Below are positions 1-64,000 of a DNA stretch of 64,000 nucleotides, one piece after another. The stretch comes from an uncultured Ruminococcus sp. Its GTDB lineage: Bacteria; Bacillota; Clostridia; Oscillospirales; Ruminococcaceae. The position numbers and the translations under genes are program-made. Location of the stretch: NCBI GenBank assembly GCA_902780505.1, contig CACZFN010000018.1:57021-121020 (forward strand), given 5' to 3'. Each line of letters begins with the position of its first letter. Position 1 is the stretch's first letter. Under the pieces are notes generated by a model. The model searched no databases. It was given only the letters and a program-made list of their open reading frames with translations, and was not told the DNA's origin.

Positions 1-2
1 AC

Positions 3-56
3 AATATCATCGAAGATGACGACGAGGATGAAAATGAGAATATTTTTGGACTGTAA
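3..56 (+). CDS. C-terminal tail of an upstream gene (partial)
   Basis: An open frame entering from the left edge ends at a TAA at 54-56. The 17 visible residues are strongly acidic (a run of Asp/Glu, then Asn/Glu and a short hydrophobic end, IFGL). Such tails occur on several small Firmicute proteins, so no function can be given. The Phe promoter follows 37 bases later, so this is the end of a separate transcription unit. Confidence 0.45.
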   Translation, partial: NIIEDDDEDENENIFGL

Positions 57-92
57 TATCACCCGGCGGAATGTTAATTTTTTGTAAACCCC

Positions 93-121
93 TTGCAATC
101 TACAGGCAAGAGTGATATAAT
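93..121 (+). promoter_or_regulatory. Promoter of the pheS leader
   Basis: A TTGCAA -35 box (93-98) and a perfect TATAAT -10 box (116-121) are separated by 17 bases. Transcription would start near 128, just upstream of the T-box. Confidence 0.75.
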
Positions 122-140
122 ATGAGTATATTTAAAACAT

Positions 141-375
141 TATGACCAAGAGAGTAGCATTTTTATAGGCAACACCGCAGAGAGGGGCGTACTTTGGTGA
201 AAGCGCCCTGTGTGCAGAAAGATGTGAAGTTCACTTGCGAGTGGCTGTGCCGAACGTTTGACCTGTAAGCGCAGACGGCTTTCCCCCGTTACGGGAAAGG
301 GAAGTGTCAGCTTCTTTAATGGGTGGTTTATAAGCAGAATCAAAGCTCTGTCCTGTTAAGGGACGGGGCTTTTTC
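141..375 (+). promoter_or_regulatory. T-box riboswitch, tRNA-Phe specific
   Basis: The leader carries the T-box hallmarks: the stem I element GGTGAAAGCG (196-205), a UUC codon in the probable specifier loop (230-232), and a T-box core GGGTGG (321-326) whose bulge UGGU (324-327) can pair with the ACCA end of tRNA-Phe. A terminator hairpin with a U run follows at 341-375. Uncharged tRNA-Phe would stabilise the antiterminator and switch on the phenylalanyl-tRNA synthetase genes downstream. The specifier position is read by eye and not folded. Confidence 0.88.
341..375 (+). terminator. T-box intrinsic terminator
   Basis: The arm AAAGCTCTGTCC pairs (with G-U pairs) with GGACGGGGCTTT around a short loop and runs into TTTTTC. 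It competes with the T-box antiterminator. Confidence 0.8.
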
Positions 376-435
376 AATTCAAAAACAGGCAGGATCAAAA
401 CAATACCGTACACTTTGAAAATGGAGGAACAATAA

Positions 436-1455
436 ATGAAAGAACAGCTTTTGAAACTCGAGGAGCAGGCGAAGGCACAGCTCGCATCGATCGCTGATGC
501 CAAGGGGCTTGAAGAAATGCGGGTAAGATTCTTAGGCAAAAAGGGCGAGATAACCGCTATCTTAAAGCAGATGGGCGGGCTTTCAGCCGAGGAAAGACCT
601 GTGATAGGTCAGCTTGCAAACAAGGTAAGGAGTGACATTGAGGAAGCTATAACCGACAAGCAAAACGCCATAAAGCGTGAGCTTGCACAGATAAGGCTGA
701 AAGAGGAAACCGTTGACGTCACCCTGCCCGGAAAGAAGATAAAGACAGGGCACGCTCACCCGCTTGATGCAACGCTTGAAGAAGTAGAAGAAGTATTCCT
801 CGGCATGGGGTTTGACATTGTTGAAGGCCCCGAAGTTGAAACCGACCACTACTGCTTTGAAGCGCTCAATATGCCAAAGAGCCACCCCGCAAGGGATACA
901 CAGGATACATTCTACATAAACGAAAATGTTGTACTGAGGACACAGACATCCTCCGTACAGATAAGGACTATGGAACAGAGGAAACCGCCTATAAGGATAA
1001 TCTCACCGGGGCGTGTTTACCGTTCCGACACTGTCGATGCGACACATTCGCCGCTTTTCCACCAGATAGAGGGGCTTGTAATAGACAAGGGCGTGACAAT
1101 GGCTGACCTCAAAGGAACGCTTGAACTTCTTATGAAGCGGCTTTACGGCGAAGAAACAAAGGTAAGGTTCCGCCCGCACCACTTCCCATATACCGAGCCT
1201 TCGGCAGAGGTAGACCTTATGTGCTTCAACTGCAGGGGCGCAGGCTGCCCTATGTGCAAGCAGGAGGGCTGGATTGAACTGCTCGGTGCAGGAATGGTTC
1301 ACCCGAAGGTGCTTGAAGGCTGCGGTATAGATCCGGAAGTCTATTCGGGGTTTGCGTTCGGAATCGGACTTGAACGTATAACAATGGGCAGATACAAAGT
1401 AAACGATATGCGGCTGCTTTACGAGAATGATGTGAGATTTCTCTCACAGTTCTGA
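436..1455 (+). CDS. pheS: Phenylalanine--tRNA ligase alpha subunit
   Basis: Catalytic subunit of the cytoplasmic alpha2-beta2 synthetase that charges tRNA-Phe. The 339 residues match the usual bacterial length. Residues 1-85 form the Lys/Glu-rich coiled-coil arm. The class II core follows, with the DTQDTFY, PGRVYR and [10 protein letters not shown] stretches (motif 2 region) and the motif 3 segment [10 protein letters not shown] near the C-terminus. The ATG at 436 has a GGAGG site 9 bases upstream. It is controlled by the T-box upstream. A small membrane-protein gene separates it from pheT, which is not the usual direct pheS-pheT arrangement. Confidence 0.98.
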
Positions 1456-1465
1456 GGACAGACAT

Positions 1466-2011
1466 ATGTACAGAAAAGCTTTTAAGAAAAAAATAACAGG
1501 TGCTGCTGCGGGAACGGTTATCATAGCGCTGTTCCTTGTGTTTGCACTTGCTGCGGCGGAGGGTGCTGTAAGGCTTTTATTTGCGGGTGTGCTGCTGTTT
1601 TTTATGGTGCTGTTATTAATAAGCGTTATAAAATACATAAAGGACATTAATGACGTCAAAGCACGATACAGCGGTGATCTCGAAGCCGACCTTGATAACT
1701 GTATGCGTCAGGTGAACGACAAATACTTTTTCTTTGACGACTGCTTTATCGACCTTGCAAATGCGAGAATGATAAATTACTCGGACATAAAGAAAGTATC
1801 GGGGTTCGTTTCAAAGGGAATGCCCTCGGCTAATGAATACAACAACAAACGGGCAGGCGCTATGGTAACAATGAGGTTGAACGACGGCAGAACTGTAATG
1901 ATATCCGATTTCGGTTCGTCGGCGATAAAATCTTCGGAAGAAACACTTAGAGGGTACAGGCAGTTTTGTGAATACCTTGAACAGCTTGCACCGCACGCTG
2001 TAAACAAATAA
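1466..2011 (+). CDS. Small two-helix membrane protein between pheS and pheT
   Basis: The product has 181 residues and I do not recognise a family. Two hydrophobic helices (about residues 11-32 and 36-55) form a hairpin after a basic N-terminus (RKAFKKK), so the rest (56-181) should be cytoplasmic. That part is mixed alpha/beta, with a segment MVTMRLNDGRTVMISDFG that suggests a beta-rich PH-like or DUF fold. It lies 10 bases after pheS and 20 before pheT with no terminator, so all three should be co-transcribed and T-box controlled. No catalytic motif is visible. Confidence 0.8.
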   Translation: MYRKAFKKKITGAAAGTVIIALFLVFALAAAEGAVRLLFAGVLLFFMVLLLISVIKYIKDINDVKARYSGDLEADLDNCMRQVNDKYFFFDDCFIDLANARMINYSDIKKVSGFVSKGMPSANEYNNKRAGAMVTMRLNDGRTVMISDFGSSAIKSSEETLRGYRQFCEYLEQLAPHAVNK

Positions 2012-2031
2012 TACTGAAAGGATTGTTATAA

Positions 2032-4449
2032 ATGGATCTTTCATTAAGATGGCTAAAAGATTATGTTGATATAGACGTTCCGATAAAGGAACTTGTTTCG
2101 GGGCTTACGATATCAGGCTCAAAGGTAGAGTGCTTTGAGGAGGAAGGCGAGTTTCTCTCAAATGTGGTAGTCGGCAAGGTTCTTGAAATAGAGCGGCACC
2201 CCGATTCAGACCATATGTTCATAACACAGGTGGATGTCGGAGAGGGTGAGCCTGTACAGATAGTAACAGGTGCACAAAATGTCAGCAAGGGCGACTATGT
2301 GCCTGTTGCAAAGCACAAATCGACTGTTTTGCACGAAGGCAAGCAGGTCAGGATAACAAAAGGCAAGCTAAGGGGTGTGGCATCAAACGGAATGCTTTGC
2401 TCGGTGGCTGAACTTGGGCTTACTGTAAATGACTTCCCTTATGCAATAGAGGACGGCATTTTTATACTCGGTGATGATGTTGATAAGACTGTCGGCAAGG
2501 ATATAAGAGAAGCGACCGGCTTCAACGACACAAGGATAGAATTTGAGATAACATCAAACCGCCCCGACTGTCTTTCGGTGACAGGGCTTGCAAGAGAAAC
2601 GGCCGCCACATTCGGGCTTCCGTTCAAACTCAAAGCACCGGAGTACAAAGGCATAGACGGCAAGGCATCAGACTACATTGACGTAAAGATCGAAAACAAA
2701 AAGCTCTGCCCGAGGTACATGGGCGGTATAGTCAAGAATGTAAAGATAGGACCTTCTCCCCGCTGGGTAAGGGAAAGACTGAGAGCCAGCGGTGTAAGGC
2801 CAATAAACAACCTTGTTGATATAACAAACCTTGTAATGCTTGAATACGGCAGCCCTATGCACGCATTTGATCTTCGATACGTTGAAGGCGGCAAAATAGT
2901 TATAAGAAACGCAAAAGAAGGCGAAAAGATAACTACGCTCGACGGCATAGAGCGTGAACTTTCCCCCGAAATGCTTGTTATCGCTGACGAAAAGAAACCT
3001 GTTGCTGTTGCAGGTGTAATGGGCGGCGAATACAGCGGTATTATGGAGGATACAAACACTGTAGTATTTGAATCGGCAAACTTCGACGGGGCTTCTGTAA
3101 GAATGACAGCAAAGAAGCTTGGTATGCGTACCGATGCATCTGCAAGATACGAAAAGGGACTTGATGCAGAAAACACCTACCATGCACTCATGCGTGCCTT
3201 TGAACTTGTTGAGAAGCTTGGCGCAGGTGAGGTCGTAAGGGAGTATATCGACGAGGATTATTCGGACAAGACACCGAAGTCTGTTGAATTTGATGCTGAT
3301 TGGATAAACGGTTTCTTAGGCACGGACATTCCAAAAGCAGATATGATAAAATATTTGGAAAGCCTGGAGCTTAAAGTAAAGGACGGCAGAGTTTACCCGC
3401 CATACTTCAGGATAGATATCGGCTGCAAGGCAGATATTGCAGAGGAGGTTGCAAGGCTTTACGGATACGGCAATGTTCCTTCGACGATAATCAGGGGCGT
3501 TGCACAGGCACAGCTGACAGACAAGCAGAAATTTGAAAGAAAGCTGAGAAGAACAATGCTTTCACTCGGTGCAAGCGAGTGTGAGACTTTCTCATTCATA
3601 TCCCCCAAATATTTTGACAAGATAAACCTTCCCGCTGACAGCAAACTCAGGGAAACTGTCGTGATATCCAACCCGCTTGGTGAGGACACAAGTGTTATGC
3701 GTACATCTATAATCCCTTCAATGTGTGAGGTGCTTGCAAGAAACTTAAACTACAGGAACAAGGCTGCCTGCCTGTTTGAACTTGGCAATGAATACATACC
3801 TGTTGAGGGTGAAGTGCTGCCCGAGGAACCTGTCAGACTTTGCATTGGTATGTATGATAACGACGAGCCTATGAAGTTCTTTGAACTTAAAGGGATGATA
3901 GAGGAACTTCTTGACAAGGCAGGGCTTGATGAATACGAGATAGCCCGCCCTGACGAAAACACCCGCTTTGCAGAAAGCGTTTCTTTCCACAGCGGAAGGG
4001 TTGCAGTCATAAAAACGGCCGACGGTGAGGAGATAGGCATATTCGGTGAGCTGTCACCAGAGGTATCAGAGAATTACAAGGTATCTGCAAGGCTTTACAT
4101 TGCAAAACTGCTTATACCCGAACTTATGAAAAAGGCTGCGGCAGTAAGGACATACAAGCCGCTTCCTAAATTCCCTGCAAGTGTGCGCGACCTTTCTGTT
4201 GTATGCGACAGCGAACTGCCTGTAGCAGAGATAGAAAAGGCTGTAAAGAAGGCTGTCGGGGCGATACTTGAAAGCGTAACGCTCTTTGACGTTTATACAG
4301 GCTCACAGATAGAAAAAGGCAAAAAGAGCGTTTCTTATTCGATAACCATGCGCTCGCACGACGGCACACTTACCGACGAGCAGACAGACAAGGCAATGAA
4401 TAAGGTATTCAAGGCACTTGAAGAACTCGGTGCGTCGCTGAGAAAGTAA
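2032..4449 (+). CDS. pheT: Phenylalanine--tRNA ligase beta subunit
   Basis: Structural and editing subunit of the PheST synthetase. The 805 residues are normal for the long bacterial form. An EMAP-type tRNA-binding domain lies near residues 40-150, the B3/B4 editing region at about 200-380, a B5 domain at about 395-470, a catalytic-like core in the middle, and a C-terminal anticodon-binding FDX-ACB domain (from about 712, around the FPASVRDLSVV segment). The ATG follows an AAAGGATTG site. It is the last gene of the T-box operon. The 110 bases after it carry no strong hairpin but do contain the ireB promoter. Confidence 0.98.
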   Translation: MDLSLRWLKDYVDIDVPIKELVSGLTISGSKVECFEEEGEFLSNVVVGKVLEIERHPDSDHMFITQVDVGEGEPVQIVTGAQNVSKGDYVPVAKHKSTVLHEGKQVRITKGKLRGVASNGMLCSVAELGLTVNDFPYAIEDGIFILGDDVDKTVGKDIREATGFNDTRIEFEITSNRPDCLSVTGLARETAATFGLPFKLKAPEYKGIDGKASDYIDVKIENKKLCPRYMGGIVKNVKIGPSPRWVRERLRASGVRPINNLVDITNLVMLEYGSPMHAFDLRYVEGGKIVIRNAKEGEKITTLDGIERELSPEMLVIADEKKPVAVAGVMGGEYSGIMEDTNTVVFESANFDGASVRMTAKKLGMRTDASARYEKGLDAENTYHALMRAFELVEKLGAGEVVREYIDEDYSDKTPKSVEFDADWINGFLGTDIPKADMIKYLESLELKVKDGRVYPPYFRIDIGCKADIAEEVARLYGYGNVPSTIIRGVAQAQLTDKQKFERKLRRTMLSLGASECETFSFISPKYFDKINLPADSKLRETVVISNPLGEDTSVMRTSIIPSMCEVLARNLNYRNKAACLFELGNEYIPVEGEVLPEEPVRLCIGMYDNDEPMKFFELKGMIEELLDKAGLDEYEIARPDENTRFAESVSFHSGRVAVIKTADGEEIGIFGELSPEVSENYKVSARLYIAKLLIPELMKKAAAVRTYKPLPKFPASVRDLSVVCDSELPVAEIEKAVKKAVGAILESVTLFDVYTGSQIEKGKKSVSYSITMRSHDGTLTDEQTDKAMNKVFKALEELGASLRK

Positions 4450-4544
4450 GGTGCTTTCAAAGCCGTACCTTTGTACCGAAAACGATTATTGTCCAAAAAA
4501 GTGCATAAAAGTTTATGTATATTATATAAATTTTAAAAAAAGAC

Positions 4545-4573
4545 TTGATATTTTTTGAAAAGTGACGTATAAT
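4545..4573 (+). promoter_or_regulatory. ireB promoter
   Basis: TTGATA (4545-4550), 17 bases, TATAAT (4568-4573). The start codon of ireB lies 37 bases downstream of the -10 box. Confidence 0.75.
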
Positions 4574-4609
4574 ATAAGTAGGGACAAAACGTGTAAAGGA
4601 GCTGATCTT

Positions 4610-4855
4610 ATGCAGGACAGAACAATGGAATTTTCACTCCCGCACGATAAGGAGTACGAGCTTAAAAAGACGCTTACAGTTATATACGAGGCGCTTAAAG
4701 AAAAGGGGTACAACCCTATAAATCAGATAGTCGGCTATATACTGTCTGAAGATCCGACATATATAACTACATATAACAACGCCCGCAGTCTGGTCAGACA
4801 CATTGACCGTGACGAGCTTTTAGAGGCGCTTGTAAGGAGTTATTTGGACAACTGA
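4610..4855 (+). CDS. ireB: IreB family regulatory phosphoprotein (UPF0297)
   Basis: Small cytoplasmic protein of 81 residues. It matches the IreB/UPF0297 family across its whole length: the [14 protein letters not shown] core, then [15 protein letters not shown] and a C-terminal RDELLEALV helix. In Enterococcus, IreB is a phosphorylation target of the PASTA kinase IreK and affects cephalosporin resistance; the role here is inferred. I chose the ATG at 4610 over an upstream in-frame ATG at 4562, because 4562 overlaps the -10 region while 4610 has an AAAGGAG site. Unlike many Clostridia, ruvX does not follow; a hairpin does. Confidence 0.93.
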
Positions 4856-4893
4856 CGGAGCCATAAGCGCAGACGTATTAAAAATGATCTATC

Positions 4894-4929
4894 AAGGCAC
4901 TTCTGCTATATCACAGCAGAAGTGCCTTT
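4894..4929 (+). terminator. Hairpin after ireB
   Basis: A 14-base arm (AAGGCACTTCTGCT) and its perfect complement enclose a short loop. The T run is weak (CCTTTG), so the hairpin may end ireB transcription only partly. Confidence 0.6.
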
Positions 4930-5027
4930 GCGATGCCCCGGTTTCAGCGTCTGCAAAGCCGGAATATATAAATGCTTCTTTACCGCTGCTGCACAAAGCG
5001 GGAATGTTTTTTTATATAACTGCGCAT

Positions 5028-5059
5028 AAAAAAAGACTGCCGATATTACGGCAGTCTTT
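5028..5059 (-). terminator. Terminator of the DHHW/VanW operon
   Basis: The stem AAGACTGCCG/CGGCAGTCTT is followed, on the minus strand, by seven T. It lies 7 bases past the stop of the DHHW lipoprotein. Confidence 0.85.
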
Positions 5060-5065
5060 GCTTTC

Positions 5066-6241
5066 TTATTGCTGCATAAGGCTTTTTATAAGTGCCACCC
5101 TGTCGGAATTACCCGCTGATGATGCATTGAAAGCAAACAGCACATCAGTTGCGCCGACTTTCCTTACAAAATCTAAGGAATTGATCTCAAAAAATCTGTT
5201 ATCACAAACATATATTTTTGAAAACGACTGAGTCAGGAACGGTGTAAGTGCATTTCCGTAGCTGTCTTTAAAAACAACAAGCACTCTGTCATTCTTTACA
5301 TCTGTATCAACTTCGATTATCGCATCATCTGTACCGAACATCATATAGCTTGAATCCACCGAGTAATCCTCGTGGATAAGGCTGCTTTCATAGCCGTTTT
5401 TAAAGCTTCTGTCATAGACTGTGACTTTAAGCTTATCCATATTAGCAGGGCAGAAATATGTAAAATCATCAGGATACTGTGCAAGTGCGGATATTCCCGA
5501 AAGTGTATAGAAACCGCCGAGGAACCCATCACGCTTTTTCATTTCATAGGTATCAAGAAGCGGAAAATCAACTCCCGCAGTTTCGGCAAACACCTTTGAT
5601 GAATAATAAGCAGCAAGCGGCTGCCAGTGGAAATCCGTCCTTGAATACAGATACTGTGCTTTATGCATTCTAAGTATATTATTCACAAACACACCTGTGG
5701 CACCGTTTAAGTTTGAATAGATCTCAAGCGTACAGTCACTCTGATCCTGTGTGCTTTCAATAAGTCCCTCAGGGTTATAAAACTCTTGTGCTGTAGGAAT
5801 GACCATAAGGTAGACATTCGTGTTCTTTCCAACACTTTTTGCATAGCTGCTCACATTTGAAGCAAGCGCTGATGCTGCGCTTTCATTAAAGAAATACTGT
5901 TCCATAGCGCGCATCTGCGGAGTACCGCTGTATGCAACCACAAAGCCGTCCTGAAAATAATAGCTCTGATCTTCAGGCATTTTAGTAGTTACAAGGCTTA
6001 CATTACCCTCGTCAGCTGCCGTTGTTGTGGTGGTGGTAGTTGTTGTGGCGGTAGTAGTTGTGGTGGTATCGGCATCTGCTGTCAGGGAGCTTTCCGGGGA
6101 TCGCGGCTCTTTTACGGCTGTAACAGTTGCAGCTACGCTGTCAGGACTGCCAGAAGTCACCCCGTCCGCACTTTCAAGGCTGTTTCCGCAGGAGCAAAGC
6201 ATAGCAGCAAACACAGCCGCAGCAAATGCTTTTATTTTCAT
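5066..6241 (-). CDS. DHHW-family lipoprotein with Thr-rich linker
   Basis: The 391-residue secreted lipoprotein has a signal peptide with a lipobox LCSC at about residues 15-18. A Thr-dominated linker (about 57-73) leads into an SGNH-like domain of the DHHW family (PF14286 type). The signature appears as TDFHW (about residue 208), and FKDSYGNALTPFL near residue 322 is the segment that usually carries the nucleophile serine. DHHW proteins accompany MBOAT acyltransferases in O-acetylation of exported glycans, and an MBOAT and a second DHHW gene lie 4 kb away on the other strand. Its start overlaps the vanW-like gene by 4 bases (ATGA), so they are co-translated. The Thr codon run is a trinucleotide repeat that may vary in length. 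Confidence 0.88.
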   Translation of the reverse strand: MKIKAFAAAVFAAMLCSCGNSLESADGVTSGSPDSVAATVTAVKEPRSPESSLTADADTTTTTTATTTTTTTTTAADEGNVSLVTTKMPEDQSYYFQDGFVVAYSGTPQMRAMEQYFFNESAASALASNVSSYAKSVGKNTNVYLMVIPTAQEFYNPEGLIESTQDQSDCTLEIYSNLNGATGVFVNNILRMHKAQYLYSRTDFHWQPLAAYYSSKVFAETAGVDFPLLDTYEMKKRDGFLGGFYTLSGISALAQYPDDFTYFCPANMDKLKVTVYDRSFKNGYESSLIHEDYSVDSSYMMFGTDDAIIEVDTDVKNDRVLVVFKDSYGNALTPFLTQSFSKIYVCDNRFFEINSLDFVRKVGATDVLFAFNASSAGNSDRVALIKSLMQQ

Positions 6242-7074
6242 TCTCTTATTAACTCCTTTGGTATCTCACTATGGTCAAAAAGCACTTTTGAGTGATTATC
6301 AAGCACAAGTTCTTTATTGATAAGCTCTCCCGTTTCCCTTGAGAATGTATTCTTATAGATCTTGGATATTCGGTAATACTCCTTGCCCTCGCGCTCAAAA
6401 TGATGATCCTCCTCGGTTATGGAATATGTATAAGGGAAAGGTCTTTCACTTCTCAGCTCTGCATGAAGTTGTTCATCTGCAACCCAGAAAATAAGCTGAA
6501 CATCCATATCGGTATTATTCTTGAACCTATAGTCATTATAGTAATAGCTTACGGATGTTCCTGCGCTGAAGGGCACTCTCTCACCGTGGTCAGGTGCCAG
6601 GGCATCTGAATGCTCGTGAAATTCAGTGACATCAAGAGGACTTAAAAGCACAAGGTTATGCAGGGTATTTGCAAGGTTGCAAAGCCCGCCGCCAAGACCG
6701 GGATAAAGCTGACCGTTTATAAGCACACGGCCGTCCCTGTAGCCCTTTCTTTTTGACGTACTGCCTATAGACTGCCAGAACGAAAAAACTTCACCGGGGT
6801 GTACTACAAGGCCGTTGAGTTTTTTACAGGCAAGGGCGATATTTACCGCCTTATTTTCCTGCAATACAGGATCTATACCCTTACCCCGTTTTATAAGCTG
6901 TGAATGCTTTGAAGCAACGACGTTTCTGAGCTTTTTACGGCTTTTATCCCTTGCCATCTTTTCGTCACTTAAAAGATCCTTTATGTACTTTTTCACAGAT
7001 TCCTTTTTTTCCGAAATAGCATAAGTCGTAGGGCTTATTTCACAAAAAAGCTTTCTTTCTTTACCAAACCGCAT
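6238..7074 (-). CDS. VanW family protein
   Basis: The product has 278 residues with no clear signal peptide. The VanW domain spans about residues 75-210, with the conserved FSFWQSIG, GRVLINGQ and PGLGGGLCNLAN segments. VanW was named from a vancomycin-resistance cluster, but its activity is unknown, and chromosomal homologues are common in Firmicutes without van genes, as here. The C-terminal part (210-278) is beta-rich. The start overlaps the end of the yqeG-like gene by one base, and the stop overlaps the start of the DHHW lipoprotein. The tight packing suggests a shared envelope role, but this is inference. Confidence 0.9.
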   Translation of the reverse strand: MRFGKERKLFCEISPTTYAISEKKESVKKYIKDLLSDEKMARDKSRKKLRNVVASKHSQLIKRGKGIDPVLQENKAVNIALACKKLNGLVVHPGEVFSFWQSIGSTSKRKGYRDGRVLINGQLYPGLGGGLCNLANTLHNLVLLSPLDVTEFHEHSDALAPDHGERVPFSAGTSVSYYYNDYRFKNNTDMDVQLIFWVADEQLHAELRSERPFPYTYSITEEDHHFEREGKEYYRISKIYKNTFSRETGELINKELVLDNHSKVLFDHSEIPKELIRE

Positions 7075-7613
7075 TATTTCTTCCTTCTTTTTATTATATT
7101 TCCAAGCCTGTGAGTATACTTCTTTCTTCTCCTGTAAACAAACAGTATTGCCATTTCTATATATCTTTTAAACCCGAGCCAGACCTCACCCGGGGCTTTT
7201 ATATAGTGAACAAGTATCGTAGGGATACCCACGCTGTTTGCACCTATTATGTCAATAAACATCTGATCGCCGAGTGAAACTGTTTTTTCCTTAGGAAGCC
7301 CAAGACGTTCAAGCGCTTTGAGGTATGCGGAAGGATCGGGCTTATCGGCATCACATATATAATCCGTCTGAATATTTGTAATAAAAAGCTTTACACGTTC
7401 TTCATCATTATTTGTGAGAAGAATAGTCCTGAAGCCGAGTTTATTTAAGTAAGCAAACAGCTTATCCACCTTTTCAGTAGAAGGCTCACCATGATGAACA
7501 AGGGTGTTGTCAAGGTCAAATATAAGCCCCCTGTAGCCCATTTCATAAAGCTTTTTATAGTCAACAGCGAACACACTTCGAGCATATTCGTAAGGGTAAT
7601 ATTTTTCGAGCAT
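7074..7613 (-). CDS. yqeG: YqeG family HAD IIIA-type phosphatase
   Basis: Cytoplasmic HAD-superfamily phosphatase of 179 residues, the family's normal size. Motif I is DLDNTLV (about residues 33-39), motif II LLTNN (about 65-69), a conserved Lys lies in ADKPDP, and motif IV is SLGDQMFIDI. The C-terminus is basic (RRRKK, KRRKK). The substrate is not established. The gene starts 4 bases before the TIM-barrel gene's stop and leads into vanW. Confidence 0.92.
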   Translation of the reverse strand: MLEKYYPYEYARSVFAVDYKKLYEMGYRGLIFDLDNTLVHHGEPSTEKVDKLFAYLNKLGFRTILLTNNDEERVKLFITNIQTDYICDADKPDPSAYLKALERLGLPKEKTVSLGDQMFIDIIGANSVGIPTILVHYIKAPGEVWLGFKRYIEMAILFVYRRRKKYTHRLGNIIKRRKK

Positions 7614-7616
7614 AGA

Positions 7617-8285
7617 TCAATCCTTCATATAGTCATATACTTTCTGTACTGCTGCAGGGATATTATCGTCAAAATCGTTGTCAAAAAAAGCACTCCCGAT
7701 AGTAAACGCCCATGGAGAAGCGTCCTTGAGTTCATCAAGTCTTTCATAGCTGTTTACACTGCCCGCTATACACACAGGGGCATCAAGGCCTTTTACAAGG
7801 CGGCGGTTAAGTTCTGCCGCATCACCTGTATATCTGTAGCCCAAAAGGTCTATACCATACGCACCCTTTGCGATATAACCCTTTGCTTCTTCTATTATAT
7901 CATCAATATCGCCGTCAAGAACAGAAGGCCTGTCATATACTTTTCCTACAAAAGGCATATACTTCATGCCATGTTCTTTGCAGAAATCATTGACAGCATC
8001 AGAAAATATTGTGCCCATAAGAATATCACAGCCACACATAGCGCCAAGCTGTGCGCCCTTCAGACATTCCTCCTCGGTATATGCCACAACTTCAAGGGCG
8101 GTAGTTTTACCGCACTCCTTCATTCTTGAATAGAGCTTTTTCATCTCCTCAGGCGGGAGAGGTTCTTCCTTCATCCCGAAGAACTTACAATCTGTATTTT
8201 TGCAGGATTCAAAGACTGAAACTGCATTTTCCACTGTCATATCATTATATGTAAGCATAACTATCAACTGCGGCGTATTTTCCAT
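7617..8285 (-). CDS. TIM-barrel-like protein of unknown substrate
   Basis: The product has 222 residues. Alternating beta/alpha units end in a phosphate-binding-like pattern: VCIAGSVNS, then FTIGSAFFD. This resembles (beta/alpha)8 enzymes such as indole-glycerol-phosphate or hexulose-phosphate synthases, but no full active-site set is recognisable. I chose the ATG at 8285 over one at 8306, because a GGAG lies 9 bases upstream of it. It is the first gene of the four-gene minus-strand operon, which has its own promoter. Related proteins may carry aldolase or lyase annotations; none can be supported here. Confidence 0.75.
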   Translation of the reverse strand: MENTPQLIVMLTYNDMTVENAVSVFESCKNTDCKFFGMKEEPLPPEEMKKLYSRMKECGKTTALEVVAYTEEECLKGAQLGAMCGCDILMGTIFSDAVNDFCKEHGMKYMPFVGKVYDRPSVLDGDIDDIIEEAKGYIAKGAYGIDLLGYRYTGDAAELNRRLVKGLDAPVCIAGSVNSYERLDELKDASPWAFTIGSAFFDNDFDDNIPAAVQKVYDYMKD

Positions 8286-8341
8286 AAACAACACTCCAAA
8301 CATCATATTTAGTCATAAATCGACACATTATCACCTTACCT

Positions 8342-8370
8342 ATTATATCACAATAATGGTGCCGTGTCAA
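8342..8370 (-). promoter_or_regulatory. Promoter of the TIM-barrel/yqeG/vanW/DHHW operon
   Basis: On the minus strand TTGACA (8370-8365) and TATAAT (8347-8342) are spaced by 17 bases. The flippase promoter lies divergently 31 bases away. Confidence 0.8.
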
Positions 8371-8401
8371 TTGCAATATTCCTTAAAATTACAGATACAT
8401 A

Positions 8402-8430
8402 TTGCAAATTTTAGGAGAATGTGATATAAT
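8402..8430 (+). promoter_or_regulatory. Flippase promoter
   Basis: TTGCAA (8402-8407), 17 bases, TATAAT (8425-8430). The promoter is divergent from the minus-strand operon promoter. Confidence 0.75.
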
Positions 8431-8457
8431 GGCTTTATACATTTCAGGAGATTATAA

Positions 8458-8472
8458 ATGAATTATGAATAA
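8458..8472 (+). other. Four-codon upstream ORF overlapping the flippase start
   Basis: An ATG at 8458 has the best spacing (7 bases) from the AGGAG at 8446-8450. It reads Met-Asn-Tyr-Glu-stop, with the TAA overlapping the first codons of the flippase (ATG 8465). The flippase start itself is 14 bases from the AGGAG. Translation may therefore be coupled through this mini-ORF. Confidence 0.45.
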
Positions 8473-9892
8473 ATATAAATTTCTTGCAATGAATACGATA
8501 GTATTCACTATAGGCAGCTTTGGCTCAAAAATAATATCGCTTTTGCTCAACAACCTTTACACAAAACACATAAGCCCGCCCGATCTGTTTACAAAATCAA
8601 TGCTTGAAACGCTTGCCATATTCCTTATACCCGTATACACATTTGCGGTCACTGAAGCAGTAATACGTTTTGGGCTTGACAGGAATTATGACAAAAAGCA
8701 GGTGTTTTCCACAGCAGCGGTCATAAGCCTTGCCGGGCTGATACCGATGGTCATTACAGTGCCGTTTATACCAATGCTCCCCTTTTTCAGAATGGTAAAC
8801 GGGTATATGCCCATGCTTATGGTATACATAACAACTTCATCTCTCAGAGCTTTGTGTTCACAGTTTGTAAGGGCGCAGGGCAAGGTGAAGCTTTTTGCGC
8901 TTGACGGAATGCTTACAACATTTATGCTTCTTATCTTCAACATTATTTTTATTAGTCACCTGGGTATGGGGGTAAGGGGCTTTATGTTATCAACGATCCT
9001 TTCCGATCTCTGCTCGTCTGTATTTCTGTTTGTGACGGCAAGTCTAAAGGATTATTTTGCATTCAGGTGGGCTTCCTACAGGCTCGGGGTTTACATGATG
9101 CGCTTTTCGGTGCCGCTTGTTCCGACGATAGTTATGTGGACTTTCACAGGCTTTTCAGACCAGATATTTATCGGAAATATGCATAGCAAAAGGGTATTTA
9201 TCGGCGAAGATGCCGCCGGGATTTATGCAGCGGCATCAAAGATACCCAACCTGATATCCATGCTTTCTACGATATTTATGCAGGCCTGGAATATGTCGGC
9301 GATAAGCGAAAACGAATCAGACGACAGAAACAGCTTTTATGAAAAAGTTTACACAGCTTATGAATCGGCACTTTTTATCGGGGGGGCGGGGCTTATACTT
9401 TTAGTAAAACCCGTTTCTGCAATACTTATAAACTACAGCGTATACCCGGAATACAAGACCGCTTTTATCTACACACCGCTTCTGATAGCGGCATCTGTAT
9501 ATACCTGCCTTGACCTTTTCCTTGCAAGCATCTACACTGCAACAAAGCACACAAAAAACGCATTTATAACAATACTTTTTGTTTGTTTATCAAACATTAT
9601 CCTGAACCTGATAATGATACCCTTTGCGGGTATGCAGGGGGCGGCGGCAGCTACGTTTTTAAGCTACCTGATATGCTTCTGGATAAGAATGATCGATGCA
9701 AGGAGATTTGTGCCGTTCAAGTTTTCGGTGATAAAAAATGCTCTCAACACCTCGCTTCTGCTCGTGATGTGTGCTATGACGATAATGCACCCGCCGTACT
9801 GCTTTATATACAATACTGTCATAACGGCTTCAATATGCATTTTGAATGCACAACCGATAATACAGATGCTCAAAAGGCTTTTGAAAAGATAA
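8465..9892 (+). CDS. Polysaccharide flippase (MATE/Wzx-like)
   Basis: Integral membrane protein of 475 residues with about 12-14 hydrophobic helices. It starts with the family's typical FTIGSFGSKIISLLL segment. It resembles oligosaccharide flippases that move lipid-linked sugar units across the membrane. It begins the transcription unit that continues with the MBOAT acyltransferase and the DHHW protein, which supports a role in surface-glycan export. A weak hairpin and a new promoter separate it from the MBOAT gene. The substrate is unknown. Confidence 0.9.
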   Translation: MNKYKFLAMNTIVFTIGSFGSKIISLLLNNLYTKHISPPDLFTKSMLETLAIFLIPVYTFAVTEAVIRFGLDRNYDKKQVFSTAAVISLAGLIPMVITVPFIPMLPFFRMVNGYMPMLMVYITTSSLRALCSQFVRAQGKVKLFALDGMLTTFMLLIFNIIFISHLGMGVRGFMLSTILSDLCSSVFLFVTASLKDYFAFRWASYRLGVYMMRFSVPLVPTIVMWTFTGFSDQIFIGNMHSKRVFIGEDAAGIYAAASKIPNLISMLSTIFMQAWNMSAISENESDDRNSFYEKVYTAYESALFIGGAGLILLVKPVSAILINYSVYPEYKTAFIYTPLLIAASVYTCLDLFLASIYTATKHTKNAFITILFVCLSNIILNLIMIPFAGMQGAAAATFLSYLICFWIRMIDARRFVPFKFSVIKNALNTSLLLVMCAMTIMHPPYCFIYNTVITASICILNAQPIIQMLKRLLKR

Positions 9893-9896
9893 AATC

Positions 9897-9923
9897 GCGC
9901 TGTGTCATTGATTCGGCACAGCG
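9897..9923 (+). terminator. Hairpin after the flippase
   Basis: GCGCTGTG pairs with CACAGCGC around a short loop. No T run follows, so any termination would be weak. Confidence 0.4.
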
Positions 9924-9983
9924 CTCAGCCATTTAAACTCTTATATGCTTTTATACAATTTGTTTACAGCTTTCCTATGATTA

Positions 9984-10012
9984 TTGACGAACACAGAGAT
10001 TTGTGCTATAAT
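9984..10012 (+). promoter_or_regulatory. Promoter of the MBOAT operon
   Basis: TTGACG (9984-9989), 17 bases, TATAAT (10007-10012). Confidence 0.75.
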
Positions 10013-10049
10013 AACTATTGGTTTTTAAGTAAAAAGGGGTTGGATATAG

Positions 10050-11456
10050 ATGACCTTCAGTTCGGTCATATTTTTGTTTGTATTTCTTCCTGTTACTTTT
10101 GTGCTTTACTGCATATGCACAAAAAACAGCTTACGAAATATTCTGCTTGTGACAGCAAGCCTTATCTTTTACGCTTTCGGTGAACCGGCAGCAGTGTTTA
10201 TAATGATCATATCTGTGATCATAAACTACTTCCTGGGGCTTGCAGCATCAGGTGAAAAACACGCAAAGCCCGCTGTATTTGCGGCGGTGCTGTTAAATAT
10301 AGGGCTGCTGTTAGCATTTAAGTACACAGGTTTTTTTGCAAGCCTTTTAAACGATATACTGCCTGTAAATATACCCGTTCCCAGGATACGGCTGCCTATC
10401 GGGATATCGTTTTTCACATTTCAGGGGCTCAGCTATGTAATTGATGTTTACAGGGATAAGAAAAGTGTTCAGAAAAGTCTTATGTCGGTACTGCTGTATA
10501 TATCCTTCTTCCCGCAGCTTATAGCAGGGCCTATCGTAAAATACCACGATATCGAATCACAGCTGCATAAACGTGAGCTTACTGCCGACAGGGTTGCACG
10601 CGGTGTGAACAGGTTCATTACAGGGCTTGGCAAAAAGGTTCTTATCGCAAACCAGATGGGACTTGTGGCAGATACCGTATTCACACTTGATGCGGACAAG
10701 CTCGGTTCGGGTGCCGCATGGGTAGGTGCCGTGTGCTACAGCTTGCAGATATTCTTTGATTTTTCAGGCTACAGTGATATGGCGATAGGGCTTGGCTGTA
10801 TATTCGGGTTTGATTTCAGGGAAAACTTCAACTACCCGTTTTCAGCAGGCAGTATGCAGGATTTCTGGCGGCGCTGGCATATATCGCTTTCAACATGGTT
10901 TAAAGAATACGTATATATCCCGCTTGGCGGCAACCGAAAGGGCAAAATAAGAACAGATATCAACAAGATAACTGTTTTCTTTCTGACGGGCTTCTGGCAC
11001 GGGGCGAACTTTACGTTTATCGTATGGGGGCTTCTTCACGGGTTTTTCCTGCTGCTTGAAAATCACGGAATAATCCCGTCAAAAAGCAAAAAGCTAAGAC
11101 CGTTTTTACACATATACACGCTGCTCGTTGTGGTTGTGACCTTTGTTATTTTCCGGGCAGACAATATGACACAGGGTTTAAAGCTGATAGCCGATATGTT
11201 CAGCTTCAGATCATATGACAACGCAGCAGATCACACTGTATTTGCACTTTTAAACCCGCTTGTGACAGTATCATTCATATTCGGTGTGATTCTGAGCACA
11301 CCTGTTGTTCCGAAAATCAAAGAAAAGCTTTCGGGCACAAAAGCAATGCCCGCTGCCGGGTATATCGGGTATACAGGAACACTTGTGATCTATGCGCTAT
11401 GTGTGCTGTCGCTTATTTCAAGCACATATAACCCGTTTATCTATTTCAGGTTTTAA
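10050..11456 (+). CDS. MBOAT-family O-acyltransferase (AlgI/DltB-like)
   Basis: Membrane protein of 468 residues with about 10 helices. The MBOAT core is clear: PIGISFFTFQGLSYVID, the cytoplasmic stretch FWRRWHISLSTWF-KEYVYIPLGGNR (residues about 270-297), and the catalytic-type His in GFWHGANFTF (about 316). AlgI-type enzymes pass acetyl groups across the membrane to exported polysaccharides, working with an SGNH/DHHW partner. Such a partner (the DHHW gene) follows after 15 bases. The target glycan cannot be told from sequence. Confidence 0.95.
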   Translation: MTFSSVIFLFVFLPVTFVLYCICTKNSLRNILLVTASLIFYAFGEPAAVFIMIISVIINYFLGLAASGEKHAKPAVFAAVLLNIGLLLAFKYTGFFASLLNDILPVNIPVPRIRLPIGISFFTFQGLSYVIDVYRDKKSVQKSLMSVLLYISFFPQLIAGPIVKYHDIESQLHKRELTADRVARGVNRFITGLGKKVLIANQMGLVADTVFTLDADKLGSGAAWVGAVCYSLQIFFDFSGYSDMAIGLGCIFGFDFRENFNYPFSAGSMQDFWRRWHISLSTWFKEYVYIPLGGNRKGKIRTDINKITVFFLTGFWHGANFTFIVWGLLHGFFLLLENHGIIPSKSKKLRPFLHIYTLLVVVVTFVIFRADNMTQGLKLIADMFSFRSYDNAADHTVFALLNPLVTVSFIFGVILSTPVVPKIKEKLSGTKAMPAAGYIGYTGTLVIYALCVLSLISSTYNPFIYFRF

Positions 11457-11471
11457 AGGGGGGCGTGCAGG

Positions 11472-12947
11472 ATGAAAAAAGCATTTAAAATAGTTTATGC
11501 CGCACTGTTTTTTACAGCGTGTGCGGCACCGCTTATAGCTATGCCGTTTGCAGCAAGCAGCGAACAGCTTGAAAAAAGGGAACTTGCAAAAGCCCCGGAA
11601 CTTATTGAAAACGGACGCCTTAACACATCGTTTTCGGAGCAGGCGGAAGAATGGTATAATGACAGGCTCCCGTTTCGGGCGGAGCTTCTTGAAGTCGGCG
11701 GCATGATAAAAAGCGAGATCTTTAAAGCGCCGTCTGCAAATGTTATCCAGGGGCGTGACGGCTGGCTGTTCTTTGAGGGATCATCAAAGGATTATATGGA
11801 CACAAACGCCCTGAGCGGCCAGCAGCTTCAAAGCATTGCTGTTACGCTTTCTCTTATAGAAGAAAATGTCAGCGGTAAGGGCGGCAAGTTTTTATTCGTG
11901 CCTATGCCGAACAAGGCGGAGGTTTACGATGAATATATGCCTGTAAACTATATCAAGGCTGATCAGAACAATTACAGTAGGCTGCTTGAAAAACTGAAAG
12001 CTATGAATGTAAGCGTTCTTGATATGAAGCAGGTGATGCGTGATAACAAAAGCGCAGGCATATACCATAAGCGTGACACCCACTGGAATTATCTTGGGGC
12101 GCTTATCGGGTATAATGCGATAATGGATTCGCTCTCACACCCGCATAAGACATATGACAATGTAAGCTTTACTGTAACAAACGACTGGCAGGGCGACCTT
12201 GAAAAGCTTCTGTACCCGAGTAATGCGGGATATGACGAGCAATACAGATTTGAAATAGAATATGATGATTTCAAATTCGTAATGCCTCCGACCGCAAAGG
12301 ACACAAAGAAAAGCTTAGAGCTTTTCATGTCCGATAAGGAACAGGGCGATATACAGATACGTACAGCCCAAACAGAGAAAAACGGACAGGGCAGTCTTTA
12401 TATGATAAGGGACTCCTTTGGCCGGGCACTTTTGCCGTTTATGATAGACAACTACGACACCGCTTATTTTGAAAGAAGGACCGCACCGAATATGAATGCC
12501 GTTGCCGAAGGCGGGGATATGGTGTTTGAGATAGTTGAGCGAAACCTTGCAAACATTCTTATAACTGCCCCTGTCATGCAGGCTCCGTTAAGGGAAATAA
12601 CAGACTTCACAGGTGACTATGCCGCTGACGGCAACATGGCGTTTGTAAATGAGGAAAACGGCGGCTACCACATATACGGGACAATAGATGAAAACTTTGT
12701 AAGTGATGATGCGAGGGTTTACGTATCTATAGTTCAGGGCGGAAGTGAAAGGATATTTGAAGCCTTCCCGATAGCAGAGGAAAAGCTGCTTGAAAATCAA
12801 GGCATTGACAGATGCGAATACGGGTTTTCTGCGCATATCGATGCAAGCCTGCTTGATAGGGGCGAGGCTGAAATACACATTATAGGCAATAAAATGAAAA
12901 GCATATCGCTTGAAAAACTAACCATAGAAGGAGATAATCAAAAATGA
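11472..12947 (+). CDS. DHHW-family protein (AlgJ/AlgX-like acetylation partner)
   Basis: The product has 491 residues. An N-terminal signal or anchor helix (about residues 5-25) leads into an extracytoplasmic SGNH-like domain. The DHHW signature is seen as RDTHWNYLGAL (about residue 203), and IRDSFGRALLPFM (about 315) is the segment with the nucleophile serine. A C-terminal beta-rich domain follows. It is the expected partner of the MBOAT enzyme upstream. The stop overlaps the start of the next lipoprotein by 4 bases. It is longer than the DHHW lipoprotein at 5-6 kb and lacks the Thr-rich linker. Confidence 0.9.
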   Translation: MKKAFKIVYAALFFTACAAPLIAMPFAASSEQLEKRELAKAPELIENGRLNTSFSEQAEEWYNDRLPFRAELLEVGGMIKSEIFKAPSANVIQGRDGWLFFEGSSKDYMDTNALSGQQLQSIAVTLSLIEENVSGKGGKFLFVPMPNKAEVYDEYMPVNYIKADQNNYSRLLEKLKAMNVSVLDMKQVMRDNKSAGIYHKRDTHWNYLGALIGYNAIMDSLSHPHKTYDNVSFTVTNDWQGDLEKLLYPSNAGYDEQYRFEIEYDDFKFVMPPTAKDTKKSLELFMSDKEQGDIQIRTAQTEKNGQGSLYMIRDSFGRALLPFMIDNYDTAYFERRTAPNMNAVAEGGDMVFEIVERNLANILITAPVMQAPLREITDFTGDYAADGNMAFVNEENGGYHIYGTIDENFVSDDARVYVSIVQGGSERIFEAFPIAEEKLLENQGIDRCEYGFSAHIDASLLDRGEAEIHIIGNKMKSISLEKLTIEGDNQK

Positions 12948-13657
12948 AAAAAACATCAAGAAGTGTAATCATCATGACAGCTGCAATAATGGCATTGTGC
13001 CTTGCTTCCTGCGGGGACAGTGAGGAAAGCAGTTCTAAATCGGGAACTGTTTCGCTTGTGACGACTACAACAACTACAGCAGCCGACAGCAGCGAAGCGG
13101 AAACCACAACCACCACAACAGCCGAAACAACAACTACCACCGAAGAAACAACAACGTCAGCCGAAACCACCACCACAGCTGAAACAACTACTACAGCAGA
13201 AACCACAACTACAACAGCAGCCCCTAAGAAAGAAACAATGGCTGACAAGCTTAAAGTCACATACAATGGTGTTACTTTCGGCGTTGGCGACAAGTTTGCG
13301 GATATTGAAAGCAAGCTTGGCAAATACAACGATAGTATTCAGGTCGCCCACTGCATAGGCGAAGGAATGGATGATGTTTATATTTACAATGGAATACAGG
13401 TAGCTGTATTTGAAGGAAATATAACATACATCGAGATATTTGACAACTCCTACGCGCCCACCGAAGCAGCAGTGACAGCCTGCGGGCTTAAAAACGGCAG
13501 TACAGATGTCAGGGACAAACTCGGCGAGCCAGCAAAAACAGACGGAACACAGTCAAAGTATTCAGCAGACGGGATATTTGCATACTTTATGGAAGAAAAC
13601 GGTGCTGTCACCTATATGATGATATCCTTACTTGAGGATTCTCTGCCTGATATGTAA
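12944..13657 (+). CDS. Thr-rich lipoprotein of the acetylation operon
   Basis: Secreted lipoprotein of 237 residues. It has a signal peptide with the lipobox LASC (about residues 21-24), then a long linker (about 42-92) of Thr blocks broken by Ala/Glu (TTTTAETTTT pattern), and a folded C-terminal domain (about 95-237). The domain has two similar-looking halves (FGVGDKFADIESKLGK and LKNGSTDVRDKLGE), a SmpA/OmlA- or DUF-like pattern, but no family is assigned. It overlaps the DHHW gene by 4 bases. The linker DNA is a trinucleotide repeat and could change length without losing frame. Confidence 0.85.
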   Translation: MKKTSRSVIIMTAAIMALCLASCGDSEESSSKSGTVSLVTTTTTTAADSSEAETTTTTTAETTTTTEETTTSAETTTTAETTTTAETTTTTAAPKKETMADKLKVTYNGVTFGVGDKFADIESKLGKYNDSIQVAHCIGEGMDDVYIYNGIQVAVFEGNITYIEIFDNSYAPTEAAVTACGLKNGSTDVRDKLGEPAKTDGTQSKYSADGIFAYFMEENGAVTYMMISLLEDSLPDM

Positions 13658-13666
13658 CATATTTAA

Positions 13667-13694
13667 GCCCCGAGGGTACAGTTACCTTCGGGGC
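13667..13694 (+). terminator. Terminator after the acetylation operon
   Basis: GCCCCGAGGGTA pairs with the TACCTTCGGGGC arm around a four-base loop. The hairpin sits between convergent genes and could serve both strands. Confidence 0.7.
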
Positions 13695-13720
13695 GATTTA
13701 TATTCAGTATGATAATACAG

Positions 13721-14551
13721 CTATCTTTCATCATGCCTGAAAAAGCCAAGTATACGCTGTTTGTAGTCAGGTGCGGTATCGTATGCGGCGTGGCCAAAGC
13801 CGTCATAGATATAAAGTTCTTTATGCGGGCAGTCTGTAAGAGCGGATATTATTCCGTCAGAGCCTTCCCTGCCGAGCAGCATATCGCTCTTATCCCCTAT
13901 CGCAAGCACAGGGCAGCGGACAAGTGAAAGCTTTTCCCTTATATCAAAGTTTTCAAGGCTGTTTGCGAGTATTACAAAGCGTGCAAGTTCCTGCTCTGTC
14001 ACGGTTTTTGCCGCAGCCGAAAGAAGCCCCTGTGACTGTTCAAAGACTTCAGCAGGGTAAACATACCTGCCGAAGGACATATACAGGGCTTCGCTATCCC
14101 CCTTTAAAGCATAGCGCACCCAGTTTTTAAATATATCCGTCTGCTTTTGTGTAAGATACGCCGCAGAGGAACCCACCACGAGCTTATTTACCATTTCAGG
14201 GTAAAATGCCGCAAGCAGCAGCGATATCATACCGCCCTGCGAAGTACCGAAAAGGTCAAAATGTTCTATCCCCAGGGCACTGATGACGCAGGCAGTATCA
14301 TGTGCCATCTGAGAAACAGTATAGCTTTCCGGGATATCCCTGCGCCTGTCAAAAAGAAAGACGGTGTATTCTTCTGTAAAGATGTGATAGGCCGCCGCTA
14401 TCGAATCCGCCAGGCCCATAACGCTCTGAACGCTGAGGCCGGGGATGATCACAAGGTTCTTTGCCCCTTTGCCAAAACGGATATAGTCCATAGAAACGCC
14501 ATTTGCGGTAATGTTTTCTACATTGATCCGGGAAAAATCATCTGTTTCCAT
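13721..14551 (-). CDS. Alpha/beta hydrolase
   Basis: Cytoplasmic alpha/beta-hydrolase-fold protein of 276 residues. The nucleophile elbow is GTSQGG (about residues 99-104). An acid in the CPVLAIGDKSDMLLG strand and the C-terminal His in DGFGHAAYD complete a likely triad. The oxyanion region is LVIIPGLS. The substrate is unknown; esterase, lipase or a BioH-like role are all possible. The start at 14551 is preferred because AGGAGA lies 8 bases upstream; an upstream in-frame ATG falls inside the promoter region. Confidence 0.85.
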   Translation of the reverse strand: METDDFSRINVENITANGVSMDYIRFGKGAKNLVIIPGLSVQSVMGLADSIAAAYHIFTEEYTVFLFDRRRDIPESYTVSQMAHDTACVISALGIEHFDLFGTSQGGMISLLLAAFYPEMVNKLVVGSSAAYLTQKQTDIFKNWVRYALKGDSEALYMSFGRYVYPAEVFEQSQGLLSAAAKTVTEQELARFVILANSLENFDIREKLSLVRCPVLAIGDKSDMLLGREGSDGIISALTDCPHKELYIYDGFGHAAYDTAPDYKQRILGFFRHDER

Positions 14552-14584
14552 AATTACGTTCTCCTTGCTGTTAATAGTATATAT

Positions 14585-14613
14585 AGTATAACACACATTT
14601 TCCCGCGTTTCAA
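14585..14613 (-). promoter_or_regulatory. Promoter of the alpha/beta hydrolase
   Basis: On the minus strand TTGAAA (14613-14608), 17 bases, TATACT (14590-14585). Confidence 0.7.
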
Positions 14614-14827
14614 GTTAAAATTAACACAGAAATCAGGCAGAATTATTTTGGTATTGCTTATAAAACAGAAAAGCTGTCGCAGTCTTTTTCCTCAAAGGTG
14701 TCCGTATTTGGCATATAGTGCATACGTTTTTTGCAGGTATAGGTCTTTTCAATTCCGGCAGTATATATCAGGCTTTACTCATCTCTCAACTGTTCCCGAT
14801 GAAGAAATTGCTGCTTCAGGTTATTTA
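14614..14827. other. Intergenic stretch without a supported gene
   Basis: About 210 bases between the hydrolase promoter and the deacetylase stop. A short minus-strand open frame with a Cys/Lys-rich end is present, but it has no start or ribosome site, so I do not call it. Confidence 0.5.
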
Positions 14828-15652
14828 TCAGTACATAGTGGTCTGTTCGGGGTAGCTGTAGATTATGTCTGTATCGGGGCGTATCTCAATACCTTTGGCA
14901 TAAAACAGCTCGGAGACCGTTACAAGCTCGTAACCCTGTTCAAGCAAGTCTGGGATTATCATTTCAAGTGCCTGAACCGTCTGGAAATTGCCCTGTGCAT
15001 CATGAAAAAGGATAATAGCGCCGTCCTTTGCCTGCGCCATTGTCTTTTCATACCTTGCCTGCGCATCAACTTTTGCATCGTAATCGGTACAGCCATAGCC
15101 GTTTATAAAAGGCATATCGATAGTATCGAACATAGTCTGGTTCACAGCTATATAGGGCGGGCGGAAAAACGTCGGGCGCACACCTGTTATCTCCTCTATC
15201 TTATCAGATGTAAAATCTATCTCAGCCTTTATTTCTTCCGGTGTCATTTTGTTCATATAGGAATGTGTCTTTGAATGGTTTGCTATCTCACACCCCATCT
15301 GATATGCACGTTTTACATTTTCGGCAGACTGTTCATTTATATTATCACCGATAAGGAAAAATGTCCCTCTGACACCGTAGCGTTCAAAAAGGTCAAGCAC
15401 CTCGCCTGTAGTTGAGGTGTTCGGACCGTCATCAAAAGTAAGTGCTATCACCTTGCCGTAATCTTCCGGATCTTTATGACCTATTGATACGCTTGTCACC
15501 TTTTCGGGTTCATTCTCAACGGTGGTGGTCTGTGTCTGTGAGACCTCACTGCTCACAGCAGACTCACTGCCCTGACTGCTTTCAGATGAAGAACAACCTG
15601 TCATTATGATCAACCCTCCTAAAATAATTGACAATATCTTTTTTCTTACCAT
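14828..15652 (-). CDS. Polysaccharide deacetylase lipoprotein (CE4)
   Basis: Exported lipoprotein of 274 residues. It has a signal peptide with the lipobox MTGC (about residues 17-20), a short Ser/Thr linker, then the NodB domain. The CE4 motifs are visible: TFDDGP (MT1), HSKTH (MT2, metal His pair), RPPY (MT3), GYGCTDYDA (MT4 region) and ILFHDAQG (MT5). Such enzymes remove acetyl groups from peptidoglycan or other N-acetylated glycans, using a metal. Its start lies inside the end of the upstream CE2-like gene (7 bases overlap), so the two esterases form one operon. Confidence 0.93.
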   Translation of the reverse strand: MVRKKILSIILGGLIIMTGCSSSESSQGSESAVSSEVSQTQTTTVENEPEKVTSVSIGHKDPEDYGKVIALTFDDGPNTSTTGEVLDLFERYGVRGTFFLIGDNINEQSAENVKRAYQMGCEIANHSKTHSYMNKMTPEEIKAEIDFTSDKIEEITGVRPTFFRPPYIAVNQTMFDTIDMPFINGYGCTDYDAKVDAQARYEKTMAQAKDGAIILFHDAQGNFQTVQALEMIIPDLLEQGYELVTVSELFYAKGIEIRPDTDIIYSYPEQTTMY

Positions 15653-16713
15653 TTCATATACTCCTTTATTACAGGCACAAGTGCTGATGATGCCTTGTCG
15701 TGGGTGCGGGCTGTGGGGTGATAATCAGCTGTATAGCCGTCATGCTCATGATCCTGCTCGTCAAAGCAGAATGAGATCACCCTGTCGTCGCCTGTTTCTT
15801 TTTTGTATTCATTCACAGCCGTTTCAAGTGCTTTATAGATACGTGTACCCATAATACCGACTGTACAGAGAATAAATGCATCTTTATTCTCCCCCCTGAC
15901 AGTGTTAAGAAAGCGCTTGTAATTATCGGTATAATCACGCTGTCTTCCGGTGTCATCAAGGCAATAGCTGTCATCATTCGTGCCGAGGTTTATCACGATC
16001 GCTTCGGGTACAAAGCGGGAAAAATCCCACTTGATATCCTGCGGGGCAGTTTTGTCTGCAAACTTATTATACGAAAATCCGAGCGTTTTGTAATACTGCG
16101 GGACAGTCTGTTCGGGGATCTTCTCCTCCCCCGTTGCAGTGTAGCCTGAAATTATGCCGTAGCCGCTCACCGAAACCAGGCTGTAATCTGCATCAAGTGC
16201 CTGTGCAGTCTTATAGGCATACGCACCCGTGCAGTCCTCGGTAGCTGTCTTGAAATGGTGCAGCTCGTTTTCGTCATCCATACCGTAGCCGCAGGTGATA
16301 GAATCGCCGATAAACTCTATCCTGTGGGACTTGTCGGGGGCGGGGGTGATATCAGCGTTGTCGTCAGTCAGAAGCTGACCGATGCCAAGCGTTGACATAG
16401 CACATTCGGAAAGTTTGATTATCAAAACGCTTGCCTTAACGGGTGTGATGCTTTTTATAACATCAAATGTCTGTGCTTTGTTTTTTAGCTGTGTGTCGAC
16501 AACGCGCCTGCCGTTTACGTATATAGCGGCGCGGGCGTAGTTTTCTTCGTTGTTTTCTATCTCTGCCGCGCCGTCTGCAAAAAGCGAAACGGACAGCAGT
16601 CTGCCCTCAAATTCAAATGCGGCACCTGTTCCCGAAAAAGCGCACCACAAAGCGCCGTCGATAAGGCAGGTCCTGCCGATGGTTTTAACTGATGAAAAAT
16701 CAAATTGCTTCAT
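15646..16713 (-). CDS. SGNH esterase, carbohydrate esterase family 2-like
   Basis: The product has 355 residues and no signal peptide. An N-terminal beta-sandwich (about 1-130) precedes an SGNH hydrolase domain with the nucleophile Ser in GDSITCG, Gly in the SVSGYG block, Asn in NLGTNDD, and a C-terminal His in YHPTARTHDKA. The order sandwich then SGNH is that of CE2 acetyl-xylan/glucomannan esterases. I chose the ATG at 16713 (GAGGT 7 bases upstream) over two upstream in-frame ATGs. Its leader carries a strong hairpin directly after the promoter. It is co-transcribed with the deacetylase. Confidence 0.88.
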   Translation of the reverse strand: MKQFDFSSVKTIGRTCLIDGALWCAFSGTGAAFEFEGRLLSVSLFADGAAEIENNEENYARAAIYVNGRRVVDTQLKNKAQTFDVIKSITPVKASVLIIKLSECAMSTLGIGQLLTDDNADITPAPDKSHRIEFIGDSITCGYGMDDENELHHFKTATEDCTGAYAYKTAQALDADYSLVSVSGYGIISGYTATGEEKIPEQTVPQYYKTLGFSYNKFADKTAPQDIKWDFSRFVPEAIVINLGTNDDSYCLDDTGRQRDYTDNYKRFLNTVRGENKDAFILCTVGIMGTRIYKALETAVNEYKKETGDDRVISFCFDEQDHEHDGYTADYHPTARTHDKASSALVPVIKEYMKW

Positions 16714-16749
16714 ATATTCTACCTCACATTCCATAGCAGTGTTATTTTT

Positions 16750-16786
16750 AAGGCAATACCGCACAACCCCTGCGCGGTATTGCCTT
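16750..16786 (-). promoter_or_regulatory. Hairpin in the leader of the esterase/deacetylase operon
   Basis: A perfect 13-base inverted repeat (arms 16750-16762 and 16774-16786, AAGGCAATACCGC) starts within a few bases of the predicted transcription start. A half copy (TAAGGCAATACC) occurs at 42842-42853. It may be a leader stem, an attenuator or the remnant of a small repeat. Confidence 0.6.
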
Positions 16787-16787
16787 A

Positions 16788-16816
16788 ATTATATCACAGT
16801 TTACTATTATTGTAAA
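16788..16816 (-). promoter_or_regulatory. Promoter of the CE2/CE4 esterase operon
   Basis: On the minus strand TTTACA (16816-16811), 17 bases, TATAAT (16793-16788). Confidence 0.75.
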
Positions 16817-16856
16817 GTACAGGTTTAATAAATTTATATAGCATAAACAAATTTTA

Positions 16857-16885
16857 TTGCAATTACAGGAATGATATGGTATAAT
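16857..16885 (+). promoter_or_regulatory. Promoter of the GH2 gene
   Basis: TTGCAA (16857-16862), 17 bases, TATAAT (16880-16885). The transcript would carry the structured element at 16918-16975. A second TATAAT at 16984-16989 has no good -35 box. Confidence 0.75.
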
Positions 16886-16917
16886 GAATGCAAACGCATT
16901 CATTATAATTTATTATA

Positions 16918-16975
16918 ATGCCCTTGCAGATCCGCAGATCAGAGATCTGCTCCCTGCATATCGGGCAATTATAGC
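16918..16975 (+). ncRNA. Conserved structured leader RNA, copy A (candidate riboswitch)
   Basis: Three stacked stems can be drawn: TGCCC (16919-16923) with GGGCA (16963-16967), TGCAG (16925-16929) with CTGCA (16954-16958), and GCAGATC with GATCTGC (16934-16950). AU and UCC form a conserved asymmetric loop between the middle and inner stems. The same architecture, with a different but complementary inner stem, recurs at 39421-39478, at the same distance (about 45 bases) from a start codon. I do not recognise a named riboswitch class. Confidence 0.6.
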
Positions 16976-17019
16976 TTATATGGTATAATAGGTTTAATAT
17001 TTTATGGAAGGTGAGTATT

Positions 17020-20000
17020 ATGCGTACAACTGAACTTTTGTGCAGCGGGTGGGAATTTGCAAAGTGTGCTTTCGGGACTGAATACGAAAACGCGGAAAGT
17101 TTTGCGCCGGTGGATATCCCTCACGACTGGCTTATTTATAATACCAACGACCTCTACGAAACCTCGACCGGCTGGTACAGGAAAACTCTTGTTATACCCG
17201 ATGACGGCAGAAGGACTTCTATACGTTTTGAGGGTGTTTATATGGACAGCAAGGTATATGTAAACAGCGCCCTTGCAGGAGAATGGAAGTACGGATACAC
17301 GACATTTGAGTTTGACATAACAAAACTTCTCAAATCAGGTGAAAACCTTATAACAGTAAGGGTTGACCACAGGGAGCCGAACACACGCTGGTATTCGGGT
17401 GCGGGGATATTCAGGAATGTTTACCTTGAACGCTTTGAGCAGACACATATCCTTGCAGACGGCGTGTATATCTCTGCTGATATCGACGGCGGCGTTTCCG
17501 TTACCACCGAGTGCGCCCGCCCCGAGGGTGACAGTGTCGGGGGACTCAGTATAAGGACTGAGATCTGTAAAAAAGGTGAGCGCTCTGTACTTGCTTCAAA
17601 AACAAGCCTGTGCTGTGCCTGTGACAAGAGCGTTCTGCCCGGGGAAATAACCGCAGAAGGGTTTTCATACAGTGTAAACACACAGAAGTTAAATGTAAAC
17701 TCCCCTATGCTCTGGGACGTTGACAGCCCACAGCTTTACACCTGCACCGTCACACTCTTAAAGGACGGCTGTGAGCTTGACAGTGTACGGAGTGATCTCG
17801 GATTCAAAAAGGCTGAGTTTACTGCTGACAAAGGCTTTTTCTTAAACGGCAGGCACCTGAAAATACACGGCGTGTGTGAGCACCATGACCTCGGTGCGCT
17901 CGGTGCTGCTTTCAATAAAGCAGCTATGAGAAGAAAGCTTGCCACACTCAAAGAAATGGGTGTAAACGCTTTAAGGACAAGCCACAACCCGCCTGCTGTC
18001 GGCGTGCTTGAGCTTTGTGACGAAATGGGCATACTTTTGCTTGATGAAGCCTTTGATATGTGGGAAAGGAGCAAGACCGAATACGACTACGCAAGATTTT
18101 TCGATGAATGGGTAAACAGGGACGTATGCTCGTGGGTTAGGCGCGACAGGAACCATGCCTGCCTTATCGGATGGAGTATCGGCAACGAGATATACGACAC
18201 CCACGCCGGCGACAGAGGGCAGGAGGTGACTTCACTGCTTGCTGCACTTGTCAGAAAGCATGACTGCCGCGCAAACGGTGTCATAACGATCGGCTCAAAC
18301 TTCATGCAGTGGGAAAACGCACGGAAGTGTGCGGATATACTTAAAATAGCAGGCTACAACTATGCTGAAAGGCTTTATGAACGTGACCATAAGGAACACC
18401 CCGACTGGGCGATATACGGAAGCGAAACATCTTCGGTGACACAAAGCAGAGGGATATACCACTTCCCGCTTGAAGAAAGGATACTCTGTGATGACGACGA
18501 ACAATGCTCGTCGCTCGGCAACACCTCACCAGCGTGGGCTGCCAAAAACACCTACGCCTGCATAATCCCCGACAGGGACACTCAGTTCTGTGCGGGACAG
18601 TTTATATGGACAGGCTGTGACTATATAGGTGAGCCGACGCCATACTCCACCAAAAACAGCTACTTCGGGCAGATAGACACCGCAGGCTTCCCAAAGGACA
18701 GCTTTTACATCTTCAAAGCTGAATGGACGGACTATAAGACAGCACCGTTTGTACATATATTTCCCTACTGGGATTTCAGCGAGGGACAGGAAATAGACGT
18801 AAGGGCAGTTTCAAATGCGCCGGTCATAAGGCTTTACTTTAACGGCAGGCAGATAGCCGAAAAGCAGATAGACCATGCACACGGCACAGAACTTTCACTT
18901 GATACAAAGCTTAATTACACAAAGGGAGAACTGACAGCTATCGCTTATGACGAAAACGGCAGGGAGATCGCCCGTGACAGACAGGCAAGCTTCACAGATG
19001 CCGTAAAGCTTCTCGCAAAAGCCGACAAAACTGTCATGAACGCTGACGGCGAGGATATGATCTTTATTGAGATATCTGCCCTTGATGAGAACGGCGAAAC
19101 TGTAGCAAATGCAAACAACAGGGTGTTTGTAAGCGTTACGGGTGAAGGCAGACTTGTCGGTCTTGACAACGGCGACTCAACAGATTACGAGCAGTACAAG
19201 ACAGACAACAGGCGAATGTTCTCAGGCAGGCTTCTTGCTATGATAGCTTCAACAAAACAAAGCGGGAAAATAAAAGTTGAACTTAGCAGTGTGGGCCTTG
19301 AAGGCTGTACACTTTTACTTACGGCAGAGGATACTAAAGTCCGTGACGGAATATCCGCGCAAACCAGGGACGCAAGATATGAAAGCGACTTTGAAAGGTT
19401 CGGCAGTGAAGTGCCGATAAGAAAGATAGAGATAGTATCTTCGTCACTTGAATTTGATAAGGAAAACGACGTGAGGAAGTTTAAGATGATCGCTCTGCCC
19501 GCAGACAACACCTACAAGGACAGTATCGAGTACAGACTGACAACCGCACTCGGCATTGATACAAACTTAGCCGAGATAGTAGGTAAGAGCAGTGAAAGTG
19601 TAACTGTAAAATGCAAGGGCGACGGAGAGTTTTATCTGCGTGCACTTACTAAAAACGGCAAGGACAAATACAGTATTTTAAGTGCTGTGAAGCTTAGTGC
19701 AGGCGGTCTTGGTGCGGCTTCGTTCGATCCGTACAGCTTTATTTTTGGTGGGCTTTATACTAAAAAGTCAGGCGGGGCAGGCAACGGGATCGAACGCGGC
19801 GCAAGCTTCTCGGAAGATTTCGGGTACATCTCATTTGAAAACACCGACTTCGGCAAGCTTGGCTCTGACACTGTTACAACACAGATCTATATGAACCGCA
19901 CAACGCCCGTTACGATACTTTTCTATGACGGGACACCTGATAGCGGCGAAAAGATAGGCGAGTTTGAATACTGCGTGCCGTCAAAATGGCTTACGTACAA

Positions 20001-20469
20001 TTCACCCATAAGCTTTAAGCTTGACAAAAAGCTTAACGGTATTCATACCTTTACGATAGCGGCAAAAGACGGCTTTGAGGTAGCGGGATTTGAGTTTGAA
20101 AGACCTGACAAGGAACGCATGACTATCCCTGCGGTAAGCTGTGAAAACATCTACGGCGACAGCTTTACCATTGAAAAGGACAGTATAACCCACATAGGCA
20201 ACAATGTCGTGGTTGATCTCGGAGAATTTGATTTTACAGGCAAAAAACCTGCAAGAGTCTGCATCACGGGCGCAAGCTCGCTTGATGTAAACAGTATCCA
20301 CCTGTGCTTTGATAACGGTGATGTCACAAGAATACTGTGTGAATTTGAAAAGGCAGAAAGCTTCACCGAACGTGTATTTGATATAAACGGTATAGACGGC
20401 AAAGGTAAGGTGTCACTCACATTCCTGCCGGGGTGCGATTTCAACTTAAAGAGCATAAGGTTTGAATAA
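17020..20469 (+). CDS. Glycoside hydrolase family 2 (beta-galactosidase-like)
   Basis: The product is a large 1149-residue GH2 enzyme with no signal peptide, so probably cytoplasmic. It has an N-terminal sugar-binding domain (about 1-165), an Ig-like domain (170-265), and a TIM barrel (about 270-590) with the acid/base Glu in WSIGNEIYD (about residue 391) and a likely nucleophile Glu in YGSETSS. An Ig-like domain (about 600-730) and a further roughly 400-residue C-terminal extension of beta-rich, carbohydrate-binding-like modules follow. Activity could be beta-galactosidase, beta-glucuronidase or beta-mannosidase type. The ATG at 17020 has GGAAGG 8 bases upstream; a GTG at 17011 overlaps that site. 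It is a single-gene unit behind a structured leader. Confidence 0.92.
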   Translation: MRTTELLCSGWEFAKCAFGTEYENAESFAPVDIPHDWLIYNTNDLYETSTGWYRKTLVIPDDGRRTSIRFEGVYMDSKVYVNSALAGEWKYGYTTFEFDITKLLKSGENLITVRVDHREPNTRWYSGAGIFRNVYLERFEQTHILADGVYISADIDGGVSVTTECARPEGDSVGGLSIRTEICKKGERSVLASKTSLCCACDKSVLPGEITAEGFSYSVNTQKLNVNSPMLWDVDSPQLYTCTVTLLKDGCELDSVRSDLGFKKAEFTADKGFFLNGRHLKIHGVCEHHDLGALGAAFNKAAMRRKLATLKEMGVNALRTSHNPPAVGVLELCDEMGILLLDEAFDMWERSKTEYDYARFFDEWVNRDVCSWVRRDRNHACLIGWSIGNEIYDTHAGDRGQEVTSLLAALVRKHDCRANGVITIGSNFMQWENARKCADILKIAGYNYAERLYERDHKEHPDWAIYGSETSSVTQSRGIYHFPLEERILCDDDEQCSSLGNTSPAWAAKNTYACIIPDRDTQFCAGQFIWTGCDYIGEPTPYSTKNSYFGQIDTAGFPKDSFYIFKAEWTDYKTAPFVHIFPYWDFSEGQEIDVRAVSNAPVIRLYFNGRQIAEKQIDHAHGTELSLDTKLNYTKGELTAIAYDENGREIARDRQASFTDAVKLLAKADKTVMNADGEDMIFIEISALDENGETVANANNRVFVSVTGEGRLVGLDNGDSTDYEQYKTDNRRMFSGRLLAMIASTKQSGKIKVELSSVGLEGCTLLLTAEDTKVRDGISAQTRDARYESDFERFGSEVPIRKIEIVSSSLEFDKENDVRKFKMIALPADNTYKDSIEYRLTTALGIDTNLAEIVGKSSESVTVKCKGDGEFYLRALTKNGKDKYSILSAVKLSAGGLGAASFDPYSFIFGGLYTKKSGGAGNGIERGASFSEDFGYISFENTDFGKLGSDTVTTQIYMNRTTPVTILFYDGTPDSGEKIGEFEYCVPSKWLTYNSPISFKLDKKLNGIHTFTIAAKDGFEVAGFEFERPDKERMTIPAVSCENIYGDSFTIEKDSITHIGNNVVVDLGEFDFTGKKPARVCITGASSLDVNSIHLCFDNGDVTRILCEFEKAESFTERVFDINGIDGKGKVSLTFLPGCDFNLKSIRFE

Positions 20470-20472
20470 AAA

Positions 20473-20714
20473 ACCCCCGCTGTTTGGGAGTATAAAGAAA
20501 TCTGCGTGTTTTATCGGGGGAAACCTTTCTGAAGAAAGGTTCTCCCCCGAACCCCTTTCCAAAGACTTCTAATTTATTTTCCCCTAAAGGGCTTATGCCC
20601 TTTAGGGGAAAATAGGTCAAAAGTTTTTAAAAGAAGTCTGGGGGACAACCCTTTTTCGGGAAGGGTTGTCCCAGTAGAACACGTAAAATTCTTTATACTC
20701 CAAACAGCGGGGGT
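20473..20714. repeat. Cloverleaf-like palindromic intergenic element
   Basis: A near-perfect 26-base outer stem (20473-20499 with 20689-20714) and an inner CGTGTT/AACACG pair close three arms: a hairpin at 20515-20549, a stem AGACTTCT/AGAAGTCT (20563-20570, 20632-20639) capped by a 16-bp AT/GC hairpin at 20577-20612, and a hairpin at 20642-20672. It fills the space between convergent genes and would stop transcription from both sides. The form suggests a mobile miniature repeat. A shorter related GC hairpin occurs at 45912-45938. Confidence 0.8.
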
Positions 20715-20726
20715 ATTATTATGCAT

Positions 20727-21815
20727 TTACCCTGCTGTGATAACTGAAACGAGATAGAACGGGACTTCGTCCGAGGGTTGGTCTGTTACCCTGACCTCAA
20801 CTGTATGGCGTTCGCTTTTGTCACTTTCAAACACCGGTGTCAGACAGATAAGGTCACCCCAATCCTCCTCAAAGTTAGCATCAAGTGTCACGGCGTTTGC
20901 TTCGTTGCCGTCGATTATTGCAAGGGCTGTAGGGGCTGGGCGTTTTATAGTCCTTCGCCACTGGATATTGATAACACAAGCTTTTACCTCCGTTTTGAAT
21001 ACAGCGCCGTTTTCACTGCTGTACCAGCCGTTTTTAAAAATATCGGTAATGTCAGCCTGCTTGTCGGTGTCTTTTATAAAGCCTGATATTTCGGGGGTTA
21101 TATTACGGTTATCAAGGCGTTTTGCAGTTAAATACCTTGCCTTTGTAAGCGGGGCTTCGGGGAAGCTTAAAGGTTCATTAGCGGCTTCGTCTTTCATTTC
21201 ATCAATGGCTTTATTTACAAGAGTTGCTATTATTTCCATACCCTTGTCCTTCGGGTGCAGTCCGTCGTCTGTAAGGTCATTCCTTGAAAGCTCTCCGTTT
21301 TGCAGACGCGGGTAGATGTAATCGCGCACGCTTACAGCAGGCACGCCGTAATATCCCGCGGCTTCATTATGTATAGCCTGTGCATTTTCGCCGCTGTCAT
21401 AGAAAAGGTTGTTTATAACAAGGCAGGCGGGGTGTTTTTCATATTGTAAGATCCTTCTAAGTACACATTCATATGTTTCCCTGAAAAGTTCATTTCTGCC
21501 GTCATCATTTACCGAAAACTCCACAAAGACCATATCGGGCGAATACTTTAGTATATCATCATCAAGCCTTGCCGCCCCAAACTGTGATGTAGTTGCACCA
21601 ATACCGCCGTTTATAAGTGTAAGGGCGGCTTTCGGGAACATCTCACACAAATGTGCAAAGATGCGGTTCACATACCTGTTTTCTGTCGTTGATGCGTTAC
21701 AGCCCATTGTAATAGAGCCGCCTAAAAACGCAACTGTAAGTGCCTCTCCCCTTTCCGCCTTTTCAAAAAAAGCTTTGAAGCGGCTGTTGTTTCCTTTTAC
21801 TGCGAATGTGTTCAT
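20727..21815 (-). CDS. SGNH/GDSL hydrolase
   Basis: The product has 362 residues and no signal peptide. The SGNH blocks are: Ser in FLGGSITMG (about residue 32), Gly in NGGIGATTS, Asn in EFSVNDDG, and the Asp-x-x-His pair in DDGLHPKDKG (about 196). A C-terminal beta-rich domain (about 225-362) follows. Related proteins are acyl/carbohydrate esterases of gut Firmicutes. Its start overlaps the stop of the RecQ-UvrD fusion by 4 bases, so it is downstream in that operon, although no functional link is evident. Confidence 0.88.
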   Translation of the reverse strand: MNTFAVKGNNSRFKAFFEKAERGEALTVAFLGGSITMGCNASTTENRYVNRIFAHLCEMFPKAALTLINGGIGATTSQFGAARLDDDILKYSPDMVFVEFSVNDDGRNELFRETYECVLRRILQYEKHPACLVINNLFYDSGENAQAIHNEAAGYYGVPAVSVRDYIYPRLQNGELSRNDLTDDGLHPKDKGMEIIATLVNKAIDEMKDEAANEPLSFPEAPLTKARYLTAKRLDNRNITPEISGFIKDTDKQADITDIFKNGWYSSENGAVFKTEVKACVINIQWRRTIKRPAPTALAIIDGNEANAVTLDANFEEDWGDLICLTPVFESDKSERHTVEVRVTDQPSDEVPFYLVSVITAG

Positions 21816-24800
21816 GATTTTTTACTCCCTTTCTTTAGTATTATATCTGGCAGCATTACTGCGTATTCCGTGTCCTCGTCCTTTGGCTTCCATGACAGCA
21901 CAAACCTCACCTGCGCCGATTCAAAGCAGTAGCCTTTATCGGCAAATGCTGCAAAGCGCTCACTGAAAGCCTTTGAAAACCTTGCGGCGGGTATCACTTT
22001 TTTGTCCCTGCCTTCGGCATAAAGGGTATCGCCCTTTAGTGTGAGCGTCTGCCCGCTTAAAAGGCTAAGGATAATTCGCTTTTTATCCTTGAAGAAACCG
22101 AGCGCTACGTCCCTGTGGGTAAGGCTTAACATTATCTGCTCGGGTTCGTGGTAGCGGGTGTTGTCAAAGCTTATATCCGCATACCGCGAAAAGCCCTTAA
22201 AGACATCATTGTTGCAGTGTATTATAAGCTCACTCTTTGCCCTTGTTGCGGCAACGTAGAGCTTTCTTCTCTGCTCATCGGTGTCAAGGGTAAAGTTATC
22301 AAGCATAAGTATAACACTTTCAAACTCCATACCCTTTGTCTTGTGAACAGTAGAGACCGACACAACACCCTGCTGCGATTTATAGAAATCTTCAAGCGAC
22401 GATTCGCGCAAAAACATTTTAAAGTCTGAAAAATACCTTTCCTGATATGTCTTTTCATAAAGCGAGATAATATCGAGCACTGTCGGCAGTGCAGCGCTTT
22501 CCTTATAGCGAACAGCAAGCTTTTCGCGGCATTGAACCCACACTTTTTCAGGTATCTTCGGGCTGTCCTTGCAGCCCTGTTCAATACATTTGAGAAAAAA
22601 CCTCAGCTCTGCGATATTAATAACCTCAAACCCGCTGTTTGAACGTATCAGCTTCGCAGGTATGCCCCTTGATGAAAGCTCCGCAAAAACAGCAAGTGCT
22701 TCCTCGTTGGTAGCTGCTGCTATGCACAGGCTTTTTCTGTCATGCATGGCGGCTTCATCAACTGTGGGGATGACCATATTCTTACAGCTGTGACGGATTA
22801 TCCTTACACTGCCCTCCTCACTGCTGTATGAGGTTATCGGTTCGGTTTTCAGTCTGTTTGTAATACCTGCTGCTATCCTGTCAGAAAACGAAACAAGTGC
22901 CCTCAGGCTCCTGAAATTGACGCTGAGCTGATAAAGCGAAGCTTTATACTTCGGTATAAGCATCTGAAAGTATTTGGCGTCCGAACCCCTGAAGCTGTAG
23001 ATGTTCTGGTCATCATCACCTACTGCTATAACACGAATATCCTCGTTTATCCTGATAAGGCTTTCTATAAGTGCAAATTCATTTTCGTCCATATCCTGCG
23101 CTTCATCTATGACAAGCACGCTCTTGGTTATACGTGAACGGTCTACACCGCCGTTTTCTATCATCATAGCGGCGGTTTTCACAACGTCACTGCTTTCGCT
23201 TATACTCCCTATCTTTCCGAGCAGGTCAAAGCAGAAGGAATGGAACGTCTTTATCTCGACAAACGCCGCCGCATTGCCGATAAGCGCATAAAGCCTTTCC
23301 CTGAATTCATTTGATGCGCTTCGTGAAAAAGTCACCATAAGCAGCTGTTCGTGCTTTATATCCTCAAGCAGCAAAAGTGATGCAAGCTTATGCACAAGTG
23401 TTTTTGTCTTGCCGCTTCCGGGACCTGCACACACAACTATATACTGTGATGACTTATCACGTATTATATTTTTCTGCTGCTCTGATAACGTGCCGAAAAG
23501 CTCATTATACTTTTGTGAAGTTATATTCATATCAAGGCTGTGCGCCTTATCGCCGTCAAAGTATTTTGATATGAACTTCCTGTAATCAAGCGAAAAGTAA
23601 TCAGCTGTAAATTCAAGTGCCCTCTGCTTGTTTTCAACCATAAGACGGGCAAACTCGCCTACTATATGTATCTGCCTTATACGCTGTTTATAGAATTCAT
23701 CAAGGCTTTTATAGTCATCAGTCTTGAAGCGTATCTTATTGTCAAGCTCAGTCCTTTTTATGCAAAGTGCATTATAAAGCACCAAAAAGCCGCCCTCAAG
23801 CCTTAAACAGTCAGTCTTTAAAAGATATAAAAGCGCTTCCTTTACATCATCGGAACCAACACTTTTGCCAAAACGTCTGTTATATACGCTTATAAGCTCG
23901 CCCTCAGAGAAGAACACGCCCGTTTCCTGTGCTGCCTTATCACTTTTTGCAACGATACGTGAAAACAGAAAGCTTATAATAAAAAGGCAGAGTGAATTCC
24001 TTTCATCAAGTCTGTTTAAAAGCTTGATCCTCTCAACAGTCAGCGCAAGCGTGACACGTTCACTGTAGGCATCGCTTTCATATATGACCTCAGAAGCACC
24101 CGACATATATGACAGCACACGCTTTATTATATTTACATTTATCCCCTTGATACCATTCTCTGCCGCCGACTGGTTTATCTCCTTTATATGAAACTTCCTC
24201 GGTGTGCTGTCAAGCAGGGAGATAATATGCTTTTCAAGTGCGGCATGGCGCTTGAAGGACTGGACCGACTTGTTTTCCGTATCAGTACGCTTAATATAGG
24301 CACACATATCCTTGCTGTCGCTTAGTATGCCCTCCTCCCTCATAAGCGAGAGCGCACGTATGGTATCTGCCTTTTCTATACCGAGTATATCGGAAAGCAC
24401 ATCGACTCTTGTATCATCATCCGCATTATGCGCCTTTGCCTGATACTTTGCCGACACAAGGCGGGAAACTATCCTTTTCGCCTGCTCCCTGCCTTTTTCA
24501 TCAAAGCGGGGTGAGCTGTCTATTATCTTTGCCGCCTCGGCAAAGCTTAAAACATTCAGGGCATCTGCATAGACACGGGGGCAGTTTTTTCCGCGTTTTA
24601 TATAGCCTGCATTTTCGAGTGCGAGCAGGGCTGTCCTTACACGGGTATCTGTTTCGTTGGCATCACCTGACCAGCCGGCCTGTTTTGCGAGCTCACGTGC
24701 AGAACAGTAAAACTCCTCTCCCCCGCGTGAAAAACTCTTTACCGCCTTCCACACCTGCTGTATCTCACTGATACTCAGCTTTGACTGATTTAAAAGAATG

Positions 24801-26608
24801 AAGTGCTTATCAAGGTCGCTTTCATTAAAAAGAACATAACATTCGGCGTTTATATCCTCGTCCCTGCCTGCACGCCCCGCTTCCTGCACATAGTTTTCAA
24901 GTGAATCAGATATATCAAAATGCACCACAAGCCCGACATCGGGCTTATCGACACCCATTCCGAAAGCAGATGTCGCAACTATCACATCAGCCTTTCCGCT
25001 TATAAAAGCCTCCTGGTTTTCCTGCTTGCGTGAACTTTCCATCTTTCCATTGAACGGCAGTGCCGAAAAGCCGTCGGAATACAGCCTGTAGGCAAGCTGT
25101 TCGGTGCGCTTTGTACGTGAAACGTAAACTATCGTCGGGCATTTCCTGCTTTCTATAAGCGTTCTCAGGGTGTTATATTTATCGTCGTCAGTTTCTTTAT
25201 ATATGACCTCATACTTTAGATTTGTACGCTGTTGCGTAGTCGTAAACAGTTCAAGATCAATGCCGAGCTTATCATTAAAATACGCCCTTATATCGCTTAT
25301 TACCTTTTGCTTTGCGGTAGCGGTGAAGCATGATACGGCGATCTTGCGCCCGCTGTGCTTCTTTTCTTCAAGTTCCCTTATATAATCACCGATATAAAGA
25401 TAATCCACCCTGAAATCCTGTCCCCATGCAGAAAAACAGTGGGCTTCATCTATAACAAAGCGTGTGACGTTCCGCTTTAAAAGCACACGCTCTGTCGTTG
25501 CAGACCTCAGTGATTCGGGCGAGATATAAAGGATCGATGCCTTCCCGCTTTCAAGCTTTTCAATGGCATCCTGACGTTCAACAGGGCTTAACAGTCCGTT
25601 TAGTGTAACGGCAGAGGTTATCCCCTTGCGTTCAAGGTTATATACCTGGTCCTTCATAAGTGACTGAAGCGGCGATATCACCACAGTAAGGGCACGTTCA
25701 CACCTTTCCGCTATAAGTGCGGGCAGCTGGAATGTAAGGCTTTTCCCGCCGCCTGTAGGGAACACCGCAAGAAGGCTTTTGCCTGCCACCGCAGCGTTTA
25801 CGGCGTTTTCCTGCAAAGGCTCACCGCCGTAAGAGCGAAAACTTTCAAAGCCGAAAATATTTTTAAGATACCGCTTTGCATCAAGCTTGCCTATGCAGTA
25901 TTCACATTTGCCGCAGGAGTTGTTTCTAAGCATATAAAAGGCATTTTCTATATACGGAAAATTTTTATGTACCCACGGCGGTATCAGCGAAAGCGGATCA
26001 AAATGCAGGATAAAGCTGAGCACATATGCAAGTTCTGCGGGGTGTTCACTGATAAGGGCTTCTATCGGGGCGCTTATACAAAGCTTACCGCCGAAGTATT
26101 CCTTTATAAGGCGGGGCAGGTCATTTGCACGCCTTGAAAAGCCGGTATAATCAAAGAAATCTTTAAAATATTTATTACTGCCAAGAAGCGAGAAAAGTAT
26201 CATTTTAAAGACACTGTCAAGCTCACCAAAAGATGAAACCTCATCATAGAAAAGCTCTCGCGCCTTGATACAGTCGTTATAGGGATCATTAGGCTGTTCG
26301 GTGAGGAGTTTTTCGTCCTTTACAAGCTTATGATACGGCCTTTTCGGGAAAAGCAGCGGGGATAGAAAAAGGGTATCTATCACCTTTTTGGCAGAAAGAT
26401 CTTCAGGCAGATATTTAAGGTCATGGTCAATTATATTATGCCCGCAGAGGTACTGCGCCTTGTCGGTATATGACAAAAACTCCGCTGTATTCTTGGTATG
26501 CACGCCGCTTCCGTCGGAAAGCAGTACGCCAAGGTCAACGGCTTTACCTGTGCTTAAAGAAACCTCGGTATCAACAAACGCCACAAGCTTATTTTCCACT
26601 TTTCTCAC
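21812..26608 (-). CDS. Exonuclease-RecQ-UvrD fusion helicase
   Basis: The product has 1598 residues. The N-terminus (about 10-125) looks like a DEDD 3'-5' exonuclease: DTE at the first block, GHNIIDHD at the second, and Asp residues in the third (PYNDCIKA). A RecQ helicase core spans about 250-600, with Walker A PTGGGKS, DEAH in VIDEAHCFSAWG and the motif VI region QEAGRAGRDED. Winged-helix and linker parts follow to about 1060. The last 500 residues are an SF1 UvrD/Rep helicase: GPGSGKT, IDEAQDMDE, GDDDQNIYSFRG, HKTKGMEFE and VAATRAKSEL. It starts with GTG (26608) or a second GTG at 26599. Two helicases of different superfamilies plus a nuclease in one chain suggest repair or invader-DNA processing. 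Confidence 0.92.
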   Translation of the reverse strand: MRKVENKLVAFVDTEVSLSTGKAVDLGVLLSDGSGVHTKNTAEFLSYTDKAQYLCGHNIIDHDLKYLPEDLSAKKVIDTLFLSPLLFPKRPYHKLVKDEKLLTEQPNDPYNDCIKARELFYDEVSSFGELDSVFKMILFSLLGSNKYFKDFFDYTGFSRRANDLPRLIKEYFGGKLCISAPIEALISEHPAELAYVLSFILHFDPLSLIPPWVHKNFPYIENAFYMLRNNSCGKCEYCIGKLDAKRYLKNIFGFESFRSYGGEPLQENAVNAAVAGKSLLAVFPTGGGKSLTFQLPALIAERCERALTVVISPLQSLMKDQVYNLERKGITSAVTLNGLLSPVERQDAIEKLESGKASILYISPESLRSATTERVLLKRNVTRFVIDEAHCFSAWGQDFRVDYLYIGDYIRELEEKKHSGRKIAVSCFTATAKQKVISDIRAYFNDKLGIDLELFTTTQQRTNLKYEVIYKETDDDKYNTLRTLIESRKCPTIVYVSRTKRTEQLAYRLYSDGFSALPFNGKMESSRKQENQEAFISGKADVIVATSAFGMGVDKPDVGLVVHFDISDSLENYVQEAGRAGRDEDINAECYVLFNESDLDKHFILLNQSKLSISEIQQVWKAVKSFSRGGEEFYCSARELAKQAGWSGDANETDTRVRTALLALENAGYIKRGKNCPRVYADALNVLSFAEAAKIIDSSPRFDEKGREQAKRIVSRLVSAKYQAKAHNADDDTRVDVLSDILGIEKADTIRALSLMREEGILSDSKDMCAYIKRTDTENKSVQSFKRHAALEKHIISLLDSTPRKFHIKEINQSAAENGIKGINVNIIKRVLSYMSGASEVIYESDAYSERVTLALTVERIKLLNRLDERNSLCLFIISFLFSRIVAKSDKAAQETGVFFSEGELISVYNRRFGKSVGSDDVKEALLYLLKTDCLRLEGGFLVLYNALCIKRTELDNKIRFKTDDYKSLDEFYKQRIRQIHIVGEFARLMVENKQRALEFTADYFSLDYRKFISKYFDGDKAHSLDMNITSQKYNELFGTLSEQQKNIIRDKSSQYIVVCAGPGSGKTKTLVHKLASLLLLEDIKHEQLLMVTFSRSASNEFRERLYALIGNAAAFVEIKTFHSFCFDLLGKIGSISESSDVVKTAAMMIENGGVDRSRITKSVLVIDEAQDMDENEFALIESLIRINEDIRVIAVGDDDQNIYSFRGSDAKYFQMLIPKYKASLYQLSVNFRSLRALVSFSDRIAAGITNRLKTEPITSYSSEEGSVRIIRHSCKNMVIPTVDEAAMHDRKSLCIAAATNEEALAVFAELSSRGIPAKLIRSNSGFEVINIAELRFFLKCIEQGCKDSPKIPEKVWVQCREKLAVRYKESAALPTVLDIISLYEKTYQERYFSDFKMFLRESSLEDFYKSQQGVVSVSTVHKTKGMEFESVILMLDNFTLDTDEQRRKLYVAATRAKSELIIHCNNDVFKGFSRYADISFDNTRYHEPEQIMLSLTHRDVALGFFKDKKRIILSLLSGQTLTLKGDTLYAEGRDKKVIPAARFSKAFSERFAAFADKGYCFESAQVRFVLSWKPKDEDTEYAVMLPDIILKKGSKKS

Positions 26609-26622
26609 CTGCCCTTTTAGAT

Positions 26623-26651
26623 ATTATAGCACATTAATGCGAAATAATCAA
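26623..26651 (-). promoter_or_regulatory. Promoter of the RecQ-UvrD operon
   Basis: On the minus strand TTGATT (26651-26646), 17 bases, TATAAT (26628-26623). The transcript would start only about 8 bases before the first GTG, so the second GTG at 26599 may be the real start. Confidence 0.7.
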
Positions 26652-26702
26652 GCAGTTCCCGCAAAAAGTACAATTTCCGTCTTGATAATATGTCATGATT
26701 TG

Positions 26703-26730
26703 TTGACTTTTTTGGTTTCTGTGGTAAAAT
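26703..26730 (+). promoter_or_regulatory. Promoter of the phosphorelay operon
   Basis: TTGACT (26703-26708), 16 bases, TAAAAT (26725-26730). Confidence 0.6.
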
Positions 26731-26741
26731 TAATATGAATA

Positions 26742-26796
26742 AATATGTATTCCGCCGAAATTACACACCTCTCGTCGATCGGACAGAATACATATT
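26742..26796 (+). promoter_or_regulatory. Leader stem-loop of the phosphorelay operon
   Basis: The arms AATATGTATTC (26742-26752) and GAATACATATT (26786-26796) are perfectly complementary around a 33-base, GC-richer loop. The structure lies in the 5' leader, 38 bases before the start codon of the EAL protein. It could be a regulatory stem or an operator. Confidence 0.45.
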
Positions 26797-26833
26797 GTAC
26801 TTTATTGGAGTATTAATTAAGGAGTGATCCCAT

Positions 26834-28546
26834 ATGCAGGAACTGCTGGAACGCAAAAAAGGGCTTCGCAGAAGCATACTGATCGTTGATGATGACTATA
26901 TCGCAAGAGAAATGCTCGGAAAGATGCTCAATGATCAGTACGAAATCAGCTATGCCGAAAACGGCGTGATAGCCCTTGAAATAATAAGAAGGGACAAGCT
27001 GAAGCTGTCACTTGTGATACTTGATCTGCATATGCCCGAAATGGACGGATACAGTCTGCTGAAACTGCTCAGGAGTGACAATGAACTAAGGCGTATCCCC
27101 GTTATCGTACTTACCTCTGAAAAGGGTGCAGAAGTCGAGAGCCTGAAGCTCGGGGCGGCAGATTTTATCGCAAAGCCCTTTGATATGCCTGAGGTCATTT
27201 GTGCAAGGGTAAGTCATTCTATCGAACTTGCCGAGGACAGCGTTATTATCCATGAAACAGAGCGTGACGAGCTGACAGGTCTGTTTCATAAGGAATTCTT
27301 CTTCCAGTACGGCAAAAGACTCGACGACCTGAATAACAATATGCCAATGGACGCGGTCGTAGCGGATATAAACCGTTTTCATGTGGTGAATGAACTGTAC
27401 GGCAGAAGCTACGGCAATCTTGTGTTAAAAACGATCGGCGAAAGCCTGCACGAGCTTGTCAGCGAAGCAGGCGGACTTGCCTGCCGCCGTGACAACGATC
27501 AGTTCTGCATCTATCTCCCACACAATGACGAACTTAAAAACAAGCTCCCGCAGTATATCGATGCGATAGACAAGCGAATAAATGACAGCAATATCAGTCT
27601 GCGGTACGGCGTGTATTCTGATGACGGCAGTGTAAAATGTATGGAACACCGTTTTGATTATGCCAGACTTGCCTGCCAGAAACTCAGAAACAGCTATGTA
27701 TCCTCATATGATTTCTATAATGATGAACAGCACAGCAAAGAGTTGTTCTCCGAAAGGCTTATAAATGATATGGACAAAGCACTGTCAGAAAGACAGTTTA
27801 AGGTCTATTATCAGCCAAAATACTCCATAGCGGGCGATAAGCCTAAGCTTTCGAGTGCAGAGGCGCTTATCAGATGGTTTCACCCCGAATTCGGAATGAT
27901 AAGCCCGGGGCAGTTCATCTCGCTCTTTGAGGAAAACGGTCTGATACAGAAGCTTGACCGATTCGTGTGGAATGAAGCGGCGGCGCAGATAAGGCTGTGG
28001 AAGGACAGGTATGGTATCGGAATACCTGTGTCGGTCAATGTGTCAAGAGTCGATATGTTCAATTCACACCTTGCACAGATCTTAGAGAAAATCACAAAAC
28101 AAAACGGCTTGGAAAATACCGACCTTCTTCTGGAGATCACTGAATCTGCCTATACTGACGATTCCGATCAGATCATTGAAATGGTGAAAAAGCTTCGCAA
28201 ATGCGGATTCAGGATAGAAATGGACGATTTCGGCAGCGGGTATTCTTCTCTTAATATGCTGACATCTCTGCCGATAGACGCTTTGAAGCTGGATATGAAG
28301 TTTATAAAAGTCATATGCGAAAATACAAAAAGCGCACGCCTTGTCGCTATCATGATAGATATTGCAAGACTGCTTGAAGTACCGGTTATCGCAGAGGGCG
28401 TTGAAACAAAGGAACAAATGGAACTTCTGAAAAAACTCGGCTGTGACATTATACAGGGATACTACTTTTCAAAGCCGCTTCCGCCCGAGGAGTTCGGGAA
28501 ACTGGCAGAAAAAGAGCTGAAGGAGATAAATCATGCTTACAATTGA
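26834..28546 (+). CDS. Response regulator with GGDEF-like and EAL domains
   Basis: Cytoplasmic protein of 570 residues. The REC domain (about 14-130) has the acidic pair DD, the phospho-acceptor Asp in LDLHMPEMDG, Thr in VLTSEKG and Lys in AKPFD. The GGDEF domain (about 140-300) is degenerate (RRDNDQF in place of the signature) and should not make c-di-GMP. The EAL domain (about 315-560) keeps EALIRW, the Glu in LLEITES, DDFGSGYSSL and EGVET, so it is probably an active c-di-GMP phosphodiesterase. The next two genes supply an HPt protein and a hybrid kinase. c-di-GMP breakdown is thus likely under phosphorelay control. Confidence 0.93.
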   Translation: MQELLERKKGLRRSILIVDDDYIAREMLGKMLNDQYEISYAENGVIALEIIRRDKLKLSLVILDLHMPEMDGYSLLKLLRSDNELRRIPVIVLTSEKGAEVESLKLGAADFIAKPFDMPEVICARVSHSIELAEDSVIIHETERDELTGLFHKEFFFQYGKRLDDLNNNMPMDAVVADINRFHVVNELYGRSYGNLVLKTIGESLHELVSEAGGLACRRDNDQFCIYLPHNDELKNKLPQYIDAIDKRINDSNISLRYGVYSDDGSVKCMEHRFDYARLACQKLRNSYVSSYDFYNDEQHSKELFSERLINDMDKALSERQFKVYYQPKYSIAGDKPKLSSAEALIRWFHPEFGMISPGQFISLFEENGLIQKLDRFVWNEAAAQIRLWKDRYGIGIPVSVNVSRVDMFNSHLAQILEKITKQNGLENTDLLLEITESAYTDDSDQIIEMVKKLRKCGFRIEMDDFGSGYSSLNMLTSLPIDALKLDMKFIKVICENTKSARLVAIMIDIARLLEVPVIAEGVETKEQMELLKKLGCDIIQGYYFSKPLPPEEFGKLAEKELKEINHAYN

Positions 28547-28868
28547 AAAATTAAAAGAATACGGTGCTGATGTTGACGAAGGGCTTGCACGCTGCATGAA
28601 TATGCAGGATTTTTATATCGGGCTTGTCGGAAAGGCGCTTGCTGACAACAGACTCCCTTTGCTTGAAAAGCAGATCGGTGACGGCGAACTTGATAAGGCA
28701 TTTGAAACTGCACACGCCCTGAAAGGAATGTATGCCAACCTGTCACTTTCACCGCTGATGAAACCTGTTGCTGAGATAACAGAACTTCTGCGAAGCGGCA
28801 CGGTTACTGATTATTCGACACTTTTATCCGAAGCAAAAATGCAGTTTGACAAGCTTTGTAATTTATAA
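28533..28868 (+). CDS. HPt phosphotransfer protein
   Basis: Single-domain histidine phosphotransfer protein of 111 residues. The phospho-accepting His lies in AHALKGMYANL (about residue 53), the family signature. Helices flank it on both sides, matching a four-helix bundle. Its start overlaps the end of the EAL gene by 14 bases, which implies translational coupling. It most likely carries phosphate between the hybrid kinase downstream and the REC domain upstream. Confidence 0.9.
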   Translation: MLTIEKLKEYGADVDEGLARCMNMQDFYIGLVGKALADNRLPLLEKQIGDGELDKAFETAHALKGMYANLSLSPLMKPVAEITELLRSGTVTDYSTLLSEAKMQFDKLCNL

Positions 28869-28895
28869 ACCCATATTATTAAGAGAAGTATTGAT

Positions 28896-31800
28896 ATGAA
28901 CAGGATAAAAAACAAAACAGGATTATACGCAGCCATTATAGGAAGCCTGCTGATAGCGGCTATACTGATCATCGGCACATACTGGTCAGGGCAGAAAGCA
29001 AAGCAGGATACCGAAAAGGCTATAAACTCTGTAAGCAAACTGTATCTTGACGAGCTTGCAGGCAGACGTGAACAGGTAGTCGCTTCTGCACTTGAACGGA
29101 ATATCGGGAATATGAAGACTGCTATCAGCCTGCTGACAGACGACGACCTGAGTGATATTGAACATTTACAGGCGTATCAGCAGCGTATGAAGCAGCTCTA
29201 CACCCTTCAAAAATTCGCATTTGTGGACACAAGCGGTCTTATCTATACCGCAAATGGCACTATGAATGACATAGCACAGTACAGTTTTGATTACAATAAT
29301 ATCAGTGAGCCTGAAATATCTGTAAGGGGTAATGAAAGCGGCAGCAAGAGCGTTATCATCGCCGTGCCTGTGGACAGGCTCCCCCTTGACGGGAAAACGC
29401 TTACTGTCTGCTTTATGGAAATTGATATGAACACCATGCTCGAGGGGGTGTCCTTACAGTCGGATAACAATAATACCACATTCTGCAACATCTACACAAA
29501 GGACGGTACTTCACTTACAGATATGGTCCTTGGAGGTCTTGCAAGCGAGGACAATCTTCTCGAAGCCCTTGAACACGCCAATTTTGATGATGATGTCACA
29601 GCTGATGATCTGCTGTCTGATTTTGAAAACGGCAAGGGCGGAGTCGTATCGTTTACATATAACGATATAAAGGAAACATTGTCATACACTCCGATAAAAG
29701 GCACTGACTGGATGCTGACTTATCTTATACGCGAAAGCGTGATCAGCGATAATATCAGCTCGGTGTCACAGGGGATAATCGCACAAAGCCTTGTACAGAC
29801 TTTTTTAACGGCACTCGTGCTTCTTATTATGTTTTCGTTCATGTTCCTCCAAAGCAAAAAGAATGCCAGACTTGCCATTGAAAAAGAGACATCTGTAGTC
29901 AAGCAGGAGGAACTTGAGCAAAGAATACAGCTTCAGAACGAACTGTTAAAACAGGAAAAACTGCGTACAAGACAGGATCATATGATAACCGCACTCGCTT
30001 CAGATTACAAAAGTGTTTACTATGTTGACCTTGATTCTGACGAATGTAACTGCTACCGTTCAGAGGTAGCGCCCGATGAGGGGCCTCAGGTAGGCGATCG
30101 TTTTTCCTATATGGAAGCATTCACCCGTTATGCCAATGAAGTCGTTGATGAAAGCTACCGTGAGGGCTTTCTGCATTTTATTGATCCCGATAACATCCGC
30201 AGGCGGCTTGAAAAAGAAGTTATAATCGCATTTCGCTATCTTACTGTCAGGAAAAACGGTGAAGAAGCCTATGAAATGCTCCGTATGGCCGGAGTTCGCC
30301 ATGCCCATGACAGAGATGATAATATCGTCCACGCTGTGGGAGTGGGCTTTACGGATATAGACAGCGAGATGAGAGAATCCATGGCACAAAGCAGAGCCCT
30401 CAGCGATGCTCTTGCCGCCGCAGAACAGGCAAGCAAAGCAAAGACTCTGTTTCTTTCAAGCATGAGCCACGAGATAAGGACACCTATGAACGCTATAATC
30501 GGGCTCAATGCCATTGCCCTCAATGCCCCTGAATTATCCGATAAAACGAGGGGGCATCTTGAAAAGATCGGCAGTTCGGCAAACCACCTGTTAAGTCTTA
30601 TCAATGACATCCTTGATATGTCAAGGATAGAATCGGGCAAAACAGTGCTGAAAAATGAAGACTTCTCCTTCTCAAAACTGCTTGAACAGATAAACACTTT
30701 TTTCGGCGCTCAGTGCGCTGATAAGGGGCTTAGCTACAACTGCCGCATCATCGGCTCGCTCGATGCCCATTATATCGGCGACAATATAAAACTGAGGCAG
30801 GTGCTTATAAATATTTTAGGAAATGCCGTCAAGTTCACGCCAAAAGGCGGAAGCGTAGAGGTCACTGCCGAAAGGATAGCACATTTTGACAGCAGATCGA
30901 CTTTACGCTTTACAATATCTGACACTGGCATAGGCATGAGTAACGAATACCTGCCGAAACTGTTTGACACCTTCAGTCAGGAGGACAGTTCTGCCACCAA
31001 TAAATACGGCAGTTCAGGACTTGGAATGGCTATCACCAAAAACATTGTTGAGCTTATGAACGGCAACATTGAGGTGCAAAGCGAAAAAGGCAAGGGCACC
31101 ACATTTACCGTAACTGTCACTCTCCTGGACAGCGCATATTCCGATGCTGACACGGAGGATAATGATATACACTTAGGTGAGCTGAGCGTACTTGTCATAG
31201 ACGATGACTCCGTTGCCTGCGAGCACGCAAGACTGGTGCTCGGCAAGACAGGTATAGCCTGCGAAACGGTTCTCTCGGGCAGGGAAGCGATCGAACTGGT
31301 AAGGCTAAGGCAGGCAAGACAAAAGCCCTTCGATCTGCTGCTTATAGACCTGAAAATGCCTGAAATGGACGGTATTGAAACAGCAAAAGAGATACGCAAA
31401 ATAGTCGGCCACGAAACCGCTATCATAATCATCACTGCATACAAGTGGGACGATGTGCTTGAAAAGGCCGAGAGCGCCGGCATTGACAGCTTTATCGCAA
31501 AGCCGCTGTTTGCAGATAACGTTATTGAGGAATTCAGGTCTGCTTACAAAAAGAAGAATCCGGGCAGGAAAAATTCAGGACACAAAGCTGATCTTAAAGG
31601 CAGGAACATACTGCTTGCTGAAGATGTACCCATTAATGCCGAGATAGTGAAAATGGTACTTGATATGCGTGAGATAAATGTTGACCATGCCGAGAACGGA
31701 AAGATCGCACTTGAAAAATTCTCAGAAAGCCCGCCCGGACACTATGATGCTGTGCTTATGGACGTTAGAATGCCCGAAATGGACGGACTTGAAGCAACAT

Positions 31801-31976
31801 CAAGAATAAGGGCGCTTGACAGAGCTGATGCTAAAACTATCCCCATCATCGCTATGACAGCCAATGCTTTTGACGAAGATGTTCAAAGAAGCCTACAGGC
31901 AGGAATGAATGCACATCTGAGCAAGCCAATAGACAACAATACCTTGTTTAAAACGCTTGAAGACCTGATAAAGTAA
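28896..31976 (+). CDS. Hybrid sensor histidine kinase with two receiver domains
   Basis: Membrane-bound kinase of 1026 residues. It has TM1 (about 10-30), an extracytoplasmic Cache-like sensor (about 35-295), TM2 (about 300-320), a coiled coil (330-360) and a PAS-like part (about 365-500). HisKA follows with the phospho-His in SMSHEIRTPMN, then HATPase_c (GNAVKF, DTGIGM and GLGMA boxes). REC1 (about 765-885, LIDLKMPEMDG) and REC2 (about 905-1025, LMDVRMPEMDG) both have their Asp and Lys. The architecture is that of a BarA/LuxQ-type phosphorelay sensor. With the HPt and EAL proteins it forms a complete relay in one operon. The signal sensed is unknown. Confidence 0.93.
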   Translation: MNRIKNKTGLYAAIIGSLLIAAILIIGTYWSGQKAKQDTEKAINSVSKLYLDELAGRREQVVASALERNIGNMKTAISLLTDDDLSDIEHLQAYQQRMKQLYTLQKFAFVDTSGLIYTANGTMNDIAQYSFDYNNISEPEISVRGNESGSKSVIIAVPVDRLPLDGKTLTVCFMEIDMNTMLEGVSLQSDNNNTTFCNIYTKDGTSLTDMVLGGLASEDNLLEALEHANFDDDVTADDLLSDFENGKGGVVSFTYNDIKETLSYTPIKGTDWMLTYLIRESVISDNISSVSQGIIAQSLVQTFLTALVLLIMFSFMFLQSKKNARLAIEKETSVVKQEELEQRIQLQNELLKQEKLRTRQDHMITALASDYKSVYYVDLDSDECNCYRSEVAPDEGPQVGDRFSYMEAFTRYANEVVDESYREGFLHFIDPDNIRRRLEKEVIIAFRYLTVRKNGEEAYEMLRMAGVRHAHDRDDNIVHAVGVGFTDIDSEMRESMAQSRALSDALAAAEQASKAKTLFLSSMSHEIRTPMNAIIGLNAIALNAPELSDKTRGHLEKIGSSANHLLSLINDILDMSRIESGKTVLKNEDFSFSKLLEQINTFFGAQCADKGLSYNCRIIGSLDAHYIGDNIKLRQVLINILGNAVKFTPKGGSVEVTAERIAHFDSRSTLRFTISDTGIGMSNEYLPKLFDTFSQEDSSATNKYGSSGLGMAITKNIVELMNGNIEVQSEKGKGTTFTVTVTLLDSAYSDADTEDNDIHLGELSVLVIDDDSVACEHARLVLGKTGIACETVLSGREAIELVRLRQARQKPFDLLLIDLKMPEMDGIETAKEIRKIVGHETAIIIITAYKWDDVLEKAESAGIDSFIAKPLFADNVIEEFRSAYKKKNPGRKNSGHKADLKGRNILLAEDVPINAEIVKMVLDMREINVDHAENGKIALEKFSESPPGHYDAVLMDVRMPEMDGLEATSRIRALDRADAKTIPIIAMTANAFDEDVQRSLQAGMNAHLSKPIDNNTLFKTLEDLIK

Positions 31977-32031
31977 CAAGCAGCTGCTGCCGCAGCAATG
32001 ACTGCATGGTTTAACAATAATACACAAAAAA

Positions 32032-32072
32032 CAATACCTCCTATGTTTTCTATTATCACATAGGAGGTATTG
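32032..32072. terminator. Bidirectional terminator
   Basis: A perfect 14-bp stem (CAATACCTCCTATG and its complement) lies between the convergent kinase and membrane-protein genes. An A run precedes it, and a T-rich tail follows. Confidence 0.8.
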
Positions 32073-32089
32073 TTATTTGTGCATTTTCA

Positions 32090-32629
32090 CTACCACACCC
32101 TGCTGAACAGCACGAGGTTTACAAAAAGCACATTGCCGACACTCTGTGCGATACAGCTTATAACAGCAAATTCGGCGCCAAGACGTTCACGCTTTGATGC
32201 AAGGTCATGAATACCTAAAATAAATGGCAGCAGGCAGACCTCAAAATCATAGAAGAACACAAACCCCGCGGTATTCAGACCGCCGAAAAGACTGTCCGAC
32301 ATTGTCATAGTGCAAAGAAATGAACCCTGATCAAGCACAAGTGCAAGCGTAATAACGGCTTCGATTATTGACACCATAAGATACACCGCCGCATATGAGC
32401 ACACAAAAAGCCTGTCATCACTCACCTTTGAAAACACCTTTTTAAACGGCACGCACCCGAACGTACACACAAGGTACGTAAGAAGCTGCACCCATAAAGG
32501 CGCACTGTGTGAATTAGTTGCTTTATATGCGATAAAACCGAGAAGCAGCGGGCAGATAAACATGACCGCCTGCAATAAAAGCGAAAACGCTATTCCGTTT
32601 TTTACAGCCTTATCTTTTAGAAGATTCAT
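32090..32629 (-). CDS. Multi-pass membrane protein of unknown function
   Basis: The product has 179 residues with about five hydrophobic helices (near 13-35, 44-62, 75-97, 115-135 and 150-172). There is no signal peptide or conserved polar motif that I recognise. The N-terminus is Lys-rich, so it probably faces the cytoplasm. The gene stands alone, 152 bases downstream of adhE on the same strand and separated from it by a terminator. It could be a small transporter or sensor component; nothing supports a choice. Confidence 0.7.
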   Translation of the reverse strand: MNLLKDKAVKNGIAFSLLLQAVMFICPLLLGFIAYKATNSHSAPLWVQLLTYLVCTFGCVPFKKVFSKVSDDRLFVCSYAAVYLMVSIIEAVITLALVLDQGSFLCTMTMSDSLFGGLNTAGFVFFYDFEVCLLPFILGIHDLASKRERLGAEFAVISCIAQSVGNVLFVNLVLFSRVW

Positions 32630-32713
32630 TTATGAAAGACCTCTTTTCAATCCGGATATTACAGCAAAGCATTTATTCACTTTAATTATACCACCCTTAT
32701 CAGCACTTGTCAA

Positions 32714-32754
32714 TAAAAACAGGGAGCCCTGCATTTTGCAAAGCCCCCTGTTTA
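32714..32754 (-). terminator. adhE terminator
   Basis: On the minus strand a GC-rich stem (AACAGGGGGCT with the AGGGCTCCCTGTT arm) is followed by TTTTT. Confidence 0.75.
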
Positions 32755-32780
32755 TAAAGGTAAATTGAATTTTTCTGATA

Positions 32781-35405
32781 TCACTGCCCGCTGTATTCTG
32801 TGCCGTAGTAGCAAGCCTTGTATATCTCTTTAAGTTCGCTGATAAGCGGGTAGCGGGGGTTTGCGCCTGTGCACTGGTCATCAAAGGCATCCTCCGACAT
32901 CCTGTCAAGTGTTTTAAGGAAATCCTCCTCCTTGACACCGTAATCAGCGATAGTCTTTTTACAGCCGACACGCTCCTTCAACTCCTCTATCTTAGCAAGG
33001 AGTTTCCTGAAGGTATCCTTATTATCCTTGCCGACAATGCCGAGGTAGTTTGCGACTTCGCAGTATCTCTCTAACGTCCTGGGGTATTCATACTGTGAGA
33101 ATGTGCCCATTTTACGTGGGGCTTCACTTGCATTGAATTTCATTACATTTGTAATAACAAGTGCACAGCATATACCATGCGGCAGGTGGTGATAAGCGCC
33201 GAGCTTATGCGCAAGGCTATGCCCGATACCGAGGAATGCGTTTGCAAATGCCATACCTGCCATAGTTGCGGCGTGCGCCATATTCTCCCTTGCCCTGACA
33301 GCTGTAGTACCGTTATCAACACATTCGGGGAGGTTTTCAAAGGTCATTTTAATCGACCTAAGTGCTATGCCGTCGGTAAAATCAGTTGCCATAACCGATG
33401 CATAAGCCTCTAAATCATGAACCATACAGTCAAGCCCGGAAGCCGCCGTAAGCCCCTTAGGTGCAGACATCATCATATCGGTATCAACTATTGCCATATC
33501 CGGCATAAGTTCGTAATCTGCAAGCGGGTACTTATGCCCCGTCTTTTCGTCTGTGATGACCGCAAAGGGTGTCACCTCAGAACCCGTACCCGAAGATGTG
33601 GGAACAGCCACAAAGTAAGCCTTCTCACCCATTTTCGGGAAGGTATATACCCTCTTTCTTATATCAATAAAGCGCATAGCCATATCAAGGAAGTCAGCAT
33701 CGGGGTGTTCATACAGCACCCACATTATCTTCGCAGCGTCCATAGCCGAGCCGCCGCCTATAGCGATTATCGTATCAGGCTCAAACGCACTTATCTGCTT
33801 TGCGCCCTCAACAGCACACCCAAGTGACGGATCAGGCTCAACATCAAAGAAGGTTTCGTGTATTATGCCCATTTCATCAAGCTTATCGGTAACAGGCTTT
33901 GTAAAGCCGTTTTTATAAAGGAACTGGTCTGTAACGATAAACGCACGCTTTTTACCCATTACCTTGCCGAGCTCGTCAAGTGCGACGGGCAGGCAGCCTT
34001 TTTTGAAATATACCTTTTCGGGTGCCCTGAACCAAAGCATATTCTCTCTCCTCTCAGCAACAGTCTTGATATTGAGCAGATGCTTTACGCCGACGTTTTC
34101 GGAAACTGAGTTGCCGCCCCATGTTCCGCAGCCGAGTGTAAGCGAAGGTGTGAGCTTAAAGTTGTAAAGGTCACCTATACCGCCGTGTGAGGACGGGGTG
34201 TTTACAAGTATGCGGCAGGTCTTCATTTTATGGGCAAAGTAGTTTATCTTATCCTGCCCCGTGGTTTCGTCAAGATATATAGATGATGTATGCCCGAAGC
34301 CGCCGTCCTTTATCAGCCTGTCAGCCTTTTCGCAGGCATCGTAGAAGTCATTTGCCTTATACATTGCAAGTACAGGGGACAGCTTTTCGTGAGCAAATTC
34401 CTCGGAGATATCGACGCTTGTCACCTCGCCGATAAGTATTTTTGTGCTTTCCGGCACATCAACACCTGCAAGTTCGGCTATCCTGTAAGCCGACTGTCCT
34501 ACTATCTTTGCGTTTAGTGCGCCGTTTATGATTATCGTCTTTCTTACCTTTTCTGTATCTTCTTTATTCAGGATATGGCAGCCGCGTGCCTTAAATTCCT
34601 TTTTGACTTCACTGTAAATGCTCTTGTCAACTATCACAGACTGTTCGGAAGCGCATATCATACCGTTATCAAACGTCTTTGAATGGATGATCGAATTTAC
34701 TGCGACCTTTATATCGGCAGAAGCATCTATTATTGCAGGTGTATTGCCGGCACCAACGCCGAGTGCAGGCTTGCCGCTTGAATACGCAGCCTTTACCATT
34801 CCCGGCCCGCCTGTGGCAAGAATGATGTCAGCTTCCTTCATAATGGTATTTGTAAGGTCTAACGACGGCACATCTATCCAGCCGATTATGCCTTCGGGCG
34901 CTCCCGCTTCAACAGCTGCTTCAAGAACTATCCTTGCAGCTTCTATCGTGCTTTTCTTAGCCCTCGGGTGTGGTGAGAATATGATGCCGTTTCTTGTCTT
35001 TAGTGCGAGCATTGCCTTGAATATAGCGGTAGATGTCGGGTTAGTGGTCGGTATTACAGCCGCGATAAGGCCGACAGGTTCAAGTATCTTCTTGATACCG
35101 TACGCCTTGTCCTCCTCAACTATGCCGCAGGTCTTTGTATCCTTATATGCGTTGTAAATATACTCGGCAGCGAAGTTGTTCTTTATCACCTTATCCTCAA
35201 CAACGCCCATGCCGGTTTCTTCAACGGCAAGCTTTGCAAGCTTTACCCTTGCATGGTTTGCAGCAAGTGCCGCCGCTTTGAAGATCTTATCGACCTGCTC
35301 CTGCGTATACTCTGCATATAACTGCTGTGCAGCCTTTACCTGTGCTATTTTTTCTTCAAGTGCCTCCACGGTGTCAACGATCTTTGCCTGTTCGTTATTA
35401 GCCAT
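32781..35405 (-). CDS. adhE: Bifunctional acetaldehyde-CoA/alcohol dehydrogenase
   Basis: Fermentative enzyme that reduces acetyl-CoA to acetaldehyde and then ethanol with NADH. Its length is 874 residues, typical. The aldehyde dehydrogenase half (about 1-440) has the catalytic Cys in NGMICASEQ. The iron alcohol dehydrogenase half (about 450-870) has the GGGSAMDAAK nucleotide site and the metal His residues in GHSLAHKLGAYHHLPHG. AdhE assembles into spirosomes in other bacteria. I chose the ATG at 35405 because GGAGGT lies 7 bases upstream; an in-frame ATG at 35420 sits upstream of that site. It has its own promoter and terminator. Confidence 0.97.
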   Translation of the reverse strand: MANNEQAKIVDTVEALEEKIAQVKAAQQLYAEYTQEQVDKIFKAAALAANHARVKLAKLAVEETGMGVVEDKVIKNNFAAEYIYNAYKDTKTCGIVEEDKAYGIKKILEPVGLIAAVIPTTNPTSTAIFKAMLALKTRNGIIFSPHPRAKKSTIEAARIVLEAAVEAGAPEGIIGWIDVPSLDLTNTIMKEADIILATGGPGMVKAAYSSGKPALGVGAGNTPAIIDASADIKVAVNSIIHSKTFDNGMICASEQSVIVDKSIYSEVKKEFKARGCHILNKEDTEKVRKTIIINGALNAKIVGQSAYRIAELAGVDVPESTKILIGEVTSVDISEEFAHEKLSPVLAMYKANDFYDACEKADRLIKDGGFGHTSSIYLDETTGQDKINYFAHKMKTCRILVNTPSSHGGIGDLYNFKLTPSLTLGCGTWGGNSVSENVGVKHLLNIKTVAERRENMLWFRAPEKVYFKKGCLPVALDELGKVMGKKRAFIVTDQFLYKNGFTKPVTDKLDEMGIIHETFFDVEPDPSLGCAVEGAKQISAFEPDTIIAIGGGSAMDAAKIMWVLYEHPDADFLDMAMRFIDIRKRVYTFPKMGEKAYFVAVPTSSGTGSEVTPFAVITDEKTGHKYPLADYELMPDMAIVDTDMMMSAPKGLTAASGLDCMVHDLEAYASVMATDFTDGIALRSIKMTFENLPECVDNGTTAVRARENMAHAATMAGMAFANAFLGIGHSLAHKLGAYHHLPHGICCALVITNVMKFNASEAPRKMGTFSQYEYPRTLERYCEVANYLGIVGKDNKDTFRKLLAKIEELKERVGCKKTIADYGVKEEDFLKTLDRMSEDAFDDQCTGANPRYPLISELKEIYKACYYGTEYSGQ

Positions 35406-35474
35406 GACTTTAACCTCCAATGGATTTAAGTTACGATCTTCACGGTCTAAAGGTATTCTTTACCCTTTATAACC

Positions 35475-35503
35475 ATTATAGCAATTTGTTATTTTTTTGT
35501 CAA
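35475..35503 (-). promoter_or_regulatory. adhE promoter
   Basis: A perfect consensus on the minus strand: TTGACA (35503-35498), 17 bases, TATAAT (35480-35475). A leader of about 60 bases follows. Confidence 0.85.
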
Positions 35504-35722
35504 TCCGATTTTATAACAGCTTTTCTGACTTTTTTTACTCCCTTATTATTGATTATACACAAATAATGAACAAGTCGTTATTGAGTTGGATTTTTATGCA
35601 GTTTGCACAATACAAATTTATGATATATATGAAAAATAAATAATCCACCATCAAAAAGTATTTTAATACAGTAAATCTAATATTAACAAATATTAAACAT
35701 TGGTAATAATAACGAATTTTCC
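35504..35722. other. AT-rich intergenic region between divergent promoters
   Basis: About 220 bases, very AT-rich, with no open frame, hairpin or repeat that I can support. It probably acts only as promoter-upstream DNA for adhE and the kinase-like gene. Confidence 0.6.
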
Positions 35723-35751
35723 TTGACAAATGTGTGCGTGTGTAGTATAAT
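35723..35751 (+). promoter_or_regulatory. Promoter of the kinase-like gene
   Basis: A perfect consensus: TTGACA (35723-35728), 17 bases, TATAAT (35746-35751). It is strong and gives a leader of about 75 bases. Confidence 0.85.
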
Positions 35752-35829
35752 ATTCATAGCTTAATAAGTCGGAATTATAATTGTGGATTTTGACAACTGT
35801 CTAAAAAATCAAAGTAAAGGAGAAATACT

Positions 35830-36588
35830 ATGGAACTTAAAAAGTTTATTGCAGCAGGTGACATATATGATGTTTACGAGGACGGCGACCGTTCCATAAG
35901 GGTATACAAAAAGCCCGAATACAAGGAAAAATGCCTTTATGCGGCACTTACCCACGCAAGGTGTGAAACAACAATGGTGAACACAAACATCAAAGTGCCC
36001 ACACTACACGAAGTATCGGTAGTTGACGGCAAGTGGGCAATATCACACGACTGGATAAAGGGCAAGACGCTTGAAATGCTTATGGCTGAAAACCCCGACA
36101 AAATGGACACCTACATCAGCCGTATGATAGATATACAGATGGAGATACACGCTCAATTCATGCCGCTTCTTTCAAAGCTCAAGGACAAGCTTGCAAGGCA
36201 GATAAAATCCATAGGGCAGATAGACGAGATAAAGAAATACGAGCTTCTCACACGCCTTGATTCAATGCCAAAGCATATAAAGCTCTGCCACGGCAGCTTT
36301 GAGCCGAAGAACATCATTTTCAATGACGACGGCACATATGTCATAAACTGGTCAAACGCAAGACAGGGCAACGCTTCCGCTGATGTTGCAAGGACTTATA
36401 TGCTGCTGTGCCTGCGCCACCCCGAAATAGCTGATGCTTACCTTGATAAGTATTGCCTTAAAAGCGGCACATCAAAGATGTATGTTCAGCAGTGGCTACC
36501 TATCGTTGCGGCGGCTCAGCTTATCAAAAACCGTCCCGAGGAACATGACCTGCTTATGCGCTGGATCGATGTGGTTGACTATTCGTAA
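35830..36588 (+). CDS. Aminoglycoside-phosphotransferase-fold protein, probable pseudokinase
   Basis: The product has 252 residues with a kinase-like APH/choline-kinase fold. The N-lobe includes the strand SIRVYKK with the likely nucleotide Lys. The catalytic loop reads CHGSFEPKN where active members have HGDxHxxN, and the metal loop reads VINW where IDW is usual. Both aspartates are therefore replaced (Ser and Asn), which suggests a binding or scaffold role and not catalysis. It has a strong promoter and ends at a terminator 85 bases downstream. The double-glycine peptide array follows in the same direction. A link to those peptides is inference from position only. Confidence 0.82.
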   Translation: MELKKFIAAGDIYDVYEDGDRSIRVYKKPEYKEKCLYAALTHARCETTMVNTNIKVPTLHEVSVVDGKWAISHDWIKGKTLEMLMAENPDKMDTYISRMIDIQMEIHAQFMPLLSKLKDKLARQIKSIGQIDEIKKYELLTRLDSMPKHIKLCHGSFEPKNIIFNDDGTYVINWSNARQGNASADVARTYMLLCLRHPEIADAYLDKYCLKSGTSKMYVQQWLPIVAAAQLIKNRPEEHDLLMRWIDVVDYS

Positions 36589-36672
36589 GGGAGAGAATGA
36601 TCGTTATATACAGTATTGTATATGCCGTATATATACGATTTGTTTAAACTGCACAAAAATATTTGTGAAAAA

Positions 36673-36706
36673 TGCCGGTGAATATTCGCCGGTTTTTTCT
36701 TTTTTT
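36673..36706 (+). terminator. Terminator after the kinase-like gene
   Basis: The stem CCGGTGAA/TTCGCCGG is followed by TTTTTTCTTTTTTT. It separates the kinase-like gene from the peptide array. Confidence 0.85.
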
Positions 36707-36733
36707 GTTGCAGATTTGTTGCACCGGGTATGT

Positions 36734-36739
36734 TATAAT
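36734..36739 (+). promoter_or_regulatory. -10 box of the peptide array
   Basis: TATAAT lies 31 bases before the first array gene. No good -35 box sits 17 bases upstream (TTGCAG at 36708 is 20 bases away), so activation by a factor is possible. Confidence 0.5.
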
Positions 36740-36769
36740 ACAGTAAACCAAACAAAGGAGGAATACATT

Positions 36770-37138
36770 ATGAACGAGAAATTTGAAAAGTACATCGAGG
36801 GCTTGTCCCCCGAGATGCAGGAAAAGGCACGTCAGTGCAAGACTAAGGAAGAACTTCACGCATTCATTGCGGAAAATGATCTTGAACTGCCCGATGAAGC
36901 GCTTGAACTTGTAGCTGGCGGCTGCGGGAAATCGACAGAACGTTGCTATCATCAAAATGTGACGGAGCTGGAAAGAATACCATTTCCAAAGCGTAGCGAA
37001 AGTATATATAAGATACGGTGTAACCTCTGCGGTGAAATGTTTTATCACAAGGTAAGTAATAATCGAGATTATAGTATATCAGAAGAAGAATATAATAAAC
37101 GCAAGCTCAAGAGCGATGCACCGAACACATGGTGGTGA
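36770..37138 (+). CDS. Double-glycine leader peptide, array member 1
   Basis: The product has 122 residues. Residues 1-51 form a Nif11-like leader: an amphipathic helix with LSPEMQEKA, a conserved Cys in QCKTKEEL, an acidic FIAENDLELPDEALE block and the LVAGG cleavage motif (about residues 47-51). The presumed core (52-122) is polar and has CYH and CNLC pairs that could bind one metal ion or be modified, and it ends in WW. The ATG at 36770 has an AAAGGAGG site 7 bases upstream; an upstream in-frame ATG inside the kinase gene is not used. No modifying enzyme, protease or ABC exporter lies within the window near it. Confidence 0.85.
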   Translation: MNEKFEKYIEGLSPEMQEKARQCKTKEELHAFIAENDLELPDEALELVAGGCGKSTERCYHQNVTELERIPFPKRSESIYKIRCNLCGEMFYHKVSNNRDYSISEEEYNKRKLKSDAPNTWW

Positions 37139-37208
37139 GTGAGTTATTAGCATATGGTCAGTAGCAGTCTCATTTTTTGAGAAAAATACTTTCAAGGAGG
37201 AAATAGCC

Positions 37209-37523
37209 ATGAATGAAAAATACTTAAAAGACCTATCCCCCGAGCTGCAGGAAAAGGCAATGGAGTGCAAAACGCCCGAGGAAATAAATGAATTTATAGA
37301 CGACAATGACTTAGAGCTTGATGAAAGTGCGCTTGAAATGGTCTCGGGCGGCGGTGCACTGGAAGAACTCTACAACTGGTTATATGCCAACGGACATATT
37401 ACGGAAATGAAAAAGAGGATACGGAAACAGGCAGTCCTTTACGGACTGGAGGCTTTAAACGATGCACCACCGCAGATAAAATGCTATCGGAGTCTTTTGA
37501 ACGCCATTTATGATATCATCTGA
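37209..37523 (+). CDS. Double-glycine leader peptide, array member 2
   Basis: The product has 104 residues. The leader (1-49) is a shortened form with LSPELQEKA, ECKTPEEI, a very acidic block and MVSGGG. The core (50-104) differs entirely from that of member 1: a helical, basic segment (MKKRIRKQ) and only one Cys. It would be a cationic helical peptide after cleavage, like a class II bacteriocin, but that is inference. AAGGAGG lies 9 bases before the ATG. The Ala-Leu-Glu-Glu after the glycines also differs from the Cys-first cores. Confidence 0.83.
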   Translation: MNEKYLKDLSPELQEKAMECKTPEEINEFIDDNDLELDESALEMVSGGGALEELYNWLYANGHITEMKKRIRKQAVLYGLEALNDAPPQIKCYRSLLNAIYDII

Positions 37524-37602
37524 TAACGACAGTGTAAGGTGCATTCTGGAGGCAACAAATAGTCTTTCAACTCTAATAAATACAATCAAGGAGGAAAATA
37601 TC

Positions 37603-37950
37603 ATGAACGAAAAATTTGAAAAGTACATTAAGGATTTATCACCTGAATTACAGGAAAAGGCAAGGGAGTGCAAGACACCCGAGGAACTGAACGCTTTTAT
37701 AGCCGAAAATGACATTGAGATACCAGAAGAAGCACTTGATATGGTTTCGGGCGGGTGCAATACCGTCAAGGAAGCAAAGCCGATACTTAAATGCAACTAC
37801 TGCAATTCAGTGCTTGAAGAACTGCCGAAGGATCAGAGCCTGATAGACAAGATAAAGGAGAAGTTGCAGACAGTCAAAAGCGCAAAGGAAAACCTTATGT
37901 ATTGCAGGGCCTGCAACAGAGTTATATCCCCTGATGAATGGCATTATTGA
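37603..37950 (+). CDS. Double-glycine leader peptide, array member 3
   Basis: The product has 115 residues. The leader (1-51) ends in MVSGG and is nearly identical in DNA to that of member 4. The core (52-115) starts with Cys and has two CxxC knuckles (CNYC and CRAC) about 35 residues apart, a zinc-ribbon pattern, joined by a Lys/Glu-rich helix. The ATG at 37603 is preceded by AAGGAGG. Either a small zinc-ribbon protein or a cysteine-modified peptide would fit. Confidence 0.85.
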   Translation: MNEKFEKYIKDLSPELQEKARECKTPEELNAFIAENDIEIPEEALDMVSGGCNTVKEAKPILKCNYCNSVLEELPKDQSLIDKIKEKLQTVKSAKENLMYCRACNRVISPDEWHY

Positions 37951-37984
37951 TCTACAAAGCTAACATTTTAAGGAGGAAAACACC

Positions 37985-38410
37985 ATGAATGAAAATATTG
38001 AAAAGTACATTAAGGATTTATCACCCGAATTACAGGAAAAGGCAAGGGAGTGCAAGACACCCGAGGAACTTAATGATTTTATTGCGGAAAATGACATAGA
38101 GCTGCCCGAGGACGCACTCGAGCTTGTAGCGGGCGGCTGCGGCACCTGCAAGCATGACAGTAATAAAAGCCTTGAAAACTGGGTGTACATCGGTTCAACA
38201 ATGCCGGTGATACACGGTAAGGAGATTGCTAATCTCGGAAAAAGCTGCTGCAGTAAATGCGGTGGAAATATCACATACAAAGCAATAACAGGCATAGTGC
38301 GTTATACAGATAATTATGGGAGAATGGTGGGACAATGTGACACTATTATAATATCCGAGGCGGAATTCAATACCTATAAATCGAAGTTCCGTTTACAGTG
38401 GAAGGCGTAA
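37985..38410 (+). CDS. Double-glycine leader peptide, array member 4
   Basis: The product has 141 residues. The leader (1-51) ends in LVAGG, and the core (52-141) opens with CGTCKH and has CCSKCGG further on, a treble-clef or zinc-ribbon pattern. The C-terminal half is beta-rich and ends in KFRLQWKA. The last 100 bases around its stop and the next ribosome site are repeated exactly 369 bases downstream, so the following broken copy arose by recent tandem duplication of this gene. AAGGAGG precedes the ATG. Confidence 0.86.
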   Translation: MNENIEKYIKDLSPELQEKARECKTPEELNDFIAENDIELPEDALELVAGGCGTCKHDSNKSLENWVYIGSTMPVIHGKEIANLGKSCCSKCGGNITYKAITGIVRYTDNYGRMVGQCDTIIISEAEFNTYKSKFRLQWKA

Positions 38411-38451
38411 TGATTATCTCTACGGCTTAAAAGGAGGAAAACACCATGAAA
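38352..38451 (+). repeat. 100-base direct repeat, first copy
   Basis: Identical, by eye, to 38721-38820. It covers the 3' end of a core, the spacer, the ribosome site and the first bases of the next gene. The 369-base offset marks a recent tandem duplication within the peptide array. Confidence 0.85.
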
Positions 38452-38779
38452 CGCTTTTATAGCCGAGAATGACATAGAGCTGCCCGAGGACGCGCTCGAA
38501 CTTGTTGCGGGCGGCTGCGGCACCTGCAAGCATAACAGTGATAAAAAGCTTGAAAACTGGGTGTCCATCGGTTCAACCGATCCGGTGATACGTGGAAAGA
38601 ACGTTGGCAGTATCGGTAAAAACTGCTGTAGCAAGTGCGGAGGGAATATCACATATACTGCTCATACCGGAAACATAATCGAATCCGGCAGCTATTATGT
38701 TAGAGTTGAAACCTTTACGATATCCGAGGCGGAATTCAATACCTATAAATCGAAGTTCCGTTTACAGTGGAAGGCGTAA
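38446..38779 (+). pseudogene. Array member 5, leader deleted and out of frame
   Basis: The ribosome site and ATG (38446) are intact, but the ATG frame stops after 8 codons at 38472. The last part of the leader (from AFIAENDIEL) and a full core like that of member 4 (CGTCKH, CCSKCGG, same KFRLQWKA end) are open in the +1 frame to 38779. About 85 bases of leader were lost, apparently between short TGAA repeats. The core keeps its frame, so loss is recent, or expression relies on frameshifting or another start. Confidence 0.8.
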
Positions 38780-38820
38780 TGATTATCTCTACGGCTTAAA
38801 AGGAGGAAAACACCATGAAA
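38721..38820 (+). repeat. 100-base direct repeat, second copy
   Basis: Second copy of the repeat at 38352-38451. It carries the ribosome site of array member 6. Confidence 0.85.
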
Positions 38821-39194
38821 GGGCTTGCAAGACAAAGGAAGAACTTAATGCTTTTATAGCGGAAAATGACATAGAGCTGCCTGATGACGCGCTCGAACTT
38901 GTAGCGGGCGGCTGCGGGACGTCACACTGCGAGCATAATTTCATAGAAACCGAAAGAATTGATATGATGCCGGCGATCGGCAACAACGGGCTGATCGGCC
39001 ATGCTATACATTATAACGGGATACAGGTACAAAACATCAAGACAAATCAATGCAGCAAATGCTCAGAATTACATTATTATGTCATGACGTTGCCTCAGGT
39101 AGACAAATATGTCAGTCAAAACGGCATGGTCATAAGCTATAAAGAGATAAGCGCCGCTGAGTATAACTCCCTCAAGGCGCAGAAAAACTGGTGA
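38815..39194 (+). pseudogene. Array member 6, leader truncated and out of frame
   Basis: The ATG at 38815 stops after 14 codons. The leader remnant (from ACKTKEEL) and the core are open in a different frame (38817-39194), ending in KAQKNW. The core starts CGTSHCEH and has CSKC later, distinct from those of members 4 and 5. A separate internal leader deletion from that of member 5 must be assumed, because the breakpoints differ. An upstream in-frame ATG at 38697 lies inside the previous core and lacks a ribosome site. Confidence 0.78.
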
Positions 39195-39301
39195 CAGCAT
39201 CAACTGACATATGCCGGGACTTAGTGCAGCTATTTGCAGCAAATCTTTTTTGGATAATTGTAACAGCTTTGTAATAACAGATTGTACTAAATGCACAAAT
39301 T

Positions 39302-39345
39302 AAATATCGCCGTTTGTATTAAGTTTTTGCAAACGGCGATATTTT
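39302..39345 (+). terminator. Terminator of the peptide array
   Basis: A perfect 15-bp stem (AAATATCGCCGTTTG and its complement) ends in TTTTG. Confidence 0.8.
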
Positions 39346-39366
39346 GTTACAAAAATATGTATTGTA

Positions 39367-39396
39367 TTTACAATCATCCCCTTTATGTGCTATAAT
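39367..39396 (+). promoter_or_regulatory. Promoter of the lipoprotein at 39.5 kb
   Basis: TTTACA (39367-39372), 18 bases, TATAAT (39391-39396), followed by AAATGCATAC. The GH2 promoter is followed by the closely similar GAATGCAAAC. Confidence 0.7.
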
Positions 39397-39420
39397 AAAT
39401 GCATACATTGATTATTACTT

Positions 39421-39478
39421 ATGCCCATGCAGATACGTGCCGCAAGCGGTACTCCCTGCATTTAGGGGTAATTACAGC
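39421..39478 (+). ncRNA. Conserved structured leader RNA, copy B (candidate riboswitch)
   Basis: Same layout as copy A at 16918-16975: TGCCC (39422-39426) with GGGTA (39466-39470), ATGCAG (39427-39432) with CTGCAT (39456-39461), and a different inner stem GTGCCG/CGGTAC (39437-39442, 39447-39452). The loop sides AU and UCC are kept. G-C in copy A becomes G-U in the outer stem, and the inner stem changes on both sides, so pairing is conserved but sequence is not. Confidence 0.6.
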
Positions 39479-39521
39479 ATAATACAGACTATATATAGAA
39501 AAAACAAGAGGATAAAAGAAA

Positions 39522-40043
39522 ATGAAGAAGATGATAATTTCACTTGTGCTTGCAGGCATAATGTGCCCGCTTGCTGCCTGCGGCGCTTCAGATACAGATA
39601 TGGAAGCCGCAATAACAGCCCCCGTGACAGAAGAACAAACAGAAAACAGAATACCCGAAACGGCAGCGTTTGAAATACTCCCGGAAGAAGCAAACGGCGT
39701 GTTCAACCACGTAATTACCGCAGCAAAGAATACATACCCCTTAGCTGACGGCGCAAAAAGGCAATACGGCTACAAGGGCAAAGATATCATAAACGGCGAA
39801 GAATGCTACCTGTTTTCGGTATATGACAGTGACGACAACGGTAAAAGCTTCAAGATCGCGGAGATCGCTGGAAGCGTAAACGGCAGTTCGGTATATACAC
39901 TAAACAGTGAAACATCCGTATTTGAGGAGTTGGAACTGACAAAGGCCGTACAGAGCAGCTGGTCATCAAAAGGCTCGCTTAAAACCGTAAAGGTCAAAAT
40001 GCAAAGTGCCACCCGCCTTGCGGCAGAAAGCCTGAAAGCATAA
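39522..40043 (+). CDS. Small lipoprotein of unknown function
   Basis: Secreted lipoprotein of 173 residues. The signal peptide ends at a lipobox LAAC (about residues 17-20). A short Glu/Thr linker (21-50) precedes a compact alpha/beta domain (about 50-173), with YGYKGKDIINGEECYLFSVY as a likely beta-hairpin. I do not recognise a family. It is a single-gene unit with its own promoter and terminator. It shares a structured leader RNA with the GH2 gene 22 kb away, which suggests a common signal. Confidence 0.8.
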   Translation: MKKMIISLVLAGIMCPLAACGASDTDMEAAITAPVTEEQTENRIPETAAFEILPEEANGVFNHVITAAKNTYPLADGAKRQYGYKGKDIINGEECYLFSVYDSDDNGKSFKIAEIAGSVNGSSVYTLNSETSVFEELELTKAVQSSWSSKGSLKTVKVKMQSATRLAAESLKA

Positions 40044-40073
40044 GGCGGCACACAAGAAAGACACCATATATTT

Positions 40074-40115
40074 CTGCCGCTGAGCGTAAAAAATGCTCAG
40101 CGGCAGATTATTTTT
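40074..40115 (+). terminator. Terminator of the lipoprotein gene
   Basis: A 12-bp stem (CTGCCGCTGAGC and its complement) is followed by ATTATTTTT. Confidence 0.85.
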
Positions 40116-40312
40116 AGCATGATAGATTTACAATTAAAGTAAATAATCATGCTTTCATACCCGGTATTAATAATCGCCAATTCAAGCGGCGCATCCGCTT
40201 TTAAAACAAGCGATTAAAGCGCACACCTTAATTGTGTACCATGCATTGATAAACAATATCTAAAGTTTTTGTTAATGTTTTTCGCTTTTTATTTATAATA
40301 GCGAAAATAATG
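40116..40312. other. Intergenic region before nadB
   Basis: About 200 AT-rich bases with no supported gene or strong hairpin. Confidence 0.55.
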
Positions 40313-40341
40313 TTGAAATAATAAATAGAATGTGCTATAAT
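40313..40341 (+). promoter_or_regulatory. nadBC promoter
   Basis: TTGAAA (40313-40318), 17 bases, TATAAT (40336-40341). Confidence 0.75.
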
Positions 40342-40401
40342 AAAATAAGTATATTTACATTTCGTCGAGCTTTTGCTTGATATGATAAAACGGTGATACT
40401 G

Positions 40402-41955
40402 ATGAATAATTATGATGTTATTATAGCAGGCTGCGGTGCTGCGGGACTTTACGGGGCGATAAATCTGCCCGCTGATTTTAAGATACTTGTGCTTTCCAAA
40501 AGAGAGCTTACCCTGTGCAACTCTGCACTTGCACAAGGCGGCATTGCGGGCGTTTATAAAAACCCGGATGATGATCCCGAACTGCACAAGCAGGATACTT
40601 TTATAGCAGGCGGCTTTGAAAACGATCCTGTTTCAACTGATGTGCTCGTTCATGAAGCTGCTATCGACATTGACAGGATAATAAACCTGGGTGTCGAATT
40701 TGACAAGACTCCCGACGGTGATTACCACCGAACCCTTGAGGGCGGCCACGGCAAACACAGGATATTCCACCATAAGGATTCGACAGGGTTTGAGATAGAA
40801 ACAAAGCTTTTAGCTTATGTTCAGACTCTCAAAAATGTTGAGATATGGGAAAACGCACTTATGACTGATGTGAAAAAGACCGACACGGGCTTTTCTTTCA
40901 ATATCCTTAAAGACGAAGGCTTTGTAACGGCAAACTGCCACTTTGCAATATTTGCAACAGGCGGTATAGGAAGGGTTTATGAGTACACAACAAACTCCGC
41001 CATTGCTACCGGTGACGGTATCGCGCAGGCTTTCAGACTCGGTGCCAAGATAAAGAATTTAAGCTATATCCAGTTCCACCCGACAGCCTTCAATAACAGG
41101 GATAAGCGTGAATGCTTCCTTATATCCGAAGCTGTAAGGGGCGAGGGTGCATACCTTAAAAACTGCCACAAGGAACGCTTTATGCAAAGATACGACAAAA
41201 GGCTCGAGCTTGCACCGAGGGACGTTGTATCGCACTCTATCATATTTGAGGCAAAGAGGACCGGTTCGGATAATTTCTACCTTGATATCTCTTATAAAGA
41301 TCCCGAATTTATAAAGAACCGCTTCCCTATGATATATAAGAATCTGCTTGAAGCGGGGTATGATATGACTAAAGACCTTATACCTATCTACCCCTGCCAG
41401 CATTACCTTATGGGCGGTATAGATGTTGATACCTTTGCAAGAACAACTGTCGAGGGGCTTTATGCCTGCGGTGAGTGTTCACACACCGGCGTACACGGCA
41501 ACAACAGGCTCGCAAGCAATTCGCTGCTTGAAGCACTTGTGTTCTCACGGCGTGCGGCACATGATATCGCACAGAAAAACAAGACGCACACGAAGGATTA
41601 TACAGAGGCAAAGTTTGATATAGATGAAAATGCACCGCATATCCCCCATGGCATAAGGACAAAGATAAGAAAGATAATGCAGAGCGCATACTTTGTTATA
41701 CCTGATGTCGAGGAAGTATTCAAGGGTTATACCGAAATATGTGAGCTTAAAGAAAGCCTTGAAAACGGGCACTATAAGATAGACCGCGACTATGTGGAGG
41801 CGGATTCGCTTTGCACCTGCGCTTATATAATACTGACCGAGGCCAAAAAGATAGCCACGGAAAACGCTGAGCTTACAACAAGTGAGGGCGAGGATATGTA
41901 CAGCGAGGATCAGGAACTTACTATGAAAAAGGAAGAAACGGATTATTTATTCTGA
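40402..41955 (+). CDS. nadB: L-aspartate oxidase
   Basis: FAD-dependent enzyme that oxidises L-aspartate to iminoaspartate, the first step of de novo NAD synthesis. Its length is 517 residues. It has an FAD-binding site near the N-terminus (GCGAAGLYG), then the LAQGGIAG and HRTLEGGHGKHRIFHHKD segments with substrate-binding residues, and GNNRLASNSLLE near residue 370. The C-terminal helical domain (about 410-517) has a long acidic tail. The ATG at 40402 follows a weak ribosome site; an alternative GTG lies 9 bases upstream. nadC follows by 15 bases. The quinolinate synthase gene nadA is not beside them, unlike the usual nadABC order. Confidence 0.95.
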   Translation: MNNYDVIIAGCGAAGLYGAINLPADFKILVLSKRELTLCNSALAQGGIAGVYKNPDDDPELHKQDTFIAGGFENDPVSTDVLVHEAAIDIDRIINLGVEFDKTPDGDYHRTLEGGHGKHRIFHHKDSTGFEIETKLLAYVQTLKNVEIWENALMTDVKKTDTGFSFNILKDEGFVTANCHFAIFATGGIGRVYEYTTNSAIATGDGIAQAFRLGAKIKNLSYIQFHPTAFNNRDKRECFLISEAVRGEGAYLKNCHKERFMQRYDKRLELAPRDVVSHSIIFEAKRTGSDNFYLDISYKDPEFIKNRFPMIYKNLLEAGYDMTKDLIPIYPCQHYLMGGIDVDTFARTTVEGLYACGECSHTGVHGNNRLASNSLLEALVFSRRAAHDIAQKNKTHTKDYTEAKFDIDENAPHIPHGIRTKIRKIMQSAYFVIPDVEEVFKGYTEICELKESLENGHYKIDRDYVEADSLCTCAYIILTEAKKIATENAELTTSEGEDMYSEDQELTMKKEETDYLF

Positions 41956-41970
41956 CAAGGAGATACTTTC

Positions 41971-42810
41971 ATGGCACTTATGCAGTTTCAGATAGACGAA
42001 CTTATAAAAACGGCTCTTAACGAAGATATTAATTACGTTGATGTTACAACCGACTATCTTGTGGACGGCGACAGGGTATCTACAGCAAGGTATGTTGCAA
42101 AGGCTGACGGTGTTCTCTGCGGGATAGATATTGCAGTAAGGGTGTTCACCCTGCTTGATGAAAGCACAAAAGCAGAGATCTATATCCATGACGGAGAGCG
42201 TGTAAAAAAAGGCGATATTATAGCCCGCATCACCTGCCATACAAGGGAACTGTTAAAAGGTGAGAGGACAGCGCTCAATATCGTTCAGCATATGTCAGGC
42301 ATTGCTACAATGACAAGGGAATGTGTCGAACTTGTAAGCGGTACAAAGGCATCCATCGCTGATACAAGAAAGACACTGCCCGGGCTTCGCTTTATACAGA
42401 AATACGCCGTGACTGTCGGCGGGGGCAGAAACCACCGCTATAACCTTTCCGACTGTGCAATGCTAAAAGACACACACCTTGACGCTTTCGGGAGTATGTC
42501 GGGAGCAGTGGCGGCTTTAAGGGAAAAAATAGGGCATACCGTAAAGATAGAAGTCGAGGTGGCAAACCTTGACGAGCTGAAGGAAGCGCTCAGCTTAGGG
42601 GTAGAGATAATAATGCTTGACAATATGTCAAATGAGGATATGGCAAAGGCAGTAGAGATCACCAACGGAAGGGCTTTGCTTGAAGCTTCGGGCAATGTTA
42701 CCGCACAGACGATACGCGGCATAGCGCAGACGGGCGTGGACATCATCTCACTCGGTGCACTGACACATTCGGTAAAGGCATTTGATATATCAATGAAAAT
42801 AGATAAATAA
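41971..42810 (+). CDS. nadC: Nicotinate-nucleotide diphosphorylase (carboxylating)
   Basis: Quinolinate phosphoribosyltransferase of 279 residues, the third step of NAD synthesis. It joins quinolinate and PRPP and releases CO2. Visible signatures are ADTRKTLPGLR, the VGGGRNHRYNLSD substrate loop, KDTH, VEVANLDEL and IMLDNM. AAGGAG lies 9 bases before the ATG. It forms an operon with nadB and ends at a strong terminator. Confidence 0.97.
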   Translation: MALMQFQIDELIKTALNEDINYVDVTTDYLVDGDRVSTARYVAKADGVLCGIDIAVRVFTLLDESTKAEIYIHDGERVKKGDIIARITCHTRELLKGERTALNIVQHMSGIATMTRECVELVSGTKASIADTRKTLPGLRFIQKYAVTVGGGRNHRYNLSDCAMLKDTHLDAFGSMSGAVAALREKIGHTVKIEVEVANLDELKEALSLGVEIIMLDNMSNEDMAKAVEITNGRALLEASGNVTAQTIRGIAQTGVDIISLGALTHSVKAFDISMKIDK

Positions 42811-42814
42811 GACC

Positions 42815-42843
42815 AAAGGACTTTCCATACGGAAAGTCCTTTA
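42815..42843 (+). terminator. nadBC terminator
   Basis: AAAGGACTTTCC pairs with GGAAAGTCCTTT around ATAC. The T run is short. Confidence 0.75.
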
Positions 42844-42893
42844 AGGCAATACCTCACAAAAATGTTTTAATTACTTCTTAATATAATAGATGC

Positions 42894-42899
42894 TATAAT
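42894..42899 (+). promoter_or_regulatory. -10 box of the DUF3592-like gene
   Basis: TATAAT lies 22 bases before the ATG. The -35 region (TTACTT) is poor. Confidence 0.45.
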
Positions 42900-42920
42900 A
42901 CAAAAAAGGGAGGTAATAAT

Positions 42921-43514
42921 ATGAAAAACGAAGTTGACTATCAGGCAGAATATGAACGCTTTGCACAGGCTGATGCAAGGGAGGCTGAACTTCATCAGCG
43001 GCTTCACGGCGAATATGACGGGCAGTACCACGAAAGCGCGCCGCAAAGCTTTTCCATTTCGGGCAGCGGCATAAGCTACAGAAGGCCTGTATCTGATGCA
43101 ACGCTGGTTTTCAGGATAATTGCGATAGTTTTCCTGTGCGTGGGGCTTCTTATAGGCGGGGTGTATTTTGTGGTGATACACTTTATGAACGAAAAGTATG
43201 ACAGGTGCACCGCTGAAACAACGGCAACTGTATTTGACAACATTATAAACGAAGACACATACACACCCGTTTTCCTTTATGAAGTGGACGGGCAGAGCTA
43301 CAAAATGAAAAGTTCTTACTCGACAAACCCGCCTAAGTACAGGATAAACGAAAAGGTAACACTTTACTATAACCCCGACAAGCCGGAAGAATTCTATGTT
43401 GACAAGGCAAGCACGCTTGTTACTTATATACTTGTGGGGCTTGCTTCACTGTTTACGCTGATGGGTATAGTATTCGGGATAGTTTCGGTAAATGCTAAAG
43501 ACAAAAAGGTTTAG
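42921..43514 (+). CDS. DUF3592-like membrane protein
   Basis: The product has 197 residues. A polar, Gln/Glu-rich N-terminus (1-58) precedes TM1 (about 63-88). An extracytoplasmic beta-rich domain (about 90-165) contains FLYEVDGQSYKMKSSY and VTLYYNPDKPEEFYVD, the typical DUF3592 pattern, and TM2 spans about 168-190. The function of the family is unknown. GGGAGG lies 8 bases before the ATG. The stop is 9 bases before the next gene's start, so they form an operon with the phosphorylase. Confidence 0.85.
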   Translation: MKNEVDYQAEYERFAQADAREAELHQRLHGEYDGQYHESAPQSFSISGSGISYRRPVSDATLVFRIIAIVFLCVGLLIGGVYFVVIHFMNEKYDRCTAETTATVFDNIINEDTYTPVFLYEVDGQSYKMKSSYSTNPPKYRINEKVTLYYNPDKPEEFYVDKASTLVTYILVGLASLFTLMGIVFGIVSVNAKDKKV

Positions 43515-43523
43515 GTGACAGAT

Positions 43524-44306
43524 ATGGCTTCGATAATGGACGGTGAAAGACAATTCCACATAAGGACCAAAAAAGGCGAGGTAGGCAGGTATTGTATCTT
43601 AACGGGCGATCCCGACAGGGTGCCGAAGATAGCCGCTTACCTTGATAACGCAAAGCAGATATCAAAAAACAGGGAATACAATGTATATACAGGTACGCTT
43701 GACGGTGAAGCTGTTACTGTTTGCTCAACAGGTATAGGCGGTCCCTCAGCGGCAATAGCGGTGGAGGAACTTATAAAATGCGGCGCTGATACCTTTATAA
43801 GAATAGGCACAAGCGGCGGCGTTGACCTTAAAGTTGTCGGCGGTGATCTCGTTATCGCAAACAGTGCGATAAGGTCTGAAGGGACATCATACGAATACCT
43901 GCCGTCGGGCTACCCCGCTGTTGCTGATTATGAAGTGGTCAAAGCGCTGAAGGACACCGCCGACGAACTTTCTACCGGTGATTTCGGCAACAGCTGTCAT
44001 GTAGGCGTTGTTCATTCAAAGGACAGCTTTTACGGCGAAGTAGAGCCCGATGCCGCCCCCGTTGGCGAAGATATAAAATACAGGTGGGACGCTTACCTTA
44101 AATGCGGCTGCCTGACATCCGAAATGGAATGTGCGGCGATATTTTCCGTAGGCATTGCAAGGCGTGTGCGCTGCGGGGCTGTACTGACGGCAATATGGAA
44201 CGTAGAACGTTCCAAAGCAGGGCTGCCCGACAACATAACGGAGGATTCCACAAGAGCAATAAAATGTGCGATAGGTGCAATAAAAAAGCTGATAAAAAAT
44301 GACTGA
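43524..44306 (+). CDS. Uridine phosphorylase-like nucleoside phosphorylase
   Basis: Cytoplasmic PNP/UDP-family enzyme of 260 residues. It cleaves nucleosides with phosphate to give base and ribose-1-phosphate, a salvage step. Conserved parts are the phosphate site in TGDPDRVPK, STGIGGPSAAIA, RIGTSGGV and the ribose-binding Glu pair in TSEMECAAIF. The pattern is closest to uridine phosphorylases; a purine preference cannot be excluded. I chose the ATG at 43524 over a GTG at 43515, which directly follows the previous stop, because TAGGTGA lies at ribosome-site distance from the ATG. Confidence 0.88.
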   Translation: MASIMDGERQFHIRTKKGEVGRYCILTGDPDRVPKIAAYLDNAKQISKNREYNVYTGTLDGEAVTVCSTGIGGPSAAIAVEELIKCGADTFIRIGTSGGVDLKVVGGDLVIANSAIRSEGTSYEYLPSGYPAVADYEVVKALKDTADELSTGDFGNSCHVGVVHSKDSFYGEVEPDAAPVGEDIKYRWDAYLKCGCLTSEMECAAIFSVGIARRVRCGAVLTAIWNVERSKAGLPDNITEDSTRAIKCAIGAIKKLIKND

Positions 44307-44316
44307 TAAGAATTTA

Positions 44317-44353
44317 AGCGGAGAGCAGTTTTCAGACTGCTCTCCGCTTTTTT
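44317..44353 (+). terminator. Terminator after the phosphorylase
   Basis: A 12-bp stem (AGCGGAGAGCAG and its complement) is followed by TTTTTT. Confidence 0.9.
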
Positions 44354-44387
44354 GGGGGTAAGTATATCTCAAAGGCGCACCTTGTTT

Positions 44388-45239
44388 TTAAAAATCTATC
44401 CTGAAAGCGTGTATCTGCCCGTTTGACCTTCTGTACTTTACAAGATCGTTATCTATACCCTCGGGATCATAGTAGGTATAGGAAACATTATGGTCTATAA
44501 ATATCCCGCCGCCGTTGGCACCTGCATAATAGGTACTTGTATCCGAAATAAGGTAGCGGTCGGTTTCACCTATTAAGTTATCTACTCTGTCTGCACCCCA
44601 CAGGTAGAGTATATCAAACTCGTCCATTCCAAGTTCAAGTCCCTCAATGGATACAACATTCCTTTCGGTTATTTTATGCTCGTCATTTACGTAAAACGTC
44701 TGTGCGTGGGCTGTCTTGTAATCCTTGTCGTTTTTGACTTCTATCGAAAATGCAAGTTCGCTGTCGCCCTTTGCTTTAAAACCTATAAGGCGTGTGGAAC
44801 CAAGTTCGTTATCGGAATAGATATCAAAATCTTTGCTCAGGCTTTCAACTGTAAGCGGCATTTCAAGCTTTACGCCGCCGACTGTTATATTATTTACTGC
44901 CCTTTCAAAATCAAAGCAGTAAGGCTTAGCCGCAAAATCATCAGCATTTTCATCATAAAGGTGTTTCGGGGTGTATTCGTTTATGACAGTCGTCGAGCCT
45001 GCAACAAGTTCGGGGGTGTTTTCAAGGTGCTTCAGCCCCTTGATATAAAGCCCGCCTGCTACAAGCGCAAGCGCCGCTGCCGCAATGCCCGCTGCCCACA
45101 GCCCCGAAAAGCTGCCCTTTACCCTTGCACCCGACGAACGTTCTATCATAAATTCTCGGGCGTCGGTATTTAAAATACCTTTATCTGTGTTTCGTTCATA
45201 TGCCTTATCAAGCAATGTGTTTAATCTTTCGTCGTTCAT
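44388..45239 (-). CDS. Anti-sigma-like membrane protein
   Basis: The product has 283 residues. A cytoplasmic N-terminus (1-45) is followed by one TM helix (about 47-68) and a large extracytoplasmic domain. The start overlaps the sigma-factor stop by 4 bases (ATGA), the usual arrangement for a cognate anti-sigma factor. The outer domain contains two similar strands-plus-acid segments and a C-terminal YYDPEGIDNDLVKY stretch. No known sensor family is recognised. It should hold the sigma factor inactive until an envelope signal arrives. Confidence 0.82.
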   Translation of the reverse strand: MNDERLNTLLDKAYERNTDKGILNTDAREFMIERSSGARVKGSFSGLWAAGIAAAALALVAGGLYIKGLKHLENTPELVAGSTTVINEYTPKHLYDENADDFAAKPYCFDFERAVNNITVGGVKLEMPLTVESLSKDFDIYSDNELGSTRLIGFKAKGDSELAFSIEVKNDKDYKTAHAQTFYVNDEHKITERNVVSIEGLELGMDEFDILYLWGADRVDNLIGETDRYLISDTSTYYAGANGGGIFIDHNVSYTYYDPEGIDNDLVKYRRSNGQIHAFRIDF

Positions 45240-45736
45240 TTTGTTTCCTCCTTATCAAGTTTACGTTTTACCAATTCGATCGTCTTATAGTATTTTGCCT
45301 TGACTGATGACTCACTAAGCCCAAGCTCCCCCGCTATCTGTGCAAAGGAAAGCTGCATAGTGTGGCGAAGATAGAAGATCTTTCTCACCTTTTCGGGCTT
45401 TTTTTGAATAAGGTCATATATCCTGTCGGCAAGCTCGTCGTCTGAACTTTGGGGGGAAGGTATATTGTCGTCAAGTTCGCTTTCATATTCTGTCTTTTTC
45501 TTCAGAAAGCTGTAATAGCCCGAAAGGGTTCGTTTTGCCACTGTTTTCACAAAGGCTTCGGCGTTGCCTATTTTACCGCCGCCGAGCATATATTTGTATA
45601 CGCCGATATAAGTATCCTGGAAAAGGTCTTCTATGTCACTTATGTTCCTGCACTTTTTATAAAGGTATTTATGTATATCTGTTTTTGTCTTCTCGTACAA
45701 GGCTGTGAAATCCTCGCGCGTAAGGTTTTCGCTCAA
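45236..45736 (-). CDS. ECF RNA polymerase sigma factor
   Basis: The product has 166 residues. Region 2 (about 15-80) contains DLFQDTYIGVYKYM, and region 4 (about 100-160) has a helix-turn-helix with SFAQIAGELGLSESSVKAKYY. I prefer a TTG start at 45736, because a GGGGGTG site lies 7 bases before it; a GTG at 45760 adds eight residues without a good site. No clear housekeeping promoter is seen upstream, consistent with autoregulation. The anti-sigma gene overlaps its stop. Confidence 0.9.
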   Translation of the reverse strand: MSENLTREDFTALYEKTKTDIHKYLYKKCRNISDIEDLFQDTYIGVYKYMLGGGKIGNAEAFVKTVAKRTLSGYYSFLKKKTEYESELDDNIPSPQSSDDELADRIYDLIQKKPEKVRKIFYLRHTMQLSFAQIAGELGLSESSVKAKYYKTIELVKRKLDKEETK

Positions 45737-45836
45737 TAAACCCACCCCCTTTGCGTTCACTCTATAAGTAGAAAAAAAGCGCCCGAAAGTTATGAACGAT
45801 TTGTAAACTTAAAAACATCACTCCCATACGAACAAA

Positions 45837-46018
45837 AACTCTGCATCTTTATGATACAGAGCCAGACTGTTGATAAAGCATGGACTTTCTGGAAATACAT
45901 TTCCGAAGGGGTTTGGGGGCGACCGGAAAGCCCCCAAAATAAAGCGCGTGACAAGTTCTGTTTCCGGATATATCTTTAATCGTTATAAAGCAAACTCTGC
46001 ATCTTTATGATACAGAGC
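45837..46018. repeat. Intergenic element bounded by 26-base direct repeats
   Basis: A 26-base sequence (45837-45862 and 45993-46018), itself an imperfect CTCTG/CAGAG hairpin, flanks a segment with a perfect GC hairpin (TTTGGGGGC, 45912-45920, with 45930-45938). The second copy lies 9 bases after the carboxypeptidase stop and can end its transcript. The rest of the region has no gene. Confidence 0.65.
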
Positions 46019-46026
46019 TTATTCTA

Positions 46027-47430
46027 TCATTTATCGGTTTTATTGTCACGCCTTACATATTTACGCTGAAGCTTATATATAAACCACGCCGTATACCCTA
46101 CAAACAGGAAGATTATCCCCGAAAGACAAAGCTTGAATTCGGGTGAGCTTGTAAATGACTTTGCTATCCTCACCTTTTCATCAGCAGCCGAACGTTCAAG
46201 TGACGAAGTAGCAACAAGGTCAACTGTAGTAAGCTTCATATCCTTATAGGTAAGTGTCATAGTGCCGAGCACATCGCCCTTGCGCACAGGGGCTACAATA
46301 TTTTCTTTAAGGTCTATAGTGCGGATTATCTCGCTGTCCTCTATATTATCAGGCCAGTCACGCTTGAAGCCCTCTGCGGGAATAAGATTGACGCTGTCGG
46401 CTTCCTCGGCAAACTCCACTTTAACATCAATGACTTCCGAGCTTACATTTATAAAATCCTTGCTCTGCATATGGTAAAACGCCCACTGATACAGTGCCTT
46501 ATGGTCTATAAGGTTATAAAGCACATCAACATAGCTGTCAGGGTTATTCGGATCGGGCTTTTTGTTTACATCATAAAGCGGTGCGCCCATTGTAACTATC
46601 ATATAATTCTTGCCGTCAAGCGAGCCGACGGACACAAGGCATCTGCCCGCATCATCAAGCGTACCTGTCTTTACACCTTTTACGGGACTGTAGTAATAAT
46701 CAGACGTTTCATCAAGCATTTCATTTGTGTTTATGATAAGCGTACCGTCGGGGTGTTCTTCTGTCGGGGGCATATTATATGTCGGCTTGCTTACGATCTC
46801 TGAAAACACAGGGAAATTATCGAGTGCATACTTTGAAAGTATCGCCATATCATGACAGGACGAATAATTCTGGTTAGTAAAAAGCCCGTGCGCATTTGAA
46901 AAATGAGAATTTTTCATGCCAAGCTTTTCGGACTCCTCATTCATCATATCGCAGAATTTATTTATTGAACCGCCGAGGTCTATCGCTATTATATTTGCCG
47001 CTTCACAGGCAGACGGTATCAAAAGCGCACACAAAAGGTCATAATATGTCACCTTTTCAAAAGGCTGTATATCAGCAGTAGATGCACCCGTCCCGTAAAG
47101 TTCGTCAAATGCTTCCGTATCACCTGATGCGTATGTGGTCTTGAGAGCGTCGGGATCGTCCTTAAAATGCTCAAGGGCGACAACGGCGGTCATTATTTTT
47201 GTAAGTGACGCGGGCACACGGGCTTCGTCGCTGTTGATATCTATTATAACATCACCTGTATCAAGGTTTACCATATATGCCGCTTCGGAGTAGAGTGAAA
47301 CGGGTGTCGTGCCGCCCTCACCGTCCGACACATAAGGTATAAAATTATAGCCCTTTGCCGCTATAGCTGTGCTGTTAAAGAGCATAGCCGCCGTACAAAT
47401 AAGTGCGGCAAGGCTTTTTATTATCTTCAT
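46027..47430 (-). CDS. dacF: D-alanyl-D-alanine carboxypeptidase (S11 family)
   Basis: Membrane-anchored penicillin-binding protein of 467 residues that trims the terminal D-Ala of peptidoglycan stems. It has a signal peptide (1-24) and the catalytic Ser in ASLTKIM (SxxK). SAC in IPSACEAAN is where SxN is usual, and KTG is in GVKTGTLD. A C-terminal beta domain and a TM anchor (about 432-452) followed by a basic tail complete it. The second motif reading SAC instead of SGN is a small deviation. It lies 26 bases after the nuclease-like gene on the same strand. The symbol is by analogy with the sporulation-type DacF family. Confidence 0.92.
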   Translation of the reverse strand: MKIIKSLAALICTAAMLFNSTAIAAKGYNFIPYVSDGEGGTTPVSLYSEAAYMVNLDTGDVIIDINSDEARVPASLTKIMTAVVALEHFKDDPDALKTTYASGDTEAFDELYGTGASTADIQPFEKVTYYDLLCALLIPSACEAANIIAIDLGGSINKFCDMMNEESEKLGMKNSHFSNAHGLFTNQNYSSCHDMAILSKYALDNFPVFSEIVSKPTYNMPPTEEHPDGTLIINTNEMLDETSDYYYSPVKGVKTGTLDDAGRCLVSVGSLDGKNYMIVTMGAPLYDVNKKPDPNNPDSYVDVLYNLIDHKALYQWAFYHMQSKDFINVSSEVIDVKVEFAEEADSVNLIPAEGFKRDWPDNIEDSEIIRTIDLKENIVAPVRKGDVLGTMTLTYKDMKLTTVDLVATSSLERSAADEKVRIAKSFTSSPEFKLCLSGIIFLFVGYTAWFIYKLQRKYVRRDNKTDK

Positions 47431-47456
47431 TTATATAAGCTTCCTTTCGGTTTTTA

Positions 47457-48182
47457 TCAATTTGAAATGTAGAGTATCTCCCTGCCGCGTTTGCCAGTTC
47501 TTGTGACAGCGCCGACATATGTCAGCACACCGAGCACGCTTTGTGCAAGTTTTCTCTGGATACCCGCGGCCTTTGCAAAATCAAGGGAGGTAAACTCGTT
47601 TTCAAGCTCAGGCGGGACAAGCATAACATAATCCTCCGGACAGTCAAAGCGGTACTCGCCAAGCAAGCTTATGGGTATACGTTCATATCTGGTAGAGCCG
47701 CGCTTTTTGTCATTTGACCAGCCGTTTAAACACCTTATATCTTCCGCTTCAAGCATTACCGCCACAAAATGAAAGCGCGGGTTGTCAAGTGCAAATTTTA
47801 TCTTTGCAAGTTCTTTGAATGCATCATAGATGCTGCCTTTTTTAGGCGAGGTGCGCCTTTTGGTAAGCTCACCTGTCTTCATATCGAGCCACCTTACATA
47901 CTTTTTTTCGGGAATCGGGTAAACGACTGTAACATCAGTATACTCCAGAAACACATCAAGTTTTTTTGTGAGCCTGTTGAAAGAGCGTGTCTGTATTTCG
48001 ATTATACCGTTCTCCCCTGCTATATCGGCGACAAACCTGCCTATTTTCACCTCACGGCTGTCCTCAAATGGTTCAAAGTACGCTTTGAGCACTGCATGAG
48101 TAGTCTTTTCACCAAGCGTGCCGATACCAGATCGTGTCGTTTCACCGTTTAACACAGCTTCAAGAGCCTTTTCAAAGCGCAT
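47457..48182 (-). CDS. Possible PD-(D/E)xK nuclease-fold protein with C-terminal winged helix
   Basis: The product has 241 residues. The N-terminal half has VADIAGENGIIEIQT, which fits the D-x(n)-E-x-Q active-site pattern of restriction-endonuclease-like folds, with Lys/Arg close by. The C-terminus (about 195-241) looks like a winged helix (FAKAAGIQRKLAQSVLGVLTYVGAV, VTRTGKRGREILY). I do not recognise the family. It shares a promoter with the carboxypeptidase. The start at 48182 or an in-frame ATG at 48200 are both possible; an AAGGA site sits directly against the latter, too close. Confidence 0.75.
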   Translation of the reverse strand: MRFEKALEAVLNGETTRSGIGTLGEKTTHAVLKAYFEPFEDSREVKIGRFVADIAGENGIIEIQTRSFNRLTKKLDVFLEYTDVTVVYPIPEKKYVRWLDMKTGELTKRRTSPKKGSIYDAFKELAKIKFALDNPRFHFVAVMLEAEDIRCLNGWSNDKKRGSTRYERIPISLLGEYRFDCPEDYVMLVPPELENEFTSLDFAKAAGIQRKLAQSVLGVLTYVGAVTRTGKRGREILYISN

Positions 48183-48235
48183 AGTATCCAAAACAACCAT
48201 TCCTTAAATAGTATATCCCATAAACATACATAAAT

Positions 48236-48264
48236 ATTATAACTTATTTTCTTTTTATTGTCAA
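48236..48264 (-). promoter_or_regulatory. Promoter of the nuclease-like/dacF operon
   Basis: On the minus strand TTGACA (48264-48259), 17 bases, TATAAT (48241-48236). Confidence 0.8.
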
Positions 48265-48548
48265 CTGATAAATAGCAGCGATCCATGAAATTCAGTTTGC
48301 AATCGGACGGTTGGTTTTACATCTATAACTTTGATACCCTCATCAGATACATAGGGGGCTGCCTTCTCTCTTTTTTCTCTACAGCAGATGTTGTGTTCAA
48401 ATTTTTAGTCCTTTCCGACAGCTTTATCTTTCTCGCTGTCTTTCATTTAGGGTTTTGTTATCAGCATCATAGCATCTTTCAGCCCCGTGCGCCATAAAAC
48501 TTTTCTTATCGTGAAATTGTTATGGGGAATTTGAAGCGGGCATAAAAA
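48265..48548. other. Intergenic stretch without a supported gene
   Basis: About 280 bases. A 70-codon plus-strand frame is present, but it has no ribosome site and a Phe-rich composition typical of chance. Confidence 0.5.
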
Positions 48549-48573
48549 ATGCAGAGCCGGTGTTGCTCTGCAT
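48549..48573 (-). terminator. Terminator after the GNAT gene
   Basis: ATGCAGAGC pairs with GCTCTGCAT. On the minus strand ATTTTTTATG follows. Confidence 0.7.
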
Positions 48574-48617
48574 ATGATATTGATATTCAGTTTTTTGTTG
48601 CTAAGATAAACCATAGT

Positions 48618-49085
48618 TTACTTAATTGGTAACTCCATTTCGGAGGTCATGGAAACAAATCCATATCTTTCATACAGTTTTCTTCCCATATCTGTTGCTT
48701 CAAGACTGATAACTGTGACACCGCGCTTTTTTGCGTCCTGAATGAGCAGATCAAGAGTTCTTGTGGCAACGCCCTTTCTTCTGTAATCCGGTCTGGTGTA
48801 CATATTCATTATATATGCTTTTTTTCCTGTCGGATTATGAAATGTTGGCATAACTTTATAGTAGCTGATCCCGCCGGCACCAATAAATACATCTCCGTAA
48901 AAAACAAGATACGCTGTATGATAATCATTTGATAATGCGTTCTCATAATAAGCACGAGCCTCTTTTTCAACTCTTGACATATCGGTATTGTCGTCAAGAC
49001 CATTTGCAGCTCTTAACACTTCAATTCGAGTTTTTGTCAAGATATTCAAATCATCAATGGTCGCTTTTCTGTATTCAAATTCCAT
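48618..49085 (-). CDS. GNAT family N-acetyltransferase
   Basis: Cytoplasmic acetyl-CoA-dependent acetyltransferase of 155 residues. The acetyl-CoA site is seen in RRKGVATRTLDLL (motif A, R/Q-x-x-G-x-G/A type), and motif B in KLYERYGFV near the C-terminus. The substrate is unknown; small molecules, peptides or antibiotics are possible. Its promoter and 5' leader are nearly the same as those of the SF0329 gene 0.9 kb upstream. Confidence 0.9.
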   Translation of the reverse strand: MEFEYRKATIDDLNILTKTRIEVLRAANGLDDNTDMSRVEKEARAYYENALSNDYHTAYLVFYGDVFIGAGGISYYKVMPTFHNPTGKKAYIMNMYTRPDYRRKGVATRTLDLLIQDAKKRGVTVISLEATDMGRKLYERYGFVSMTSEMELPIK

Positions 49086-49100
49086 TAATCTGATCTCCTG

Positions 49101-49128
49101 AATTCCGATTTACACGAGCAAGCCGAGT
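49101..49128 (-). repeat. Shared leader repeat, copy 1
   Basis: A 28-base sequence that recurs at 49971-49998 with one mismatch. Each copy lies between promoter and start codon of a minus-strand gene. Confidence 0.8.
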
Positions 49129-49147
49129 ACTTACCCTCACTTCTGTA

Positions 49148-49176
49148 ATTATAACACATCGTCCATGAAAAAGCAA
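49148..49176 (-). promoter_or_regulatory. GNAT gene promoter
   Basis: On the minus strand TTGCTT (49176-49171), 17 bases, TATAAT (49153-49148). Confidence 0.65.
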
Positions 49177-49392
49177 TCCCCGCTTTCATCAGACTGCCGC
49201 CCACCCGGCATCATAACTGCGCCGAAGCCCGGTAAAATACTCTCAGAGCTGTGCGGATACAGAGAAAAGTCGCATAGCTCGTACATGAACTTTGTTCATG
49301 TATATCACAGCAGAAGCGTGACAGTCAGAGGACGCTTGCACGATATATGCAGAACGAACAGGCTGTGGGGAGAAAGAAAAGTCAGCTTGAAT
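49177..49392. other. Gene-free accessory stretch with a short palindrome
   Basis: No supported gene. A palindrome TACATGAAC/GTTCATGTA (49282-49302) resembles the CATGAAC-type insert in the recombinase relic at 50223-50238. Confidence 0.5.
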
Positions 49393-49428
49393 AAAAAAAT
49401 ACGGCAGGGAGATTACTCTCCTTGCCGT
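49393..49428 (-). terminator. Terminator of the SF0329 gene
   Basis: On the minus strand an ACGGCAAGGAGA stem with its complement is followed by ATTTTTTT. Confidence 0.85.
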
Positions 49429-49465
49429 GGTGAGGTGTATAGCAGCTAAGAAAAATCAGAGTTTA

Positions 49466-49960
49466 TTAGCGTATTCCTTCGGCTTCTATCCTTATATTAT
49501 AGAAGATCTGAAATATTTCAGGTTCACTTTCAATATTTTGTTTAATTTTGAATAGTGTCCTCTTTCCCACTCTCCTATCAAGTATTGCGAATATACGAAC
49601 CAATAGATTTTCGCTTGCAAGGCTTTTAGCGATGCTTTGATTATCAAACTCATAAAAAGCTTGATAAAAACATCGCTGATCAAACTGGCTATATTTCAGA
49701 GCCGTATTATCCATAAAAGGAAACTCATAATGCAATCTGGTTTCAAGAGTTTCATCTTTAGGTAATAACGACGCTTTACTCCACTGTTCACAATAACTCC
49801 CAGCAATCACCTGTTGCCCGTCTAACAGAATTGCTGCTCTCCCTTCGTGATCAGGACATTTGCTATATGAAGTAGCAAAATACTTTATACGCTTTTTTAA
49901 TGAATCAGCGAGGTAGTCATTTTCTAATTTTTCTCTGATTTTTGACCAAGTATGAATCAT
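49466..49960 (-). CDS. SF0329 family protein
   Basis: The product has 164 residues. It resembles the uncharacterised SF0329 family: the opening WSKIREKLE, KKRIKYFATSYSK and DHEGRAAILLDG are typical. The protein looks cytoplasmic and soluble. The function is unknown, though homologues occur in accessory regions. Composition is more AT-rich and Tyr/Phe-rich than neighbouring core genes, which fits horizontal origin. It shares a promoter/leader repeat with the GNAT gene. Confidence 0.8.
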   Translation of the reverse strand: MIHTWSKIREKLENDYLADSLKKRIKYFATSYSKCPDHEGRAAILLDGQQVIAGSYCEQWSKASLLPKDETLETRLHYEFPFMDNTALKYSQFDQRCFYQAFYEFDNQSIAKSLASENLLVRIFAILDRRVGKRTLFKIKQNIESEPEIFQIFYNIRIEAEGIR

Positions 49961-49970
49961 TGTATCACCT

Positions 49971-49998
49971 AAATTCCGATTAACACGAGCAAGCCGAG
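49971..49998 (-). repeat. Shared leader repeat, copy 2
   Basis: Second copy of the 28-base leader sequence at 49101-49128 (one mismatch). Confidence 0.8.
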
Positions 49999-50016
49999 TG
50001 TCTGCCCTTACCAGTA

Positions 50017-50045
50017 ATTATACATCATCACCGCAAATAAGTCAA
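50017..50045 (-). promoter_or_regulatory. SF0329 gene promoter
   Basis: On the minus strand TTGACT (50045-50040), 17 bases, TATAAT (50022-50017). Confidence 0.75.
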
Positions 50046-50091
50046 TCACATATCAACAAAAAAGACAAGAAACCGCCCTCAGCTCAGGGCA

Positions 50092-50317
50092 ATGTACACC
50101 GCACGAACAATTACGTGCCGCAGAAAGCCTACCCCGATCGACTGGACAAGGTTCGGTCATCTCTATGGGGAATGGAAGTCCAAGAGTATCACAGGGCGCG
50201 ACTTTATGCGGAGAATGGGCAGCATGAACTTATTCATGTGGTCGGCATAACACCTTTTACCGCCGTGTCAGGGAGTATGAGGCGGAACACTGCATTGCCG
50301 AGCAGACCTCTGCTTGA
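50092..50317 (+). pseudogene. Serine recombinase/resolvase C-terminal relic
   Basis: The frame from 50092 gives PIDWTRFGHLYGEWKSKSIT and GRDFMRRMG, the recognition-helix region of short serine resolvases. It is broken by an insertion of about 28 bases carrying a CATGAACT/ATTCATG hairpin (50223-50238), then continues in another frame as NTFYRRVREYEAEH to a stop at 50315. No catalytic domain is left. It marks a decayed mobile element. Confidence 0.7.
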
Positions 50318-50381
50318 TATATAGCAATATAGTTTGTTGAGTATGCACATATTTTTCACAGTCCTTTTATGCAATCTTTTA

Positions 50382-50464
50382 AAGTTGTAATGTTTCTATT
50401 GACAACTTAACGTTTGCATGATATACTGATATCAGAAAGTTGAAACAGAAATGTTTACAACTTT
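50382..50464 (+). promoter_or_regulatory. Two promoters overlapped by paired inverted repeats (probable Rrf2 operators)
   Basis: AAGTTGT...ACAACTT (50382-50388, 50402-50408) spans the -35 of a TTGACA-17-TATACT promoter (50399-50427). A second AAAGTTG...CAACTTT pair (50437-50443, 50458-50464) spans the -35 of TTTACA-17-TATACT (50462-50490). The operon encodes an Rrf2 regulator as its second gene, the natural candidate to bind here. Confidence 0.6.
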
Positions 50465-50506
50465 ACAGAAGTCAATTTTTATGCTATACTTTAGGAGGTA
50501 CTCATT

Positions 50507-51112
50507 ATGAAAATCGCAGTAGTTTGTGCAAATGGCAAGGCAGGTCAGCTTATCGTGAAAGAGGCAGTTGACAGAGGATTCGACGTTACGGCAGTTGTCA
50601 AGGGAGAGAACAAGTCCGCTGCTCAGAATGTTATCGTGAAAGATCTGTTCGACCTGACCGCAGAAGACTTTACAGGATTTGACGCAGTTGTGGACGCTTT
50701 CGGCGCATGGACACCCGAAACGCTTCCTCAGCACTCCACTTCACTTGCTCACCTGTGCGACATTCTTTCGGGAACTGACACAAGACTTCTCGTTGTCGGC
50801 GGTGCAGGAAGCCTGTATGTGAACGCTGAGCATACCGCCTGCGTTTCTGACGGTGCAGATTTCCCCGAAGTTTTCAAGGCGCTGGGTGAACTCCGTCAGA
50901 GAAATGACGTAAAGTGGACTTATATCAGTCCCGCAGGAGATTTTCAGGCGGACGGCGAACGCAGCGGCAAGTACATTCTCGCAGGCGAGGAGCTGACACT
51001 CAACTCTAAGGGCGAGAGCATTATCAGCTATGCGGATTACGCTATTGCTATGGTGGACGAGATCGAAAAAGGCGCTCACATCAGGCAGCGTATCAGCGTG
51101 GTAAGAGAGTAA
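50507..51112 (+). CDS. NAD(P)-binding oxidoreductase (NmrA/SDR-a type)
   Basis: Rossmann-fold protein of 201 residues. The dinucleotide site starts at residue 2 (IAVVCANGKAGQLIV), with an acid-free second strand (TAVVKGEN) that suggests NADP preference. VVDAFGAW and LLVVGGAGS are typical of atypical short-chain dehydrogenases or NmrA-like redox sensors. AGGAGG lies 10 bases upstream. Such genes often pair with Rrf2 regulators, as here. Substrate or sensor role is unknown. Confidence 0.88.
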   Translation: MKIAVVCANGKAGQLIVKEAVDRGFDVTAVVKGENKSAAQNVIVKDLFDLTAEDFTGFDAVVDAFGAWTPETLPQHSTSLAHLCDILSGTDTRLLVVGGAGSLYVNAEHTACVSDGADFPEVFKALGELRQRNDVKWTYISPAGDFQADGERSGKYILAGEELTLNSKGESIISYADYAIAMVDEIEKGAHIRQRISVVRE

Positions 51113-51129
51113 GAAAGAGATGAACATCT

Positions 51130-51567
51130 ATGCAGATAACAAGTAAATTCACAGTGGCAGTGCATATTCTCGCCTGTATCGACATTTTTGACGGTCAGAT
51201 GAGAGTGACCAGCGACTTCCTGTCGGGCAGTACGGGGGTAAATGCAGTTATTGTACGGGGTGTCCTCGGACAGCTTCGCAACGCAGGGATAGTTGAAACT
51301 CGTCAGGGCAGCGGCGGCGCACACCTTGCAAAAGCACTTGACGAAATAACGCTCTATGATATTTACAAGGCGGTTGACTGCGTAGATGATGAGGGACTGT
51401 TCCACTTCCATGAAAATCCCAATGCGGATTGTCCTGTGGGGCGCAATATCCATAAGGCTATGGACGGACGGCTTGAAGCGGCGCAGGCGGCTCTTGAAAA
51501 TGAGTTGAAAAGCACAACGCTTGCTCAGGTGGTAGCTGATACACGGAAGATCATTGACGAGGAATAA
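51130..51567 (+). CDS. Rrf2 family transcriptional regulator
   Basis: DNA-binding regulator of 145 residues. The N-terminal winged helix (about 1-75) has the usual TSKFTVAVHILACI opening and a GSGGAHLAK wing. A single Cys (in DCPVGRNIH) and one near 97 remain in the middle, so the three-Cys iron-sulfur ligand set of IscR/NsrR is not complete; a YwnA-like or thiol-switch type is more likely. It should repress its own operon through the paired repeats upstream. It starts 17 bases after the oxidoreductase. Confidence 0.92.
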   Translation: MQITSKFTVAVHILACIDIFDGQMRVTSDFLSGSTGVNAVIVRGVLGQLRNAGIVETRQGSGGAHLAKALDEITLYDIYKAVDCVDDEGLFHFHENPNADCPVGRNIHKAMDGRLEAAQAALENELKSTTLAQVVADTRKIIDEE

Positions 51568-51620
51568 CCAAACAGAGTGTGCAGACGTTTTGTCAGCACA
51601 CTCTTTTCATAGGAGGACAT

Positions 51621-52240
51621 ATGACAGCACATGATTATCTGAATTTTATCGTGGACGAGATACACTCCACAGTTGTTGCAACAGTGGACAGCGACGGTCT
51701 GCCCGTGACCTGTGTGATCGACATGATGTATGCAGACGGGAACGGACTGTACTTTCTCACCGCAAAGGGAAAGAACTTCTATCAACGGTTAAAGGACAAG
51801 GGCTATCTTGCACTTTTGGGGAAAAAGGGAGAGGACACCATGAGCTGTACGGCTGTTTCTGTCCGTGGAAGGTCAGAGAGCTGGGTTCTAATATGCTCCC
51901 ACTGCTGTTTGAGAACGATCCCTATATGTTTGAAATATACCCCACCGAGGAAAGCCGCAAGGCACTCACAGCTTTTCAGCTATACGAAGGCAGCGGAGAG
52001 TGGTTTGACCTGTCGAAGAAGCCTATCGAGCGTGACAGCTTCACATTCGGCGGTGCAGAGATCAGGGCAAGCGGATATTTCGTGACAGATGATTGCATCG
52101 GGTGCGGTTCGTGTCTGTCAGACTGTCCACAGAGATGTATCGACATGAGCGAATATAGAGCTGTTATCCGTCAGGAAAACTGTCTGCACTGCGGAAACTG
52201 TGCAGAGGTCTGTCCTGTGGGGGCAGTCATAAGGAGATGA
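51621..52240 (+). pseudogene. Flavin-binding PNPOx-fold protein with ferredoxin domain, frameshifted
   Basis: The N-terminal part (51621 to about 51870) is a pyridoxamine-phosphate-oxidase-like split-barrel domain (TVDSDGLPVTCVID, LYFLTAKGKNF). It runs out of frame at 51869-51872. The rest (to 52240) continues in another frame through the barrel end and two 4Fe-4S motifs (CIGCGSCLSDC and CLHCGNCAEVC). Restoring one A in GGAAGG rejoins the frames and gives 206 residues, so a one-base deletion is the simplest cause. Both halves keep their codon pattern, so the loss is very recent or a sequence error. AGGAGG precedes the ATG. Confidence 0.85.
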
Positions 52241-52244
52241 TCGT

Positions 52245-53009
52245 ATGGAGAAACTTGATCTTCTGATAAAGTATCTGCTGTCAGAAAGAAACGATGTTGA
52301 CGGAATTGAGATACCAAACAATGATACGGATAAATTCCGCCTTTACAGAAGCCTTGTGAATATCCGCCCTGCTGTCAAGGCAGACGAGGATTATCTGCAA
52401 GCCGAGGACGAATATCTCACAGCCTTGACCGAGAGCAAGGGTATCACGGATATTGCAGACCTGACGCCAATAGAGGACGGCATTTATCTCTGGAAAGGCG
52501 ATATTACCACGCTCAAATGCGGTGCAATAGTCAACGCTGCCAATTCGGGAATGACGGGGTGCTGGCAACCGTGTCACTCCTGTATCGACAACTGTATCCA
52601 CACATTTGCAGGGGTACGGCTTCGTTACAAGTGCGGTCAGATCATGCAGACACAAGGTCATGAAGAACCCACGGGCAAGGCGAAGATCACGCCTGCCTAT
52701 AACCTGCCCTGTGACTATGTGATACACACCGTCGGACCTATCGTGCAGGGACGGCTCACGGACGAGCATTGCAGACTGCTTGAAAGCTCGTACAAGAGCT
52801 GTTTAGAGCTTGCCGTACAGAACGGTATCGGGAGTATCGCTTTCTGCTGTATCTCAACGGGCGTGTTCGGTTTTCCGCAGAATAAAGCGGCAGAGATTGC
52901 TGTCCGCACCGTCAGGGAGTTTCGCAGAAGCCACGACATACATGTGATCTTCAATGTGTTCAAGGAGGACGATCATGAAATTTACAAAAGACTACTCGGC
53001 GGAAATTGA
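52245..53009 (+). CDS. Zinc-dependent macrodomain ADP-ribosyl hydrolase
   Basis: The product has 254 residues. An N-terminal helical part (1-85) precedes the macrodomain. Markers are GDITTLKCGAIVNAANS, the Cys/His-rich CWQPCHSCIDNCIH loop that marks the zinc macrodomain class, and STGVFGFP for ADP-ribose binding. Family members remove ADP-ribose from proteins and usually sit next to a class M sirtuin, as here (35-base overlap). The typical partners GcvH-like carrier and lipoate ligase LplA2 are missing from this window. The gene starts 4 bases after the flavoprotein. Confidence 0.93.
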   Translation: MEKLDLLIKYLLSERNDVDGIEIPNNDTDKFRLYRSLVNIRPAVKADEDYLQAEDEYLTALTESKGITDIADLTPIEDGIYLWKGDITTLKCGAIVNAANSGMTGCWQPCHSCIDNCIHTFAGVRLRYKCGQIMQTQGHEEPTGKAKITPAYNLPCDYVIHTVGPIVQGRLTDEHCRLLESSYKSCLELAVQNGIGSIAFCCISTGVFGFPQNKAAEIAVRTVREFRRSHDIHVIFNVFKEDDHEIYKRLLGGN

Positions 53010-53823
53010 CCGTCTGAAAAAAGAAATACAGACCGCTGATGCGATCGTCATCGGTGCAGGTGCAGGACTTTCCACCGCCGCAGGCTTTACCTATTCGGGA
53101 GAGCGTTTGCAGAAGTATTTTGCTGATTTCGTGGAGAAATACGGCTTTCAGGATATGTATTCCGGCGGTTTTTATCCTTTTGAAACGTCCGAAGAAATGT
53201 GGGCGTACTGGTCACGCTACATCTACATCAACCGCTACAATGACGTGGACAACGGCACATACAAGACGCTGTTTGAACTGATGAAGGACAAGGACTATTT
53301 TGTTATAACAACGAATGTAGATCACCAATTCCAAAAGGCAGGCTTTGACAAAGAAAGACTGTTCTACACGCAGGGCGATTACGGCTTATTCCAATGCAGT
53401 GAACCGTGTCACGATCGGACCTATGACAATGAGGCAATCGTCAAGGACATGATCGAGTTTCAGGAGGATATGAAGATACCGACAGGGCTGATACCGAAAT
53501 GCCCGAAATGCGGCAAGCCTATGACGATGAACCTCAGAAGCGATGATAAGTTTGTAGAGGACGAGGGCTGGCACAGGGCAGCAAAGCGGTATGATGATTT
53601 CCTGCAAAAGCACGAAGGAAAGCATATCCTGTTTTTGGAGCTCGGAGTTGGCTACAATACGCCCGTTATCATCAAGTACCCGTTCTGGAAAATGACGGCG
53701 AAGAACCCGAACGCAGTATATTCCTGCCTGAATTTCGGTGAAGCGTATGCGCCCGATGAGATAGCAAAGCAGAGTATTCTTATAGGTGGGGATATTCGTG
53801 AGGTGCTGAAAAAATTGGCTTAA
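52975..53823 (+). CDS. Class M sirtuin (SirTM), protein ADP-ribosyltransferase
   Basis: NAD-using Sir2-fold protein of 282 residues. The GAGAGLSTAAG loop binds NAD. TTNVDHQFQKAG replaces the usual TQNID, and TQGD stands where deacetylases have the catalytic His-Gly. The His-to-Gln change is characteristic of SirTM enzymes, which mono-ADP-ribosylate lipoylated GcvH-like carriers in the systems described. CPKCGKP is a half zinc site. AAGGAGG lies 7 bases before the ATG at 52975, inside the macrodomain gene. With the carrier gene absent here, the target is unknown. Confidence 0.93.
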   Translation: MKFTKDYSAEIDRLKKEIQTADAIVIGAGAGLSTAAGFTYSGERLQKYFADFVEKYGFQDMYSGGFYPFETSEEMWAYWSRYIYINRYNDVDNGTYKTLFELMKDKDYFVITTNVDHQFQKAGFDKERLFYTQGDYGLFQCSEPCHDRTYDNEAIVKDMIEFQEDMKIPTGLIPKCPKCGKPMTMNLRSDDKFVEDEGWHRAAKRYDDFLQKHEGKHILFLELGVGYNTPVIIKYPFWKMTAKNPNAVYSCLNFGEAYAPDEIAKQSILIGGDIREVLKKLA

Positions 53824-53832
53824 TATTTATTC

Positions 53833-53870
53833 GAGCCTTGCTCTCTGTTTTGAGTACAAGGCTCATTTTA
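53833..53870 (+). terminator. Terminator of the sirtuin operon
   Basis: GAGCCTTG pairs with CAAGGCTC, followed by ATTTTA. Confidence 0.7.
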
Positions 53871-53974
53871 TGCCAATAGAGTATGTTGTTATTTCGGTAT
53901 GTTCCACAATGCCTGATAGGACTTGTATGGAACGGAAATCAGGTGTTCCAATAGGCTATGGATTATGGGGTAGC

Positions 53975-54988
53975 TTACTCCAATGGAAAAGTAATCTCCC
54001 AATCACCTGAAGTATAACCCTGTGCAGTTACAAATTCACCTTGCAGAGTGCATTTGCACAGCTCGTCATAAGAAACAGGTATGATCTGTTCCATATAATT
54101 GTCCTTGTTTGTATCATCAGAATAATAAAATCCAAATTCTGTGGTTTCACCTATTTGGACACCATTGTTATCGCAAAGCTCGATAAAGCCGTGACTATCG
54201 GTATGAGAGTTGTCTTCATATCGTGTCAGGATATGAAGTGCGCCGTCAAAGTATCCGATATTCATTACAGAGACATTTGGTGCGGGAGTGCAAAGCGTTT
54301 GTTCGGAAGGAATCAGAAACCGATACTCCTGGGGATCGGGAAGCTCGTCATAGGAAAATCCACCACTGATTTCACTTCGTGTCATGGTCTGTGGTTCATA
54401 AGGGATATTGCTCATATCAATAGCTTCAAGTGCCGTCTTCGTTTTTATTTTGCCCGTCATCATCTCATGAACGGAGAAAGTGACCTTACCATTTGGCATA
54501 GCGCTGCCGTCCATTGTTTCCAAATGCACCACAAAATAGGCAGTATGGGAATCAACATCATATTCCGAGAAGCTGCAATGACCTGTCATATCATGGGGAA
54601 CATTGATGTGATAGCTGTCATACAGATCCCAATCACCGTCAGGACAAGTACCTGTTGTATCGTGCATTGCAAGATATACGCTCGCTTCACTTCCATTACG
54701 TTCAGCAGAGATGACCGTCATTTCAATTCCATTATCTTCACAGGTTTTCTGTACCGGTTTGAATGTCTGTGCAACAGAAGGAGCAATATGGTACAGGATA
54801 TTGTACGCAGGATCGACACCAAATGCTGTCAGTGTCGGGAGAGGACAAATAATCAGTGCTGCCGCCGCAGCTATCGAAATGATCCTTTTTGTCCATTTTC
54901 GATGTGTGATCGCTTTTCTCGGTATATCAACATCAAGATAACGATCATCGATCATTCCAACCGCATTCATAAATGTATCAGTTTTCAT
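53975..54988 (-). CDS. Anti-sigma-like membrane protein (DUF4179-type)
   Basis: The product has 337 residues. A short cytoplasmic part (1-32) is followed by a TM helix (about 34-55) and a large extracytoplasmic domain. Features like AERNGSEASVYLAMHD resemble the DUF4179 sensor domains often paired with ECF sigma factors. It overlaps the sigma gene by 4 bases. It should bind the sigma factor through its N-terminus; the signal is unknown. Confidence 0.82.
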   Translation of the reverse strand: MKTDTFMNAVGMIDDRYLDVDIPRKAITHRKWTKRIISIAAAAALIICPLPTLTAFGVDPAYNILYHIAPSVAQTFKPVQKTCEDNGIEMTVISAERNGSEASVYLAMHDTTGTCPDGDWDLYDSYHINVPHDMTGHCSFSEYDVDSHTAYFVVHLETMDGSAMPNGKVTFSVHEMMTGKIKTKTALEAIDMSNIPYEPQTMTRSEISGGFSYDELPDPQEYRFLIPSEQTLCTPAPNVSVMNIGYFDGALHILTRYEDNSHTDSHGFIELCDNNGVQIGETTEFGFYYSDDTNKDNYMEQIIPVSYDELCKCTLQGEFVTAQGYTSGDWEITFPLE

Positions 54989-55542
54989 AGATAATTCTCC
55001 TTTTTCAATCTGTCGTAGAGCTTTTTGCGTATTCGGAACAGCATGGATTTAACTTTGCTTTCAGAAAAGCTGTGATAATCAGCGATTTCCGTAATTGATT
55101 GCATATACCAGTAACGCCGGACAAATACATTTCGTTCTATATCAGATATACTTTCAAGAAAGCGATTGATCTCATCTGCCAGAGCCTGTTCAGATACTTG
55201 CTGTTCAACATTCTGCTCAGATTGCAGCCAGTCTGCAACTTCTTCAAATACGACTCTTACCTCATTTGCCCCACGCTTCATTGTTTTCTCAGAGCGAACA
55301 CGCTTCAAACTGATGTTTCTTGTCAGTCTGCCGAGAAATGTTTGCAGGCGTTCGGGAATATGTGGGGGAATGCTGTTCCAAGCTGCAAGCCAAGTGTCGT
55401 TAAGAGCTTCATCAGCATCTTCGTGGATGTGTAAGATACGAATCGCTATTGACCGACAGTATTTCGTATATTTACGTTCAGTTTGAGAAATAGCATCTTC
55501 ATTGCGTTTCAAGTACATTTCTATAATCTGTTGATCTTCCAC
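54985..55542 (-). CDS. ECF RNA polymerase sigma factor
   Basis: The product has 185 residues. Region 2 (about 10-80) has DADEALNDTWLAAWN and the tail LTRNISLKRVR, and region 4 (about 125-180) has MQSITEIADYHSFSESKVKSML. It starts with GTG, supported by GAGGAGG 7 bases upstream. A TGCAACC sequence (55613-55607, minus) upstream resembles ECF -35 boxes and may give autoregulation. The anti-sigma gene follows with overlap. Confidence 0.9.
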   Translation of the reverse strand: MEDQQIIEMYLKRNEDAISQTERKYTKYCRSIAIRILHIHEDADEALNDTWLAAWNSIPPHIPERLQTFLGRLTRNISLKRVRSEKTMKRGANEVRVVFEEVADWLQSEQNVEQQVSEQALADEINRFLESISDIERNVFVRRYWYMQSITEIADYHSFSESKVKSMLFRIRKKLYDRLKKENYL

Positions 55543-55683
55543 GATGTTCCTCCTCTCATGTGTGATTAGAAGCTTCTACTATACTACTACCCCAATAGGG
55601 CACATTGGTTGCATACATTTCAAAATTTCTTTTCTCAATTATAGCACACGAGGAAAATAAAGACAAGATAATGTCAATCACCT

Positions 55684-55731
55684 AAAAAGAAAAAGCCTTA
55701 TCCCCGTATCACACAGGAATAAGACCTTTCC
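55684..55731 (-). terminator. Terminator after the small ORF at 55.8 kb
   Basis: On the minus strand CTTATTCC pairs with GGGATAAG, followed by CTTTTTCTTTTT. Confidence 0.75.
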
Positions 55732-55750
55732 TCAATCGGTATCTATGCGA

Positions 55751-55981
55751 TTACTCCTGCACTTCTCTCATCAGAGCCACGCTGTCCTTGAAGCCGACCT
55801 TGTAGGCAGCTCTCATTTCAGCAGCAGCGGTATCGCTCACGCAGTCAAGATTTTTGTGGAATATATCGATCTGCTCCTCACTCAACGAATCTTCAAACGG
55901 TATACAGAGCTTGCCCCACTCGTCCGAAAACTCAGCGGAGTGGATTTCACCCTGTCTGTAACCCAACATCGCATCAATCAT
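55751..55981 (-). CDS. Small conserved-looking hypothetical protein
   Basis: The product has 76 residues, helical and acidic (SLSEEQIDIFHKNLDCV, AYKVGFKDSVALM). No family is recognised. The ATG at 55981 is favoured by AAAGGA upstream; the longer frame to 56083 has no site and a different composition. A strong terminator follows, so it is likely expressed. It lies beside recombinase relics and may be mobile-element cargo. Confidence 0.65.
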   Translation of the reverse strand: MIDAMLGYRQGEIHSAEFSDEWGKLCIPFEDSLSEEQIDIFHKNLDCVSDTAAAEMRAAYKVGFKDSVALMREVQE

Positions 55982-56134
55982 TTGTATCTGTCCTTTCGGT
56001 TTTATTGCTGTAAAACCAACCGTCCAAACATAACCCAAATAATCGTTGCTAAGGTGTTGCCTACGGCACGCCGATCGCAGCACTCCGCCATATTTTGAAA
56101 ACGGCGGAAAATCACCGTTTCCTTATATACTGAA

Positions 56135-56590
56135 TTATACCTCAATGCCATTTTCATCACTCACATAGACCGCTTCGAGCATAACCGCCGCAAGCTCGTG
56201 CTTTTCGGGAATGGAGAGCTTGTCCCAATACTTCATCGGCTTTTCCAAAGGCGCGGTATTAACCGTCCTGCGCTTACGAGCCTTTGCCTGCATCTTACGC
56301 TCCAAAGCCGCCTTCTGTTCGTGCATCTCATTGACCGTGTTTTGAATATACTCAAACAGCACCGTATCGGCATCACCGAGCTTTTTCATCAGCTTGCGAA
56401 TTTCTTCATCTATCTTGATTATCTCAGCCCTAAACGCTTCGGTGTCGGCATCGGGAACATCTGCACTTCGCTTTGCGATAACAAGCTGATCGATACGGTC
56501 ACGCATCGCCTGCAGGGCAGCACTCTCGACTTCTTCACACAGCCTTTCTTGCGGTATGCTCCCGAATCTCTGAGGTATCTGTACATTCAG
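56135..56590 (-). pseudogene. Large serine recombinase, C-terminal fragment
   Basis: An open frame runs from just after a TAG (56593-56591) to the stop at 56135 and lacks a proper start. It matches the C-terminal coiled-coil end of large serine recombinases: SIPQERLCEEVE, a long Lys/Glu-rich helix and MKYWDKLSIPEKHELAAVML. The catalytic N-terminus and zinc ribbon are missing. Together with the relic at 50.1 kb it brackets the sirtuin and ECF genes. Confidence 0.75.
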
Positions 56591-56712
56591 CTATTGCACG
56601 GACTTGACGAGTGCAGTGACGAGGACGATTAATCAAAAAAGGCTTTGCATAAAGAGTGCGCTCATGTAGAAGTTTTCCAAACTACTATATACAAGACCTT
56701 TACAGCAGGCTA

Positions 56713-56754
56713 TAAAAAAGCAGATGCTTTCACGGTAGAAAGCATCTGCTTTTT
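56713..56754 (-). terminator. Terminator of the metallophosphoesterase operon
   Basis: A perfect stem AAAGCAGATGCTTT and complement (56717-56752 region), followed on the minus strand by TTTTTTATAG. Confidence 0.88.
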
Positions 56755-56755
56755 G

Positions 56756-58516
56756 CTATGTTATAGACTCCAGTGGTATCTGCTTCGACTCCCATGTGCT
56801 GTCGGCGTGAATGGTAATCAGTTCAGCACCACGCTGTTTTGTCTCCTTTTCAATGCCGGGCATTGCGAGGTAGTCAATGCTCATGCCGTAGGTCAAGCGG
56901 ATTCCCTTGTACTCGATAGATGCATTGTTGTAGTGGTCATGTCCGCAGAAGAATCCCGTCGTGCTGCCAAGCTCAAGGGCGGTATCGAACATCTTGCTCG
57001 GATAGTCGGAGCTGCACACAAGATCGTTGGTGATACCACCGTGGTCACCTGGGTTCTCACCGTAGAAGTATTTCACCTCGTCGCTGCCGTCAAGATAAAG
57101 CTCGGTAGCTGTCTTGTACTCCTGTAACGGAATATGGAAGAACACCATTGAATTTACCGTGTGACCTGCCTCGGCATTCATTCGATTGACCTCATCGGCG
57201 TACCAGTCCACCTGATCGTCGTGGATATAGTCATAGACGTTTATGCCCTCGCCCGTGTAGGCGTTTGAGTCTATCATGAAAAGTCCCGTGTTCAGTGTGC
57301 CGTCAGCGTTTCGTATCTCGATAAGCTGATTGTTTCTGCCCATGACATCGGGCTGGGTGTAGGGGTAAAGCAGATTGCCCGAAGTCTTGAAAGACAGCGA
57401 CTTGTAGACCTCATTCAGCTCCTGCTTATTAGCAGATGCAAGCGACTCGGTATCGTGGTTGCCGTAGGTGAATGCCCACGGGATGCCCGTGTTTCGCATA
57501 AACGCTGCAAACTGCCCCACAGGTGCGGTGTTGTTGAGCGACATGGACATTATCCCCAGCGGAAAGCTAAGGTCACCCGTGACCACAACAAGGTCAGGGT
57601 GGGTGTGCTCTATCTCCGCATAGCAAGCCTTCAGCGCCTTTATGTCCTTGCGATAGGAGTACAGACTTCCGCCTATGTGAATGTCGGTCAGGTGGAGTAT
57701 CTTGAAATCGTCTGTGGTTTTGGTTATGGTGTAAACTCCCGTTTCGTCATTGTATTCTATCTTGTGAGTGTTATGCTCGACAACGGGAACGGAATTGATG
57801 TAGCTTTGGGTGTACCATGTGTCCTGCTGCAAGACCATAAAGCCGGATACCGCAACTGCAACAGCCGTATAGACCGCTATTCTCGGCTTGTTGATGACGA
57901 TATTTCTGAATGTGACCTTGCGTCTTAATGTGAAATCATAGACTATGACGAGCAGTCCAAAAAATATCCCTGCTATCATAAAGACATTTCCGGGGTACGC
58001 TATATCTTTGCTCTTTATGACCGTGAATGTCGTAACGCCAAGCCAGTAGACCGCCGAAAAAATCGTAATGCCAATGATGTGCTTTTTGTACTTGTCCTTA
58101 TCGGGAATATTTATCCTCCGCCTTATCATTTTAAGGCTGAGGATATTTTTTATCAGCAGAAATACGGGTATCTCGATAACGATGCTGTTATTAAAGAAGT
58201 TTTCCGCAAATTCAGCCGACTTTGAATTGCCGAAGAAGTAAAAGCTAAGTTCAGATGCCACAAACACAAACACCACCGCAAACAGCAGTGCAATGCCGTT
58301 GAGCAGACGCTTTGCGTACTTGTCAGAGCGCTTTCGCAGATACTTGTATGAATCGGTATCATATTTGCACTCCTCGGCGGCTTTCTCGGTTTTCAGATAT
58401 TTTCGGAACGGGAACGATGCTATAAAAAGGTCAAGGGCTATAACAAACAGAACACCTGCAGCAGCACAAACACTGCAAATGCCGATGTAAAATATATCCT
58501 CAGGCGCTGTTTCCAT
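56756..58516 (-). CDS. Membrane metallophosphoesterase
   Basis: The product has 586 residues. About six TM helices fill residues 10-230 and are followed by a calcineurin-like phosphoesterase domain. Metal motifs are LTDIHIGG (D-x-H), VVTGDLSF (GD), YGNHDTES (GNHD) and FCGHDHYN (GHxH). The domain likely faces outside. The substrate is unknown; a phospholipid or nucleotide is possible. The ATG at 58516 has AAGGAG only 2 bases before it, which is tight, and lies inside the end of the upstream gene (79-base overlap), so translation may be coupled. Confidence 0.9.
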   Translation of the reverse strand: METAPEDIFYIGICSVCAAAGVLFVIALDLFIASFPFRKYLKTEKAAEECKYDTDSYKYLRKRSDKYAKRLLNGIALLFAVVFVFVASELSFYFFGNSKSAEFAENFFNNSIVIEIPVFLLIKNILSLKMIRRRINIPDKDKYKKHIIGITIFSAVYWLGVTTFTVIKSKDIAYPGNVFMIAGIFFGLLVIVYDFTLRRKVTFRNIVINKPRIAVYTAVAVAVSGFMVLQQDTWYTQSYINSVPVVEHNTHKIEYNDETGVYTITKTTDDFKILHLTDIHIGGSLYSYRKDIKALKACYAEIEHTHPDLVVVTGDLSFPLGIMSMSLNNTAPVGQFAAFMRNTGIPWAFTYGNHDTESLASANKQELNEVYKSLSFKTSGNLLYPYTQPDVMGRNNQLIEIRNADGTLNTGLFMIDSNAYTGEGINVYDYIHDDQVDWYADEVNRMNAEAGHTVNSMVFFHIPLQEYKTATELYLDGSDEVKYFYGENPGDHGGITNDLVCSSDYPSKMFDTALELGSTTGFFCGHDHYNNASIEYKGIRLTYGMSIDYLAMPGIEKETKQRGAELITIHADSTWESKQIPLESIT

Positions 58517-58830
58517 ATCTCCTTTTTCAGCGGACGAATATCAACAGCCTGTGTTTCGCCGCGCCATTTTTCGGCACTGTCCGAAGGGTAGCCTGCAAGC
58601 TCTGCCATCTGCGAGAGTTTGCCGTACCTGCCCAGCAATTCCTCCAAAGCCTCGTCCTCGTGGCGGTCAGACCTTATCTTGTCAAACTCTGTGTTAAGTG
58701 CCTGTGTTATTTTATCCTGTGCCTGCGTGACCTCCTCGGAATAAGGAATGTCATCAAACATCATATCAACGACCGCTTTTATCTTGCGGTTGAGTGTGTT
58801 CTGTTCATTCTTCTTTTTTATCAGCTTCAT
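58438..58830 (-). CDS. Permease-prefix-like protein with C-terminal TM
   Basis: The product has 130 residues. A helical cytoplasmic part (about 1-95), with acidic and basic blocks and SQMAELAGYPSDSAEKWR, is followed by one TM helix (about 110-130) that ends at the stop. It resembles the DUF1700/permease-prefix helical proteins that act with PadR regulators, but the match is loose. The start at 58830 is chosen for AAAGGA. The end overlaps the metallophosphoesterase start by 79 bases in a different frame. Confidence 0.7.
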   Translation of the reverse strand: MKLIKKKNEQNTLNRKIKAVVDMMFDDIPYSEEVTQAQDKITQALNTEFDKIRSDRHEDEALEELLGRYGKLSQMAELAGYPSDSAEKWRGETQAVDIRPLKKEIWKQRLRIYFTSAFAVFVLLQVFCLL

Positions 58831-59131
58831 TCGCACCATTCCTTTCTTTGATTTTTTCAAACAGCTTCATGCCCTTTGCTTTTGCAATACCCACACATTT
58901 TCGTATCACTTCAAGTATCAGCAGCATTACCGCCGTGATAAATGCCCCGAACAATATTCCAAAGATAACAGCTATCACACGGCTCTCGGTCATAGGATAA
59001 AACTGCTTGTATATCTCGATACCGCTGAGCAGCCCCGTGATAAATGCAATATATATCTTAAAGCCACGCCTTATCTTAAAAAAGACGCTGACTGCTTTTT
59101 TAGACCTGTCTATCGCTTTTTTCCTGTCCAT
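58805..59131 (-). CDS. Small two-TM membrane protein
   Basis: The product has 108 residues. A basic N-terminus (1-25) precedes TM1 (about 26-45) and TM2 (about 52-78), followed by a charged tail (KEKIKERNG). No family is recognised. It overlaps the next gene by 26 bases and starts the metallophosphoesterase operon. The ATG at 59131 is preferred over 59137 for ribosome-site spacing. Confidence 0.7.
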   Translation of the reverse strand: MDRKKAIDRSKKAVSVFFKIRRGFKIYIAFITGLLSGIEIYKQFYPMTESRVIAVIFGILFGAFITAVMLLILEVIRKCVGIAKAKGMKLFEKIKERNGANEADKKEE

Positions 59132-59156
59132 AGGCATTGTCCTTTCCTTTTCTATT

Positions 59157-59186
59157 ATTATAGCAGATTTTTCTAATCAGTGTCAA
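59157..59186 (-). promoter_or_regulatory. Promoter of the metallophosphoesterase operon
   Basis: On the minus strand TTGACA (59186-59181), 18 bases, TATAAT (59162-59157). Confidence 0.8.
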
Positions 59187-59207
59187 GCTGACAAAAGAGC
59201 CGAGGAA

Positions 59208-59236
59208 TTGACGAAAACCGCCGTATATGCTATAAT
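59208..59236 (+). promoter_or_regulatory. Promoter of the two-component system
   Basis: TTGACG (59208-59213), 17 bases, TATAAT (59231-59236). It is divergent from the metallophosphoesterase operon. Confidence 0.8.
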
Positions 59237-59291
59237 TATAAGAGGTAAGGCTCAAAACCTAAAGAAAATTTTATATATTTGAGGAAGAAAA

Positions 59292-59978
59292 ATGTCTGAT
59301 GAATACATACTGATAGTTGACGATGACAGCGATATACGAAATCTGCTGGGAATCTACCTTGAAAACGAGGGGTACAACTATATCAAATGCGACAACGCTT
59401 TGAAGGCACTCGATGTGCTTGAAAAATCAAAAGTTGTGCTGATACTCCTTGATGTGATGATGCCGCAGATGGACGGCATTTCCGCCTGCATGAAAATCCG
59501 GGAGAAAACCAATGCACCGATCATTTTCATTTCCGCAAAATCCGAGGATATGGATATTGTAAACGGGCTGATGTCGGGCGGCGATGATTATGTCACAAAG
59601 CCGTTTGATCCCGTTCTGCTGATGACGAGGGTGAAAGCACAGATACGGCGGTTCAGGCAGTACAACACTCCTGCGGACAAGCCCGACACTCTGCAATATG
59701 ATGACATTACGCTGAACACCGAAACACACCGGGTTTGGATCAGCGGTACGGAGATACAGCTCACGTTCAAGGAGTATGAGATACTTGAACTTCTCCTCCG
59801 CAACCGAAACAATGTACTGTCTATGAAACAGATATATGAAAAGGTGTGGCACGAGGAATTCATCGGTGCAGAGAATACCGTGATGATGCACATTGCAAAC
59901 CTCCGCAAAAAGCTGGACTTCGACAAGTCGGGCAGAAACATCATCAAGACGGTATGGGGACGGGGTTACAAGATATGA
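59292..59978 (+). CDS. OmpR-family response regulator
   Basis: Cytoplasmic regulator of 228 residues. The REC domain (about 4-118) has the Asp in LLDVMMPQMDG, Ser in ISAKS and Lys in TKPFD. The C-terminal winged helix (about 130-226) has LTFKEYEILELLL and NTVMMHIANLRKKL. It is VanR/PhoB-like. The kinase gene overlaps its stop by 4 bases. Regulation of the divergent metallophosphoesterase operon is plausible from position alone. Confidence 0.95.
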   Translation: MSDEYILIVDDDSDIRNLLGIYLENEGYNYIKCDNALKALDVLEKSKVVLILLDVMMPQMDGISACMKIREKTNAPIIFISAKSEDMDIVNGLMSGGDDYVTKPFDPVLLMTRVKAQIRRFRQYNTPADKPDTLQYDDITLNTETHRVWISGTEIQLTFKEYEILELLLRNRNNVLSMKQIYEKVWHEEFIGAENTVMMHIANLRKKLDFDKSGRNIIKTVWGRGYKI

Positions 59979-61225
59979 AGAAAGAACCTGTTTTCCTGAT
60001 CGGCGGAATCCTGACAGGACTTCTTGCGGCAACGCCGTTCCTGTCGCTGGGTTCTGCCTGTATGAGCATTTATAACAGCCGCCTGATGATGATACCGTTC
60101 ATTTTGGCGGCAATAGGGGTGTTTGCACTGATACAGTTTATCGTGTCAAGAAAGCGTTTTCAGACGCTGAAAAACTTTTATCTGCTGTCGGCTGTTCTGG
60201 CATTCGGCTCGCTGATCGTGCTGACAAGAATTGTCTTAGGTGTGGGCGAGGGGCTTATCACAAAGCTGGCAAAGAATTTTTCAGACGAGCAGAACAGTGT
60301 GTTCGGGCTTATCGTTTTATACGGTATTCTGCTTATCAGCATAATTATTTTTGTGGCGATATTCGGGCTGATAACAAAGCACAAGTCGGAGTATATCGGG
60401 AAAATTTCTGATGATGTCAGCAGAATAGCCAAAAACGGTGCTGATATTCATGTTGAGGAAAAGGGCAATGACGAGCTGACAGTTTTGAGCCGAAGCATCA
60501 ACCAGATGAATGCAGATTTGCAGGAAAACAAGCTCCGTCAGCAGAAAGCCGAACAGCAGAAGAATGAGCTGATCTCAAATGTATCCCACGACCTGCGAAG
60601 TCCGCTGACTTCTATCATGGGCTATGTTCAGCTTTTGAAAAGTTACAGTGACCGCAATGACGAGAAGTTTTCCGAGTATATCGAGGTCACTGACAGGCGG
60701 CTAAAGGGACTGAACGGTCTGATAAACGAGCTGTTTGAACTGACGAAAATGGATTCGCCCGACTTCCACCTGAATACAGAGCAGGGAGATGTGACGGCTT
60801 TTATCAAGCAATTTGGCTATGAGATGAAAGCACTGTTGCAGCAGAACAACTTGAGTCTTGAAACTCGCATTGATGATGAGCCGTTCATCACAGATGTGGA
60901 CTTTGACAGACTTGCAAGAGTCATGGAAAACCTCTTTGCGAACGTGATAAAATATGCCGAGCCGCACACCGATGTAAGGCTTGAAAGCAAGGTCGGCTCT
61001 GACAGCGTCAGCATTTCGCTGTCAAACACGATCCGCAAAGGGGCAGAGGTCAGCGCAGAGGATATGTTTGACCGCTTTTACCGTGACGATCATTCAAGGA
61101 CAGACACCGACAGCGCAGGTCTTGGGCTTGCGATAGCAAAGAAGATAGTCGAGCTGCACGGCGGTGAGATTTCGGCAAAGGCTGACAATAACGTGATAAC
61201 TGTGACTGTCGTGCTGATGAAGTAA
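59975..61225 (+). CDS. Sensor histidine kinase
   Basis: Membrane kinase of 416 residues. Three to four TM helices (near 6-25, 30-50, 65-85 and 100-130) leave no large outer sensor. HAMP-like and linker parts lead to HisKA with the phospho-His in NVSHDLRSPLTS, then HATPase_c with MENLFANVIKYA and GLGLAIAKKIV. Such intramembrane-sensing kinases of the VanS/BceS type respond to envelope stress or antibiotics. The ATG overlaps the regulator's stop. Its 3' end overlaps a mobilization-gene relic on the other strand. Confidence 0.95.
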   Translation: MKKEPVFLIGGILTGLLAATPFLSLGSACMSIYNSRLMMIPFILAAIGVFALIQFIVSRKRFQTLKNFYLLSAVLAFGSLIVLTRIVLGVGEGLITKLAKNFSDEQNSVFGLIVLYGILLISIIIFVAIFGLITKHKSEYIGKISDDVSRIAKNGADIHVEEKGNDELTVLSRSINQMNADLQENKLRQQKAEQQKNELISNVSHDLRSPLTSIMGYVQLLKSYSDRNDEKFSEYIEVTDRRLKGLNGLINELFELTKMDSPDFHLNTEQGDVTAFIKQFGYEMKALLQQNNLSLETRIDDEPFITDVDFDRLARVMENLFANVIKYAEPHTDVRLESKVGSDSVSISLSNTIRKGAEVSAEDMFDRFYRDDHSRTDTDSAGLGLAIAKKIVELHGGEISAKADNNVITVTVVLMK

Positions 61226-61492
61226 TATGACATGAAAAAACGGAGCGCTTACCATTAAGGCAACGCTCCGTTCTTGCTTATTCTTCCTCGCCCGAACATT
61301 ATTGGCGATGCGGGTGAGTTCTTTCAGTTCGTTTTCGTTGACCTGAGCTATGAATCCCTCAAAAATCATTGCACGAACAAATCCACTGAGACTGCTCATA
61401 CCGCTGCTCTCAAACTTCTTCTTGATAGCCGCCATTTCTTCGGGGCTGACACGCACTTTCAGGTACAATGTACGATTCTTTTCGTCTTTCAT
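61094..61492 (-). pseudogene. MobC-like mobilization protein, C-terminus lost
   Basis: Residues 1-70 (61492 down to about 61285) match relaxosome accessory proteins: KNRTLYLKVRVSPEE, an SSLSGFVRAMIFEG helix and ELKELTRIANN. The normal C-terminal half is replaced by unrelated sequence that reads through the kinase terminator into its antisense strand. An oriT-like hairpin lies upstream, as expected for a mob gene. It is a relic of an integrated mobile element. Confidence 0.75.
61237..61274 (+). terminator. Terminator of the two-component operon
   Basis: ACGGAGCG pairs with CGCTCCGT, followed by TCTTGCTTATT. It lies within the mob relic. Confidence 0.65.
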
Positions 61493-61560
61493 TTTCTTTT
61501 GTTCTCCTTTTTATTTTTCTCAATTCGGGGTTGTAGGGGCAGCGCCCTCTGCCAAGCCTT

Positions 61561-61599
61561 GTGAAGTGTGTGTAGTCGCAATTTGCGCCCACACTTCAC
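61561..61599. other. oriT-like inverted repeat
   Basis: Perfect 10-bp arms GTGAAGTGTG (61561-61570) and CACACTTCAC (61590-61599) flank a GCAATTTGCGCC core. A second small palindrome (GGGCAGCGCCC, 61538-61548 region) lies 20 bases to the left. Position just upstream of a mobC-like gene fits a transfer origin; function is inferred. The stretch to 61779 has no gene. Confidence 0.5.
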
Positions 61600-61779
61600 C
61601 GTGCTTGCTACTCTTGTTTGTAATACACGGTGTCAATAGATTTGCATTACATTTTACGCAATAAGAAACAGGACAAAAAGCAAGTGCAGAGATGGCATAA
61701 ATATCTATGGTGAAAAACAGAAAAAGATCCGATCATGTTTAATAAGAAATGATGTGGCTCGTTTTCATTCTGAAAGGTC

Positions 61780-61809
61780 TTGACACGGTCTAAATTATGT
61801 AATTATACT
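61780..61809 (+). promoter_or_regulatory. Promoter of the MarR/flavodoxin pair
   Basis: TTGACA (61780-61785), 18 bases, TATACT (61804-61809). The following AT-rich ACATATATAGGTAATATA is a possible MarR operator. Confidence 0.7.
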
Positions 61810-61848
61810 ACATATATAGGTAATATACTGCATAATAAGGAGGACATG

Positions 61849-62307
61849 ATGTACGATTTTGAAAATATGGATCAGCGGCTGATCGCTTATGTGAATATCT
61901 TTATCTGCGCGAACCGCTTGCAGGCGATAATGGATTCGGGCTTTGAGGATATCACTGCAAAACAATGGCTTGCGATCACGATGATAGACGCTTTCCCCGA
62001 ACCGCCGACGCTCAAACAGATGTCCGAGCTCTCAGGTGTCACACATCAGAGTATGCGGCAGATCGTTGACCGGCTTATCGACAAGGGCTTTTTGAAAGTA
62101 GTTCCCGACAAGAAGGACAAGAGGGCTATCCGCCTTGTAAAGACCGAGGCTGCCGAACATCTGCGCACTAAGAAAGACGGTCAGGATCAGCGGTTTGTGT
62201 TCAAGCTGTTTGACTGCCTGACCGAGGAGGAAACTACCGCCTATTGCTCTGCCCTTGCAAAGCTGTGTGACAGGCTCAGTGAACTGAAAGAGGAAAATGA
62301 TGCATAA
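61849..62307 (+). CDS. MarR family transcriptional regulator
   Basis: Winged-helix regulator of 152 residues. The DNA-binding part (about 45-110) has LKQMSELSGVTHQSMRQIV and a wing with PDKKDKRAIRL. Dimerisation helices lie at both ends. Of two adjacent ATGs, the one at 61849 has the better spacing (5 bases) from AAGGAGG. It is followed by a flavodoxin gene 16 bases later, so it probably controls that gene and itself. Confidence 0.92.
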   Translation: MYDFENMDQRLIAYVNIFICANRLQAIMDSGFEDITAKQWLAITMIDAFPEPPTLKQMSELSGVTHQSMRQIVDRLIDKGFLKVVPDKKDKRAIRLVKTEAAEHLRTKKDGQDQRFVFKLFDCLTEEETTAYCSALAKLCDRLSELKEENDA

Positions 62308-62323
62308 CAAAGGAGAGAATGCT

Positions 62324-62839
62324 ATGAAAACAATAGTTGCTTACAAGTCAAAATCGGGCTACACAAAGAGATATGCCCAGTGGATAGCGCAGGAGCTTGG
62401 CTGTGATATTAAGGATCATCCTGAACTTTCCGATATTTTGGGATATGATACGATCATCTACGGCGGCGGAATGTACGCCGGCGGTTTTAACGGTGGCAAG
62501 CTTATCACCAAAAATCTTGACAAGCTAAGGGGCAAGAGGATAGCACTGTTTGCGGTAGGCTCAAACCCCGGCAGGGAGCATGAAATGAAGATTTTCTGGG
62601 ATAGAGTGCTGACACCTGAGCAGCAGAAATATATCGGCTTTTTTTATCTGCGTGGGGGCTTTGATTTTGACAAGCTGACTGCAAAGGACAAGGTGCTGAT
62701 GAAAATGCTGAAAGTCCGTTTACAGAAGATAAAAGAGCGTACCGAGGACGAACAGGGAATGCTCGATGCCTACGATACACCTGTGGATTTCTCCGATAAA
62801 GAAAATATCAGACCACTGATAGAGTTTGTTTTGAAATAA
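62324..62839 (+). CDS. Flavodoxin-domain protein
   Basis: Flavodoxin-fold protein of 171 residues. The FMN phosphate loop is at residues about 7-13 (KSKSGYTKR). It resembles the flavodoxin_5/HemG-like group, which includes menaquinone-dependent protoporphyrinogen oxidase, but without context for heme synthesis this is open. The ATG has AAAGGAG 8 bases upstream. It forms an operon with the MarR regulator. Confidence 0.88.
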   Translation: MKTIVAYKSKSGYTKRYAQWIAQELGCDIKDHPELSDILGYDTIIYGGGMYAGGFNGGKLITKNLDKLRGKRIALFAVGSNPGREHEMKIFWDRVLTPEQQKYIGFFYLRGGFDFDKLTAKDKVLMKMLKVRLQKIKERTEDEQGMLDAYDTPVDFSDKENIRPLIEFVLK

Positions 62840-62846
62840 CGACCAA

Positions 62847-62875
62847 TTGACGCTGACCGCCTTCTATGCTATAAT
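62847..62875 (+). promoter_or_regulatory. Promoter of the YafY-like gene
   Basis: TTGACG (62847-62852), 17 bases, TATAAT (62870-62875). Confidence 0.75.
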
Positions 62876-62909
62876 AAAACAAACACAAACCGGAAAGCAG
62901 GTGCAGAGA

Positions 62910-63194
62910 ATGAAAATAGACAGGCTGATCGGCATACTCTCCATACTTTTGCAGCGGGACAAGGTAACATCACAGGAACTTGCGGAAAAGTTCGAGGTGT
63001 CAAGGCGAACGATTCTCCGTGATATCGAGTCGATCAATATAGCAGGTATACCCATTGTTTCCGGGCAGGAACAGGGCGGCGGTATTTCTGTCATGGAGGG
63101 CTACAAAATAGACCGCACGCTGCTTTCTTCCGGAGATATGCAGACGGTCAACGGGATACGGTTTACACCTATGGAATACAACTCTGCAGTATAA
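62910..63194 (+). pseudogene. YafY-like HTH/WYL regulator, truncated
   Basis: Only 94 residues remain of a family that normally has about 300. The helix-turn-helix (about 1-60: VTSQELAEKFEVSRRTILRDIE) and the GGGISVMEGYKIDRTLLSS linker are intact. After residue 77 the frame runs into unrelated sequence and stops, so the ligand-binding WYL domain is missing. The remaining piece could still bind DNA. A deletion join near 63140 is likely. A promoter precedes it. Confidence 0.75.
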
Positions 63195-63230
63195 GTCTGA
63201 TGAGAAGTGGTGGAGGTGAGCATTTATTCA

Positions 63231-63775
63231 ATGAGATCTGTTTTAGTTTACATTCACGGCAAAAACTAGGTATCCCGTACAAAGCCGAAACACCCTGGGC
63301 GGCAAGGGCAGAGCTTCCGAAGATGTTTGATGAGATATGTGAAGGAAGCGATAATGTAATACTGATAGCAAACAGCATAGGCGCTTATTTTGCTATGCAT
63401 TCGTTGGCAGAAAAGAGGATAAACAAAGCATATTTTATATCACCCATAGTCGATATGGAGTGTCTTATCCTTGATATGATGAAATGGGCAGGTGTCGGCG
63501 AAAAGGAGCTTGCACAGCGTGGTGAGATAAAGACCGATTTCAGAGAAGCGCTTTCGTGGGAATACCTCTGCTATGTCAGAGAACACCCGATAGAATGGCA
63601 TATCCCCACCGAGATACTCTATGGTGAAAATGATGGTCTGACGAGCCTTGAAACGGTGACGGCATTTGCCGAAAGGACAGGCGCAGGACTTACGGTAATG
63701 CCGGATGGTGAGCATTGGTTTCACACCAAGGAGCAGATGCGGTTTCTGACAAAATGGCTGACGGAAAGGAGATAA
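63231..63775 (+). pseudogene. Alpha/beta hydrolase, internally deleted
   Basis: The proper start (ATG 63231, GGAGGTGA upstream) reads RSVLVYIHGK and stops at 63267. The rest is open in another frame: YKAETPW, the nucleophile elbow IANSIGAYFA, an acid in YGENDG and the final His in DGEHWFH. Some 20 residues between strand 1 and the YKAETPW segment appear to be lost together with the frame. An alternative start at 63200 would give a 191-residue protein without a normal N-terminus. Confidence 0.75.
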
Positions 63776-63779
63776 AACC

Positions 63780-64000
63780 ATGACCGACCGCTATCGTGAC
63801 ATAAAGCAAAAGCTGTGTAAATATGCCGAGCAGGACAAGGATATGAAAGCGGTGATAGCCATAGGCTCATCGACACGTTCACAAGTGCCTGCCGATGATT
63901 TTTCCGACCTTGACCTTATCATCGTGACGAGTGCCCCCGACAGGTGGTATTCGGGGGAATACCCTGCGCTTTTGGGGAATGTGAGCATTTCATTTATAGA
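63780..64000 (+). CDS. ANT(6)-like aminoglycoside nucleotidyltransferase (partial)
   Basis: The window edge cuts the gene after 73 residues. The nucleotidyltransferase signature is visible as IGSSTRSQ, then DDFSDLDLIIV with the metal-binding Asp pair. This is the layout of AadE/ANT(6) streptomycin adenylyltransferases, which adenylate the 6-hydroxyl of streptomycin. Whether it confers resistance cannot be judged from this part; many chromosomal relatives are not resistance genes. AAAGGAG lies 5 bases upstream. Confidence 0.82.
   Translation, partial: MTDRYRDIKQKLCKYAEQDKDMKAVIAIGSSTRSQVPADDFSDLDLIIVTSAPDRWYSGEYPALLGNVSISFI

Follow-up and report, generated by a model that had tools for sequence, protein, structure and literature searches.

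Among described systems, the Nif11-derived peptides and their NHLP export machinery (TIGR03798 with TIGR03794/03796/03797; Haft 2010, PMC2887384) share with the locus analysed here a double-glycine leader, hypervariable cores, many paralogues per genome and the same exporter families, and intragenic recombination has already been inferred there from motifs common to NHLP and Nif11-derived leaders. As far as the accessible text of that paper goes, our locus differs in a leader of about 51 residues that stays below the family cut-offs, in a radical SAM/SPASM enzyme as partner (that text never uses the term 'radical SAM') and in long zinc-ribbon-like cores with between-species recombination at the leader-core junction. 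The prochlorosins (PMC10783134) likewise combine Nif11-type leaders with one promiscuous enzyme for many precursors, and gene transfer and recombination have been proposed as sources of their diversity; they differ in their LanM lanthionine chemistry, and no leader-core switch is described in the accessible part of that paper. The LahA1-9/LahT system of Lachnospiraceae C6A11 (PMC6363468) has Nif11 leaders, nine divergent cores and a C39 protease, LahT, for which leader positions -4, -7 and -12 matter, but it is a lanthipeptide operon and not a radical SAM one. The CDI and Rhs systems (PMC3150448) are alike in their constant delivery part and exchangeable C-terminal modules, and their orphan modules lack initiation signals and keep a conserved junction motif, as do the start-less units described below; the proteins are unrelated, however, and no immunity partner was identified for the cores of our array. 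In the titles and abstract openings found, in which few subscription journals are represented, neither leader-core exchange nor Nif11 leaders with zinc ribbons were described.

Layout of the array and its leaders

Six paralogous precursor units lie in tandem, in a direct-repeat arrangement, at positions 36770-39194 of the window (the whole 64-kb stretch of DNA that was analysed); these and the other features given below are on the + strand. A repeat search recovered six copies of a 102-nt leader segment, 378-430 nt apart and 69-100% identical to the reference copy, and an array by chance is excluded because of these repeats and because a typed consensus leader gave E-values as low as 1e-28 against the genome. 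The search with this consensus counted 12 leader copies in the genome (six in the window, five on contig C30 and one on contig C24). A sequence-only reading of this DNA had described six double-glycine leader peptides with diverging cores. The six units and their repeats stand, but start and leader are intact in members 1-4 only, and the cores, which do differ, are not of six kinds: members 4, 5 and 6 form one family by BLAST, linked directly or via relatives, with the pattern CxH ... CxxC ... ISxxEYN or EFN.

Member 1 (36770..37138) has a leader of 51 codons at 36770-36922 and a CxH...CxxC core at 36923-37135; this core follows the motif order of members 4-6 (alignment A5), yet has no BLAST link to them, and shares 83% amino acid identity with L044:1396-1761. 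The core of member 2 (37209..37523; leader 37209-37352, 48 codons; core 37353-37520) is basic and helical-looking, with amino acid identities of 88% to L043:1515-1835 and 82% to L044:2562-2882, both of them Cys-free. Member 3 (37603..37950; leader 37603-37755; core 37756-37947) carries two CxxC pairs and is separate from the family of members 4-6. The core of member 4 (37985..38410; leader 37985-38137; core 38138-38407) differs from L042:5396-5818 by 11 nonsynonymous and 0 synonymous changes. Members 5 and 6 retain an RBS and an ATG, but the first part of their leader is gone and this ATG is out of frame with the leader interior. For member 5 (38446..38779; ATG at 38446; residual leader 38450-38515; core 38516-38776) no in-frame ATG, GTG or TTG occurs upstream of GG, and the core has 94% amino acid identity with L045:5626-6039, whose leader is complete. 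Member 6 (38815..39194; ATG at 38815; residual leader 38820-38912; core 38913-39191) has one in-frame ATG and one in-frame TTG before GG, both within the coding region of member 5, and its core is 81% identical in amino acids (BLAST) to L043:3692-4120, again with a complete leader. A 114-nt segment comprising a core end, spacer, RBS and ATGAA occurs at 38338..38451 and, with 96% identity, at 38707..38820, where it leads into member 6.

Between the units, the ORF list of the window shows no other evident gene. A terminator-like hairpin (36674..36693; consensus match only, with five such hairpins in the region against a shuffle mean of 3.2) separates the upstream kinase-like gene from member 1, and a perfect 15-bp inverted repeat (39302..39344) 3' of member 6 is a possible operon end; an Rfam search of the window gave no match.

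The leader, about 50 residues long (about 51), ends in Gly-Gly and carries the motifs SPE(L/M)QEKA, CKT and FIAEND (FIDDND in member 2). Its near-constancy in front of differing cores, already read from the sequence, is seen in the alignments. The Nif11-like assignment held in part: 3 of 10 precursors at distant maturase loci pass the TIGR03798 cut-off, but the window leaders score 12-16 bits or give no match with the Nif11 models (cut-offs 23.8 and 32.3), and none of five usable typed precursors at the distant loci passes PF07862. It looks like a divergent Nif11-class leader. The double-glycine C39 recognition pattern, with hydrophobic residues at -4, -7 and -12, is present in 98/98 GG-ending leaders of the genus, partly by construction because the leaders were collected with the leader profile.

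Maturase and exporter elsewhere in the genome

No maturation genes were seen inside the window, as the sequence-only reading had stated, but the genome holds a maturase on contig C30 and an exporter on contig C29. Contig C30 carries, in this order, precursors with the array's leader, a radical SAM/SPASM maturase (PF04055, 75 bits; PF13186, 32 bits) and a DUF7005 HExxH protein (178 bits). Contig C29 carries an NHLP-type C39 peptidase/ABC exporter pair above the NCBIfam cut-offs (TIGR03796, 924.7 against 853.3; TIGR03797, 714 against 709.4). The search of the genome for a C39 exporter and RiPP enzymes thus found both, in agreement with the earlier idea of a leader-constant, core-variable, Nif11-like array that depends on a system in trans. 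Because maturase and exporter lie on contigs other than the array's, we infer that the array is served in trans. An HlyD-like protein, scanned in G002 only, is short and, with a score of 34.4, misses the TIGR03794 cut-off of 156.2.

The maturase was modelled with a pLDDT of 90.9, and Foldseek gave the SuiB-SuiA complex as its best PDB match, with an E-value of 2e-17 over 479 alignment columns. The N-terminus, with the order strand-strand-strand-helix-helix-strand, is predicted to be RRE-like from this order and the full-length SuiB match; RRE and PqqD profiles gave no match on the maturase. On C30 and in relatives, a maturase with this putative RRE-like domain adjoins leader-sharing precursors, as in radical SAM RiPP systems. 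Comparison by fold or by profile places the RiPP maturases SkfB, SuiB and CteB (the structure 5wgg, which we take to be CteB) among its solved relatives. SuiB and SkfB are the closest solved structures, but identity over the fold is 13-15% and their substrate chemistry is not transferable; among the matches listed (25 of 77), the maturase is far under the cut-offs of curated families (e.g. StsB, 88.9 against 625).

Among seven genomes of the genus, the leader occurs in six, a C39 domain in six and the maturase in five, so the family without an exporter that the sequence-only reading had envisaged as adverse to it was not what we found. Leader, maturase and exporter stand together at one locus in G001, G002 and G006. 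G004 (81% complete) has one leader and no maturase or C39 match, G003 (76% complete) has a C39 match and neither leader nor maturase, and another genome, 58% complete, has 56 leader matches. Leader matches were found at 56 of 80 maturase loci (iterated profile, E 1e-3), some of them weak or partial, against 0 matches in a reversed-ORF control; four of the 80 (L067, L069, L070 and L073) apparently coincide with contigs of G005, G002, G005 and G006, respectively. ABC1 was counted at 49/80 loci (E 1e-10), of which only 42 are at least 48% identical, and one of these (L119) is a short stretch that fits ABC2 better. Of 297 family genomes, 5 have a match to the leader profile (E 1e-6), 14 to the maturase (E 1e-60) and 3 to both; G208 and G282 have a leader match without the maturase.

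Composition and predicted fold of the cores

The cores have a median length of 51 residues and reach 93 (n=99). At least four Cys are present in 82/98, exactly three in 0/98 and 0-2 in 16/98 (none in five, one in ten). The residue at +1 is Cys in 49/98, another 36/98 have a Cys between +2 and +4, and 40/99 cores have at least two CxxC, compared with a shuffle mean of 4.1. The small zinc-ribbon-like products suggested earlier are in line with the Cys pattern and with the member 4 model, but the profile scores do not reach the cut-offs (member 3, Zn_ribbon_15, 18.5 against 28.9; the C30 precursors are also sub-threshold). The core of member 4 is modelled as a beta-rich fold with higher confidence than its leader (pLDDT 82-94 for blocks of residues 61-140, 59-79 for residues 1-60), and the model does not indicate a single folded domain of leader and core, the other outcome considered in that reading. 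Metal binding by the cores rests on motif and prediction, because neither the member 4 model (Foldseek, best E 0.3) nor the core profile (best E 0.015, a fimbrial protein) significantly matched a solved structure.

These data bear on a conventional Nif11-class RiPP, in which the radical SAM enzyme would cross-link Cys-rich cores (by thioether or other bonds) into a sactipeptide- or ranthipeptide-like product and not a metal-binding mini-protein. The kinship of the maturase with SkfB, SuiB and CteB and the Cys residues close behind Gly-Gly are in its favour. The length of the cores, their excess of CxxC pairs, the beta-rich model and the Cys-poor, quite different cores that adjoin some distant maturases (L124, L125, L127 and L131) argue against it, and we consider it unlikely, though a serious candidate.

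Exchange of cores between species

Between species, leaders and pathway genes are well diverged (pS 0.38-0.80), but the core pS is only 0-0.14 in 9 of 14 gene pairs; in the other five the cores are well diverged too (pS 0.39-0.66). One gene in G001 is a three-way mosaic: its leader agrees with a G006 gene at 158/159 positions and its core with a G005 gene at 256/264, and the switch point is at Gly-Gly. The mosaic pattern was seen in 25 of 28 pairs. These were picked for cores at least 80% identical in DNA, a selection biased towards alike cores, but the bias touches neither the three-way mosaic nor the contrast in pS with the pathway genes. Breakpoint testing of 16 pairs left four in which no switch lay 33 nt or less from the junction, and at L118 and L130, the same position in two close organisms, leader (96%) and core (94%) are about equally alike. 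The comparisons show that the cores are exchangeable cassettes, recently swapped between species behind resident leaders with the switch close to the Gly-Gly codons, and, as in CDI systems, C-terminal modules are exchangeable behind a constant delivery part.

Homogenisation of leaders within a genome was also considered and is not supported, with a median leader pS of 0.66 for the 1507 pairs within genomes and 0.68 for the 3053 between them; leader transfer between genomes occurs, rarely (pS <0.2 in 3 of the 3053). Movement of cores between species independently of leaders had been missed in the sequence-only reading. No carrier for the core exchange was seen, since viral contigs searched with the core alignment gave 133 pattern matches with no relative among them, and plasmid and phage records searched with member 4 gave nothing.

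In 12 close core pairs, some of which share a gene, 22 of 131 changes were synonymous against 31.6 expected (p 0.052), and sparing of Cys was not significant (2/48 against 84/709, p 0.15). No purifying selection is seen in these pairs, which is not proof of positive selection. The same ratio would be expected if the array were a decaying relict of a formerly mobile one with no useful product, as would the two of six units without a usable start, where decay would show, and the location of the maturation genes found, which are on other contigs. Open frames, RBS and leader motifs are nevertheless kept in four units, and leader dN/dS is 0.06-0.21 in the computable pairs of members 1-4, which makes a relict improbable. 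Assembly artefacts could also produce leader-core mosaics, as the leaders are repeats that favour chimeras and most loci are titled metagenome-assembled, but the clearest mosaic comes from G001 (3.6 Mb, 2 contigs, 99% complete) and joins sequences present in the genomes of two other species, and with the pattern so frequent among the pairs we regard this explanation as very improbable. That the leader is an intracellular docking domain of zinc-ribbon adaptors kept in the cell would agree with the sub-threshold zinc-ribbon matches of the cores, but is hardly credible given Gly-Gly with hydrophobic -4, -7 and -12 throughout the collected leaders and the recurrent linkage to the C39 exporter.

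We therefore favour, as fairly probable, a satellite bank of Nif11-class export precursors, with maturase and exporter in trans, between-species core exchange and mostly metal-binding cores. The RRE-like domain at the N-terminus of the maturase would bind the leader, and the enzyme would modify at least part of the precursors, perhaps on the Cys commonly found behind Gly-Gly. Cleavage after Gly-Gly and export of the core would then fall to the C39 domain, and most cores would fold into small metal-binding, zinc-ribbon-like proteins. The repeated leaders may provide the homology for recombination that replaces a core while leader and machinery stay, the replaced stretch often extending through the spacer into the beginning of the following gene. 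Members 5 and 6, with a core and leader end but no start, would be start-less cassettes or by-products of such replacement. More tentatively, gut and rumen Clostridia may share a pool of small secreted proteins, folded and metal-binding, in the form of bare core cassettes, with members 5 and 6 as silent stock. A foreign core slipped behind a resident leader by recombination at the repeated leaders would then renew the exported repertoire with enzyme and exporter unchanged. An arms race, or variation of a surface or a signal, would be compatible with core exchange together with the lack of purifying selection on close pairs.

Judged from sequence, an array of small Cys-rich precursors in a Ruminococcus-like gut genus appears to have its matching enzyme and exporter in the same genome. 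Many small Cys-rich proteins from gut anaerobes are now tied to a defined maturase and exporter, and their products are therefore testable. The comparisons also provide direct sequence evidence that leader-constant, core-variable arrays can be renewed by between-species core exchange at the leader-core junction, and that their renewal is not limited to duplication and point mutation.

The tandem array and the pathway genes of its genome

The stretch from 36770 to 39194 (+ strand) is filled by six tandem precursor units, each with a leader that runs to Gly-Gly and a variable core. Repeat analysis of the window recovered the leader segment six times, at a spacing of 378-430 nt. Upstream of the array lies a terminator-like hairpin, and downstream a perfect inverted repeat of 15 bp. 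Translation gave complete precursors for members 1 to 4 (122, 104, 115 and 141 residues, respectively). In members 5 and 6 the usual ribosome-binding site and ATG are present (38446 and 38815), with the ATG out of frame with the leader interior; when read in the frame of the core, member 5 lacks any start codon ahead of Gly-Gly, and the only ones for member 6 are one ATG and one TTG, both within member 5. A 114-nt segment ending in the ribosome-binding site and ATGAA occurs once before each of these two members, and the copies are 96% identical. Elsewhere in the window (21812-26608, - strand) there is an ORF of 1598 residues, whose motifs we take to be those of an exonuclease, RecQ-like and UvrD-like helicase fusion.

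The sequence-only reading had proposed a trans-acting maturation system as one of two options, and the genome search that it suggested, for a C39 ABC exporter and RiPP enzymes, bore this out: both types are present outside the window. Contig C30 carries four leaders, after which come the maturase, a radical SAM/SPASM protein of 465 residues, and a DUF7005 protein with HExxH; a fifth leader lies further along on the opposite strand. Two ABC proteins on contig C29, one of them with a C39 peptidase, score above the TIGR03796 and TIGR03797 cut-offs, and the genome's ABC protein has the stretch ECGAAS at the site where a C39 peptidase would carry its catalytic Cys. The genome holds 12 leader copies, six on the window contig, five on C30 and one on C24. 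On C30, L013:12806-13297 is a single open frame of 163 residues with two fused precursors (leader-core-leader-core), the second leader starting directly after the first core. The C24 copy (L015:10357-10731) is a single precursor whose core lacks Cys, near ORFs that we assume to be transposases and a Fic-type protein.

Among seven genomes of the genus, this one included, the leader was found in six (1 to 56 copies), a C39 domain in six and the maturase in five. G001, G002 and G006 have precursors, maturase, DUF7005, a HlyD-like protein and both ABC proteins in one locus (labelled by resemblance, most confirmed by BLAST matches), and G003 and G004, both incomplete, contain parts of the system only. 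G005 (58% complete) has 56 leader matches, mostly in two long arrays, L042 and L043. A scan of genome contigs for the maturase, from which the best 80 of 110 loci were retained, returned nearly all MAGs by title, from Clostridia and related bacteria, many of rumen or gut. Leader matches occur at 56 of these best 80 (0 in a reversed-ORF control), ABC1 at 49, ABC2 at 46, HlyD-like at 35 and DUF7005 at 10, gene absences being weak evidence here because many contigs are short. Across 297 genomes of the family, the leader was detected in only 5, the maturase in 14 and both in 3, two genomes having a leader match without the maturase; against these few leader matches stands the fast divergence of leaders.

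Different histories of leaders and cores

Leaders and their cores differ in history, which is the main new result. In comparisons among five genomes, the maturase, DUF7005 and both ABC genes show a synonymous divergence (pS) of 0.55-0.80. For 14 gene pairs, leader pS is 0.38-0.80, and core pS is 0.00-0.14 in nine and 0.39-0.66 in five; the 90-codon core of member 4 differs from that of its L042 counterpart by 0 synonymous and 11 nonsynonymous changes. Leader dN/dS in this set, where computed, is 0.03-0.21, and leaders are under purifying selection. The close core pairs show no purifying selection (22 synonymous of 131 changes, 31.6 expected, p 0.052). A caution is that most of the genomes compared are MAGs.

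The decisive case is L049:10991-11410 (G001, two contigs). Its leader is identical to that of L046:7083-7493 (G006) at 158/159 positions, while the cores of the two are unrelated (94/226); its core matches L043:1874-2293 (G005) at 256/264 positions, with leaders at 100/153. The switch from G006-like leader to G005-like core falls at GGC GGC TGC.

Among 28 cross-genome pairs from 160 precursors, chosen by core DNA identity of at least 80%, a selection that favours cores, core identity exceeded leader identity in 25 (medians 92% and 82%). When 154 precursors were examined with same-genome partners permitted, 31 genes had a core partner at 85% or more, and for 27 of these the best leader partner belonged to a gene other than the core partner. 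Breakpoints were tested in 16 pairs. On the left, the best position is no more than 33 nt from the codon that opens the core in 12 of them, some with wide intervals; the other four include the member 5 pair, whose interval includes the junction, and L118/L130. On the right, the breakpoint for members 4, 5 and 6 is no more than 16 nt from the stop codon, and most other pairs have it in the spacer or close to where the next gene begins. In a second organism group, L071:75-335 and L075:4313-4573 have cores 100% identical in DNA and leaders 85% identical. The leader of L049:11371-11728 is frameshifted where similarity to the G005 array stops, an apparent faulty exchange.

Cores, leader class and maturase

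In 98 genus precursors, at least four Cys were counted in 82 cores, none in five, one in ten, two in one and three in none; position +1 is a Cys in 49 of these cores, and a further 36 have one at +2 to +4. At least two CxxC occur in 40 of 99 cores (200 shuffles: mean 4.1, maximum 10). BLAST places members 4, 5 and 6 in one core family, with which member 1 shares only the motif order. Member 4 was modelled with AlphaFold2 from 15 sequences (pTM 0.55 overall): the leader forms four helices (block pLDDT 59-79), the block at the junction scores 64, and residues 61-140 are beta-rich, with block pLDDT of 82-94. Neither Foldseek on the model nor a profile search matched this core to a solved structure, so that metal binding is suggested by motif and composition. 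Distant maturase loci (L124, L125, L127, L128, L131) have very different cores with few Cys, often at or near the C-terminus; the maturase family is therefore not tied to zinc-ribbon-like cores.

The window leaders score 12-16 bits or do not match the Nif11 models (cut-offs 23.8 and 32.3). At distant maturase loci, many precursor leaders end like GELSDDELDNVSGG, and of ten such precursors three pass TIGR03798, five score 26.8-30.7 and two 25.2 and 20.7. We read the window leader as a probable shortened, divergent Nif11-class leader. Positions -4, -7 and -12 are hydrophobic in 98/98 Gly-Gly-ending genus leaders, a set gathered by the leader profile, and match the leader positions described as important for LahT (PMC6363468).

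The maturase was modelled from 29 sequences, with pLDDT 90.9 and pTM 0.90. The top Foldseek match was SuiB in complex with its peptide (E 2e-17); further SuiB entries, SkfB and PqqE came next, and ChlB with its leader ranked lower. In a PDB profile search SkfB was the best of 18 matches, which included PqqE and SuiB. Residues 1-67 are modelled as strand-strand-strand-helix-helix-strand, an order that we take to resemble the RRE domain fold; the profile scan gave no PqqD match. The protein falls far short of the cut-off for each of the 25 curated families listed, so its reaction cannot be named.

How cores are probably exchanged behind resident leaders

Nif11-class arrays and NHLP exporters have been described before, as has natural combinatorial biosynthesis (PMC2887384; PMC10783134). 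Recombination in such precursors has also been considered earlier: Haft et al. inferred intragenic recombination from motifs common to NHLP and Nif11-derived leaders (PMC2887384), and for prochlorosins it was suspected from nearby recombinase genes (PMC10783134). The literature covered, from which most subscription journals are absent, yielded no description of sequence-level leader-core exchange between species, nor of a radical SAM enzyme paired with zinc-ribbon-like cores.

Most probably, arrays of similar leaders supply the homology for recombination, and a foreign core lands behind a resident leader, with or without its downstream spacer. Units that are truncated or carry a frameshift, such as members 5 and 6 and L049:11371-11728, would fit with faulty exchanges or with a start-less stock, and can be likened to the CDI/Rhs orphan modules, which generally lack initiation signals and retain a conserved junction motif (PMC3150448). 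Among the ORFs between units, no immunity gene was identified for the array cores. The leader would still address the product, whatever its putative role, to the resident maturase and exporter for binding, modification, cleavage and export, and because of this new cores could be functional at once.
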